Assembly (NCBI GenBank): GCA_905339345.1
Contig: CAJPFF010000125.1
Coordinates: 1-39,570 of the forward strand
Direction of reading: 5' to 3'
From: Geobacteraceae bacterium
GTDB taxonomy: Bacteria; Desulfobacterota; Desulfuromonadia; Geobacterales; Geobacteraceae
DNA: 39,570 nt
Within the stretch, counting starts at the first letter, position 1, and the number at the start of each line of letters is the position of its first letter. The position numbers and the translations under genes are program-made. Under the pieces are notes generated by a model. The model saw nothing but the letters and a program-made list of their open reading frames with translations, was not told where the DNA came from and did no database searches. Positions 1-39,570 of the stretch are shown piece after piece.

Positions 1-2471
<2,471 letters not shown>

Positions 2472-2496
2472 TTCTGTTGCTGAGTAGAACAATACG

Positions 2497-2538
2497 AAAA
2501 GAGGGGGTGGCCGTCATTGCGTGGCCACCCCCTCTTTC
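2497..2538. terminator. Two-way intrinsic terminator between bioA and the convergent gene
   Basis: A perfect 12-bp GC-rich stem (2501-2512 with 2523-2534) encloses a 10-base loop. It is flanked by AAAA on the left and TTT plus a later T-run on the right. It therefore works in both directions and ends bioA (+) and the small exported-protein gene (-). Confidence 0.9.
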
Positions 2539-2560
2539 CAATTTTTTATCAATATATTCT

Positions 2561-2950
2561 TTAGAATCTACCGCGAAGAACCTCGGCTGTCAGGATAACC
2601 CCTCCCTCGCCCCGTGTTCCGGCCGGAACGTAATCGGGGATGATCGTCGGCACCGCCAGCTTTACCTTGCCGTTTTCCACCTCGGCCAATGCCCGGGTGG
2701 TCTTTACGGCACCATACGCGACTCCGGCCAGAACACCGCCCGCAGCGCCGTATCCGATGTAGTCGAGGTGATCGCCGGGCTTGTCGGTGAAAACAAGGAG
2801 CGCCGCACCCACAAGTCCGCCCACAAGCCCCCCGTAGACGGCGTTGCGGAAAATGTCTTCAAAAGTGTCGTCAGCCTTACATGGTTTGCACCAAACTGTG
2901 AGAAGAAGAATGATGACTCCAACCAGGATGCCCCGCTGCGATGTCTTCAT
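2561..2950 (-). CDS. Small exported glycine-zipper protein, function unknown
   Basis: I do not recognise a named family. The 129-aa product starts with a signal peptide (positively charged MKTSQR, a hydrophobic core at residues 8-20, then Cys-rich CKPCKA before the probable cleavage site). It continues with two glycine-rich hydrophobic segments (about 39-54 and 64-81) that resemble glycine zippers, and a polar C-terminus. It is probably periplasmic or membrane-inserted. The start at 2950 is chosen over an upstream in-frame ATG at 3115 because AAGGGG lies just upstream and a signal peptide begins there. It is a single gene converging on bioA. Confidence 0.75.
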   Translation of the reverse strand: MKTSQRGILVGVIILLLTVWCKPCKADDTFEDIFRNAVYGGLVGGLVGAALLVFTDKPGDHLDYIGYGAAGGVLAGVAYGAVKTTRALAEVENGKVKLAVPTIIPDYVPAGTRGEGGVILTAEVLRGRF

Positions 2951-3144
2951 TGCTAACCCCTTTGTCAAAAATATCAGTCTTCGATATTTAAGCAAAAAAC
3001 AAGCCGGGGTCACCATATAAAAATTAAAGCAATAAATGCAAATAGTACACATGATTACACACGAAGCCCACAAGACTCCATGATACCTGCTTCTATGGTG
3101 TTCCAGAAAGTGCATGGTTACGCCACAATCTTGCCTGTCAAAAA
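2951..3144. other. Intergenic, AT-rich relative to the genes
   Basis: About 190 bases upstream of the small exported-protein gene and downstream of the nucleotidyltransferase fusion gene. The frame of the exported protein stays open into it but has no signal-peptide-compatible start. I see no convincing promoter match and no RNA gene. Confidence 0.5.
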
Positions 3145-3173
3145 TCCGAAAAACGCCCCAACGTCAGGCGTTT
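3145..3173 (-). terminator. Terminator after the DHH-CBS-nucleotidyltransferase gene
   Basis: On the minus strand a 7-bp stem (3167-3173 with 3151-3157, AAACGCC/GGCGTTT) with a 9-base loop runs into a T-run (TTTTTC). It lies about 40 bases after the stop codon of the 880-aa gene. An outer 7-bp inverted repeat (3132-3138 and 3191-3197) surrounds it. Confidence 0.6.
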
Positions 3174-3214
3174 CGATCAACTGGCCAAATAACAGGCACA
3201 CTGTTGCATAATCG

Positions 3215-5857
3215 CTACAATCGGGTCAGTCCCTTCGTGACAATCTTGAGTTCGTCCTCACGTGTTGACACCTCGCCATTCAGACGGGCAGAAAGAACCG
3301 TATCCAGTATCTCGCGATAGCGTGGACCTGGCGGAAGGCCCACAGCCTTTAGATCATCTCCTGTGACAGAAGAGGTAACACCCCGGAGTTGAGTCACATA
3401 GAGGGAAATGAACTTCCGTACGTCTTCGCAACGGGTTTTGGCCATGATGTAGAGCAGAACCTCGGGCGAAAGCCCCCGGAGCCAGAAGTAGACGTCGCTG
3501 CGCCTGACCGGTTCCCCCTTTGCGACTTTGCGCTCCATCACCTCAAGCATCTGCTCGCCATGGACCCGCATGTCGATGAGCTTCTCCCGGTAATGCTCGG
3601 AGATGGATAGCCGCGAGCAGGTTTCCCAGAACGCATTGTCGGGCAGGGCTGACGTCAGGGCAAGGAAGTAGACCACCCAGGTTTCCACACGATCCCCTTG
3701 GTAGAGGAGATCAAACCAGGTAATTACCTTTTTGACCTCGTCCAACACCTTGAGATTCTCCGGTTGGAGCGCCAAGTCAGGATGAATGAAACGCAAAAGC
3801 CCCAACCCTTCCATCCGCAGTATTGCCCGAACCGGCTCCCTTTCACGGAGAATCAGGACCAATTCGTTGAGTAGCCGTTTTCCGCCGAGCTTATCGAGGA
3901 ATCCCATCTTTACGGCATTTTTGATGAGATTTTCCGTATGCCGCGCAATCTGGAAGCCGAGCCGCTGCTCGAAGCGGATTGCCCGAAAGACCCGTGTCGG
4001 GTCTTCAACGAACGAGAGGTTGTGAAGAACCCGGACAGCCTTGTCGCGGAGATCCCGGTACGCGCCGAAGAAATCGACAAGAAGCCCGAAGTCGGCTGTG
4101 TTGAGCTTTATGGCGAGGGTGTTGATAGTGAAGTCGCGACGGTAAAGGTCCATCTTGAGCGAAGAACGCTCCACCGTCGGAAGGGCGCCAGGGGTTTCGT
4201 AATATTCCAGACGGGTGCTTGCCACGTCGATCTTCGTTCCGTCGGAAAAAACGATGACCGCGGTGCCGAATTTATCGTGGCTCTTGACTCTGCAATCGTG
4301 ACCGGCAGCAAAGGTTTCGGCGAAGAGGATGCCGTCTCCCTCAACGGTGACGTCGATGTCCTCGTTCTTGCCACCCAGCAGGAGATCACGAGCAAAACCA
4401 CCGATGGCGTAGATCGGGAGTTCCAGCTTGTCCCCTACCCTTCCCAGCTCACGGAGAGTTTCCACCATCCGCCGCGGAAGATTCTTGTTCATGAGGTGAA
4501 CCACCTCGCGGCGGCGCACCGGCGGTGTCTCACGGCCAAGATCGTAGACCGCCTCGGCACTGCGCTGCATGCCGGCATACATGTAACGCAAAAGATCGGT
4601 CCGCGTTATGACCCCAATGAGTTTCTCGCCGGCGAAGACCGGCACAAGCCGCCGGTGCTGCCCGACGATATAGTCCTGGATAACGTTGAGCGGTGTATCG
4701 GGCTCCGCCCGCATATACTCCGTATGCATATATTCGCTGACCGGCAGGGAACCGAGCCCGTGATACAGGGCCTTCTCTACGATCCGCAGGGAAATGATCC
4801 CGACCATACGTCCATCGTCGATTACCGGCATGGCGTTCACGTTGTAGCGGGTGAGGAGTTCGCGGGCCTCGGCGATTGTGGTCTCCGCCGACAACGTCTT
4901 CACCGGCGAAGACATGAGGTCGCTCGCCGTGCGTTTCGGATTGACCCACTGGGGAAGCAGCTGCTGGAACCTCCCCAAAACCTGAATGACGGTTTGATCA
5001 CGTACCGTGGCTGAAGCTGCAGTTGCATGCCCACCACCACCGAATTCACGCAGGATCGCCCCCACATCCACCTCAGGGATGCGGCTCCTCGCCACGACAT
5101 AGACACGCTCCGCCATGCCAACCACGATGAAAAGCGCCTCCAAGTTTTCCATGTCGCGCATCATGTGGGCCAATACCGCGATATCTCCCACATAGTAATC
5201 AAGGGAAGCGTGGGCGAGCGATATATCAACTCCGTTCACACTAACGGTATGCAACGACTGGAGGAGGTCGTTCAACAGCGACACCTGCTCGGCGGTCAAC
5301 TCCTGTGAAACAAATTCGGCGACAATATTGAGGTTTGCCCCATGGGACAAAAGCCAGGAGGCAGCTGCGTAATCATCAACGCTCGTCGAGGGGAAGGTAA
5401 GGTTTCCGGTATCCTCGTAGATGCCGAGCATCATGAGGGTAGCCTCGACAGGCGTCACCTCGATCCCCTTCTCCATGAGAATCTTGGCCAGAATCGCAGT
5501 GGATGAGCCGCACTCACGAATCTCGCCTCCGCTGTGGCTTATATCGCCCGATGAGCCGGGATGGTGGTCGTAGATATGGACCACAACGCCAGGTCGTTTC
5601 GCCGCCTCGGCCAAACGGCCAATGCGCGACGAGTGACGGCAGTCCACAAGAATCAGCCGTGATATCCGAGAGAGGTCGATGTCTTTCAGGCGGGTCAAGG
5701 CCGGCATGTAACCGGTAGTCTTGAGGAAGAAATCCCTGATGCTCTTCTCTTGAGATCCGGGAAAGACCATGAGGGCATCGGGATAGAGCTTCTTCGCTGC
5801 TACCATGGCGCCAAGGCAGTCGAAATCGGCATTCACGTGGGTGGTGATGACGTCCAT
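3215..5857 (-). CDS. DHH phosphoesterase - CBS pair - tRNA nucleotidyltransferase/poly(A) polymerase fusion
   Basis: An 880-aa three-part protein. Residues 1-310 form a DHH/DHHA1 phosphoesterase: HVNADFD (7-13), the DHH triad at 97-99, EDTG at 148-151 and the GGGGH RNA-binding motif at 273-277. Residues 311-430 form two CBS domains, which usually bind adenosine nucleotides. Residues 455-880 are a class II nucleotidyltransferase head and neck: GGFARD (486-491), the catalytic DID at 500-502, D544, RRDFTIN (573-579) and EDPTR (618-622). All key residues are intact. The likely role is addition of A or CCA to RNA 3' ends, with the DHH part trimming RNA or short oligonucleotides. Geobacter is reported to have separate C-adding, A-adding and poly(A) polymerase enzymes, so the exact activity is open. 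The start has no clear Shine-Dalgarno sequence. Confidence 0.9.
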   Translation of the reverse strand: MDVITTHVNADFDCLGAMVAAKKLYPDALMVFPGSQEKSIRDFFLKTTGYMPALTRLKDIDLSRISRLILVDCRHSSRIGRLAEAAKRPGVVVHIYDHHPGSSGDISHSGGEIRECGSSTAILAKILMEKGIEVTPVEATLMMLGIYEDTGNLTFPSTSVDDYAAASWLLSHGANLNIVAEFVSQELTAEQVSLLNDLLQSLHTVSVNGVDISLAHASLDYYVGDIAVLAHMMRDMENLEALFIVVGMAERVYVVARSRIPEVDVGAILREFGGGGHATAASATVRDQTVIQVLGRFQQLLPQWVNPKRTASDLMSSPVKTLSAETTIAEARELLTRYNVNAMPVIDDGRMVGIISLRIVEKALYHGLGSLPVSEYMHTEYMRAEPDTPLNVIQDYIVGQHRRLVPVFAGEKLIGVITRTDLLRYMYAGMQRSAEAVYDLGRETPPVRRREVVHLMNKNLPRRMVETLRELGRVGDKLELPIYAIGGFARDLLLGGKNEDIDVTVEGDGILFAETFAAGHDCRVKSHDKFGTAVIVFSDGTKIDVASTRLEYYETPGALPTVERSSLKMDLYRRDFTINTLAIKLNTADFGLLVDFFGAYRDLRDKAVRVLHNLSFVEDPTRVFRAIRFEQRLGFQIARHTENLIKNAVKMGFLDKLGGKRLLNELVLILREREPVRAILRMEGLGLLRFIHPDLALQPENLKVLDEVKKVITWFDLLYQGDRVETWVVYFLALTSALPDNAFWETCSRLSISEHYREKLIDMRVHGEQMLEVMERKVAKGEPVRRSDVYFWLRGLSPEVLLYIMAKTRCEDVRKFISLYVTQLRGVTSSVTGDDLKAVGLPPGPRYREILDTVLSARLNGEVSTREDELKIVTKGLTRL

Positions 5858-5899
5858 GGGAGAGAGTGTGCCGCATCAGCGGCAAAAGTAAAGGAAAGA

Positions 5900-6766
5900 T
5901 CAGCGGGATGCCACCAGCGGCTTGAGGGGCGCGGGCTGATACACGGGATTTTCTCCGATCACCTCCACCATCGGGCCGCTGTCGAGTAACTCCAGATCAC
6001 CGGTGTCTTCGCCATACTCGGCTTCTCCAACGGCCCAGTCGTAGAGTTTTTTGGAATCTTGGAGAACCGGCTTCCCAGGGATGCCATACATGCGGTTCTG
6101 CATCTGCTCATCAAAGAGCCCGACGCAGCCGTGGGATGCGGGTTTGCCGGGGAGATCCCGCGCATGGATCCAGTAGGCCACGTTGTCGGAGCCGATATGG
6201 AAACGCATGGCGAAATCCATGGGATACTGGGCCGACTGGTCGTCGGTCTGATAGAGGGAAGAGGTGTGGGTGCGGTGGCGGGCATCGACCCGGAAAAGAC
6301 CGGTGGGGGTTTCGTATCCCTTTTTGCCGGTGGCCGCAGGCATGGAAAATTTAAGTTGCCCATTTTCGTAGGCACCAATCCACTGTTCGGTCAGGCTGAT
6401 GAGTATATACCGGTCATAGCGCCTAGCCGGCTCATACTCCAGGGGAAGTGGGGTGTAGCGACGGGCTGCCTCCATGTCGGTGGGGACCTTGATGGTCATG
6501 CCTGGGTACGTGTGACGGCGATCCAATCTATTGAAACGGGCCACCGTGGTCCAGTCGTTGCCGAAAAGAGTTTCGAGAGTCTCGTGGGGTCTGATGAAGT
6601 GGGGTTCCCAGTCAATCTGCCGGTGGCTCGGGTAGTCAATCCGGGAGAGATCCTCCTTGGCTCCGTCCACGGGAGAGGCTGCCGGGTCGGCAGTGGATCC
6701 GGGCCTGTGAATGACTATTGCGCCGAAGATGAGGAGTGCGATGACGTATGCCAGCTTGCGGATCAT
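5900..6766 (-). CDS. L,D-transpeptidase (YkuD/ErfK family) with LysM-like domain
   Basis: A 288-aa periplasmic peptidoglycan enzyme. An N-terminal membrane anchor or signal (residues 4-19) is followed by a LysM-like segment (about 58-96, ending in YPGMTIKVPT) and a YkuD domain (about 118-240). The YkuD motif SHGCVGLFD at 211-219 carries the catalytic Cys214 and His212. The family makes 3-3 crosslinks or attaches lipoproteins such as Lpp to peptidoglycan. The start at 6766 is preferred because the in-frame ATG at 6811 lies inside the upstream gene's terminator, while AGGA precedes 6766. It lies 42 bases before the DHH fusion gene on the same strand and may be co-transcribed with it. Confidence 0.9.
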   Translation of the reverse strand: MIRKLAYVIALLIFGAIVIHRPGSTADPAASPVDGAKEDLSRIDYPSHRQIDWEPHFIRPHETLETLFGNDWTTVARFNRLDRRHTYPGMTIKVPTDMEAARRYTPLPLEYEPARRYDRYILISLTEQWIGAYENGQLKFSMPAATGKKGYETPTGLFRVDARHRTHTSSLYQTDDQSAQYPMDFAMRFHIGSDNVAYWIHARDLPGKPASHGCVGLFDEQMQNRMYGIPGKPVLQDSKKLYDWAVGEAEYGEDTGDLELLDSGPMVEVIGENPVYQPAPLKPLVASR

Positions 6767-6784
6767 TGGGTACCAGTCCTGCCG

Positions 6785-6812
6785 AAAAAAGGAATGGGGC
6801 CGAGGCCCCATT
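6785..6812 (-). terminator. Terminator of the B12/acyl-CoA operon
   Basis: Minus-strand hairpin with perfect 9-bp arms (6804-6812 with 6793-6801, AATGGGGCC/GGCCCCATT) followed by CCTTTTTT. It lies about 40 bases after the meaB stop codon and just before the L,D-transpeptidase start. Confidence 0.85.
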
Positions 6813-6852
6813 ATTTGTTAGCGATATAACGTAGCATTTTTCAACGGTACGG

Positions 6853-7815
6853 TCAAGAGTTGGACATCCGGTGCCCCGCAAACCGCTCGGTTAAGATCAG
6901 TTCTACGGCGCTGTAGGGGTCGGTCCGGCGGGCCGTCATCTCCTCGACGATCTCACGGAACCGGCCGTTTACCTGGATGTGGCCGAAGACCTCGGCGAAA
7001 AGCCGCTCCTTAAGCAGATCCATAAACTGCCGCACACTGCGCTCTTCCCTGATCCTCTCAAGGGCGCCCGACTCGATGAGGTGACGGCGGTGGGTCTCAA
7101 CCTCCTCCACCATCTCAGTGATACCACGGTTACGGCTTGCTTCGGTGAGGAGTACCTTCGGCTGCCAATCGCCCGGCTTGGTCTGCTTCATCTCCAGCAT
7201 GGCGGCAAGCTCCCGGGCAGTCCGGTCAGCCCCTTCCCGGTCAGCCTTGTTCACCACGAAGAGGTCGCCGATCTCAAGTACCCCCGCCTTGATGGCCTGA
7301 ATGTCGTCTCCAAGCCCCGGCACCGAAATAACCACGGTCGTATGGGCCATCCGGACGATATCGATCTCGTCCTGCCCTACCCCGACCGTTTCGATGATAA
7401 CCACCTCCATACCCATGGCGTCCATGACGTTCACCACATCGCCGGTGGAGCGGGAAAGCCCCCCCATGTGGCCGCGGGTGGCCAAGCTCCGGATAAAGAC
7501 GCCGGGGTCCTCTGCATGACGGTTCATCCTGATCCGGTCACCAAGGATTGCGCCACCGGTGAAGGGACTCGTGGGGTCAATGGCAACAACCCCCACCCTG
7601 CTTCTCCGTTGCCGGTAGACGGCGATAAGCTGATCCACCAACGTCGATTTCCCCGCCCCTGGCGGTCCGGTTATACCAAGGATAAACGCCCGGCCCGTGT
7701 GTGGATACAGAAGCTTCATCTCCGCTGCGGCGCTCCGAAAACCGTCGTCCAAATCACGCATGAGGCGGGCCGCGGCACGCAGGTCACCGGCGAGTATCCT
7801 ATGAGCCAAAGACAT
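6853..7815 (-). CDS. meaB: MeaB/ArgK-type G-protein chaperone of a B12-dependent mutase
   Basis: P-loop GTPase that gates adenosylcobalamin loading and protects acyl-CoA mutases of the methylmalonyl-CoA mutase type. The 320-aa protein has Walker A GPPGAGKST (residues 50-58), the VAIDPTSPFTGGAILGDRIRM block diagnostic of MeaB, ETVGVGQ and the base-recognition motif NKAD. Family members were once annotated as LAO/AO transport ATPases. AAGGAA lies 8 bases before the ATG. The 5' end overlaps the atypical crotonase gene by 17 bases. It is the last gene of the operon, with a strong terminator behind it. Its partner mutase large subunit is not in the window. Confidence 0.95.
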   Translation of the reverse strand: MSLAHRILAGDLRAAARLMRDLDDGFRSAAAEMKLLYPHTGRAFILGITGPPGAGKSTLVDQLIAVYRQRRSRVGVVAIDPTSPFTGGAILGDRIRMNRHAEDPGVFIRSLATRGHMGGLSRSTGDVVNVMDAMGMEVVIIETVGVGQDEIDIVRMAHTTVVISVPGLGDDIQAIKAGVLEIGDLFVVNKADREGADRTARELAAMLEMKQTKPGDWQPKVLLTEASRNRGITEMVEEVETHRRHLIESGALERIREERSVRQFMDLLKERLFAEVFGHIQVNGRFREIVEEMTARRTDPYSAVELILTERFAGHRMSNS

Positions 7816-8578
7816 TCGCTGTTCCTTCCAGAAATCCAGTCATCCGTTCCCTCTCGGGAGAAGTGGCAAAGAGATACGCGAAGGAGGCCGCCTCCAGGGC
7901 ACAGCCTGTTTTCAGGTCACAGTCCTCAGAAGCATTGATCGCCTTCTTTGCCATGGCAAGAGCCGCCGGCGAGGCCGTGGCGGTTCGCTCTGCAAAAGCC
8001 ACAACCCGCTCCCAGAACTCATCGGCCGGGTAAACACGGTCAACAAGCCCCATCCGCAACGCATCAGCGGCGCCGTAAGGCTCAGAGGTCATGAAGATCT
8101 CCCGGGCGAAATTTTTCCCCACGAGGCGCGGTAGCTTCTGCGTACCGCAAAAACCGGTTATGATCCCCAGCTTGGCGCCGGGGTGGGCAATGACGAGCGC
8201 ATCGCTTGCGATCCTCAGGTCACAGGCCAGAGACAGGTCGCATCCCCCCCCCATGGTGATGCCGTTGAGGGCACCGATGATCGGTTTGGGACACTCCTCC
8301 ATGGCCGTGAAGAGTGACTGTCCCAACTCGGCAAAGGAAAAACCGTCGGCTGGGCCGAACTCCACCATCTGGTAGATATCGGCACCGACGGCGAAGGATT
8401 CGCCAGGATAACCAGTGATGACGATACACACAACGTCGGGATGCCGCGACAACTCGGCCACCGCCCGCTTCAACTCTTTCAGCATGGTAATGGTAAGTTT
8501 GTTGAAGCGATGACCCGCACCCATCAGGATAAAACCGACGCGGTTCTTGACCTCAATACGAAGTTTCTTGTAGGGCAT
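7799..8578 (-). CDS. Crotonase-superfamily protein lacking both catalytic glutamates
   Basis: A 259-aa enoyl-CoA hydratase/isomerase-fold protein. The CoA-binding and oxyanion-hole segments SFAVGADI (61-68) and GGGCDL (110-115) are present. However, the two general acid/base glutamates of classical hydratases are replaced: the first is Asp114 (GGGCD rather than GGGCE) and the second is Gly134 (HPGAKLG rather than PExxLG). It probably does not catalyse ordinary crotonyl-CoA hydration; isomerase, decarboxylase or hydrolase activity is possible. A TTG 9 bases upstream (8587) is an alternative start; neither start has a strong ribosome-binding site. It follows the B12-binding subunit by about 12 bases and overlaps meaB. 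Confidence 0.88.
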   Translation of the reverse strand: MPYKKLRIEVKNRVGFILMGAGHRFNKLTITMLKELKRAVAELSRHPDVVCIVITGYPGESFAVGADIYQMVEFGPADGFSFAELGQSLFTAMEECPKPIIGALNGITMGGGCDLSLACDLRIASDALVIAHPGAKLGIITGFCGTQKLPRLVGKNFAREIFMTSEPYGAADALRMGLVDRVYPADEFWERVVAFAERTATASPAALAMAKKAINASEDCDLKTGCALEAASFAYLFATSPERERMTGFLEGTANVFGS

Positions 8579-8590
8579 AACGCTCAACCG

Positions 8591-8995
8591 CTACGCCCGC
8601 GGCGTGACGTTCTCCCGAACCCACTGCACGATGTGCTCCGTGGAGGTCCCCGGAGTAAAGACCTCACTGACGCCCGCACCCTTCAGCCCGGGGATGTCGT
8701 CGTCGGGAATGACACCGCCGCCAAAAACAACGATGTCGTCGGCTCCCTTCTCCTTGAGAAGCTGGCAGACCCGCGGCAGGAGCGCGTTGTGGGCACCCGA
8801 GAGTATCGACAGCCCGACAGCATCCACGTCCTCCTGAATGGCTGCGGAAACGATCTGCTCCGGCGTCTGGTGGAGCCCCGTGTAAATCACCTCGAAACCG
8901 GAATCGCGGAATGCCCGGGCAATGATCTTGGCTCCCCGGTCGTGACCGTCAAGCCCTGGTTTACCCACGAGTATACGCAGCGTTCTTTCTGACAT
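8591..8995 (-). CDS. Stand-alone B12-binding small subunit of an acyl-CoA mutase
   Basis: A 134-aa protein consisting of the cobalamin-binding domain found at the C-terminus of methylmalonyl-CoA mutase. The base-off/His-on motif DxHxxG is present as DGHDRG (residues 16-21, His18 as lower axial ligand), followed by [10 protein letters not shown], the SILSGAH loop and [10 protein letters not shown]. The separate-subunit form is known from archaeal methylmalonyl-CoA mutase and from isobutyryl-CoA and 2-hydroxyisobutyryl-CoA mutases, so the substrate cannot be fixed from this subunit. AAGGAGAG lies just upstream of the ATG. Flanking cobO and meaB supply cofactor and chaperone. The catalytic large subunit is not encoded here. 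Confidence 0.93.
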
Positions 8996-9005
8996 GGCTC
9001 TCTCC

Positions 9006-9539
9006 TTACTTTTCTATTCCGACTCGCGCCGGCATGCCGGCGCGGTAGTAATGCTTGATCTCCCGCATCTCGGTTACGAGGTCAGCAGCCGAGATGACAC
9101 GCTCGTCTGCGTTTCTTCCGGTCAGAACAAGTTCGACCCAGTGAGGCTTCTTCTCCATGAAATCAAGAAGGTCTTCGACGGACAGCAGACCGAAAGAAAC
9201 AGCACCATTAACCTCGTCAAGAATGACAAGATCATACTCGCCGCTGGTCAAGGCAGTCCGTGCGGTTTCCAGTGCTTCTCGGGCAAGGCGGGCATCCTCT
9301 GGGTCGGGGTTGTCCCGGTTCACCCACCCCGGTCTCCCGGTCTGAATAATAGTGAAGTCCGGAGCGAACCGCTCTGCAGCGGCATGCTCTCCGTAGGGAC
9401 CTCCGCCTTTCATGAATTGAATCATGAAGACCTTCATCCCCCGGCCCAGAGCCCGGAAGGCGAGTCCCAAGGCGGCCGTGGTCTTCCCCTTGCCGTTACC
9501 CGTATAGACCTGTATGCACCCCTGCTCAAGCATCGTCAT
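9006..9539 (-). CDS. cobO: Cob(I)yrinic acid a,c-diamide / corrinoid adenosyltransferase (CobA/BtuR type)
   Basis: ATP:corrinoid adenosyltransferase that forms the Co-C bond of adenosylcobalamin. The 177-aa protein has the family P-loop GNGKGKT near the N-terminus ([15 protein letters not shown]), FMIQFMKGG, the VILDEVN Walker B region and LTGRNAD. The frame is open far upstream, but the start at 9539 follows an AGGAGG ribosome-binding site and gives the normal family N-terminus. It sits 13 bases after the first crotonase and just before the B12-binding subunit, so it probably makes coenzyme B12 for the mutase served by this operon. Confidence 0.93.
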
Positions 9540-9552
9540 GCGCTGCGACCTC

Positions 9553-10332
9553 CTACCGTCCCGTGAAGCGGGGTTCCCGCTTCTCCATGAAGGCACGCAT
9601 TCCCTCCTTTTGGTCGTGAGTGGCAAAGCAGAGTGCAAAGGCATCACGCTCCATGAGACAAGCCGTGGCAAGATCAACGCCCGACCCTGCATCGATGACC
9701 TCTTTGGCAACACGCAAGGAGAGAACGCCGCGACTACAAATGGCCTTGAGGAGTGCAGCCGTCTCGGTCAGGAGAAGATCGTCAGATACAATCCGGTTAA
9801 CGAGGCCGATGGCGTAGGCTTGCTCCGCACTTACCCTCTCGCCGGTGAAGATCATCTCCTTGGCCCGTGACTTGCCGATGAGCCGCGGAAGACGCTGCGT
9901 ACCGCCAAAACCGGGCATAATGCCGATGAGGACCTCTGGAGCGGCGAAGACCGCAGAATCCGCGGCGACAATGAAGTCGCACGCCAAGGCCAGTTCAAGT
10001 CCGCCACCCAGGGCATGGCCATTCACGGCAGCAACAACCGGCTTTCCGACTTTCTCAACAGCAAACATGAGCTTCTGCCCCAAGTCGGCGAACGATGCCG
10101 CTTCGGCAGAGGTCATGCGCGCCATCTCGGAGATGTCAGCGCCGGCACAGAAGCTCTTCCCTTCGCCTGTCACTAAAATCCCCTTCACCCGCTCATCATC
10201 CTTTAGCGAGGCAAATACTGAGAGAAGTCCTGTAACCAAATCACGACTCAAGACGTTACGTGTCTCGGGTCTGGCAAGAGAAACAATCGCTATGACTTCG
10301 TCATGTCTGACGGTAATCTGCTTCGTGCTCAA
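9553..10332 (-). CDS. Enoyl-CoA hydratase (crotonase family), catalytic residues intact
   Basis: A 259-aa crotonase. It keeps both catalytic glutamates, Glu113 in GGGLELALACD and Glu133 in APEVLIGIMPG, with oxyanion-hole residues in SFCAGADIS (60-68). It should hydrate a 2-enoyl-CoA; chain length and natural substrate are not evident. The start is TTG with GGGAG upstream. It is the first gene of the operon, about 36 bases behind the predicted transcription start. Pairing an intact crotonase with a degenerate paralogue in one operon is unusual. Confidence 0.92.
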   Translation of the reverse strand: MSTKQITVRHDEVIAIVSLARPETRNVLSRDLVTGLLSVFASLKDDERVKGILVTGEGKSFCAGADISEMARMTSAEAASFADLGQKLMFAVEKVGKPVVAAVNGHALGGGLELALACDFIVAADSAVFAAPEVLIGIMPGFGGTQRLPRLIGKSRAKEMIFTGERVSAEQAYAIGLVNRIVSDDLLLTETAALLKAICSRGVLSLRVAKEVIDAGSGVDLATACLMERDAFALCFATHDQKEGMRAFMEKREPRFTGR

Positions 10333-10374
10333 AACCGTCTCCCGTTTTAGCGTCGGTAAAAATTACAGTTTGGG

Positions 10375-10404
10375 ACTATAACAACAGCGTCAATTGGCTG
10401 TCAA
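10375..10404 (-). promoter_or_regulatory. Sigma70-like promoter of the crotonase/B12 operon
   Basis: Minus strand: -35 TTGACA (10399-10404), an 18-base spacer and -10 TATAGT (10375-10380). Transcription would start near 10368, about 36 bases before the TTG start. A second TTGAC copy lies 11 bases downstream of the first. Confidence 0.7.
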
Positions 10405-10489
10405 GGTGTATTCACGGAGTGTATAACGTTTTTTTACTATCGCTGAAATGCTCGCAAACCGTAAAGATCCAATGGAGAAAATTCAACGC

Positions 10490-10518
10490 TTGACATGTTT
10501 TAGCGATTTTGCTATTTA
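10490..10518 (+). promoter_or_regulatory. Promoter of tRNA-Val
   Basis: -35 TTGACA (10490-10495), a 17-base spacer and -10 TATTTA (10513-10518). Transcription would begin about 8 bases before the mature tRNA. Confidence 0.75.
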
Positions 10519-10532
10519 ATTTTCTACTTAAC

Positions 10533-10607
10533 GGGCGATTAGCTCAGCGGGAGAGCACTGCCTTCACACGGCAGGGGTCGCTGGTTCGAACCCAGCATCG
10601 CCCACCA
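10533..10607 (+). tRNA. tRNA-Val (anticodon CAC), CCA encoded
   Basis: A complete cloverleaf: acceptor stem GGGCGAT/ATCGCCC, D-arm AGCTCAGCGGGAGAGC, anticodon stem CTGCC/GGCAG with loop TTCACAC (anticodon CAC, valine GTG codons), T-arm GCTGG/CCAGC with TTCGAAC, discriminator A and an encoded CCA end. It is a single-gene unit with its own promoter and terminator. Confidence 0.97.
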
Positions 10608-10616
10608 GAAAACACA

Positions 10617-10649
10617 ACGGGCCGAGTCAAAAAACTCGGCCCGTTTTTT
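10617..10649 (+). terminator. Terminator of tRNA-Val
   Basis: A perfect 11-bp stem (10617-10627 with 10634-10644) with loop CAAAAA, followed by a run of T. It sits 10 bases behind the tRNA. Confidence 0.92.
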
Positions 10650-10873
10650 ATTGCTATTCAAAGAAAGTTAAAGACAAGGCATCTGACAAATTTTCAACAC
10701 TATAGGCCCTTCCAACCAGTTCCCCCACATCTTAGTCAAGCCTGTGCCCAAAATACCCAAGGCTTCTCGGGCCTTGAATGGCCTAAAATTGTAATATCCA
10801 AGTATCTGAATGGCGACCATTCAAAGCTCTTCTCAAGCCCTGCATGGAATCTTACTTCTTGGAAGAACTGTTT
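10650..10873. other. Intergenic, no feature seen
   Basis: Between the tRNA terminator and the end of the 54-aa gene. No plausible ORF with a ribosome-binding site, no stable hairpin with a T-run and no repeat was found. Confidence 0.5.
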
Positions 10874-11038
10874 TCATAGACAATGATCGCACCTATCGAT
10901 GGTTATTGACGCAAGCTGGCACCCGCAAACAGCGCATGCGTTGTCCCATTCGGGGTGCCCGGCAGCAGCAGCCCTGTTCTTCGCCTCAAGGCGCTGAACT
11001 TCCGCTTCCATCTCCTCGTTGTAATGCACTTCAAACAT
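10874..11038 (-). CDS. Small Cys-motif (zinc-ribbon-like) protein, 54 aa
   Basis: No family is recognised. The product has a charged, probably helical N-terminal half (EEMEAEVQRLEAKNRAAAAG) and a compact cysteine cluster: C35-x2-C38-x-C40 and C50-x2-C53 near the C-terminus, as expected for a zinc ribbon or knuckle. AGAGGAAG lies 7 bases before the ATG. The ATG overlaps the TGA that ends the alternative C-terminal frame of the neighbouring iron-sulfur flavoprotein, which points to former or present translational coupling. In-frame codons continue upstream to 11077 but have no ribosome-binding site. Confidence 0.6.
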   Translation of the reverse strand: MFEVHYNEEMEAEVQRLEAKNRAAAAGHPEWDNACAVCGCQLASITIDRCDHCL

Positions 11039-11073
11039 GTTCGCTTCCTCTAAGAGTCTTATTCCGCCAGTAT

Positions 11074-11718
11074 TCACGCTCGAACACCCAGTACTCCTTC
11101 ATGAATTCGACCAGGCCTGATATCCATCGACCGGAATGCATCGAGAAATTGATCCTGTTCCGGGAACTGCCGCTTCTCCCTGATGCAGTGGCAGAGCTCG
11201 CAGCCCAGGGCACGTGCCTTGCCATAAAGGTTCGCTTCCTCGGGGAAGGTTCTTATCCCTGCCATGGGAGAGCCGATACCTCCGACAGATGTTGCCCCCA
11301 GGGTATTGACGACCCGTTCCATGTAGGAGATCACGTCGGCGTCCTCACCACCGCCGGAGGTCTCCACGACGGCAGCGTATTTCCCTTCCAGTGCCATGCA
11401 GTGGATCAATCCGTTGCAGCGGTCGAAGAACGCCTTCATCTGGGCAGTTACGCTGAAGATGTAATTCGGGCTGGCCAGGATGAAGCCGTCGCTGGCCAGA
11501 AGTTTGGCTTTGATGCCTTCGTAGTCATCCTTGATGATGCAGATGCCGGTCTTGTGGCAGTGATCACATCCGACACAGGGCTGTACCTTCACGGAGGAGA
11601 GAGAAAGGATTTCCGTTTCGGCCCCGGTTTCCTTAACCCCCACAAGGACTTCCTCCAGTAGTCGTCCGGTGTTTCCCTTCATCCCTCGCGGGCTGGCTAT
11701 GATCGCAAGAATATTCAT
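11074..11718 (-). CDS. Iron-sulfur flavoprotein (NADPH-dependent FMN reductase fold), C-terminus probably frameshifted
   Basis: A 214-aa flavodoxin-like protein. The N-terminus carries the FMN phosphate loop SPRGMKGNTG (9-18). A compact cluster motif C48-x2-C51-x2-C54-x5-C60 matches the 4Fe-4S motif of archaeal/bacterial iron-sulfur flavoproteins. ASPNYIFSVTAQMKAFFDRC is the usual second FMN-contact region. The last residues after FRSMDIRPG do not look like the family. The -1-shifted frame, which ends at 11031, encodes LVEFMKEYWVFEREYW, the sort of aromatic, acidic tail that related proteins have. A one-base change near 11112-11122 probably replaced the native C-terminus. The core should still fold. 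Confidence 0.85.
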   Translation of the reverse strand: MNILAIIASPRGMKGNTGRLLEEVLVGVKETGAETEILSLSSVKVQPCVGCDHCHKTGICIIKDDYEGIKAKLLASDGFILASPNYIFSVTAQMKAFFDRCNGLIHCMALEGKYAAVVETSGGGEDADVISYMERVVNTLGATSVGGIGSPMAGIRTFPEEANLYGKARALGCELCHCIREKRQFPEQDQFLDAFRSMDIRPGRIHEGVLGVRA

Positions 11719-11777
11719 GGCATCTCCTTCTGGCGTGGTTATCGGTATGGAACGATAGTGCTTACGAAGCTTAGTTC

Positions 11778-12434
11778 CTATGGGGGCTCAGCGAGCAGCA
11801 GTCTGTTTTTCGGGGTGATATCCCCCGGGATCTGCTGAGTGAACACCCTGTATCCCTGAGACCGCAGGCGCGTTACCCGGACGACATCCATTGCCAACGG
11901 ACCATCAAGCCACCCCTGCAGACCGCTCAGGTCGGCATCCTTGAGGTCGTGACAGCAGGGCAACACCGCCACCCTAGCCCCGATTTCCACTGCCCGATCA
12001 AGAATCAAGTCCGTCAGCCCCCCGCAGGCGTGCGAGGAAACTATCAAATCGTCGTGATGTAACTGCAGATCCCTCAGATCGGCCTCGACAAACTGAATCC
12101 GGTCCCGCAGCCGCGGCCAGCTATCGTTCAATGAAACGGCAAGGGTTGCGGCACTTTTCGGGATATGCCGGTCAGCGGCCAAGGCCACTGGAGAGCTGTC
12201 GTCGAGAAGGAGGAGTATCTGCGCCAGCAGTCCGTGGCCGCAGGCCATATCAACGATCCGGCCCCCCCTGAAGCGGCGCCGCACCCGCCGGGCGACTTCC
12301 CAGGCTTCGTAAAGCTCCTTGCGCGGGAGACAACTCGCACGACAGACCGCCCGGGCAATCGCGTCAAACAGAGTGTCGCCTGCAAATTGCGGAAGGAGTT
12401 TTTCGGTGAGTCGATTGCGGGACGAGCGGTCCAT
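11778..12434 (-). CDS. SAM-dependent methyltransferase-like protein
   Basis: A 218-aa protein with a Rossmann-type SAM-binding motif I (GGRIVDMACGHGLLAQ, about residues 57-72), an acidic motif II region (ALAADRH), FVEADLRDL, and the later motifs VSSHACGGLTD and VLPCCHD. The last two resemble those in DUF/METTL25-like methyltransferases; the substrate is unknown. The start at 12434 is chosen because AAGGGAA precedes it. Frame-open codons up to 12509 have no ribosome-binding site and give an implausible N-terminus. It stands alone between the phenylacetate-CoA ligase terminator and the flavoprotein gene. Confidence 0.8.
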   Translation of the reverse strand: MDRSSRNRLTEKLLPQFAGDTLFDAIARAVCRASCLPRKELYEAWEVARRVRRRFRGGRIVDMACGHGLLAQILLLLDDSSPVALAADRHIPKSAATLAVSLNDSWPRLRDRIQFVEADLRDLQLHHDDLIVSSHACGGLTDLILDRAVEIGARVAVLPCCHDLKDADLSGLQGWLDGPLAMDVVRVTRLRSQGYRVFTQQIPGDITPKNRLLLAEPP

Positions 12435-12528
12435 GATGTAAACGGTTCCCTTGTGATCAGCATGTACGGTTCCGGGTGGAGAACTTCTCCGGCCGGTTAC
12501 GGTTGGCATCGTCCATAACCAAACTCGA

Positions 12529-12554
12529 CGGGCCGAGTCATTCGACTCAGCCCG
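12529..12554 (-). terminator. Terminator-like hairpin at the end of the ior-liv-paaK operon
   Basis: An 11-bp stem (12529-12539 with 12544-12554) and a 4-base loop. On the minus-strand RNA all pairs form, one as G-U. It lies about 50 bases after the paaK stop. The following T-run is weak. The stem core CGGGCCGAGT is the same as in the tRNA-Val terminator. Confidence 0.6.
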
Positions 12555-12604
12555 CTCTTTCTGCGTATATCACGGGGATGTTTCACCCTCCTGACTGCGG
12601 CTGT

Positions 12605-13906
12605 TCAGATACGGCGACGATCGATGACCCGTTGCGCCTTTCCTTCATGGCGAGGGATGCTGTTCGGTTCCACGAGCTTGACAGTGGCACCGACACCAAG
12701 AACCGAATCGATTCGCTTCTCAATCATTTCGAGGAACGCTCGCTGCCGTTTCATCTCGTCGAAGAAAATGTTCTCGGTGACCTCGATCTGTATCTCCAGG
12801 GCATCGAGGGTTCCCTTGCGGTCGACGATGATCTGGTAGTGGGGTTCGCACCCTTCGATGGCGAAGAGAACCTCCTCGATCTGGGACGGGAAGACGTTGA
12901 CCCCCTTGATGATGAGCATGTCGTCGCTTCGCCCCATGGTTTTCTTCATGCGGACCATGGTCCTGCCGCAGGCGCACGGGGAGTAATCGAGGCTCGTGAT
13001 ATCCCGGGTCCGATAGCGGATCATCGGGAATGCCTCCTTGGTGAGGGTAGTCAGCACCAGCTCACCAACGCTTCCCGGCGGCAGCACTTCGCCGGTTTCC
13101 GGATCAATGATTTCGGGAATAAAGGCATCCTCGAAGATGTGCATGCCACACTTGAATTCACAGTCGCCGGCAATGCCGGGTCCGATGATTTCCGAGAGGC
13201 CGAAGTTGTCGGTGGCGCTGATGAAAAGTCTGCTTTCGATCTCCCTTCGCATCGCCTCGGACCAGGGCTCCGCGCCAAAGAGCCCCACCCTGAGCGAAAG
13301 TGTCTTGGGGTCGATCCCCATCTTCTCCATCCGGTCGGCGATAGTGATGGCATAGCTCGGGGTGCAGACCAACGCCGTGGTCTTGTAGTCCTGCATGATC
13401 ATGATCTGCTTTTCGGTGTTGCCGGAGCTCATGGGTATGACCGATGCTCCGATGGTCTCCGCCCCGTAGTGAAGGCCGAAAGCGCCGGTGAAGAGGCCGT
13501 AACCGAAGGCAATCTGAACCACGTCGTCATGGGTGACGCCGGCGGCGGTCATGAACCGGGCCACCAGATTCGACCAGACCTTGATGTCATGCTTGGTGTA
13601 GCCGACCACAGTGGGTTTCCCGGTGGTGCCCGACGATGAGTGGATCCGCACCACCTCCCGCAGCGGGACAGCGAACATCCCGTAGGGGTAGTTCAGGCGC
13701 AGATCCTCCTTGGTGGTGAACGGAAGCTTCTTGAGATCGTCGAGGGACTGGATGTCCTCGGGAACGATACCGAGCCCGTTGAACTTGTTGCGGTAGCAGG
13801 TGACGTTCTTGAATACGCGGTTGATGGTAGCCTGCAACCGTTCCAACTGAAGTTGCTGCAACTCTTCCCGCGGCATGCATTCGTATGTTGGTTCCCAGAT
13901 CTGCAT
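12605..13906 (-). CDS. paaK: Phenylacetate-CoA ligase, downstream copy
   Basis: AMP-forming arylacetate-CoA ligase of the PaaK family, 433 aa. It has the ATP-binding loop [16 protein letters not shown] (about residues 92-107), the middle motif [11 protein letters not shown], the YRTRDIT hinge region and a C-terminal domain with [20 protein letters not shown]. It activates phenylacetate or related arylacetates to CoA thioesters. It is the last gene of the operon, 13 bases after livF, with GAGGTGAACCT upstream of the ATG. A second PaaK lies at 20280-21587. The two differ clearly, so they may act on different aryl acids. Confidence 0.92.
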
Positions 13907-13919
13907 AGGTTCACCTCAC

Positions 13920-14663
13920 CTATTTTTCCCAGATTTCCTTCTTGTCTTTCCCGAGATATGCCCTTTGTACTTCTTTGTTTTCCAGCAGTTCTGAGGCTAT
14001 TCCCTCCAGTACTACTTTACCTGTTTCGAGAACATACCCCCGGTCTGCCATCCTGAGGGCCGCCTTGGCGTTCTGCTCCACGAGGAGCACAGTGGTTCCC
14101 CGCTCCTGCCGAAGCTGCTCGATGACCCGGAAGATTTCCTGCACCACGAGCGGAGCGAGTCCCATGGAAGGCTCATCGAGAAGAAGGAGCCTGGGGCGAG
14201 CCATGAGCGCCCTCCCCATGGCGAGCATCTGCTGCTCGCCGCCGGAAAGGGTGCCGGCGGCCTGCTTGCGCCGCTCGTGAAGACGCGGGAAGAGGGCATA
14301 CATATCGTCCAGGTCCTTCCGGATAGCTCCCCGCCCTTCCCGTCCCCGGTAGCGAAGGTAGGCGCCCAGTTCCAGATTGTCCTCAACGGAGAGGGGTTTG
14401 AAGACCTGCCTCCCCTCGGGAACCTGACAGATGCCGAGCTTGACGATCCGATCGGGGGTGAGCCCCGCCAGATCCTGGTCATCGAAAAGAATCTGGCCGG
14501 CAGCGGGGGGTGTCACGGCGGATATGGAGTTGAGCATGGTGGTCTTTCCTGCCCCGTTGGCGCCGATAAGTGTGACGATCTCTCCCCTTTTCAGGTGGAT
14601 GGAGATGTTCTTGAGGGCGTGGACCTTGCCGTAATAGGTATTGATGTTCTTGATCGTCAGCAT
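13920..14663 (-). CDS. livF: Branched-chain amino acid ABC transporter ATPase LivF
   Basis: A 247-aa ABC ATPase with Walker A GANGAGKTTM (34-43), signature LSGGEQQMLAMGRALM and Walker B LLLLDEPSMGLAP followed by the H-loop region. LivF-type features include VPEGRQVFKPLSVEDNL and the EIFRVIEQL segment. It acts at the cytoplasmic face with LivG to drive LivHM. The start is 3 bases after the livG stop with AGGG just before it. Confidence 0.95.
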   Translation of the reverse strand: MLTIKNINTYYGKVHALKNISIHLKRGEIVTLIGANGAGKTTMLNSISAVTPPAAGQILFDDQDLAGLTPDRIVKLGICQVPEGRQVFKPLSVEDNLELGAYLRYRGREGRGAIRKDLDDMYALFPRLHERRKQAAGTLSGGEQQMLAMGRALMARPRLLLLDEPSMGLAPLVVQEIFRVIEQLRQERGTTVLLVEQNAKAALRMADRGYVLETGKVVLEGIASELLENKEVQRAYLGKDKKEIWEK

Positions 14664-14666
14664 CCC

Positions 14667-15419
14667 CTACCCTTCCCCGAGATAGGCTGAGATAACCTCT
14701 GAGTTCTCCTGGATTTCCCGCGGAGTCCCTTCGGCGAGCTTGCGCCCCAGATTGAGGACCACAATGGCGTCGCAGATGTCCATGACGAGCTCCATGTCAT
14801 GCTCCACAAGGGCAACGGTTATTCCCGACTCCCGAATCTTCTGGATAAGACGCGCCAGCTCAAGGGTCTCCCTGCTGTTAAGCCCTGCGGCCGGCTCGTC
14901 CATGAGGATTACCTTCGGCTCCAGCGCCATGGCCCGGGCTGTTTCGAGGAGACGCCCCTTGCCGAACGGAAGGTTCCCCGCCTCGGTGTCGGCCAGGTCG
15001 GTGATTCCCGTGAACTCGAGCCAGTGAAAGGCCCGTTCCCGCATCCTCCGCTCTTCTGCCACCTGCCACGGAAGCCTGAGGGATGAGGCCAATATCCCGC
15101 TCTTACCCTTCGTGTGAAGTCCAACCATGACGTTTTCCAACACCGTCATCTTGCCGAAGAGCTCAATGTTCTGGAAGGTGCGGACCATGCCGAGTGTGGC
15201 GAGCCGCTCCGGTGCGAAACGGGTAACGTTCTTCCCCTGGAGATGCACCGTGCCGCCGGTCGGGGTATAAATACCGGTAACGATGTTGAAGAGGGTGGTC
15301 TTGCCGGCGCCATTGGGACCGATAATGCCGGTGATGGCTCCTTCCGCCACCCGGAATGAGACATCCTCAAGGGCAGTGACTCCGCCGAAACGCTGTGTAA
15401 TTCCCTGAACTTCAAGCAT
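14667..15419 (-). CDS. livG: Branched-chain amino acid ABC transporter ATPase LivG
   Basis: A 250-aa ABC ATPase of the LivG subtype with Walker A GPNGAGKTTLF, RTFQNIELF (Q-loop region), the degenerate signature LPFGKGRLLETARAM and Walker B VILMDEPAAGLN. The start at 15419 is used because MLEVQGITQRFGG is the normal N-terminus and AGGA lies 9 bases upstream. The longer reading to 15485 would add an unrelated low-complexity extension inside livM. It overlaps the livM stop by 8 bases, so the two are coupled. Confidence 0.95.
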   Translation of the reverse strand: MLEVQGITQRFGGVTALEDVSFRVAEGAITGIIGPNGAGKTTLFNIVTGIYTPTGGTVHLQGKNVTRFAPERLATLGMVRTFQNIELFGKMTVLENVMVGLHTKGKSGILASSLRLPWQVAEERRMRERAFHWLEFTGITDLADTEAGNLPFGKGRLLETARAMALEPKVILMDEPAAGLNSRETLELARLIQKIRESGITVALVEHDMELVMDICDAIVVLNLGRKLAEGTPREIQENSEVISAYLGEG

Positions 15420-16398
15420 CGACTTTTTTCCTGATCCCGATCCGCTCTGCGATTCTTCCCACGAGAGCGGGAATTCCCCGGACAAGCCCGCCGGGCATGT
15501 ACATGGTCATGAAGATGAGCAAAAAGCCATAGACCACGATGTCGTAATCCTGGAACGCCCTGAGAAACTCGGGCAGAAGCGTCAGGAGCGCCGCGCCGAG
15601 GAACGAGCCGTAGATGCTCCCGAGCCCGCCGATGATGACCATGGTCACCAGTTCAACCGAGAAATTGAAACCGAATGAGGTAGGCGAGACAAAGGTCATG
15701 GTATAGGCGTAGAGGCTTCCGGCAACAGAGGAGATGACCGCCGACAGGGCAAAAATCTGCACCTTGAGGAGCCGCACGTTTACCCCCATGACCCGCGCGG
15801 CCACCTCGGAATCGTGAATCGCCCTCAAACCCCTGCCGATGCGTGAGTTCACCAGATTGAGAGAGAGGAGGATCGTCAACAGGGTGATCCCCCAGATGAG
15901 GTAGTAATTCTTGAAATCACTGTCAAAGGTAATGCCGCCAACGGCCAGGTTCGGTATCCCCGAAAGACCGGAAGGACCGCCCGTCACATCCACCGCCTCG
16001 TTGAAGACGATATAGACGATGATGCCGAAGCCGAGGGTGGCCATTGCCAGATAGTGTCCCTTGAGCTTCAGGATCGGGAAACCGATGAGGAAGGCAAGCA
16101 CACCCACGGCAGCAGCCACAAGCACCATGGCAAGCCAGGGGTTCAGGCCATGGGTGGCAGTGAGTATTCCCGAACCATAGGCACCAAGTCCGAAGAATGC
16201 CGCCTGGCCCAATGAAATCTGCCCTGCGTAGCCGAGAAGCAGGTTAAGCGCCACGGCAAGCAGGGTATGGATGCCGACAAAGACAAAGACATTCAGGAGA
16301 TACCCCTCCCTGAACGCCATCGGCAAGGCGAGGATCAGAAGGGCAAAAGGTATGAACTTCACCGCTTCATGTTTCAGGAGAGATCTTTTATCCATCAT
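15412..16398 (-). CDS. livM: Branched-chain amino acid ABC transporter permease LivM
   Basis: A 328-aa polytopic inner-membrane protein. It carries the LivM permease motif LGYAGQISLGQAAFFGLGAYGSG in its first third, several hydrophobic helices, and the cytoplasmic loop LRAIHDSEVAARVMGVNVRLLKVQIFALSA cut here to its key block AIHDSEVAARVMG. It forms the translocation pathway with LivH. The N-terminus begins with two consecutive ATG codons; the ribosome-binding site is weak (GGA). It lies 18 bases downstream of livH and overlaps livG. Confidence 0.95.
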   Translation of the reverse strand: MMDKRSLLKHEAVKFIPFALLILALPMAFREGYLLNVFVFVGIHTLLAVALNLLLGYAGQISLGQAAFFGLGAYGSGILTATHGLNPWLAMVLVAAAVGVLAFLIGFPILKLKGHYLAMATLGFGIIVYIVFNEAVDVTGGPSGLSGIPNLAVGGITFDSDFKNYYLIWGITLLTILLSLNLVNSRIGRGLRAIHDSEVAARVMGVNVRLLKVQIFALSAVISSVAGSLYAYTMTFVSPTSFGFNFSVELVTMVIIGGLGSIYGSFLGAALLTLLPEFLRAFQDYDIVVYGFLLIFMTMYMPGGLVRGIPALVGRIAERIGIRKKVDA

Positions 16399-16416
16399 AG
16401 CAATAATCCGTGGTTG

Positions 16417-17301
16417 TCAGACTCGTTCCGTGTCACCCTTCTTGAAGAGCCCTTGGGGACGGACGAGGAGTATGATGAGCAGAATGATGAAGGCTATGGC
16501 ATCCTTGTAGCCCGACGATAAAAGCCCGGCGCCAAGGGATTCCAGAACCCCGAGGATGATCCCGCCGAAGACGGTGCCGAGTCCGCTGCTCATCCCCCCG
16601 ATGATGGCGGCGCAAAACCCCTTGAGGCCCAGCATGATGCCGACGTCGTAGGAGGTCATGGTGAGGGGGGCAATGATGATGCCGGCCATGGAGCCCATGG
16701 CTGCGCTGATGGCAAAGGAGAAAAGAACCATGCGCCTCACGTCGATACCCACAAGCCCAGCGGCGCGGCTGTTGTAGGCGCAGGCCCGCATGGCCTTGCC
16801 GCTGATGGTGTAATTGAAATAGAGCTTGCTGCAGATAATGACAATCACTGTAACGGCGAATATCCAGAGATGCTGGGGCAGAATCGTCGCCTCTCCCAGT
16901 TGGATAGGATCGTTGCCGGAAAAGGTCGGAAGCGCATGGGTATCCTTCCCCCAGATGAGCATGGCGATACCCCGGATGAGGATACTCCCGCCAATGGTGA
17001 TAATCACCAGACTTATGGGTGAGGCGTTCTTCATGGGCCGGATGGCGAGCCGCTCAAAGGCGATGCCAACCAGGGTTGCCACGGCGATGGCCAGGATTAT
17101 CGATACGAGGAGCGGCAGTTTGAGTGCGGTAAGAAAAAACAGTGTGAGCATGCCGCCCAGCATCACGAACTCGCCCTGGGCGAAGTTGATGATTCCGGTG
17201 GAGTTGTGAATGATGGCAAAGCCGACACCGATGAGGGCATAGATGGCCCCCGTCGAAAGGCCTGAGAGAAGGTACTGCGATATCTGATCAGCAATGTGCA
17301 T
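16417..17301 (-). CDS. livH: Branched-chain amino acid ABC transporter permease LivH
   Basis: A 294-aa inner-membrane permease with the LivH hallmarks GLSTGAIYALIGVGF and INFAQGEFVMLGG in the N-terminal third and about eight hydrophobic segments. It pairs with LivM. A GTG at 17322 is an alternative start 7 codons upstream, but it sits 4 bases after an intercistronic stem-loop and has no ribosome-binding site; the ATG at 17301 also lacks a clear one. Translation may rely on coupling or structure. Confidence 0.93.
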   Translation of the reverse strand: MHIADQISQYLLSGLSTGAIYALIGVGFAIIHNSTGIINFAQGEFVMLGGMLTLFFLTALKLPLLVSIILAIAVATLVGIAFERLAIRPMKNASPISLVIITIGGSILIRGIAMLIWGKDTHALPTFSGNDPIQLGEATILPQHLWIFAVTVIVIICSKLYFNYTISGKAMRACAYNSRAAGLVGIDVRRMVLFSFAISAAMGSMAGIIIAPLTMTSYDVGIMLGLKGFCAAIIGGMSSGLGTVFGGIILGVLESLGAGLLSSGYKDAIAFIILLIILLVRPQGLFKKGDTERV

Positions 17302-17326
17302 AAGAGTAGACGTTTGGCTCACAATG

Positions 17327-17359
17327 AGGGAGCGCAGACCGGTAAAGCCTGCGCTCCCT
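17327..17359 (-). promoter_or_regulatory. Intercistronic stem-loop between livK and livH
   Basis: A perfect 11-bp stem (17327-17337 with 17349-17359, AGGGAGCGCAG/CTGCGCTCCCT) and an 11-base loop. On the minus strand no T-run follows, so it is not a standard terminator. It most likely protects the 3' end of the livK messages and lowers expression of the permease genes. Confidence 0.6.
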
Positions 17360-17395
17360 TTATTGGCTGGAATGGTCCGTAGGTTTTACTATCTG

Positions 17396-18538
17396 CTACT
17401 TGACGAGGGCGAAGTCCCTTTTTCTGATCTCCACAAGGACGAAAGCGTCTTTGGCGAGACCGGCGTGGTCGTTTGGAGAGTAGGTGAATACACCACCGAT
17501 TCCGGCGAAATTCCTCGTCCGTTCAAGCTGATTCCGGATAGCGGCCGGATTGTCGCTGCCCCGCTCGATGGCTCCCTTGAGAAGCATTAATGCGTCCCAG
17601 GCGTGGCCACCGAAGTGGTCACCCTCGGCATTGTAATGCTTCTGGTAGTCCTTGACGAAGGCAATGAGAGATTTTTTCTGCCGGTCCGAGTTCGGGAGGA
17701 GATCGGCCACAATGACGCGCCCCGATGGAAGCACAATCCCTTCAGACGCATCACCGGCCAGCTCGATGAACTTCTTGGAGGATACCCCGTGGCTCATATA
17801 GAGGGGAAGCTTCAGCCCCAACTGTTTGGCATTGCGGGCAATGACGGCTGGCCCCGGATTGGTTCCCCAGCAGATGACGGCCTGGGCACCGCTCCCGCGA
17901 ATCTTGGTGAGTTGGGCGGTCATATCGGTATCCTTCGGGCCATAAGTGTCGTCGGACACGATCTGCATACCGTGGGCGGCTGCCTGGGCCTTGAGTTGCT
18001 CCCGACCCGAAGAACCGAATCCATCAGAAACAGTCAGGATAGCTACTTTCGCAATTTTCTTCCGCTTCAGGTTCTCATAGATCTTAGCAACCGCTAGGCC
18101 GTCGTTCTGGGCAGTCTTGAATACCCACTTTTTAACCGGATCGGTGATCTTGCTCCCCGCAGCGCAAGAGATGAGCGGAATTTGTGCCTTTTCCGCAACC
18201 GGGATGACGGCCATGGTGTCTCCCGTGGTGCTGGGGCCGATGATGGCCGAAACCTTGTCATCCTTGATGAGACGATTGGCGGCCTGCACCGCCTTGGTGG
18301 CATCACCCTGGGTATCGTAAACGATGAGTTCGAGCTTTCGCCCCTTTATGCCGCCGGAGGCGTTGATCTCACTTACCACCATCTGGGCAGTATTGCGTTC
18401 AGGCTCACCCAGGAAAGAAGCCGGGCCGGTCACGGCAAAAAGGCCGCCAATCTTGATCGGAGGAGCGGCAAGGGCGCTTCCCGCCAAAATGGCCAGGGAC
18501 ACGACGAACGTCAGTATGAACGTAGCCCTCTTCAGCAT
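17396..18538 (-). CDS. livK: Periplasmic branched-chain/hydrophobic amino acid-binding protein (second copy)
   Basis: A 380-aa type I periplasmic binding protein of the LivK/Leu-Ile-Val family. The signal peptide ends in GSALA-A near residue 25. The mature protein begins with IKIGGLFAVTGPASFLGEPE and has the ligand-pocket segments IGPSTTGDTMA and TVSDGFGSSG. It delivers amino acids or related acids to LivHMGF. The ATG at 18538 has GGGGAGG 7 bases upstream; a TTG two codons before is less likely. It lies 19 bases after a close paralogue. Confidence 0.94.
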   Translation of the reverse strand: MLKRATFILTFVVSLAILAGSALAAPPIKIGGLFAVTGPASFLGEPERNTAQMVVSEINASGGIKGRKLELIVYDTQGDATKAVQAANRLIKDDKVSAIIGPSTTGDTMAVIPVAEKAQIPLISCAAGSKITDPVKKWVFKTAQNDGLAVAKIYENLKRKKIAKVAILTVSDGFGSSGREQLKAQAAAHGMQIVSDDTYGPKDTDMTAQLTKIRGSGAQAVICWGTNPGPAVIARNAKQLGLKLPLYMSHGVSSKKFIELAGDASEGIVLPSGRVIVADLLPNSDRQKKSLIAFVKDYQKHYNAEGDHFGGHAWDALMLLKGAIERGSDNPAAIRNQLERTRNFAGIGGVFTYSPNDHAGLAKDAFVLVEIRKRDFALVK

Positions 18539-18557
18539 AGTCAACCTCCCCTGTTGA

Positions 18558-19694
18558 TTACTTTACCAGTTCCCAGTCCCCTTTGGTGATCCTGACCATC
18601 TCAAAGGCGGAAAGATTAAGTCCGTTATGATCCGCCGGCGACATGGTGAAGATGCCGGAAACGCTCACCAGCCTCTTAGCCTGCTCGATGCCGTCCCTCA
18701 GCTGCACGGGGGTTGCTCCCCTCTTAAGCGCGTTGGAAATGAGGAGGAAGGCGTCATAGGCATAGCCGCCGAAGGTGGAAGCCTCGACTCCGTATCCCTT
18801 TCTGTAGGCCTGGTCATAGTCGCGGAGAAGCTTTGCCTGAGGATCGTTTTTCTGGAGCTTGTCGAATACCGTGAGCTTGCCGGCCGGAAGGATGATCCCT
18901 TCGGCGGCGTCAGCTCCGGCCAGCTCGATGAACTTCTTGGATGCGACCCCGTGACTCATATAGAGGGGAATTTTCATCCCGAGTTGCCTCACGTTCCGGG
19001 CGATGATGGCCGGACCCGGGTTGGTTCCCCAGCAGATGATTGCATCGGGCTTGCCCGCCTTGATCTTGGTCAGCTGGGCAGTCATGTCGGTATCCTTGGG
19101 GCCGTAAACTTCGTCGGCAACGATCCTGAATCCCTTCTTGCCGGCAAGGGCCTTGAGCTGCTCGCGGCCGGAGGAACCGAACCCGTCGGAAACCGTAATG
19201 ATGGCTAGGTTCTTCTGCTTGAGTTTCGCGGCATGAATCAGAATCTTCTCGGCGGCCACATGGTCATTGGCCGGGGTCTTGAATACCCACTTTTTCACCG
19301 GCTCAGTGATCTTTACCCCCGCTGCGCAAGAAATGAGGGGAACCTTCTCTTTCTCTGTCACCGGGATGACCGCCATGGTTTCACCCGTAGTGCTCGGGCC
19401 GACGATGACACTCACCTTGTCGTTCTTGATGAGCTTGTTGGCGAGCTGCACCGCTTTGGTAACATCTCCCTGGGTATCATAGACCACGAGTTCCACCTTG
19501 CGGCCTTCAACCCCTCCTTTGGCATTGGTCTCCTTAACAAGCATTTCGAGGGTGTTTTTTTCGGGCTCGCCAAGGAACGAAGCCGGGCCGGTCACGGCAA
19601 AGAGGGCGCCGATGCGGACCGGTTCGGCAGCCATGGCAATGGTGGCGGCGAGCAGCGTAACGAGGCTGAAGACAAGCACTACTATTTTCCTCAT
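18558..19694 (-). CDS. livK: Periplasmic branched-chain/hydrophobic amino acid-binding protein (first copy)
   Basis: A 378-aa paralogue of the next gene, alike over the full length (shared FAVTGPASFLGEPE, SDGFGSSGREQLKA and YGPKDTDMTAQLTK). The signal peptide MRKIVVLVFSL... ends near AMAA (residues 20-23). Ribosome-binding site AAGGAGAGGG precedes the ATG. Tandem binding proteins feeding a single permease usually broaden substrate range, as with LivK/LivJ in enteric bacteria. With ior and paaK in the same operon, aromatic amino acids or arylacetates are possible ligands; this is inference. Confidence 0.94.
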   Translation of the reverse strand: MRKIVVLVFSLVTLLAATIAMAAEPVRIGALFAVTGPASFLGEPEKNTLEMLVKETNAKGGVEGRKVELVVYDTQGDVTKAVQLANKLIKNDKVSVIVGPSTTGETMAVIPVTEKEKVPLISCAAGVKITEPVKKWVFKTPANDHVAAEKILIHAAKLKQKNLAIITVSDGFGSSGREQLKALAGKKGFRIVADEVYGPKDTDMTAQLTKIKAGKPDAIICWGTNPGPAIIARNVRQLGMKIPLYMSHGVASKKFIELAGADAAEGIILPAGKLTVFDKLQKNDPQAKLLRDYDQAYRKGYGVEASTFGGYAYDAFLLISNALKRGATPVQLRDGIEQAKRLVSVSGIFTMSPADHNGLNLSAFEMVRITKGDWELVK

Positions 19695-19776
19695 GTTCCC
19701 TCTCCTTCATCCGTCCGCCGCGCGATGGCGCGCGGGGAGCCGTTCAGCGGGCAGCCTAACGGCCCCCGCAGCATGG

Positions 19777-20208
19777 TCACATCGCGTACAGTCGCGCACC
19801 TTCAAGAACAGTAAAGCCATTTTCACTAAGCGTTTTGATCGCCTTCCCGGTTTCGTCAAAACGGAAGATAATGACGGCATTCTCACCGCACCGCTCCACG
19901 AAGGCATACATGTATTCCACGTTGATCTGATCGCGGTCCAGGGCCTGAAGTATCTGGGAAAGCCCGCCGGGGCGATCTGGAACCTCTACGGCCACCACCT
20001 CGGTCTTGCTGACGGTGAATCCCTTCTCCTGCAGGACAAGTTTCGCCTTCTCACGGTCATTGACGATGAGGCGCAGAATGCCGAAGTCAGAGGTGTCTGC
20101 CAGGGAGAGGGCGCGGATGTTGACTCCCGCGTCGCCAAGTACCTTGGTGATTTCAGCCAGACGGCCCGACTTGTTTTCTATAAAAATGGAAATCTGCTCA
20201 ACGTTCAT
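19777..20208 (-). CDS. Tandem ACT-domain amino acid-binding protein
   Basis: A 143-aa protein made of two ACT modules (about 1-70 and 71-143). The first begins [27 protein letters not shown], cut here to the key block [16 protein letters not shown]. The second has [20 protein letters not shown] domains bind amino acids as allosteric effectors. No catalytic domain is attached, so it probably senses an amino acid and modulates a partner. Proteins of this type often lie beside PaaK and IOR genes in anaerobes. A near-perfect AAGGAGGG ribosome-binding site precedes the ATG. It sits 71 bases after paaK. Confidence 0.9.
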
Positions 20209-20279
20209 TCCACCCTCCTTGCAGGGTCAGGCCACTGCCTCCCCATATTTCGGACGCGGTACCAATGCACCCTGTGGTA

Positions 20280-21587
20280 TCAGCTGTTTATCCGGTTGTC
20301 GATGACCCGCTTCGCCTTCCCTTCACTCCGGGTAATGGTCTGGGGTTCCACGAGACGAACCCGGCAGGAAACGCCGAGAATATCCTTTATCTCCTTCTCG
20401 ATCCGGTGAGACAACGACTGGAGCACCTTGACCTCGTCGGAGAAGAGCCGTTCGTCCACCTCCACCTGAACCTCAAGGGAATCCAGGTTTTCCTTGCGGT
20501 CGACGATGAGAACATAGTGGGGCTCTACCCCCTCGATTCCCATGAGGATCGACTCGATCTGCGACGGGAATACGTTGACCCCACGAACGATGAGCATGTC
20601 GTCGCTTCTGCCGGTCATACGGGTGAGACGGGCGTGGCTCCGGCCGCAGACGCACGGCTCGTAGGTGAGGCTCGTGATGTCGCGGGTCCGGTAGCGGATG
20701 AGAGGAATCCCCTCTTTGGTGATGGTGGTGATGACCAGTTCGCCCCGCTCCCCTTCAGGCAAAATCTCACCAGTGTCGGGATCGATGATCTCGGGGATGA
20801 AGTGGTCCTCCCAGATGTGGAGCCCTTTCTTCGCCTCGCGACACTCAATGGCCACACCCGGCCCCATGATCTCAGAGAGGCCGTAGATGTCAATAGCACA
20901 GAGGTTCAGTTTCTCCTCGATCTCGCCCCTCATCGCCTCTGACCACGGCTCGGCCCCGAAGATGCCGACGCGGAGCTTCAGCCCCTGGAAGTCGAGCCCC
21001 TCCTCCCGTGCCGCCTCAGCCATGAAGAGCGAATATGACGGAGTGCAGGTGAGGACCGTGGAGCCAAAATCCTTCATGATCATGATCTGCTTTTTGGTGT
21101 TCCCCCCCGACATGGGGATGACCGAGGCGCCAAGCTTCTCTGCACCATAGTGGGCACCGAGGCCCCCGGTGAAGAGGCCGTAACCGTAGGAGTTGTGGAT
21201 GATGTCACCCCGGTGGACGCCGGCCGCCGCGAAGGAACGGGCCATGAGTTCGGACCATGTGTCGATATCCTTGCGGGTGTAGCCGACCACGGTCGGCTTG
21301 CCGGTGGTGCCGGAGGAAGCGTGGATGCGGACAATCTCCTCCATCGGCGCCGCAAAGAGGCCGTAGGGGTAGCTGTCGCGCATGTCCTGCTTGAGGGTGA
21401 AGGGAAGCCGTTGCAGATCGGTTAGGGACTTGACACTGTCGGGGGTGATCCCGGCCCGGTCGAAACTCTGCCGGTAGAAGGGGACGGAGGCGTAGACCCG
21501 CGCGACGGTAGTCTGGAGCCGCTTGAGTTGCAGGGCCTCCAGGGCCTGACGGGGAAGTGTCTCGAACTCTTCGTTGTAGTAGCTCAT
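20280..21587 (-). CDS. paaK: Phenylacetate-CoA ligase, upstream copy
   Basis: A 435-aa AMP-forming arylacetate-CoA ligase. Landmarks are [48 protein letters not shown] and [20 protein letters not shown], which are all PaaK motifs. It lies 18 bases after iorB with GAGGAG before the ATG. Directly after iorAB it can interconvert the aryl-acetyl-CoA made by IOR and the free aryl acid, giving ATP in the catabolic direction only if reversible, or activating the acid for reductive carboxylation in the biosynthetic direction. Confidence 0.93.
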
Positions 21588-21605
21588 CGTCGACTCCTCA
21601 CCCGA

Positions 21606-22184
21606 TCAAAGGCTTCGGCCCCGTTGGAACGCCGCGAGGTTCACCTGGAGGGCCCTGGGGGGGACCATTTTCTCCAGAGCCTTCATCCAGCACTCATCGG
21701 CGATGTCGAGGCGCTTGGACACTGCCCCCAGCAACACCGTATTGGCAGCGCGGACATTTCCCGCCTCGGCGGCCATCTTCTGCCCGTCAACCAGAAGGAA
21801 ATCGGGAAACAGGGCCGCGATTTTCCCGGCGAGATTGTCGGGATAGGCTTCCTGACCCAGGAGCACCGACGGCGGCTGAATACACAGGTCATTGGCCACC
21901 ACTGTCCCCCCTTTCTTCAGGAGGGGGAGCGAGCGGTAGGTTTCCAGAATCTCGAAGCCAAAGAGAATATCCCCTTCACCCTCGGGCACGATGGGTGAGT
22001 GTACTTCCCGGCCGAAACGAACGTGGGAGACGACACTGCCGCCCCGCTGGGACATGCCGTGGATCTCACTCTTTTTCACGTCGAACCCGGCCTGCATGAA
22101 GGCTTCCGAGAGGATCTCCGAGGCGAGCAGGATCCCCTGCCCGCCGACGCCGACAAGGAGGATATTAGTTATGGTGTCGCTCAT
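21606..22184 (-). CDS. iorB: Indolepyruvate ferredoxin oxidoreductase, beta subunit
   Basis: A 192-aa gamma-type subunit of 2-oxoacid:ferredoxin oxidoreductases. The N-terminal motif NILLVGVGGQGILLASEIL and the following MSQRGGSVVSHVRFG are typical of IorB. With IorA it converts aryl-pyruvates plus CoA to aryl-acetyl-CoA, CO2 and reduced ferredoxin. The start overlaps the iorA stop by 4 bases (ATGA), with GGGAGGG upstream, so the two subunits are made in step. Confidence 0.95.
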   Translation of the reverse strand: MSDTITNILLVGVGGQGILLASEILSEAFMQAGFDVKKSEIHGMSQRGGSVVSHVRFGREVHSPIVPEGEGDILFGFEILETYRSLPLLKKGGTVVANDLCIQPPSVLLGQEAYPDNLAGKIAALFPDFLLVDGQKMAAEAGNVRAANTVLLGAVSKRLDIADECWMKALEKMVPPRALQVNLAAFQRGRSL

Positions 22185-23938
22185 TGGGCCCTCCCGATCG
22201 CATTGAATTTGCAGAGCTGGCGGCAGACGTCACAACCGGTGCAGAGGAGCGGATCAATGAAAGCCTTTCCCTTCTTCCCGTCGGGAGCTGGTTGCCACTC
22301 GATGGCCGGGCAGCCAAGCTTCAGGCAGGCCTTGCAGCCTGTGCAGTGGTCCTGATCCACCGAAAGGACGAGCCCCTTCTGGAAAACCCCTTCCCGCTTA
22401 ACCAGCACACAGGGGCGGTTGGTGATGATAACCGACGGCTCGGGTCGGTTCATTTCCTCCTGTAGCGCCTTGCGGGTCTGGTCCAGATCCAGGGGATCCA
22501 CAACCTGGATGTGGCGTATGCCGAGGGCCGTGCAGAGCTGGACGAGATCGACGGCGTTGGTCTGACCGTCCGACAGGGTCCAGCCAGAGGCGGGGTTGTC
22601 CTGGCGGCCGGTCATGGCGGTGATCCGGTTATCGAGGATGACGACCGTGGCCGGGGACTGATTGTAGGCCATCTCCATGAGACTGTTGACGCCGGTGTGG
22701 AGAAAGGTGGAATCACCGATGACCGCCACAACCTTTTTCTTCTCCTCCGGGTCGAGAACCCGGACGATGCCGCTGGCGGTACTGATGCTCGCCCCCATGC
22801 AGACGCAGGTGTCCATGGCGTTGAGGGGCGGCATGAAGCCGAGGGTGTAGCAGCCAATGTCGCCGGTGACGTAGGCCTTGAGCTGATTGAGACTATAGAA
22901 GACCCCCCGGTGGGGGCAGCCGGGACACATGTTGGGTGGACGCCCCGGCAGCTTTTCGACAGTGGTCTGGGTACCGTCGGGGAGACCGAAGGCTTTGCGG
23001 AGCCGGCCAGGGGTGAGCTCTCCGCAACGGGAGATGATCTCCTTGCCGATTACGGCAATGCCGGCGGCTTTCACCTGTTCTTCGATGAAGGGGTCAAGCT
23101 CCTCAACCACATAGAGCGTCTTTACCTTAGCAGCGAACTCCCTGATGAGCGCCATGGGGAGCGGATAGACCATCCCGAGCTTGAGGACCGAAGCGGTGGG
23201 GAGAACCTCACGCACGTACTGGTACGAAACGCCGGCTGTGATGATGCCGACCTCGGTGTCGCGCATCTCCATCCGGTTGAAGGAGGCCGTGGTGCCATGC
23301 TCGGCGAGCTTCACGAGCCGCTCCTCCACGAAGGGGTGACGAATCTTGGCGTTGCCCGGAAGCATGACGAGCTTGGTGGGATTCTTGACAAGTTTCGGAG
23401 TCGGAAGGCCGGTCACGGGCTCCGCCAACGCGACGATGGACTTGCCATGGGAAATACGGGTACAGCTGCGGAGCATCACCGGGGTGTCGAACTGTTCGGA
23501 AAGCTCGAAGGCGAGCCGGGTAAAGTCCTTGCACTCCTGAGAATCGGCGGGCTCCAGCATCGGCACCTTGGCGAACCTCGCATAGTTGCGACTGTCCTGC
23601 TCGTTTTGGGACGAGTGCATCTCCGGGTCGTCGGCGACCACCAGAACGAATCCTCCCCCGACGCCGGTATAGGAGAAGGTGAAGAGCGGATCGGCCGCCA
23701 CGTTGACCCCCACGTGCTTCATGCAGGCGATGGAACGCCCGCCGCCGAAAGAGGCGCCGATGGCAACCTCAAGGGCAACCTTCTCGTTGGGAGCCCATGA
23801 GGAGTCTATTTCTTTGTAGTTGACGATATTTTCGAGGATTTCGGTGGACGGTGTGCCGGGGTAGGCGCTGGCAACCTTCACCCCTGCCTCAAAGGCGCCG
23901 CGGGCGATGGCTTCGTTGCCTGAAAGAATTTCCTTCAT
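22181..23938 (-). CDS. iorA: Indolepyruvate ferredoxin oxidoreductase, alpha subunit
   Basis: A 585-aa catalytic subunit. The N-terminal pyrimidine-binding domain begins LSGNEAIARGAFEAG. The TPP-binding domain has GDIGCYTLG and VIGDSTFLHTG, and the end carries two ferredoxin-like clusters: CTGCKACLKLGCP from about residue 532 and CTGCDVCRQLC from about 566. This is the complete IorA layout. It oxidises indole-, phenyl- and hydroxyphenyl-pyruvate anaerobically, or works backward with strong reductant. It is the first gene of the long operon behind a good promoter; AGGG lies about 11 bases before the ATG. Confidence 0.96.
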   Translation of the reverse strand: MKEILSGNEAIARGAFEAGVKVASAYPGTPSTEILENIVNYKEIDSSWAPNEKVALEVAIGASFGGGRSIACMKHVGVNVAADPLFTFSYTGVGGGFVLVVADDPEMHSSQNEQDSRNYARFAKVPMLEPADSQECKDFTRLAFELSEQFDTPVMLRSCTRISHGKSIVALAEPVTGLPTPKLVKNPTKLVMLPGNAKIRHPFVEERLVKLAEHGTTASFNRMEMRDTEVGIITAGVSYQYVREVLPTASVLKLGMVYPLPMALIREFAAKVKTLYVVEELDPFIEEQVKAAGIAVIGKEIISRCGELTPGRLRKAFGLPDGTQTTVEKLPGRPPNMCPGCPHRGVFYSLNQLKAYVTGDIGCYTLGFMPPLNAMDTCVCMGASISTASGIVRVLDPEEKKKVVAVIGDSTFLHTGVNSLMEMAYNQSPATVVILDNRITAMTGRQDNPASGWTLSDGQTNAVDLVQLCTALGIRHIQVVDPLDLDQTRKALQEEMNRPEPSVIITNRPCVLVKREGVFQKGLVLSVDQDHCTGCKACLKLGCPAIEWQPAPDGKKGKAFIDPLLCTGCDVCRQLCKFNAIGRAQ

Positions 23939-23965
23939 GGTGTGTATAATCCCTGGAAAATAAAA

Positions 23966-23985
23966 TAAGGGGAAAGCCCCCCTTA
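23966..23985 (-). promoter_or_regulatory. Stem-loop in the iorA leader
   Basis: A 7-bp stem (TAAGGGG/CCCCTTA) with a 6-base loop, followed on the minus strand by TTTTATTTT. It lies between the promoter and the iorA start and looks like a weak terminator, so attenuation is possible. Confidence 0.4.
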
Positions 23986-23996
23986 ACGGTGGAAGG

Positions 23997-24026
23997 ACTA
24001 TACAAAATAAGCGGATTGCAAGTCAA
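23997..24026 (-). promoter_or_regulatory. Sigma70-like promoter of the ior-paaK-liv operon
   Basis: Minus strand: -35 TTGACT (24021-24026), an 18-base spacer and -10 TATAGT (23997-24002). The leader to the iorA ATG would be about 50 bases. The same spacing and -10 occur at the B12 operon promoter. Confidence 0.7.
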
Positions 24027-24059
24027 CTCCTTTGTAGAACGGGTTTTTAGGACTTAAGG

Positions 24060-24082
24060 GAGGTTTGATTGTATCAAACCTC
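24060..24082 (-). terminator. Hairpin at the end of the ppx gene
   Basis: A perfect 10-bp stem (24060-24069 with 24073-24082) with a 3-base loop overlapping the ppx stop codon. The T-rich tract that follows on the minus strand is interrupted, so its strength as a terminator is uncertain. Confidence 0.5.
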
Positions 24083-24988
24083 GAGGCCGAGCAATACTCC
24101 TTCAAGAAGACCGAAATCGCTCACGGTCATCCGGTCGAAGCCGAAGGAATCCATGGTGCTGAGGGTGATGAGAATGCCGGCGATGATCAGGTCCTCCCGC
24201 CCCTTTTCGAGCCCGGGCACCGTGAGGCGCTCTGCGGAAGACAGGGGCAGGAGCATCCCAAAGATCCGCCGGATATCCTCCCGCGTCAGGATATGGTTAT
24301 TCACGCGACGGTAGTCGTAATCGGTCATTCCGAGACTGATGGCCGCCAGGGTCGTTGCCGTGCCGGCGGTGCCGACGAGCGTCGCGCCGTCAAGACGGCC
24401 ACAAAACCCTCGTCCGGCAAGCCGCTCCCCCAGTCCTGCCAATTCCCGGCCTATCTTCTCCTCCATGGCCGGGACGTCGGGTTTTCCCTCGGTGAGCCGA
24501 ACCACGCCGAGAGGAAGGCTTTCGGTGAAAAGCGGTGTGCTGGACTCGGCAAGAGTGTACTCGGTGCTCCCTCCTCCCACATCGAAGACGAAGAAGTCCC
24601 CCTCCTTCCGGTTGAGTCCGGAAAGGACCCCCACCAGCGTCAGGAGCCCCTCTTCCGTTCCTTCAATCACCTCCAGCCGGATGCCGGTCCGCTCTGCTAC
24701 CTCGTCACAGAACGCGGCACCGTTGGCCGCATCCCGAACCGCGCTCGTGGCAACGGCCCTCAGCCGCATCACGCCAGCCCTTTTCATCTCTTCGGCAAAA
24801 TCAACCAGCGCATCGAGGGAGCGCTGCCACGCCTCCGGAGAAATCCCGGTCTCCCGGGTAAATCCCCCGCCAAGACGGGTTATGTGGCGCTTCACGAGCA
24901 CCGGGGCAATGATGCCCCCCTCCACCCGACCGATGAGGAGACGGGCCGTGTTTGTGCCGAGATCGATTGAGGCGTACGGACGCTGCAT
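24074..24988 (-). CDS. ppx: Ppx/GppA family phosphatase (exopolyphosphatase)
   Basis: A 304-aa actin-fold phosphohydrolase that removes phosphate from polyphosphate or from pppGpp. Motifs are the N-terminal phosphate-1 loop SIDLGTNTARLLI, the ATSAVRDA block, and FVFDVGGGSTEYTL, followed by a second phosphate loop VGTAGTATTLAA. Its length is that of the short, two-domain form without the C-terminal HD-like domain of E. coli Ppx. The start overlaps the stop of the Na/Pi transporter gene by one base (TGATG), so the genes are coupled. That supports a role in phosphate homeostasis over a pure stringent-response role. Confidence 0.92.
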   Translation of the reverse strand: MQRPYASIDLGTNTARLLIGRVEGGIIAPVLVKRHITRLGGGFTRETGISPEAWQRSLDALVDFAEEMKRAGVMRLRAVATSAVRDAANGAAFCDEVAERTGIRLEVIEGTEEGLLTLVGVLSGLNRKEGDFFVFDVGGGSTEYTLAESSTPLFTESLPLGVVRLTEGKPDVPAMEEKIGRELAGLGERLAGRGFCGRLDGATLVGTAGTATTLAAISLGMTDYDYRRVNNHILTREDIRRIFGMLLPLSSAERLTVPGLEKGREDLIIAGILITLSTMDSFGFDRMTVSDFGLLEGVLLGLEV

Positions 24989-26619
24989 CAGGTGAACTCC
25001 CTCCTGGTTTCAATGATGGTGAGGCATGAATCGGCGATCTTCGCGAAGGCCGAGATCATGTCCGCGTAGATGATCCCCGCCCGGACGGTGCACTTGCCGG
25101 TGGAGAGACGCTTGATGTGGCCGTTCAGCATCGCTTCCCGCATCATCACCACCTCGTCCCGAAGTCCCCTGCCGATCTCCGCGGCCCCCGCTGCAGGGAC
25201 TTCGATGGTCTCAACCGCCAGGGCGACCAGTTCCTGTGCCTTGCGGGCCAGCTGCCGGATTTCGGTCATTGCCGTGGGGGAGAAGAGGAGCTTCTCCTCC
25301 TTCTTCTTCCGCAGGTAGTCGAGGACCGCCTCGGACTGGTCCGCCACATGCTCTAGTTCGCTGATGAGCTGGAGCATGATCGGGATGTCCATGGACTCCT
25401 CCGGCGGCAGCGGTTGACGCGACAGGGCCACGAGAAAATCGGACAGATCCCGCTGAAGGATGTCGATGGTGTTTTCCTTCTGGGCGATGGCAGCAGACTT
25501 TTTTGCGTCGTAGCGGAAGAACTGCTCAACCATCTCACCGTACATGGTGCGGGTGATCCCGGCCATTCTGCGGAGTTCATTCCGGGCCTGGAGGAGTGCG
25601 ATGGTAGGGGTGTTGATGACGCGGTTGTCGATGAAGACCGTGCGGGCCTCAACGCTCGCGGCCCGTTCACTGCCGGGAATGATGTGGGGGGCCGAGCGGG
25701 CAAAAAAGCCGATGAGCGGCAGAAAGATAAAGGCGCTGAGGATACTGAAAGCAGTGTGGGTATTGGCGAGAACCCGCGAAACGGTCGCCGACGAGGTAAG
25801 GTCGGCCGGCGACACGGCGGCCACGAACCCGATGAATGAGGGGAAAAAGAGCATGACGACGGTAACGGCAAAGGTGTTGATGATAAAGAAGAAAAAGACC
25901 GCCCGCTTTGCTTCGAGAGTTCCGCCGATGGATGCGATAGCGGTAATGACCGAGGTGCCGACGAGTTCACCGATGACCATGGCAGCGCCGGTCTCGAACG
26001 AGACGAGCCCGCTCCCTGCCAGGGCCATGACGATGGCGATGGCAGTGCTTCCCGACTGCACCAGGACGGTGAGCAATGCCCCGAAGAGAACGGCCGTCAC
26101 ATGTTTGGAGATGAGAAACGTCTCGTGACCGAGGATGATGGCGTTCTGCTGAAGCGGCAGGAGGTTGGCCTCCATCACGCGGAGCCCAAGAAAGAGAAGC
26201 CCTGCGCCAAGGATCAGCTCGCCGGCGTTGACCCAGCGACGTCGCCGCACGAAGAACCTGAGCCCGACCCCTATAAAAACCGCGGGAAGTGCGAACGAGG
26301 TAATCTTGAAGGCGATGAACTGGACCGCCAGGGTCGTGCCGATGCCGGTACCGAGCAGTATCCCCAGGGCCTGGTAGAGGGAGATGAGCCCTGCGTTGAC
26401 GAAACCGATGGTGATGATGCAGGCGGCGCTCGACGACTGAAGGAGCGACGAAAGCGAACTGCCGAGAAGGGCCGCGGCAAGACGGTTACCGGCAACCCGT
26501 TCCAGCGCCCGGCGGAACCGGTCGCCGGCAAGCTTCTGGAGCCCCTCGGTCATGGTCTTCATGCCGAGGATAAACAGGCCGAGCCCCCCGAGGGCCTCTA
26601 GGACGTAGAGGATGGTCAT
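24988..26619 (-). CDS. Na/Pi cotransporter family protein with C-terminal PhoU-like domain
   Basis: A 543-aa inner-membrane protein. Residues 1-310 hold the duplicated Na/Pi-cotransporter repeats with the signature QSSSA (about 61-65) and the second-repeat QSGST. Residues 340-543 form a soluble helical PhoU-like domain (ISELEHVADQSEAVLDYL). The family includes NptA and YjbB-type phosphate carriers; the bacterial YjbB form exports phosphate when cells are overloaded. It is coupled to ppx downstream and lies 21 bases after the lipoprotein gene. A weak AAGGAC precedes the ATG. Confidence 0.92.
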   Translation of the reverse strand: MTILYVLEALGGLGLFILGMKTMTEGLQKLAGDRFRRALERVAGNRLAAALLGSSLSSLLQSSSAACIITIGFVNAGLISLYQALGILLGTGIGTTLAVQFIAFKITSFALPAVFIGVGLRFFVRRRRWVNAGELILGAGLLFLGLRVMEANLLPLQQNAIILGHETFLISKHVTAVLFGALLTVLVQSGSTAIAIVMALAGSGLVSFETGAAMVIGELVGTSVITAIASIGGTLEAKRAVFFFFIINTFAVTVVMLFFPSFIGFVAAVSPADLTSSATVSRVLANTHTAFSILSAFIFLPLIGFFARSAPHIIPGSERAASVEARTVFIDNRVINTPTIALLQARNELRRMAGITRTMYGEMVEQFFRYDAKKSAAIAQKENTIDILQRDLSDFLVALSRQPLPPEESMDIPIMLQLISELEHVADQSEAVLDYLRKKKEEKLLFSPTAMTEIRQLARKAQELVALAVETIEVPAAGAAEIGRGLRDEVVMMREAMLNGHIKRLSTGKCTVRAGIIYADMISAFAKIADSCLTIIETRREFT

Positions 26620-26640
26620 GGACGTCCGTGTCCTTGCGCG

Positions 26641-27279
26641 TTATTTCGAGACGGCAAAGGGGAAGGTGAAGTCGGGCGGAGATGACTTGGACGCACCCTT
26701 CCGGAAGACGAGGAGCTTAACCTCTTTCGTCCCCGCCAGGTCGACCCTGAAATATACAAGTCCCTCCGCCTTTGCGCCGGGGATGACGGTTTCTGCGTTG
26801 AGGGCACGGGTGTAGATGTCCTGAGGGTAGACCTCGTAGTAATAGGGGAGCTGGGAGCCGGTATCGGTGTAGGCAGAGGTCCTCTCGTAGTCTTCCAGAT
26901 AATAGAACCCCACATAGGGATAGGGAATCAGGTAGTAGGAGTCCCGGGAGACAATCTCCTTTACCCGCTCGGGGGTGAGGGGGAAATGCTGGCGGTTCTG
27001 GTCGTCGAGGAGGAGAAACGAATCGGTGCTGAACCCCACCTCACGGTCAGTCTGGTTATGGATGGAGACATCGAAAGCGGTGACCGTGCCGTCAAGGTTG
27101 TAGGAAACCATCTCCCGATCGGAGTTTGCCACCTTGACGGCGATGCCGTCCTTCGTGATGGTCTGGGAGTTGTCGACGGGGTTTATTACCCCCTGGGGAA
27201 CCTGCTGCGGAACAACCTTGAGAGAGCACCCAGTCAGGAAAAGCGTGGCACAGAGGAAAGGAAGCACCAGAGTTCTCAT
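26641..27279 (-). CDS. Outer/inner-membrane lipoprotein, function unknown
   Basis: A 212-aa lipoprotein. The signal peptide ends in the lipobox LFLTGC with Cys17 as the lipidated residue. The rest looks beta-rich, with a tyrosine-rich stretch (YYLIPYPYVGFYYLEDYE, about 115-132). I do not recognise a family. The start at 27279 follows AGGGGG and a predicted promoter whose start site lies near 27332, which excludes the longer frame to 27348. It is probably the first gene of an operon with the Na/Pi transporter and ppx. Confidence 0.85.
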   Translation of the reverse strand: MRTLVLPFLCATLFLTGCSLKVVPQQVPQGVINPVDNSQTITKDGIAVKVANSDREMVSYNLDGTVTAFDVSIHNQTDREVGFSTDSFLLLDDQNRQHFPLTPERVKEIVSRDSYYLIPYPYVGFYYLEDYERTSAYTDTGSQLPYYYEVYPQDIYTRALNAETVIPGAKAEGLVYFRVDLAGTKEVKLLVFRKGASKSSPPDFTFPFAVSK

Positions 27280-27338
27280 TGCATATACCCCCTGCAGGAA
27301 ATCGGTCCGGCTGAAAACCCGCACGAAACCTGAAAAAC

Positions 27339-27367
27339 AGTGTAGCACGTACCTGCCGCGCTGTCAG
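27339..27367 (-). promoter_or_regulatory. Promoter of the lipoprotein-Na/Pi-ppx operon
   Basis: Minus strand: -35 CTGACA (27362-27367), a 17-base spacer and -10 TACACT (27339-27344). It lies about 60 bases upstream of the lipoprotein ATG. Confidence 0.6.
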
Positions 27368-27420
27368 GAGCCAAAACCGTTGGGGCGAAGAAAGAACAGG
27401 TATATCGGCCTTCCTCCCGG

Positions 27421-27861
27421 TTATTGCTGCCGCTCTCCCACCGTTGAGACATGAACCGCTGCGAAGGAATCAGGAAACGTGACCACACGGATTAAGGCCC
27501 CCTCCTCCGCCTCGCCACCAGAGACGGCGGCAATGAACAGGTTGAGCCTGGGGTTCAGTTTTGTCCGGAGATACCGCTGGGCCTCAAGGGCCAGCAACAA
27601 CGAATTTCTGACCCGCTCCTCCCGGCCCTCTCCCCAACTGGCGCACGCCTCGACCTTTACGATGCGCCCGGACTCAAGGGCCGCCAGCCTGGGCACGAGC
27701 GAGTCGAGCGCGCGCCTCACCGTTGTGTCGAGACAGGAGGCAGTGCCCCGCAGGCGCACCGCGCCAATCTCTTCACCTGCCGACGGTGAACCCTGCGCAA
27801 GTCCACCTTGGGGAGTAACGATCAGCGATGCGAGCACCAGGAAGATGGATGCCGTTTTCAT
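27421..27861 (-). CDS. Exported protein with degenerate OmpA-like C-terminal domain
   Basis: A 146-aa secreted protein with a signal peptide (MKTASIFLVLASLIV...LAQG). The segment from GRIVKVEACASWGEGREERVRNSLLLALEAQRYL, cut here to its key block VKVEACASWGEGREE, runs parallel to the peptidoglycan-binding helix-strand unit of OmpA proteins (hydrophobic strand, then RxxN...LAxxAQRYL). The canonical Asp and Arg of the peptidoglycan site are not obvious. The ATG overlaps the stop of the OmpA-family gene by one base, with AAAGGAAAG upstream, so the two proteins are made together and may act as partners. Confidence 0.7.
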   Translation of the reverse strand: MKTASIFLVLASLIVTPQGGLAQGSPSAGEEIGAVRLRGTASCLDTTVRRALDSLVPRLAALESGRIVKVEACASWGEGREERVRNSLLLALEAQRYLRTKLNPRLNLFIAAVSGGEAEEGALIRVVTFPDSFAAVHVSTVGERQQ

Positions 27862-29432
27862 CAGCTTTCCTTTGGGACGAGGAAAAGAATCTCGCACCGG
27901 CGGTTCAGTTTTCTTCCGTCGGCAGTGACATTGTCAGCCAGCGCCTTCGACTTGCCGAGCCCCTTGATGAAGACCTTGGCCGGGTCGATCCCCTCGCGGG
28001 CGATGAGGTAACTGGCCACCGAGATGGCCCGTTTGAGGGAAAGATCCATGTTGTAGCTGGCGGAGCCGACATTGTCGGTATGGCCGTCGACCCGGAGATA
28101 GACCCACTTCGTGTCCTTGCGGATCAGCTCGGCCACTTCGGAGATGGACTTCCTCCCTTCCGCCGACAGGCTCCACTGGTCGAAGTCGAAGGTGACGTCC
28201 GGAAAGCGGAACTTGCGATAGACCTTCATGCTCTCGGGGATATCCTCGTCGCTGGCCGATGCAACCTTGATGCTTTGCCCCTTCACATCGACGCTGTAAA
28301 GGGGGGTGACTCCGTCGATGCGGCTGAGGGTATATTCAAGGGCCGAGTTTTCCAGTGCTCCGGACACCCGGGAGGCGAGCCGCACCTCTTCGCCGCTCTG
28401 GGTCAGGGAGACCTCTTCATGGGTTGTGGGAGAGACAACCTTGGCGGCGGCGGGTTGGGCCGCAATGGTCACCTGGCCGTAGGGCTTGATGGTGATCTCT
28501 TCCTTGTCTGGCTCCACCGAGACCTCGAGCTTGCTGACCGGCGCCTGGGGAGCCAGGGAACTTACAAGAAGGGGGGAAATCGGGATGATCTTGCGGATCT
28601 TGACCGGCTCTTTCTTTTTCTGCTCCTCAAGGGGGTCCAGCCCCTGCCCGAGACGCGGCACCGGTTTGACGTAGCTGCCGACCCCCTGGCATGCCGTGAG
28701 GCCAACAATCCCCCGCCAGTCGGGACTGCCGTCGGCAAGGCCGACGCCGCCGGCCAGGTTGAGGGTAAGATGGGGGGAGAGGTAGTACTGGAAACCGATC
28801 AGCCCTTCGAGAGAGTCACCAAGAGATGGATCGCGACTCGTGTTCCCGGTGAGTTCGCCGGTGACTCTCATGCGGAGTGCGGGGGAATACTCGCCCCCCA
28901 AACCGTAGAGTATCTCGTTGTCGAAGTCTTTCCCCTTGGGCGACCCCGCCAGCAGATATCCGGAATAGGCATGAACCCCGAACCGGTCCGTCGCGTAGGA
29001 TGCGATGATGCGCCCCCCGCTGCTGGTGGTTCCGTCAACATCCGTGTCCTCGGCTATCTGGCGCTGGACAAAGAGGTCAGCTGCCACTTTGAAGGGTGAA
29101 CTCCGCTTGCCGATGATCCTCAACTTCGAACCCATTTCAGCGTATCCCTTCCCCGTCTTCTCTTCGTCGCCGTTGAAGAGGAGATTCGGGTAGGACCCGT
29201 AGAGTTCCCAGAACGTACCAATGCCGAGGGTGAGTGCAACGGGAATGGTCAGAGCGTTGTCCCCATCCTTCGCGGCACTGATTCCCCAGGCTCCCACGCA
29301 GATATTCCCCGCATCAAGCGTGTCTGCCGAAGGCACCGTGATGAGCCCCGTTGCGCCGTTCATGGCCGGATTGGCAAAGGCCGTTGCAGCGAAAACGACA
29401 GAGGTTATGAGAAATACACCGAGTCTTAGCAT
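27861..29432 (-). CDS. YjbH-like beta-barrel / OmpA-family outer membrane protein
   Basis: A 523-aa envelope protein. After a signal peptide (about 1-20) comes GATGLITVPSADTLDAGNI, the N-terminal signature of YjbH-like outer-membrane proteins, then a beta-rich region with many alternating strands (about 30-260). A Pro/Lys-rich linker leads to an OmpA C-terminal domain (about 400-520) with VTFDFDQWSLSAEGR, the peptidoglycan-contact segment VDGHTDNVGSASYNMDLSLKRA (given here only in part: DGHTDNVGS) and the late NRRCEI. The barrel would sit in the outer membrane while the OmpA domain holds peptidoglycan. The ribosome-binding site is poor. Confidence 0.88.
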   Translation of the reverse strand: MLRLGVFLITSVVFAATAFANPAMNGATGLITVPSADTLDAGNICVGAWGISAAKDGDNALTIPVALTLGIGTFWELYGSYPNLLFNGDEEKTGKGYAEMGSKLRIIGKRSSPFKVAADLFVQRQIAEDTDVDGTTSSGGRIIASYATDRFGVHAYSGYLLAGSPKGKDFDNEILYGLGGEYSPALRMRVTGELTGNTSRDPSLGDSLEGLIGFQYYLSPHLTLNLAGGVGLADGSPDWRGIVGLTACQGVGSYVKPVPRLGQGLDPLEEQKKKEPVKIRKIIPISPLLVSSLAPQAPVSKLEVSVEPDKEEITIKPYGQVTIAAQPAAAKVVSPTTHEEVSLTQSGEEVRLASRVSGALENSALEYTLSRIDGVTPLYSVDVKGQSIKVASASDEDIPESMKVYRKFRFPDVTFDFDQWSLSAEGRKSISEVAELIRKDTKWVYLRVDGHTDNVGSASYNMDLSLKRAISVASYLIAREGIDPAKVFIKGLGKSKALADNVTADGRKLNRRCEILFLVPKES

Positions 29433-29543
29433 GAAGTGTTAGCGCCTGACTTGCCAAGGGAGACCGGCGATGGCATCGAGTTCCGGATCAGAGACAAATT
29501 TTTGTCACTGGGTGCTGGCTTTCCGACAGTACGTGATACTACG

Positions 29544-29567
29544 GTAAGGGGGCAGGCGCCCCGTTAC
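29544..29567 (-). terminator. Hairpin overlapping the ihfB stop
   Basis: Inverted repeat with a 10-bp stem containing one mismatch and a 4-base loop, covering the TAA of ihfB. No clear T-run follows on the minus strand. Confidence 0.3.
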
Positions 29568-29845
29568 TCACCGTTATCGACCCGCTCCTTGAGCTCCTTG
29601 CCAACCTTGAAAAACGGAAGCTTCTTCGGCTTCACCTCGATTGGTTCGCCCGTTTTGGGATTTCTGCCCGTGTAGGCTTTGTAGTCCTTGACAACAAAGC
29701 TGCCAAACCCGCGGATTTCGATCCGCTCGCTCCGCACCATGGCGTCGGTCATTGCGTCGAAGACGATGGTGACAATCTCCTCCGCCTTCTTGTAGGTGAG
29801 CCCCTTTTCCGCCGCCAGTGTCTCAATCAGTTCCGACTTGTTCAT
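29564..29845 (-). CDS. ihfB: Integration host factor, beta-type subunit
   Basis: A 93-aa HU/IHF-family DNA-bending protein. MNKSELIETLA at the start and the DNA-clamp motif RIEIRGFGSFVVKDYKAYTGRNPKTGEPI (key parts GFGSF and GRNPKTG) place it closer to IHF-beta than to HU. GKELKERV ends the fold. It binds the minor groove and bends DNA, usually as a heterodimer with IHF-alpha, which is not encoded here. The start at 29845 has a strong GGAGGAGG ribosome-binding site; the frame upstream lacks one. It lies 110 bases after the TPR gene. Confidence 0.93.
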   Translation of the reverse strand: MNKSELIETLAAEKGLTYKKAEEIVTIVFDAMTDAMVRSERIEIRGFGSFVVKDYKAYTGRNPKTGEPIEVKPKKLPFFKVGKELKERVDNGE

Positions 29846-29955
29846 TACAACCTCCTCCCAGTTAGGTATCGAGAAAGAATTGCAGAGACGCGAGTCTCTC
29901 ATGAAAACTAATCGGCTGGCAGGCTCGAAAACTTTAGTAAATTCGCCAAGAATCT

Positions 29956-30975
29956 TTAGCAGCATCCCTTGAGATACTGCTTGGCGACAAAAGCCGCCTC
30001 TTGGGACCGCCCGCTTGACTCAAGAAGTGCCACCAGCCTCTCGGCCGCCTCCCGCTTGACCGGCGTGGAGAGCAGCTGTGAAAACTGGTCGATGGCCTTC
30101 TCGTTCTCTCCCCGCACCCGATGGATTTCACCCAGGAACATCCCGGCTTGGTCGGGCAGAATGCCGTGCACCACCATCCGCTCCAGAAGCGGTACAGCCT
30201 CGTCAAAGCGACCGTTTTCAGTCAGCAGCTGCACAAGGCTGAGATTGCAGAGGGGATTGGCGTCGTTCAAAGCAAGTGCCCGCCGCAACAGGGTCTCACA
30301 GCGGCGGCCGTCTCCACCATGGTGCGCAAAAAGGGCCAATTCATAGAGGAGGATGTCACTCTCCCCGGCAGCCAGCAGTCGCTCGTATATCGTACCGGCA
30401 GTTGCCTGGTCACCTTCATGGGCCGCTAAATAACCCTGTGCAAATTCCTCTCCCAACCCGGCGTACCTCTCGGGCAAATCTCCCGGCAACGGGCGAATGA
30501 GAAGCTCGAACCGGTCCGCATCACTCAGTCCATCATCGTCAAGGTGAATCATTTCGGAATGTTGAGACGCTGAGCCTCCGCAGCCGCCGCAGTGCCCCCC
30601 TTTGTCATGGTGATGCACGGGTTCAGTTTCACTGTCCAGGGAAGCCAGAAGTTTTTCCGTCTTTTCCCGGATAGTTACGTCTTCTGCCAGTTCCAGGGAC
30701 AAATTCAGATGCTCACTGGCCTTGGCAGTTTCACCCATCTTCAGGCAATGGCCGGCCTCCACCAGGTTCATCTCGGCGAGTCGATTTCCTGCCAGCACCA
30801 TTTTCTCTTTGATGGCGGCAACCGTTGCCGCATTCTCGGGAACGTTGGCATCAAGTCGTTCCAGTGCATCCTCAAGGGTGCTCCTCGCCTCGGCAAAACG
30901 GCCGGCAGCAAGGAACTTCTCACCTTTTTCCAGACAGGTCGCGGCATCCTTGCGGAACAGTTTCGTGAAAAACAT
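29956..30975 (-). CDS. TPR-repeat protein with His/Cys-rich linker
   Basis: A 339-aa soluble protein without signal peptide. TPR-like helical pairs occur at the start (about 12-110: LEKGEKFLAAGRFAEARSTL type) and again at about 170-335 (ALALNDANPLCNLSLVQLLTENGRFDEAVPLL type). Between them, residues 121-134 form a histidine- and cysteine-rich motif (HHHDKGGHCGGCGG) and the protein ends in GCC, suggesting metal binding. Its role is unknown; TPRs usually mediate protein contacts. The start at 30975 has GAGGAGG upstream. It follows rlmD by 69 bases on the same strand. Confidence 0.82.
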   Translation of the reverse strand: MFFTKLFRKDAATCLEKGEKFLAAGRFAEARSTLEDALERLDANVPENAATVAAIKEKMVLAGNRLAEMNLVEAGHCLKMGETAKASEHLNLSLELAEDVTIREKTEKLLASLDSETEPVHHHDKGGHCGGCGGSASQHSEMIHLDDDGLSDADRFELLIRPLPGDLPERYAGLGEEFAQGYLAAHEGDQATAGTIYERLLAAGESDILLYELALFAHHGGDGRRCETLLRRALALNDANPLCNLSLVQLLTENGRFDEAVPLLERMVVHGILPDQAGMFLGEIHRVRGENEKAIDQFSQLLSTPVKREAAERLVALLESSGRSQEAAFVAKQYLKGCC

Positions 30976-31044
30976 GGTTAACCTCCTCTGTATCCGATGA
31001 AGTGTGAAATTCCGGGGGGATTTGAATGATAATGCCAAATACAA

Positions 31045-32364
31045 TCAGACTTTTTGCAGCAACGTGACGCTTTCGATATGGAAGGTCTGGGGAAACATGT
31101 CGATGGGGATACATTTGCGAACGGTGTAACCGTCCTTGCGGAAGATTCCGAGATCCCTGCCAAGGGTTGCCGGATCGCAGGATACATAGACGATCCGCTC
31201 CGGCCTGAGGGAGGCTATCTCTGCAACCGCTTCCTTGGCACCGGTGCGCGGCGGGTCGAGGATGACAACCGGAAAACCGTCACCCCGGGAAGCGAGATGC
31301 CGCCCCCCCGTGGCTGCATCGGCACGGATGAACTCAATTTCTCCGGCACCGTTGGTCAGTACGTTGCGTCGTGCGTCCTCAAGGGAGGGGGCGTACTCCT
31401 CAACCCCCACGACCCCCGCGGCATACCTGGCCAAGGGTATGGAGAAATTGCCATTGCCGCAGAACAGATCCAGAAGTCGCTCAGCGCCCGTCAAGGCTGC
31501 CATCCGGTAAACCGTCCTCAAGAGTTCCCGGTTCTGGTGGTAGTTGACCTGGGAAAACCCGCCCCTGCTGAATCCAAGGGACATTTCGGGAAGTTCCGGC
31601 AGAAAACCAGCGGGAAAACCATAGGTGAGCCCATCGACACCCCATACCGGTTCGATGCTCTCCTTGCGGCCGAACTGGAGATGGAGGCCCTCCACCGCGG
31701 AAAGGTCACTGCGACACCCTGCGAAGTAGGCACGCGCACCCTCCCGGTCATCGCCGATGTAATGCACAACGGCCACTGTCGCCCCGCCGTCTCCCACGGC
31801 TGCATCAACCTGAGGGATGCGATCCGGCTCGGCAAAATGACCGACAACATGGCGAATTTCCGCCAGTACCCGGTTGAGGGCCGGGTGACAGATGGCACAA
31901 CCACCCGGGATATCCACAACGTAGTGGGAACCCCGGCGGTAGAACCCCATCTGGAGCTTCCCGGCAATCCATCGCACCTTGAACTGGACCCGGGAACGGT
32001 AGCCGTAGGGTTCGGCGGCGGCAACGGCCCTGCCGACCTTCTCCGGCTCAACCCGGCCGAAACGCCACAGGGTGTCGGCAACAATCCGCTCCTTCGCCTC
32101 AAGCTGATCAGCATAGGAAAGATGCTGCCACGTGCAGCCGCCGCACGTGCCAAAGACCGGGCATGGCGGCGCTACCCGGCGTGGAGATGCCTCAATGAGC
32201 TCCCTGAGCTCCCCTTCCAGGTAGGAAGGCTTTGCCAGGGTGACCCGGATTCGAGCCACGTCCCCCGGCGCCGTGAACGGCACGAAGCAGGCCTTCCCCT
32301 CGACGCGACCGAAACCGGCGCCCCCGAAGGCCAGGGATTCGATCCGGACGACGGTCTCAGTCAT
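31045..32364 (-). CDS. rlmD: 23S rRNA (uracil-5-)-methyltransferase RumA family
   Basis: A 439-aa SAM-dependent RNA m5U methyltransferase. An N-terminal TRAM domain (1-55) is followed by cysteines 68, 74 and 77 plus a later CxxC-type cysteine (GGCAIC), as in the RumA 4Fe-4S cluster. The Rossmann domain contains [12 protein letters not shown] (motif I) and DPPRTG, and the catalytic Cys lies in [12 protein letters not shown]. The family methylates U1939 in E. coli 23S rRNA; related enzymes (RlmCD, TrmFO-unrelated TrmA) methylate nearby sites, so the exact uridine is inferred. The start overlaps the end of the upstream 132-aa gene by 8 bases. Confidence 0.93.
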
Positions 32365-32755
32365 GATGGTATGCCATTACCCGGCAAGAATGGAGTTGTT
32401 TCTTCCGAGCCCGGGCGAGTTCAGTCCGCAGGAAACGGCCGGGAAAACTGGGGGCCGAGAAGTAAGGAAGCGAGTGGGTGATGAAATTGCCCATGAGACG
32501 TTCAGCCACGGTGCCGATGGCGGTGGAGGGGACCCCCATCTGCTCCACGGTTCGGCTGTAGAGCGCCGGATCTCCCACGAGACGACGGGCGTCTTCCAGG
32601 TCGCCCGGTTCGTCGAAGCTATCGGGGCAGAGGGGAACTTCGCATGAAATTTCGATCTTCACGAGGTAGAAGTCGCCGTAATACTGGCGGGTGTGGTCAA
32701 AAAAACGGACAACCAGACCGTTTTCGAGGGTCATCTCCCTGATGATACTTATCAT
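32357..32755 (-). CDS. Conserved-looking protein of unknown function, 132 aa
   Basis: I do not recognise a family. The product starts with strongly beta-forming alternations ([26 protein letters not shown]) of which [11 protein letters not shown] is the most distinctive, includes CxxxxLC (CEVPLC), and ends in a basic helix ([15 protein letters not shown]) and HHD. No signal peptide or membrane segment is present. AAGAAGG lies about 11 bases upstream of the ATG. It overlaps the rlmD start by 8 bases, so it is probably translated together with the rRNA methyltransferase. Confidence 0.75.
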
Positions 32756-33048
32756 TCCGCGTCAAACCTTCTTTGGAGTCGATAGTGGTAAAAAACGTTA
32801 CATACTACGCTTTTCGTTCCGAAGTAAAGGCGTTTGTCACCTATCCAGCCACCATCTCGTCACCATCGGTGACCCAGGCAGCCGGCCATTCATGAATCTA
32901 TTCCCTCGATATTGCCGTGATGCCGCAACATCGAAGGAATGGGGCCGGGAAACGCACGGAAAACGGCTTGCATTTTCCCCGGATAGCGAGTAAGTTAACT
33001 GAGTTTTATGATAATCCATCACCTGTACCAAGGAGCGCTGAATAACCC
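32756..33048. other. Divergent intergenic region between the 132-aa gene and infA
   Basis: About 290 bases without a gene. It must hold promoters for both sides. The best minus-strand candidate is TTTACT-18-TATGTA and the best plus-strand candidate TTGCAT-17-TAAGTT; both are weak. AAGGAG lies 13 bases before the infA ATG. Confidence 0.4.
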
Positions 33049-33267
33049 ATGAGTAAAGAAGAAGCCATAGAAGTTGAAGGTACGGTCATCGAACCCCTCC
33101 CCAACGCCATGTTCAGGGTAGAACTGGAAAACGGTCATGTGGTGCTCGCCCACATCTCCGGCAAGATGCGTAAGTACTTCATCAAGATTCTTCCTGGAGA
33201 CAAGGTCACCGTGGAACTTTCCCCCTACGATCTCAGCCGGGGCCGCATCACTTACCGCGCCAAGTAA
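33049..33267 (+). CDS. infA: Translation initiation factor IF-1
   Basis: A 72-aa OB-fold protein that blocks the ribosomal A site during initiation. The whole family pattern is present: [32 protein letters not shown] (key parts [13 protein letters not shown] and HISGKMR), then [22 protein letters not shown]. The length is standard. It is a monocistronic gene in a cluster of translation genes. Geobacter genomes can carry more than one infA, so this may be one of two copies; the window cannot tell. Confidence 0.97.
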
Positions 33268-33324
33268 CCCCATCTCCGTCTCCTGCAGGGGAGTGCCAAC
33301 ATCTCCCCCGCGGGGTCACCCCTC

Positions 33325-34452
33325 TCATTTCCTGCCGTAACTTATCCGGTAGATGGCTCCTGCCTTGTCGTCGGAGACAAGGAGTGCGCCGTCAGGCATC
33401 ACCAGAACGTCCACGGGACGCCCCCATGCTCTCCCGTCCCTGATCCAGCCCTCGGCGAACACTTCATAGGAAACCGCCTTACCTCCACGAAGGCGTACGA
33501 GCGTCACGCGGTAACCAAGGGGCTCACTCCGGTTCCAGGAACCGTGCTCGGCGATGAAGATCTGCCCCCGATACTCGGCCGGGAACATGCTTCCCGTGTA
33601 GAACCTCATCCCGAGGGACGCCACATGGGGGCCAAGCTCCATTTCCGGCGGCACGAAAGTCTTTCCTTTCCCCTTCTTCCCGAAGCCCGGATCGATGATA
33701 TTCGCTCCGTGACGGAAGGGAAATCCAAAGTGAAGGCCCGCACGGGGTGCATGGTTCAATTCGTCGGGGGGACGGTCATCCCCCATCCAGTCCCGTCCGT
33801 TGTCGGTGAACCAGAGTTCCCGCGTCTCCGGATGCCAGTCAAAACCAACCGTATTACGCACTCCTGCGGCGAAGATCTCGAGTCCTGTGCCATCGGGACG
33901 CATCCGCATGATAGTCGCGTAGCGAGGATCCTTCTCCTCACAGACATTGCACGGTGCACCAACGGGAACATAAAGAAGCCCGTCGGGGCCGAAGCGGATG
34001 AACTTCCAGCCATGGTGCTTATCCTTTGGAAACGAGTCGTTCACCACCACTGGCCTTGGTGGATTCCGGAGTTGATCTTCAATCCGGTCGAAGCGGAGCA
34101 CCCGGTTGACCTCGGCCACATAGAGCGAACCGTTGCGGAACGCCACGCCGTTGGGCATATTGAGGCCTCGGGCGATGGTGATCACCTCGTCGGAACGACC
34201 GTCACCCGTGCGGTCCACCACCGCGTAAACCACACCCTTGTCGCGGGTCCCCACGAAGAGTGTCCCTTTCGCGCCCAGGGCCAGGGAGCGGGCACCGGCA
34301 ATATTGTCCGCGTAAACAGATATTCTGAAGCCTGGCGGAAGTTTGATGTCCTCCAGCGCGATCTTCTCCGCCGACACCGGCGTCCATGCCAGGAGCAGGA
34401 CGAAGAGCAGTGCCCCCGCGGCACCCCGTAATAACCATCCCTGACGTTCCAT
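33325..34452 (-). CDS. PQQ/sorbosone-dehydrogenase-like beta-propeller protein, exported
   Basis: A 375-aa secreted protein. After a signal peptide (hydrophobic core at about 10-27, ending VSAEK) comes a six-bladed propeller with repeats of the type ANIAGARSLALGAKGTLFVGT, HHGWKFIRFGPDGLLYVPVG, FAAGVRNTVGFDWHP and LWFTDNGRDWMGDD, found in PQQ-dependent sugar/sorbosone dehydrogenase-like proteins. A CNVCE motif follows the second. The substrate and even the cofactor are uncertain in this family. The start at 34452 follows GGAGGGGG; the upstream ATG at 34482 has none. The gene is divergent from efp. Confidence 0.85.
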   Translation of the reverse strand: MERQGWLLRGAAGALLFVLLLAWTPVSAEKIALEDIKLPPGFRISVYADNIAGARSLALGAKGTLFVGTRDKGVVYAVVDRTGDGRSDEVITIARGLNMPNGVAFRNGSLYVAEVNRVLRFDRIEDQLRNPPRPVVVNDSFPKDKHHGWKFIRFGPDGLLYVPVGAPCNVCEEKDPRYATIMRMRPDGTGLEIFAAGVRNTVGFDWHPETRELWFTDNGRDWMGDDRPPDELNHAPRAGLHFGFPFRHGANIIDPGFGKKGKGKTFVPPEMELGPHVASLGMRFYTGSMFPAEYRGQIFIAEHGSWNRSEPLGYRVTLVRLRGGKAVSYEVFAEGWIRDGRAWGRPVDVLVMPDGALLVSDDKAGAIYRISYGRK

Positions 34453-34640
34453 GCCCCCTCCATTGGGAGAATTCATCTCCATCAGAACAAAGTCTACGGT
34501 AATCGGCCGAACTGTCCAGTGTGGGCCGTCTCAACCGATATACGGCTGCCATACCATTTTTTGCTTAACAAACGATGAATTATGGTGTAAAAAATAACGT
34601 TTTTACAACTTATCACCACCAAGGAAAAAGGGGATCACGT

Positions 34641-35204
34641 ATGTACTCTGTTGCTGACTTAAAGAAAGGGCTGAAGATTACCCTCGACGGTGATCCCTAT
34701 TTGGTCATCGCTTTCGAGTTCTCCAAACCGGGCAAGGGGCAGGCCCTCTACCGCACCAAGATGCGGAACATGATCACCGGGGGCATCCTCGACCGCACCT
34801 ACCGCTCCGGCGAGACCTTCGAACCGGCAGCGCTGGAAGAGCGGCAGATGCAGTACCTCTACAAAGAGGACAACCACTACACCTTCATGGACAACCAGAC
34901 CTTCGAGCAGGTGCAGATGAGCGAAGAGGCCGTTGGTGACTCAAAGAACTTCATGATCGACAACCTGCCCGTCGACGTACTGATTTTCGGCGAGAAGGCC
35001 ATCGGCGTAACCCTCCCCAACTTCGTCAACCTTCGCGTTGTGCAGACCGATCCGTGGGTCAAGGGTGACACCTCCGGCAGCGACTCCAAGCCCGCTACCC
35101 TCGAAACCGGTTACGTGCTCCGTGTCCCCCCCTTCATCGAGGAGGGAGAAATGATCGTGGTCGACACCCGAACCGGCGATTACTCCACGAGGGTCAGGGG
35201 CTAG
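34641..35204 (+). CDS. efp: Elongation factor P
   Basis: A 187-aa EF-P that rescues ribosomes stalled at polyproline. The three-domain OB/KOW layout is complete. The tip loop reads FSKPGKGQALYRTK, so Lys32 equals E. coli Lys34, the residue that receives beta-lysine. The protein ends GDYSTRVRG. Ribosome-binding site AAGGGG precedes the ATG at 34641, and the frame upstream is not plausible. epmA follows 5 bases later and epmB lies just beyond on the other strand, which together predict a beta-lysylated factor. Confidence 0.97.
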   Translation: MYSVADLKKGLKITLDGDPYLVIAFEFSKPGKGQALYRTKMRNMITGGILDRTYRSGETFEPAALEERQMQYLYKEDNHYTFMDNQTFEQVQMSEEAVGDSKNFMIDNLPVDVLIFGEKAIGVTLPNFVNLRVVQTDPWVKGDTSGSDSKPATLETGYVLRVPPFIEEGEMIVVDTRTGDYSTRVRG

Positions 35205-35209
35205 AGCCG

Positions 35210-36133
35210 ATGACAGTCAACTGGGGCCTTGCCCGTCGCCGTGAGGCGCTCGGGGCACGGGCCCGCATCATCCAGGAAATCAGGCGCTTTTTTATCGAAG
35301 GGGGGTATCTCGAGGTGGAGACCCCCCTTCGCATTCCCGCTCCTGCGCCAGAATCCCACATCGACCCGGTTCCGGCGGACGGCTGGTTTCTCCAGACCTC
35401 ACCCGAGATCTGCATGAAGCGCATGCTGGCAGCGGGCTATGGCCGGCTCTTCCAGATCTGCCATTGTTGGCGCGCCGGCGAGCGGGGAAGGATGCATGTC
35501 CCCGAATTCACCATGCTGGAGTGGTACCGGGCAGGAACCGACTACGCTGGGCTCATGGACGAGTGCGAGCGACTCGTCCGATCGGTGGTAGAAGGGATGG
35601 GATTTGGTGGAAAGCTTGCGTTTCGGGGAGGGACTATTGATAGTGCCGCCCCATGGGAGCGGACCACGGTGCGGGACGCATTTGTGAAGCACGGTGGAAT
35701 GACCATGGAAGAGGCACTGGAACGGGATGTTTTCGACGAGGTCATGGTCGAGCGGATCGAGCCCCGTCTCGGCAACGGTCGCCCCACGTTCATCCATGAC
35801 TACCCGGCCTGCCGCGGTGCCCTGGCACGGTTGAAGCCGGACGATCCGACGGTTGCCGAACGGTTCGAACTCTATATCGGCGGCGTTGAATTGGCCAATG
35901 CCTTTTCGGAACTGACCGACCCGGTGGAGCAACGCACCCGTTTCGAAAGCGAAGCCGCATTCCGCGCCTTCCGGGGGCAGATCACCATCCCCCTCCCCGA
36001 GAATTTCCTTGCCGAACTCGCCGAAATGCCCCCCTCGGCCGGCATCGCCCTCGGCGTTGACCGACTTGTGATGGTACTGCTTGATGCGGCCTCCATCGAC
36101 GAGGTGGTGGCGTTCACGCCGGAGGAACTGTAA
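35210..36133 (+). CDS. epmA: EF-P--(R)-beta-lysine ligase (GenX/PoxA/YjeA)
   Basis: A 307-aa truncated class II lysyl-tRNA synthetase paralogue without the anticodon-binding domain. It attaches (R)-beta-lysine to the conserved EF-P lysine. Motifs are motif 2 (FQICHCWRAGERGRMHVPEFTMLEW, key parts FQICHCWR and HVPEFTMLEWY) and motif 3 (GIALGVDRLVMVL), with EVETPLRIPAPAPE at the start of the catalytic core. It is encoded 5 bases after efp, so enzyme and substrate are made together. Its 3' end faces epmB with 24 bases between. Confidence 0.96.
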   Translation: MTVNWGLARRREALGARARIIQEIRRFFIEGGYLEVETPLRIPAPAPESHIDPVPADGWFLQTSPEICMKRMLAAGYGRLFQICHCWRAGERGRMHVPEFTMLEWYRAGTDYAGLMDECERLVRSVVEGMGFGGKLAFRGGTIDSAAPWERTTVRDAFVKHGGMTMEEALERDVFDEVMVERIEPRLGNGRPTFIHDYPACRGALARLKPDDPTVAERFELYIGGVELANAFSELTDPVEQRTRFESEAAFRAFRGQITIPLPENFLAELAEMPPSAGIALGVDRLVMVLLDAASIDEVVAFTPEEL

Positions 36134-36157
36134 CCTTCTTACCCCTCCCCTACCCCA

Positions 36158-37192
36158 TCACCGGTCCCGGTATTCGACAATCTCCCCCCGGAAGCTCCGC
36201 AGGAGCCATGTGTCACCCCACTTCTCAACGGCATCGGGAAGAAGCGGAATCTTTCCCTTTCCCCCGGGCGCGTCGATCACGTAGTAAGGCGTAGCCATCC
36301 CCGAGGTATGCCCCCGCAACGCCCCAATGATCTCCAGCCCAGTCTCCACGTTAGTCCGGAAATGCCCCGTCCCCTGCACCAGATCCATCTGGTGGATGTA
36401 GTAGGGCCTCACCCTGATGGCGAGGAGCTGCTGCATGAGGTGCGTCATAACCGCCGGATCGTCGTTTACGCCGGCAAGGAGCACCGTCTGGTTGCCAAGG
36501 GGAATGCCGGCATCTGCCAGCCGGGCACAGGCCTTGATCGCTTCGGGGGTAATCTCCCGCGGATGATTGAAATGGGTGTTGACGTAGAGGGGATGGTAAC
36601 GCTTGAGCATCCGGCAGAGCCGTGCCGTGATCCGCTCCGGAAGGGTCACCGGGGTACGGGTGCCGATCCGGATAATCTCCACGTGGGGAATGGCCCGAAG
36701 CCCTGCAAGAATTGACTCTAAATGCTCGTCACCCAGCAGCAGCGGGTCTCCCCCCGACAGGATCACGTCCCGGATGGCCGAGGTCTCTTTTATGTAGTGG
36801 AGCACATCGTCCCAGAAACCTTCGCCCCCCCCCGCCAGCGGACACCCCACCCGACGCTTTCGCATACAGAAACGGCAGTAGACGGCACACTCATTGGATA
36901 CGAGCCAGACGGCCCGGTCGGGGTAGCGGTGAATGAGTCCGGGAACCGGCGAGAGCCGTTCCTCATCAAGGGGGTCGGGAAACTGGTCGTCCAGGAGTTC
37001 AAGGGGATCAGGGACGCACTGGCGCCAGATCGGATCACCCGGCTTCTCGATGAGCCCCAGGTAGCGGCGGGTGATCCGGAGGGGGTAACGCCGCACCAGC
37101 GGAGCCAGCGGCCCCGGACCAATGTCCAGACATTCCGCGAGCTCCTCGGGGGTGGTTATACTGTCGGCGATGACCCGACGCCATGTTTCCAT
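36158..37192 (-). CDS. epmB: EF-P (R)-beta-lysine synthase / lysine 2,3-aminomutase-type radical SAM enzyme
   Basis: A 344-aa radical SAM/PLP enzyme that turns L-lysine into (R)-beta-lysine for EpmA. The cluster motif C-x3-C-x2-C appears as CAVYCRFCMRK, followed by GGDPLLL and HFNHPREITP, typical of the KamA/EpmB family. The length is the short EpmB size, not the longer clostridial KamA, and its place next to efp-epmA supports EpmB. The start at 37192 has AGGAG 9 bases upstream; a TTG at 37213 is less likely. It lies after a terminator-like hairpin behind pyrD. Confidence 0.94.
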   Translation of the reverse strand: METWRRVIADSITTPEELAECLDIGPGPLAPLVRRYPLRITRRYLGLIEKPGDPIWRQCVPDPLELLDDQFPDPLDEERLSPVPGLIHRYPDRAVWLVSNECAVYCRFCMRKRRVGCPLAGGGEGFWDDVLHYIKETSAIRDVILSGGDPLLLGDEHLESILAGLRAIPHVEIIRIGTRTPVTLPERITARLCRMLKRYHPLYVNTHFNHPREITPEAIKACARLADAGIPLGNQTVLLAGVNDDPAVMTHLMQQLLAIRVRPYYIHQMDLVQGTGHFRTNVETGLEIIGALRGHTSGMATPYYVIDAPGGKGKIPLLPDAVEKWGDTWLLRSFRGEIVEYRDR

Positions 37193-37220
37193 CTTCCTGC
37201 TCTCCTTCCACAAACGGACA

Positions 37221-37242
37221 AAGGCGGGGAAAACCCCGCCTT
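37221..37242 (-). terminator. Terminator between pyrD and epmB
   Basis: A perfect 9-bp stem (37221-37229 with 37234-37242, AAGGCGGGG/CCCCGCCTT) with a TTTT loop. On the minus strand TTTGTCCGTTTG follows, so it ends most pyr transcripts but may let some continue into epmB. Confidence 0.8.
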
Positions 37243-37268
37243 CGCATCACTGCAACCTCTGCCTGTTC

Positions 37269-38186
37269 TCACACCTGAAGGGCGCCGATCAACTCCTTGA
37301 CGTCACTGATCCCGCTCTCAACAAGATATTGCTCCATTTCCCGGGCAATCCGCTCGGACGCGGCCGGGTCGAGAAAGTTTGCGGTTCCCACCTGCACGGC
37401 CGTGGCGCCGGCGAGCATGAATTCCAGGGCGTCGGTGCCAGTCATGATGCCGCCGATGCCGATCACCGGAATCTTCACCGCCTTCGCCACCTGCCAGACC
37501 ATCCGGAGCGCCACCGGCTTCACGGCCGGTCCCGAGAGGCCGCCGGTCACGTTGGCCAGGATCGGCCGCCGTGTCTTCAGGTCGATGGCCATGCCGGTCA
37601 GGGTATTGATGAGGGACAGGGCGTCCGCTTCAGCGTCGGCGCAGGCCCAGGCCATTTCAACGATGTCAGTGACATTGGGGGAGAGCTTCACGATCACCGG
37701 CTTGATTGTGGCCTCCCGAACCGCTTTCACCACCGAGTAGGCAGCCTTGGGCTCGGTGCCGAAGACGATGCCGCCGTGCTTTACGTTGGGGCAGGAGATG
37801 TTGATCTCCATTCCCGCCACCTCGGGGATTTTGTCCAGGCGCTCAGCCAGCTCGGCATACTCCTCGACGGTGTTGCCGAAGAAGTTGACGATGGCCGGTG
37901 TGCTTACGGTGCGGAGAAACGGCACCTTCTTCTCGAGGAAGGCGTCGATCCCCACATTCTGGAGACCGATGGCATTCAGCATACCGCCGGTGGTTTCCTG
38001 GATGCGGGGTGTAGGGTTGCCAGCCTTTGGCTTCAGAGAGAGCCCTTTGGTGATAATGGCGCCGATCTGCTCAAGATCCACGTATTCGGCGAATTCCTCG
38101 CCGTAGCCGAAGGTCCCCGAGGCGGTCATGACCGGGTTTCTGAGCTTGATCCCCGCTATTTCTACGGACAGGTCTGGTCTGTTCAT
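37269..38186 (-). CDS. pyrD: Dihydroorotate dehydrogenase B, catalytic subunit (class 1B)
   Basis: A 305-aa FMN TIM-barrel enzyme of pyrimidine synthesis. [21 protein letters not shown] at the start, NAIGLQNVG, the class 1 cysteine-base region [13 protein letters not shown], and the FMN phosphate loops GIGGIMTG and QVGTANF are all present. The adjacent pyrK supplies the FAD/2Fe-2S subunit, so this is an NAD-linked class 1B heterotetramer. It starts 10 bases after pyrK. Confidence 0.96.
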
Positions 38187-38196
38187 TGGTGCTCCA

Positions 38197-39012
38197 CTAT
38201 ACCCACATCAGTTGATCAAAAGCGAAAACCGGGCCGTCCTTGCAGACGCACCGGTAATCCGGTGTCTCGTCCGCATGGTCCTTCCCCTTCACCACGCAGC
38301 CGAGGCACGCCCCCATGCCGCAGGCCATGTAGGCCTCCAGCGACACCTGGCAGTGGGTACCCGTCTGTCGGGCAATCTCAGCAACTGCTTTCAGCATCGG
38401 CATGGGACCGCAGGCGTAAATGGTCTTCTTCCGGCCGTCTTCGCGGATATGCCGCTCCATGACCTCGGTCACAAGTCCCCGGTCACCGAGGGTCCCATCG
38501 TCCGTGGCCACGTAAGTTTCTACCCCGAGCCGCTCGAACTCGGTCACGCAGAGGATGTCGTCCCTGGTTCTTCCGCCAAGAAAGAACCGCACCCGGGAGC
38601 GCTCCACAAGGGACTTGGCCAAATAATAAAGGGGTGCGATCCCGATGCCGCCCCCCACGAGGATCTTCTCCTCCTCCGGAGCGCCCAGGTCGAAGCCAGT
38701 GCCCAGGGGTGCGATGATGTCGACGTGGTCACCGTGATGGTAGGTGGAAAGAGCTTCGGTCCCCTTCCCCACCACCTTGTAGAGCAACTCAAGGTAAGTG
38801 GCGGAGCTGCAGCCGGGATACTCGGACAACACCGTGCCCACGTCGAAGATGCCGAAGGGGCGTCGCAGAAGCGGATCAATGGCATCACGCACCCGGACCA
38901 TGACGAACTGCCCCGGCTGTGCCCCCGCCAACTCGGGCGGAGCGGTTATCCGCATCCGGAAGTAGCCCGGAGAAACTTCCTGGTTGGAAATGATAGTCGC
39001 TCTAAACTGCAT
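38197..39012 (-). CDS. pyrK: Dihydroorotate dehydrogenase electron-transfer subunit
   Basis: A 271-aa ferredoxin-reductase-like protein that passes electrons from PyrD to NAD via FAD and a 2Fe-2S cluster. FAD-binding [10 protein letters not shown], the nucleotide loop [13 protein letters not shown], and the C-terminal cysteines CGMGACLGC and CVC are visible. The ATG at 39012 with GAGGA 8 bases upstream is preferred to the GTG two codons earlier. It overlaps the end of rimI by 11 bases. Confidence 0.95.
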
Positions 39013-39496
39013 CGGCACGGTCCTCGCTGTTGTCGATCGTGTATTCCATCAGAATGGCATCTTCGCCGTTCTCGTAGTATCTCTTGCGTCTTCCGGTTTC
39101 CCTGAAGCCCAACCGCTGATAGAGGGTCAACGCGGGAAGATTCGAAACACGCACTTCGAGACAGACAACCCGGGCACCTCGCGCCTCAAGCTCGCTGATG
39201 GCGCGGCGGACGAGCGCTCCGCCGACCCCCTTGCTGCGGCAGCCATGTTGCACCGCCACGTCCAGAATTTCCCCCTCGTCGAGAACGAGCGTGGGGCATA
39301 TGTAGCCCGCCATGGAACCATCACCGGTACGTGCCACAAGGGGATATGAACGGGGGGATTTTAGCTCGGCGATGAAATGTTCTCTGGTCCAGGGACGCGG
39401 GAACGACGTCGATTCAATCGCCGTCACCTCGTCGAGGTCGCCGGAGGTCATCTGATGGATTGTAAGTGCATCCGGAACGCCCATTTTCGACCGCAT
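39002..39496 (-). CDS. rimI: Ribosomal-protein-alanine N-acetyltransferase RimI
   Basis: A 164-aa GNAT acetyltransferase. The acetyl-CoA loop HGCRSKGVGGALV, LEVRVSNLPALTLYQRLGF (key parts EVRVSN and YQRLGF) and RRKRYYENGEDAILM are typical of RimI, which acetylates the N-terminal alanine of ribosomal protein S18. Two ATG codons (39496 and 39484) are possible starts and neither has a good ribosome-binding site. It overlaps pyrK, so it appears to lead a rimI-pyrK-pyrD unit. Confidence 0.93.
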   Translation of the reverse strand: MRSKMGVPDALTIHQMTSGDLDEVTAIESTSFPRPWTREHFIAELKSPRSYPLVARTGDGSMAGYICPTLVLDEGEILDVAVQHGCRSKGVGGALVRRAISELEARGARVVCLEVRVSNLPALTLYQRLGFRETGRRKRYYENGEDAILMEYTIDNSEDRADAV

Positions 39497-39570
39497 CTTA
39501 TGCGAAGGTTACCACCCTTGTAAACATGATTTTTTGGGCCTTGACGGCCGCCAGATAGGGTTTGACTTTT

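Follow-up and report, generated by a model that had tools for sequence, protein, structure and literature searches.

The window, a stretch of 39,570 nucleotides from a Geobacteraceae bacterium (contig CAJPFF010000125.1), carries on its minus strand an open reading frame that runs from position 5857 to position 3215 and encodes 880 amino acids from an ATG; frame 1 of the plus strand contains several stops across 3215–5857. The features of the gene are listed below, with residues numbered along the 880-residue protein.

3215..5857, minus strand: whole gene, 880 aa; NF041569 over residues 1–877; DHH/DHHA1 and CBS pair in the N-terminal half
5420..5851, minus strand: DHH domain, residues 3–146 (Pfam PF01368, 8.2e-11)
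5420..5851, minus strand: DHH motifs NADFD (9–13), D72 and DHH (97–99), with D149 directly after the domain
4946..5212, minus strand: DHHA1, residues 216–304 (Pfam PF02272, 2.1e-08), with R257-S258 and GGGGH (273–277)
4769..4927, minus strand: CBS1, residues 311–363 (Pfam PF00571, best CBS stretch), with S356 and the Asp absent at 359
4574..4744, minus strand: CBS2, approximately residues 372–428 (second Pfam CBS stretch, limits set by eye), with T418-R-T-D421
4517..4573, minus strand: linker between CBS pair and transferase, residues 429–447, predicted disordered (pLDDT < 50)
4031..4414, minus strand: class II nucleotidyltransferase head, residues 482–609 (Pfam PF01743), with catalytic D500, D502 and D544
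4139..4225, minus strand: flexible-loop segment, residues 545–573, full length; needed for A addition according to excerpts of PMC3925840 and PMC7014341
3992..4006, minus strand: EDPTR nucleotide-template motif, residues 618–622
3770..3958, minus strand: PolyA_pol_RNAbd, residues 634–696 (Pfam PF12627, 2.4e-07)

Every Pfam domain of the protein (DHH, DHHA1, both CBS domains, the PolyA_pol head and PolyA_pol_RNAbd) scored above its own curated cut-off, and the transferase half contains the motifs GG..RD, D500/D502/D544, RRDF and EDPTR. The NCBIfam model NF041569, “A-adding tRNA nucleotidyltransferase”, matched residues 1–877 of 880 with 1801.4 bits against a cut-off of 1440; its model length is likewise 880, and the present protein shows nothing notably different from it. 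A match of a curated full-length model over this span at 1801 bits excludes chance. A preliminary description of this DNA had stated that DHH/DHHA1, a CBS pair and a class II nucleotidyltransferase are all intact in one 880-residue chain, which both Pfam and NF041569 bear out, with CBS1 lacking its Asp. The curated pcnB model gave 65.3 bits on the protein, under its cut-off of 305.65, and 418.5 bits on a separate pcnB-like gene of the same genome.

The AlphaFold2 model of the full-length protein had a mean pLDDT of 85.3 and a pTM of 0.58, and left the mutual placement of the two halves unfixed. Across 54 sequences, mean pairwise identity was 0.661 in the transferase head, 0.595 in the neck and 0.378 in the C-terminal part, 0.559 in DHH and 0.541 in DHHA1, and 0.485 and 0.443 in the two CBS domains; the linker region (433–479) gave 0.302, the lowest value among nine regions.

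The NF041569 family was present near full length in 54 of 58 genomes comprising this organism and its relatives. The others held a fragment at a contig end (G005), a gene in three pieces (G028), or short weak matches only (G022 and G044). In a phylum sample of 247 genomes, made up of our genome and others at ≥ 90% completeness, 210 had a match below 1e-130 and 37 had none at that level, as counted by hand from the table; coordinates were seen for part of the 210 matches, at least four of which are pieces (G077, G136, G153 and G159). One of the 37, G115, has a DHH piece (L208) that ends where the sequence stretch ends, and its fusion may be cut by the contig end. A scan of named genomes returned at least 570 confirmed stretches, where one gene can count twice. 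Each of the 80 of these that were retained covers at least residues 1–845; most of the 80 come from records labelled “Deltaproteobacteria”, two are labelled Nitrospiria/Nitrospirae and one Chloroflexi. The protein is a member of an already named, known family and is typical of its bacterial group. Excerpts of PMC12709177 mention DHH-DHHA1 within tRNA nucleotidyltransferases, and excerpts of PMC9757072 describe a CCA-adding cluster among DHH-DHHA1 sequences, in Bacilli; in the available portions of PMC7288161 and PMC3307487 we found nothing on the present protein.

Two irregular copies were seen among the relatives. The three reading-frame pieces in G028 (L063, G028:C8) could come from a disrupted gene or from errors in the assembly, and G029 has, besides a full copy, a second partial one (L062, residues 1–494) that stops at the contig end (G029:C68 end).

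Transferase half and CC-adding partner

The flexible loop is missing from the CC-adding enzymes of bacteria and retained in the A- and CCA-adding ones (excerpts of PMC7014341 and PMC3925840). With loop length taken as the number of residues between the third carboxylate and the RD of RRDF, 48 of the 49 full fusions had a loop of 29 residues; in the remaining one (L031) the head was not parsed. The loop comprised 30 residues in all nine CCA-type enzymes from genomes without the fusion, which were hand-chosen; 30 loci had been returned across the 37 genomes that lack a match below 1e-130. D500, D502, D544, R574, D575, E618, D619 and R622 were invariant in 54/54 fusions. The first template residue was Glu in every fusion (54/54), whereas the partner enzymes had D, N, H, A or K there, the same pattern that is given for A- versus CC-adding enzymes in excerpts of PMC11784652. 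In the alignment, D619 and R622 correspond to residues 149 and 152 of the Aquifex A-adding enzyme, its ATP-selecting pair (PMC3925840, excerpt).

The nearest solved transferases, by both sequence and fold, were the Thermotoga maritima CCA-adding enzyme (Z 29.7, rmsd 3.2, 409 aligned residues) and the Aquifex A-adding enzyme (Z 28.6, rmsd 2.4, 372 aligned residues). The back half is 36–37% identical to the T. maritima enzyme (3h37, 3h38 and 5hc9) over about 410 aligned residues, and the solved T. maritima chain (441 residues) matches the transferase half only; the native enzyme also carries Nrn and CBS domains (PMC8208693, excerpt), as does the present protein. By description it adds the full CCA, unlike what the name of the A-adding family states. 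The Aquifex enzyme is A-adding (PMC3925840, excerpt), shares 34% identity over 372 aligned residues and has the ATP-selecting Asp/Arg in common with the present protein; its solved chains match the transferase half alone. The loop and the E/DDxxR template are present here but are common to CCA-adding enzymes too. Because the T. maritima enzyme has the same architecture yet is called CCA-adding, architecture and loop cannot separate A-adding from CCA-adding enzymes, and A-only activity of this very protein is our inference.

According to excerpts of PMC8208693, Geobacter sulfurreducens has a split CC/A system plus a poly(A) polymerase. Partner enzymes of relatives were picked, as weaker and shorter PolyA_pol matches, in 26 of the 58 genomes (L066–L068 were read separately and are counted), and their loops measured 14–17 residues in 26/26 genomes; four more distant partner enzymes fell in the same range. 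A genome of the same genus (G001) carries both the fusion and a loop-deleted partner (L064). No loop-deleted partner was found in our genome, which is 70.7% complete, with the Pfam head domain and the same-genus enzyme as queries. These queries returned only the present gene and the pcnB-like gene; the preliminary description had proposed a count of the nucleotidyltransferases in this genome. At 70.7% completeness this absence is weak evidence, and a CC-adding partner is probably present in this organism.

DHH/DHHA1 half and CBS pair

The front half contains DHH motifs I–IV and the DHHA1 GGGH of NrnA type. D11, D13, D72, D97, H98, H99, D149 and GGGH were unchanged in 52/52 aligned sequences (49 full ones, including our own, and the three fragments L061–L063; G035 was left out). 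Four loci outside the script pattern (L006, L041, L050 and L057) were read apart; their DHH catalytic residues are also intact, with Ser for N9 in L041 and HGGGH for GGGGH in L050. The preliminary description had named a domain lost throughout the relatives as an outcome adverse to its reading; this was not seen, the DHH residues being intact in the 52 sequences and in the four further loci. In a wider set of 54 sequences they were invariant except for D149, which was Glu once. Invariant catalytic residues and a mean pairwise identity of 0.54–0.56 indicate that the front half is under strong constraint, and for the same reason “accessory” may undersell it; the T. maritima enzyme is described as not needing its accessory domains for function (PMC8208693, excerpt).

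The best fold matches of the front half included TM1595 with pApA (Z 29.7, rmsd 2.5, 294 aligned residues), Rv2837c, DhhP, Bacteroides fragilis Nrn, NrnA and the GdpP catalytic domain; substrate assignment here rests on structures at 17–25% identity. The NrnA, TM1595 and Rv2837c phosphodiesterases share fold and catalytic motifs with the front half but are stand-alone proteins, whereas the latter is fused to a CBS pair and a transferase. The curated NrnA model NF053633 gave 51.4 bits on the front half, under its cut-off of 350; the front half may work like NrnA, though it is not filed as NrnA. In excerpts of PMC9757072, Bacillus subtilis NrnA cuts 2–4-mers from the 5′ end and leaves 6–15-mers alone, although earlier work that the paper cites disagrees about polarity and length. 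The preferred substrates of a Deinococcus relative are short oligonucleotides and c-di-AMP (PMC11229311, excerpt). By analogy, the substrate of the DHH half is most likely very short linear oligonucleotides or pApA.

The preliminary description had placed a trimming domain beside the adding domain and had suggested RNA 3′-end repair. We set aside a tRNA-trimming role for the front half because its nearest folds (TM1595, Rv2837c, DhhP, Nrn and NrnA) are nanoRNases and dinucleotide phosphodiesterases and because NrnA acts 5′–3′ on 2–4-mers and not on 6–15-mers, which makes trimming of a tRNA 3′ end unlikely. RNA 3′-end repair survives in a narrower sense, the family being named for terminal A addition to tRNA, without its trimming part. 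The front half is not the sole DHH/DHHA1 unit of this genome, since RecJ (L089) and two further proteins (L090 and L091) are present; the latter two match NrnA or pyrophosphatase models under those models’ cut-offs.

The T-x-x-D motif of CBS domains binds ribose. It is complete only in CBS2 (T418, D421), where the Asp is kept in 53 of 54 sequences; in CBS1, S356 is present and the Asp position is taken by I, V, T, M or L. The pair would thus hold at most one canonical adenosine-nucleotide site, as far as its motifs tell. Modelled alone, the CBS pair reached a mean pLDDT of 88.6, and the model resembled, to much the same degree, pairs whose structures contain SAM/MTA, AMP/ADP/ATP, Ap4A or c-di-AMP (Z ~16–18). 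AcuB was among the fold matches, at Z 17–18 and tied with many others, and a profile of the pair scored highest against MJ1225. On the models, a nucleotide-like ligand is plausible. CBS-containing family II pyrophosphatases likewise combine DHH and a CBS pair in one chain and are adenylate-regulated, but they have DHHA2 where the present protein has DHHA1 and catalyze a different reaction. Energy control through the CBS pair, which the preliminary description had suggested, is plausible here. In some distant relatives the TRTD of CBS2 is replaced, by SDRD (L138), GLTD (L139), AIGD (L144 and L149) or SAAE (L145), changes that may alter ligand binding.

A diadenylate cyclase (DAC) domain is encoded in our genome. 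Across the 247 genomes, however, DAC was found in 193 of 210 with a fusion match versus 33 of 37 without (missing in 17 and 4, respectively; Fisher p 0.53; one of these 21 misses, G286, was assigned by exclusion). The idea that the fusion tracks diadenylate cyclase was therefore rejected, and a dedicated c-di-AMP role lacks co-occurrence support. This comparison is blind to a general pApA or nanoRNA role.

Relatives without the DHH domain

Within the phylum, five families contain A-type enzymes that have no DHH domain: L207 (G065) and L209 (G101) in f14, L210 in f45, L202 in f91 (a 306-residue frame), L215 in f30, and L212–L214 in f65. The label “A-type” for these eight rests on family match and loop, the latter being 28–29 residues in 8/8. 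L212 (G267), L213 (G229) and L214 (G188) retain about 155–177 residues ahead of the head motif, in L213 with a weak CBS trace (20.8 bits, below the cut-off of 24), and possibly represent a half-way stage of domain loss. L210 (G106) is a bare A-type enzyme with neither DHH nor CBS, and G182, of the same family as G106, matches the full NF041569 family at 3.6e-245.

A loop-deleted enzyme accompanies the DHH-less A-type enzyme in G106 (L226, 15 residues), G267 (L232, 17 residues) and G289 (L222, about 15 by eye); G106 and G289 are rated 100% complete. In L227 and L228, the second nucleotidyltransferases of G065 and G101, the corresponding stretch aligns at 15 residues, with inserts and an Asn in the third-carboxylate column, and these sequences may have decayed or been aligned wrongly.

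In L212 and L215 the gene comes after a recombinase-like gene, and in L212 protease- and TrpS-like genes lie next, as near several full-length fusions (names given by eye from N-termini). This resemblance of neighbours suggests that the front half was lost in place in L212 and L215. The window itself has other neighbours. Upstream of the gene, at 5900–8995 on the minus strand, lie matches to a YkuD L,D-transpeptidase, MeaB, an enoyl-CoA hydratase and the methylmalonyl-CoA mutase C-terminal part, unlike the recombinase-, protease-, TrpS- and ScpA-like genes (by eye) beside the fusions of several relatives.

Readings of the fused protein

We favor, with a probability of about 0.85, the reading that the protein is the A-adding enzyme of a split CCA system of the Geobacter and Aquifex kind, to which an accessory DHH/DHHA1 and CBS half is tethered. 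A separate loop-deleted CC-adding enzyme would put C74 and C75 on the tRNA, after which the C-terminal half of the 880-residue protein would add A76, with D619 and R622 selecting ATP through their side chains and the A step permitted by the intact flexible loop. The N-terminal half would be flexibly tethered and accessory, with a phosphodiesterase of DHH/DHHA1 type, akin to NrnA and TM1595, that most likely cuts very short linear oligonucleotides or pApA, next to the CBS pair. It probably does not trim tRNA and is probably dispensable for A addition.

The transferase could instead be a complete CCA-adding enzyme, as in T. maritima, in an organism without a CC partner. The loop is present, the top-scoring solved relative is the T. 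maritima enzyme, and the searches of our genome turned up no nucleotidyltransferase beyond this one and a PcnB-like poly(A) polymerase; yet the completeness of that genome is 70.7%, a loop-deleted partner is present in the same-genus G001 and in all 26 relatives read, and the curated family is named A-adding, so that we regard this reading as very unlikely. Still less probable is a dual function in which one protein would trim RNA 3′ ends and rebuild them, the CBS pair shifting the balance between the two according to AMP/ATP. Such a scheme would draw on modules that are all intact and conserved, with the CBS2 Asp in 53/54 sequences, and on a CBS pair that folds like AMP/ADP/ATP-bound pairs such as AcuB. 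However, the closest folds of the front half are dinucleotide phosphodiesterases and nanoRNases, B. subtilis NrnA works 5′–3′ on 2–4-mers and not on 6–15-mers (PMC9757072, excerpt; earlier reports differ), the tether joining the halves is predicted to be disordered, and A-type enzymes without DHH exist.

For the front half alone, a dedicated c-di-AMP phosphodiesterase serving second-messenger turnover would fit fold matches that include TM1595 with pApA, Rv2837c and the GdpP catalytic domain, the DAC domain in our genome, and the Deinococcus relative with activity on both short oligonucleotides and c-di-AMP (PMC11229311, excerpt). With no association between DAC and the fusion over 247 genomes (p 0.53), we consider this role unlikely. 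A little more doubtful still is a front half that is an active dinucleotide or short-adenylate phosphodiesterase, with the adjoining CBS pair sensing either its AMP product or the cellular AMP/ATP ratio and controlling A76 addition accordingly; if this were true, tRNA maturation would slow under abnormal energy or RNA turnover.

Under the favored reading, an A-adding enzyme with a tethered accessory half, the enzyme itself is already known and the remaining question is the role of that half; we found no functional test of the DHH/CBS part in the open-licence literature searched. A phosphodiesterase and a nucleotide-sensing pair are kept intact on a tRNA enzyme in many bacteria and dispensed with in some, which is a puzzle for which the DHH-less forms (L202, L207, L209, L210 and L212–L215) offer natural controls. 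As a separate observation in our genome, the stand-alone DHH/DHHA1 protein L091 (G000:C188:6285-6545) lies about 10 kb from the DAC domain (G000:C188:16644-17000).
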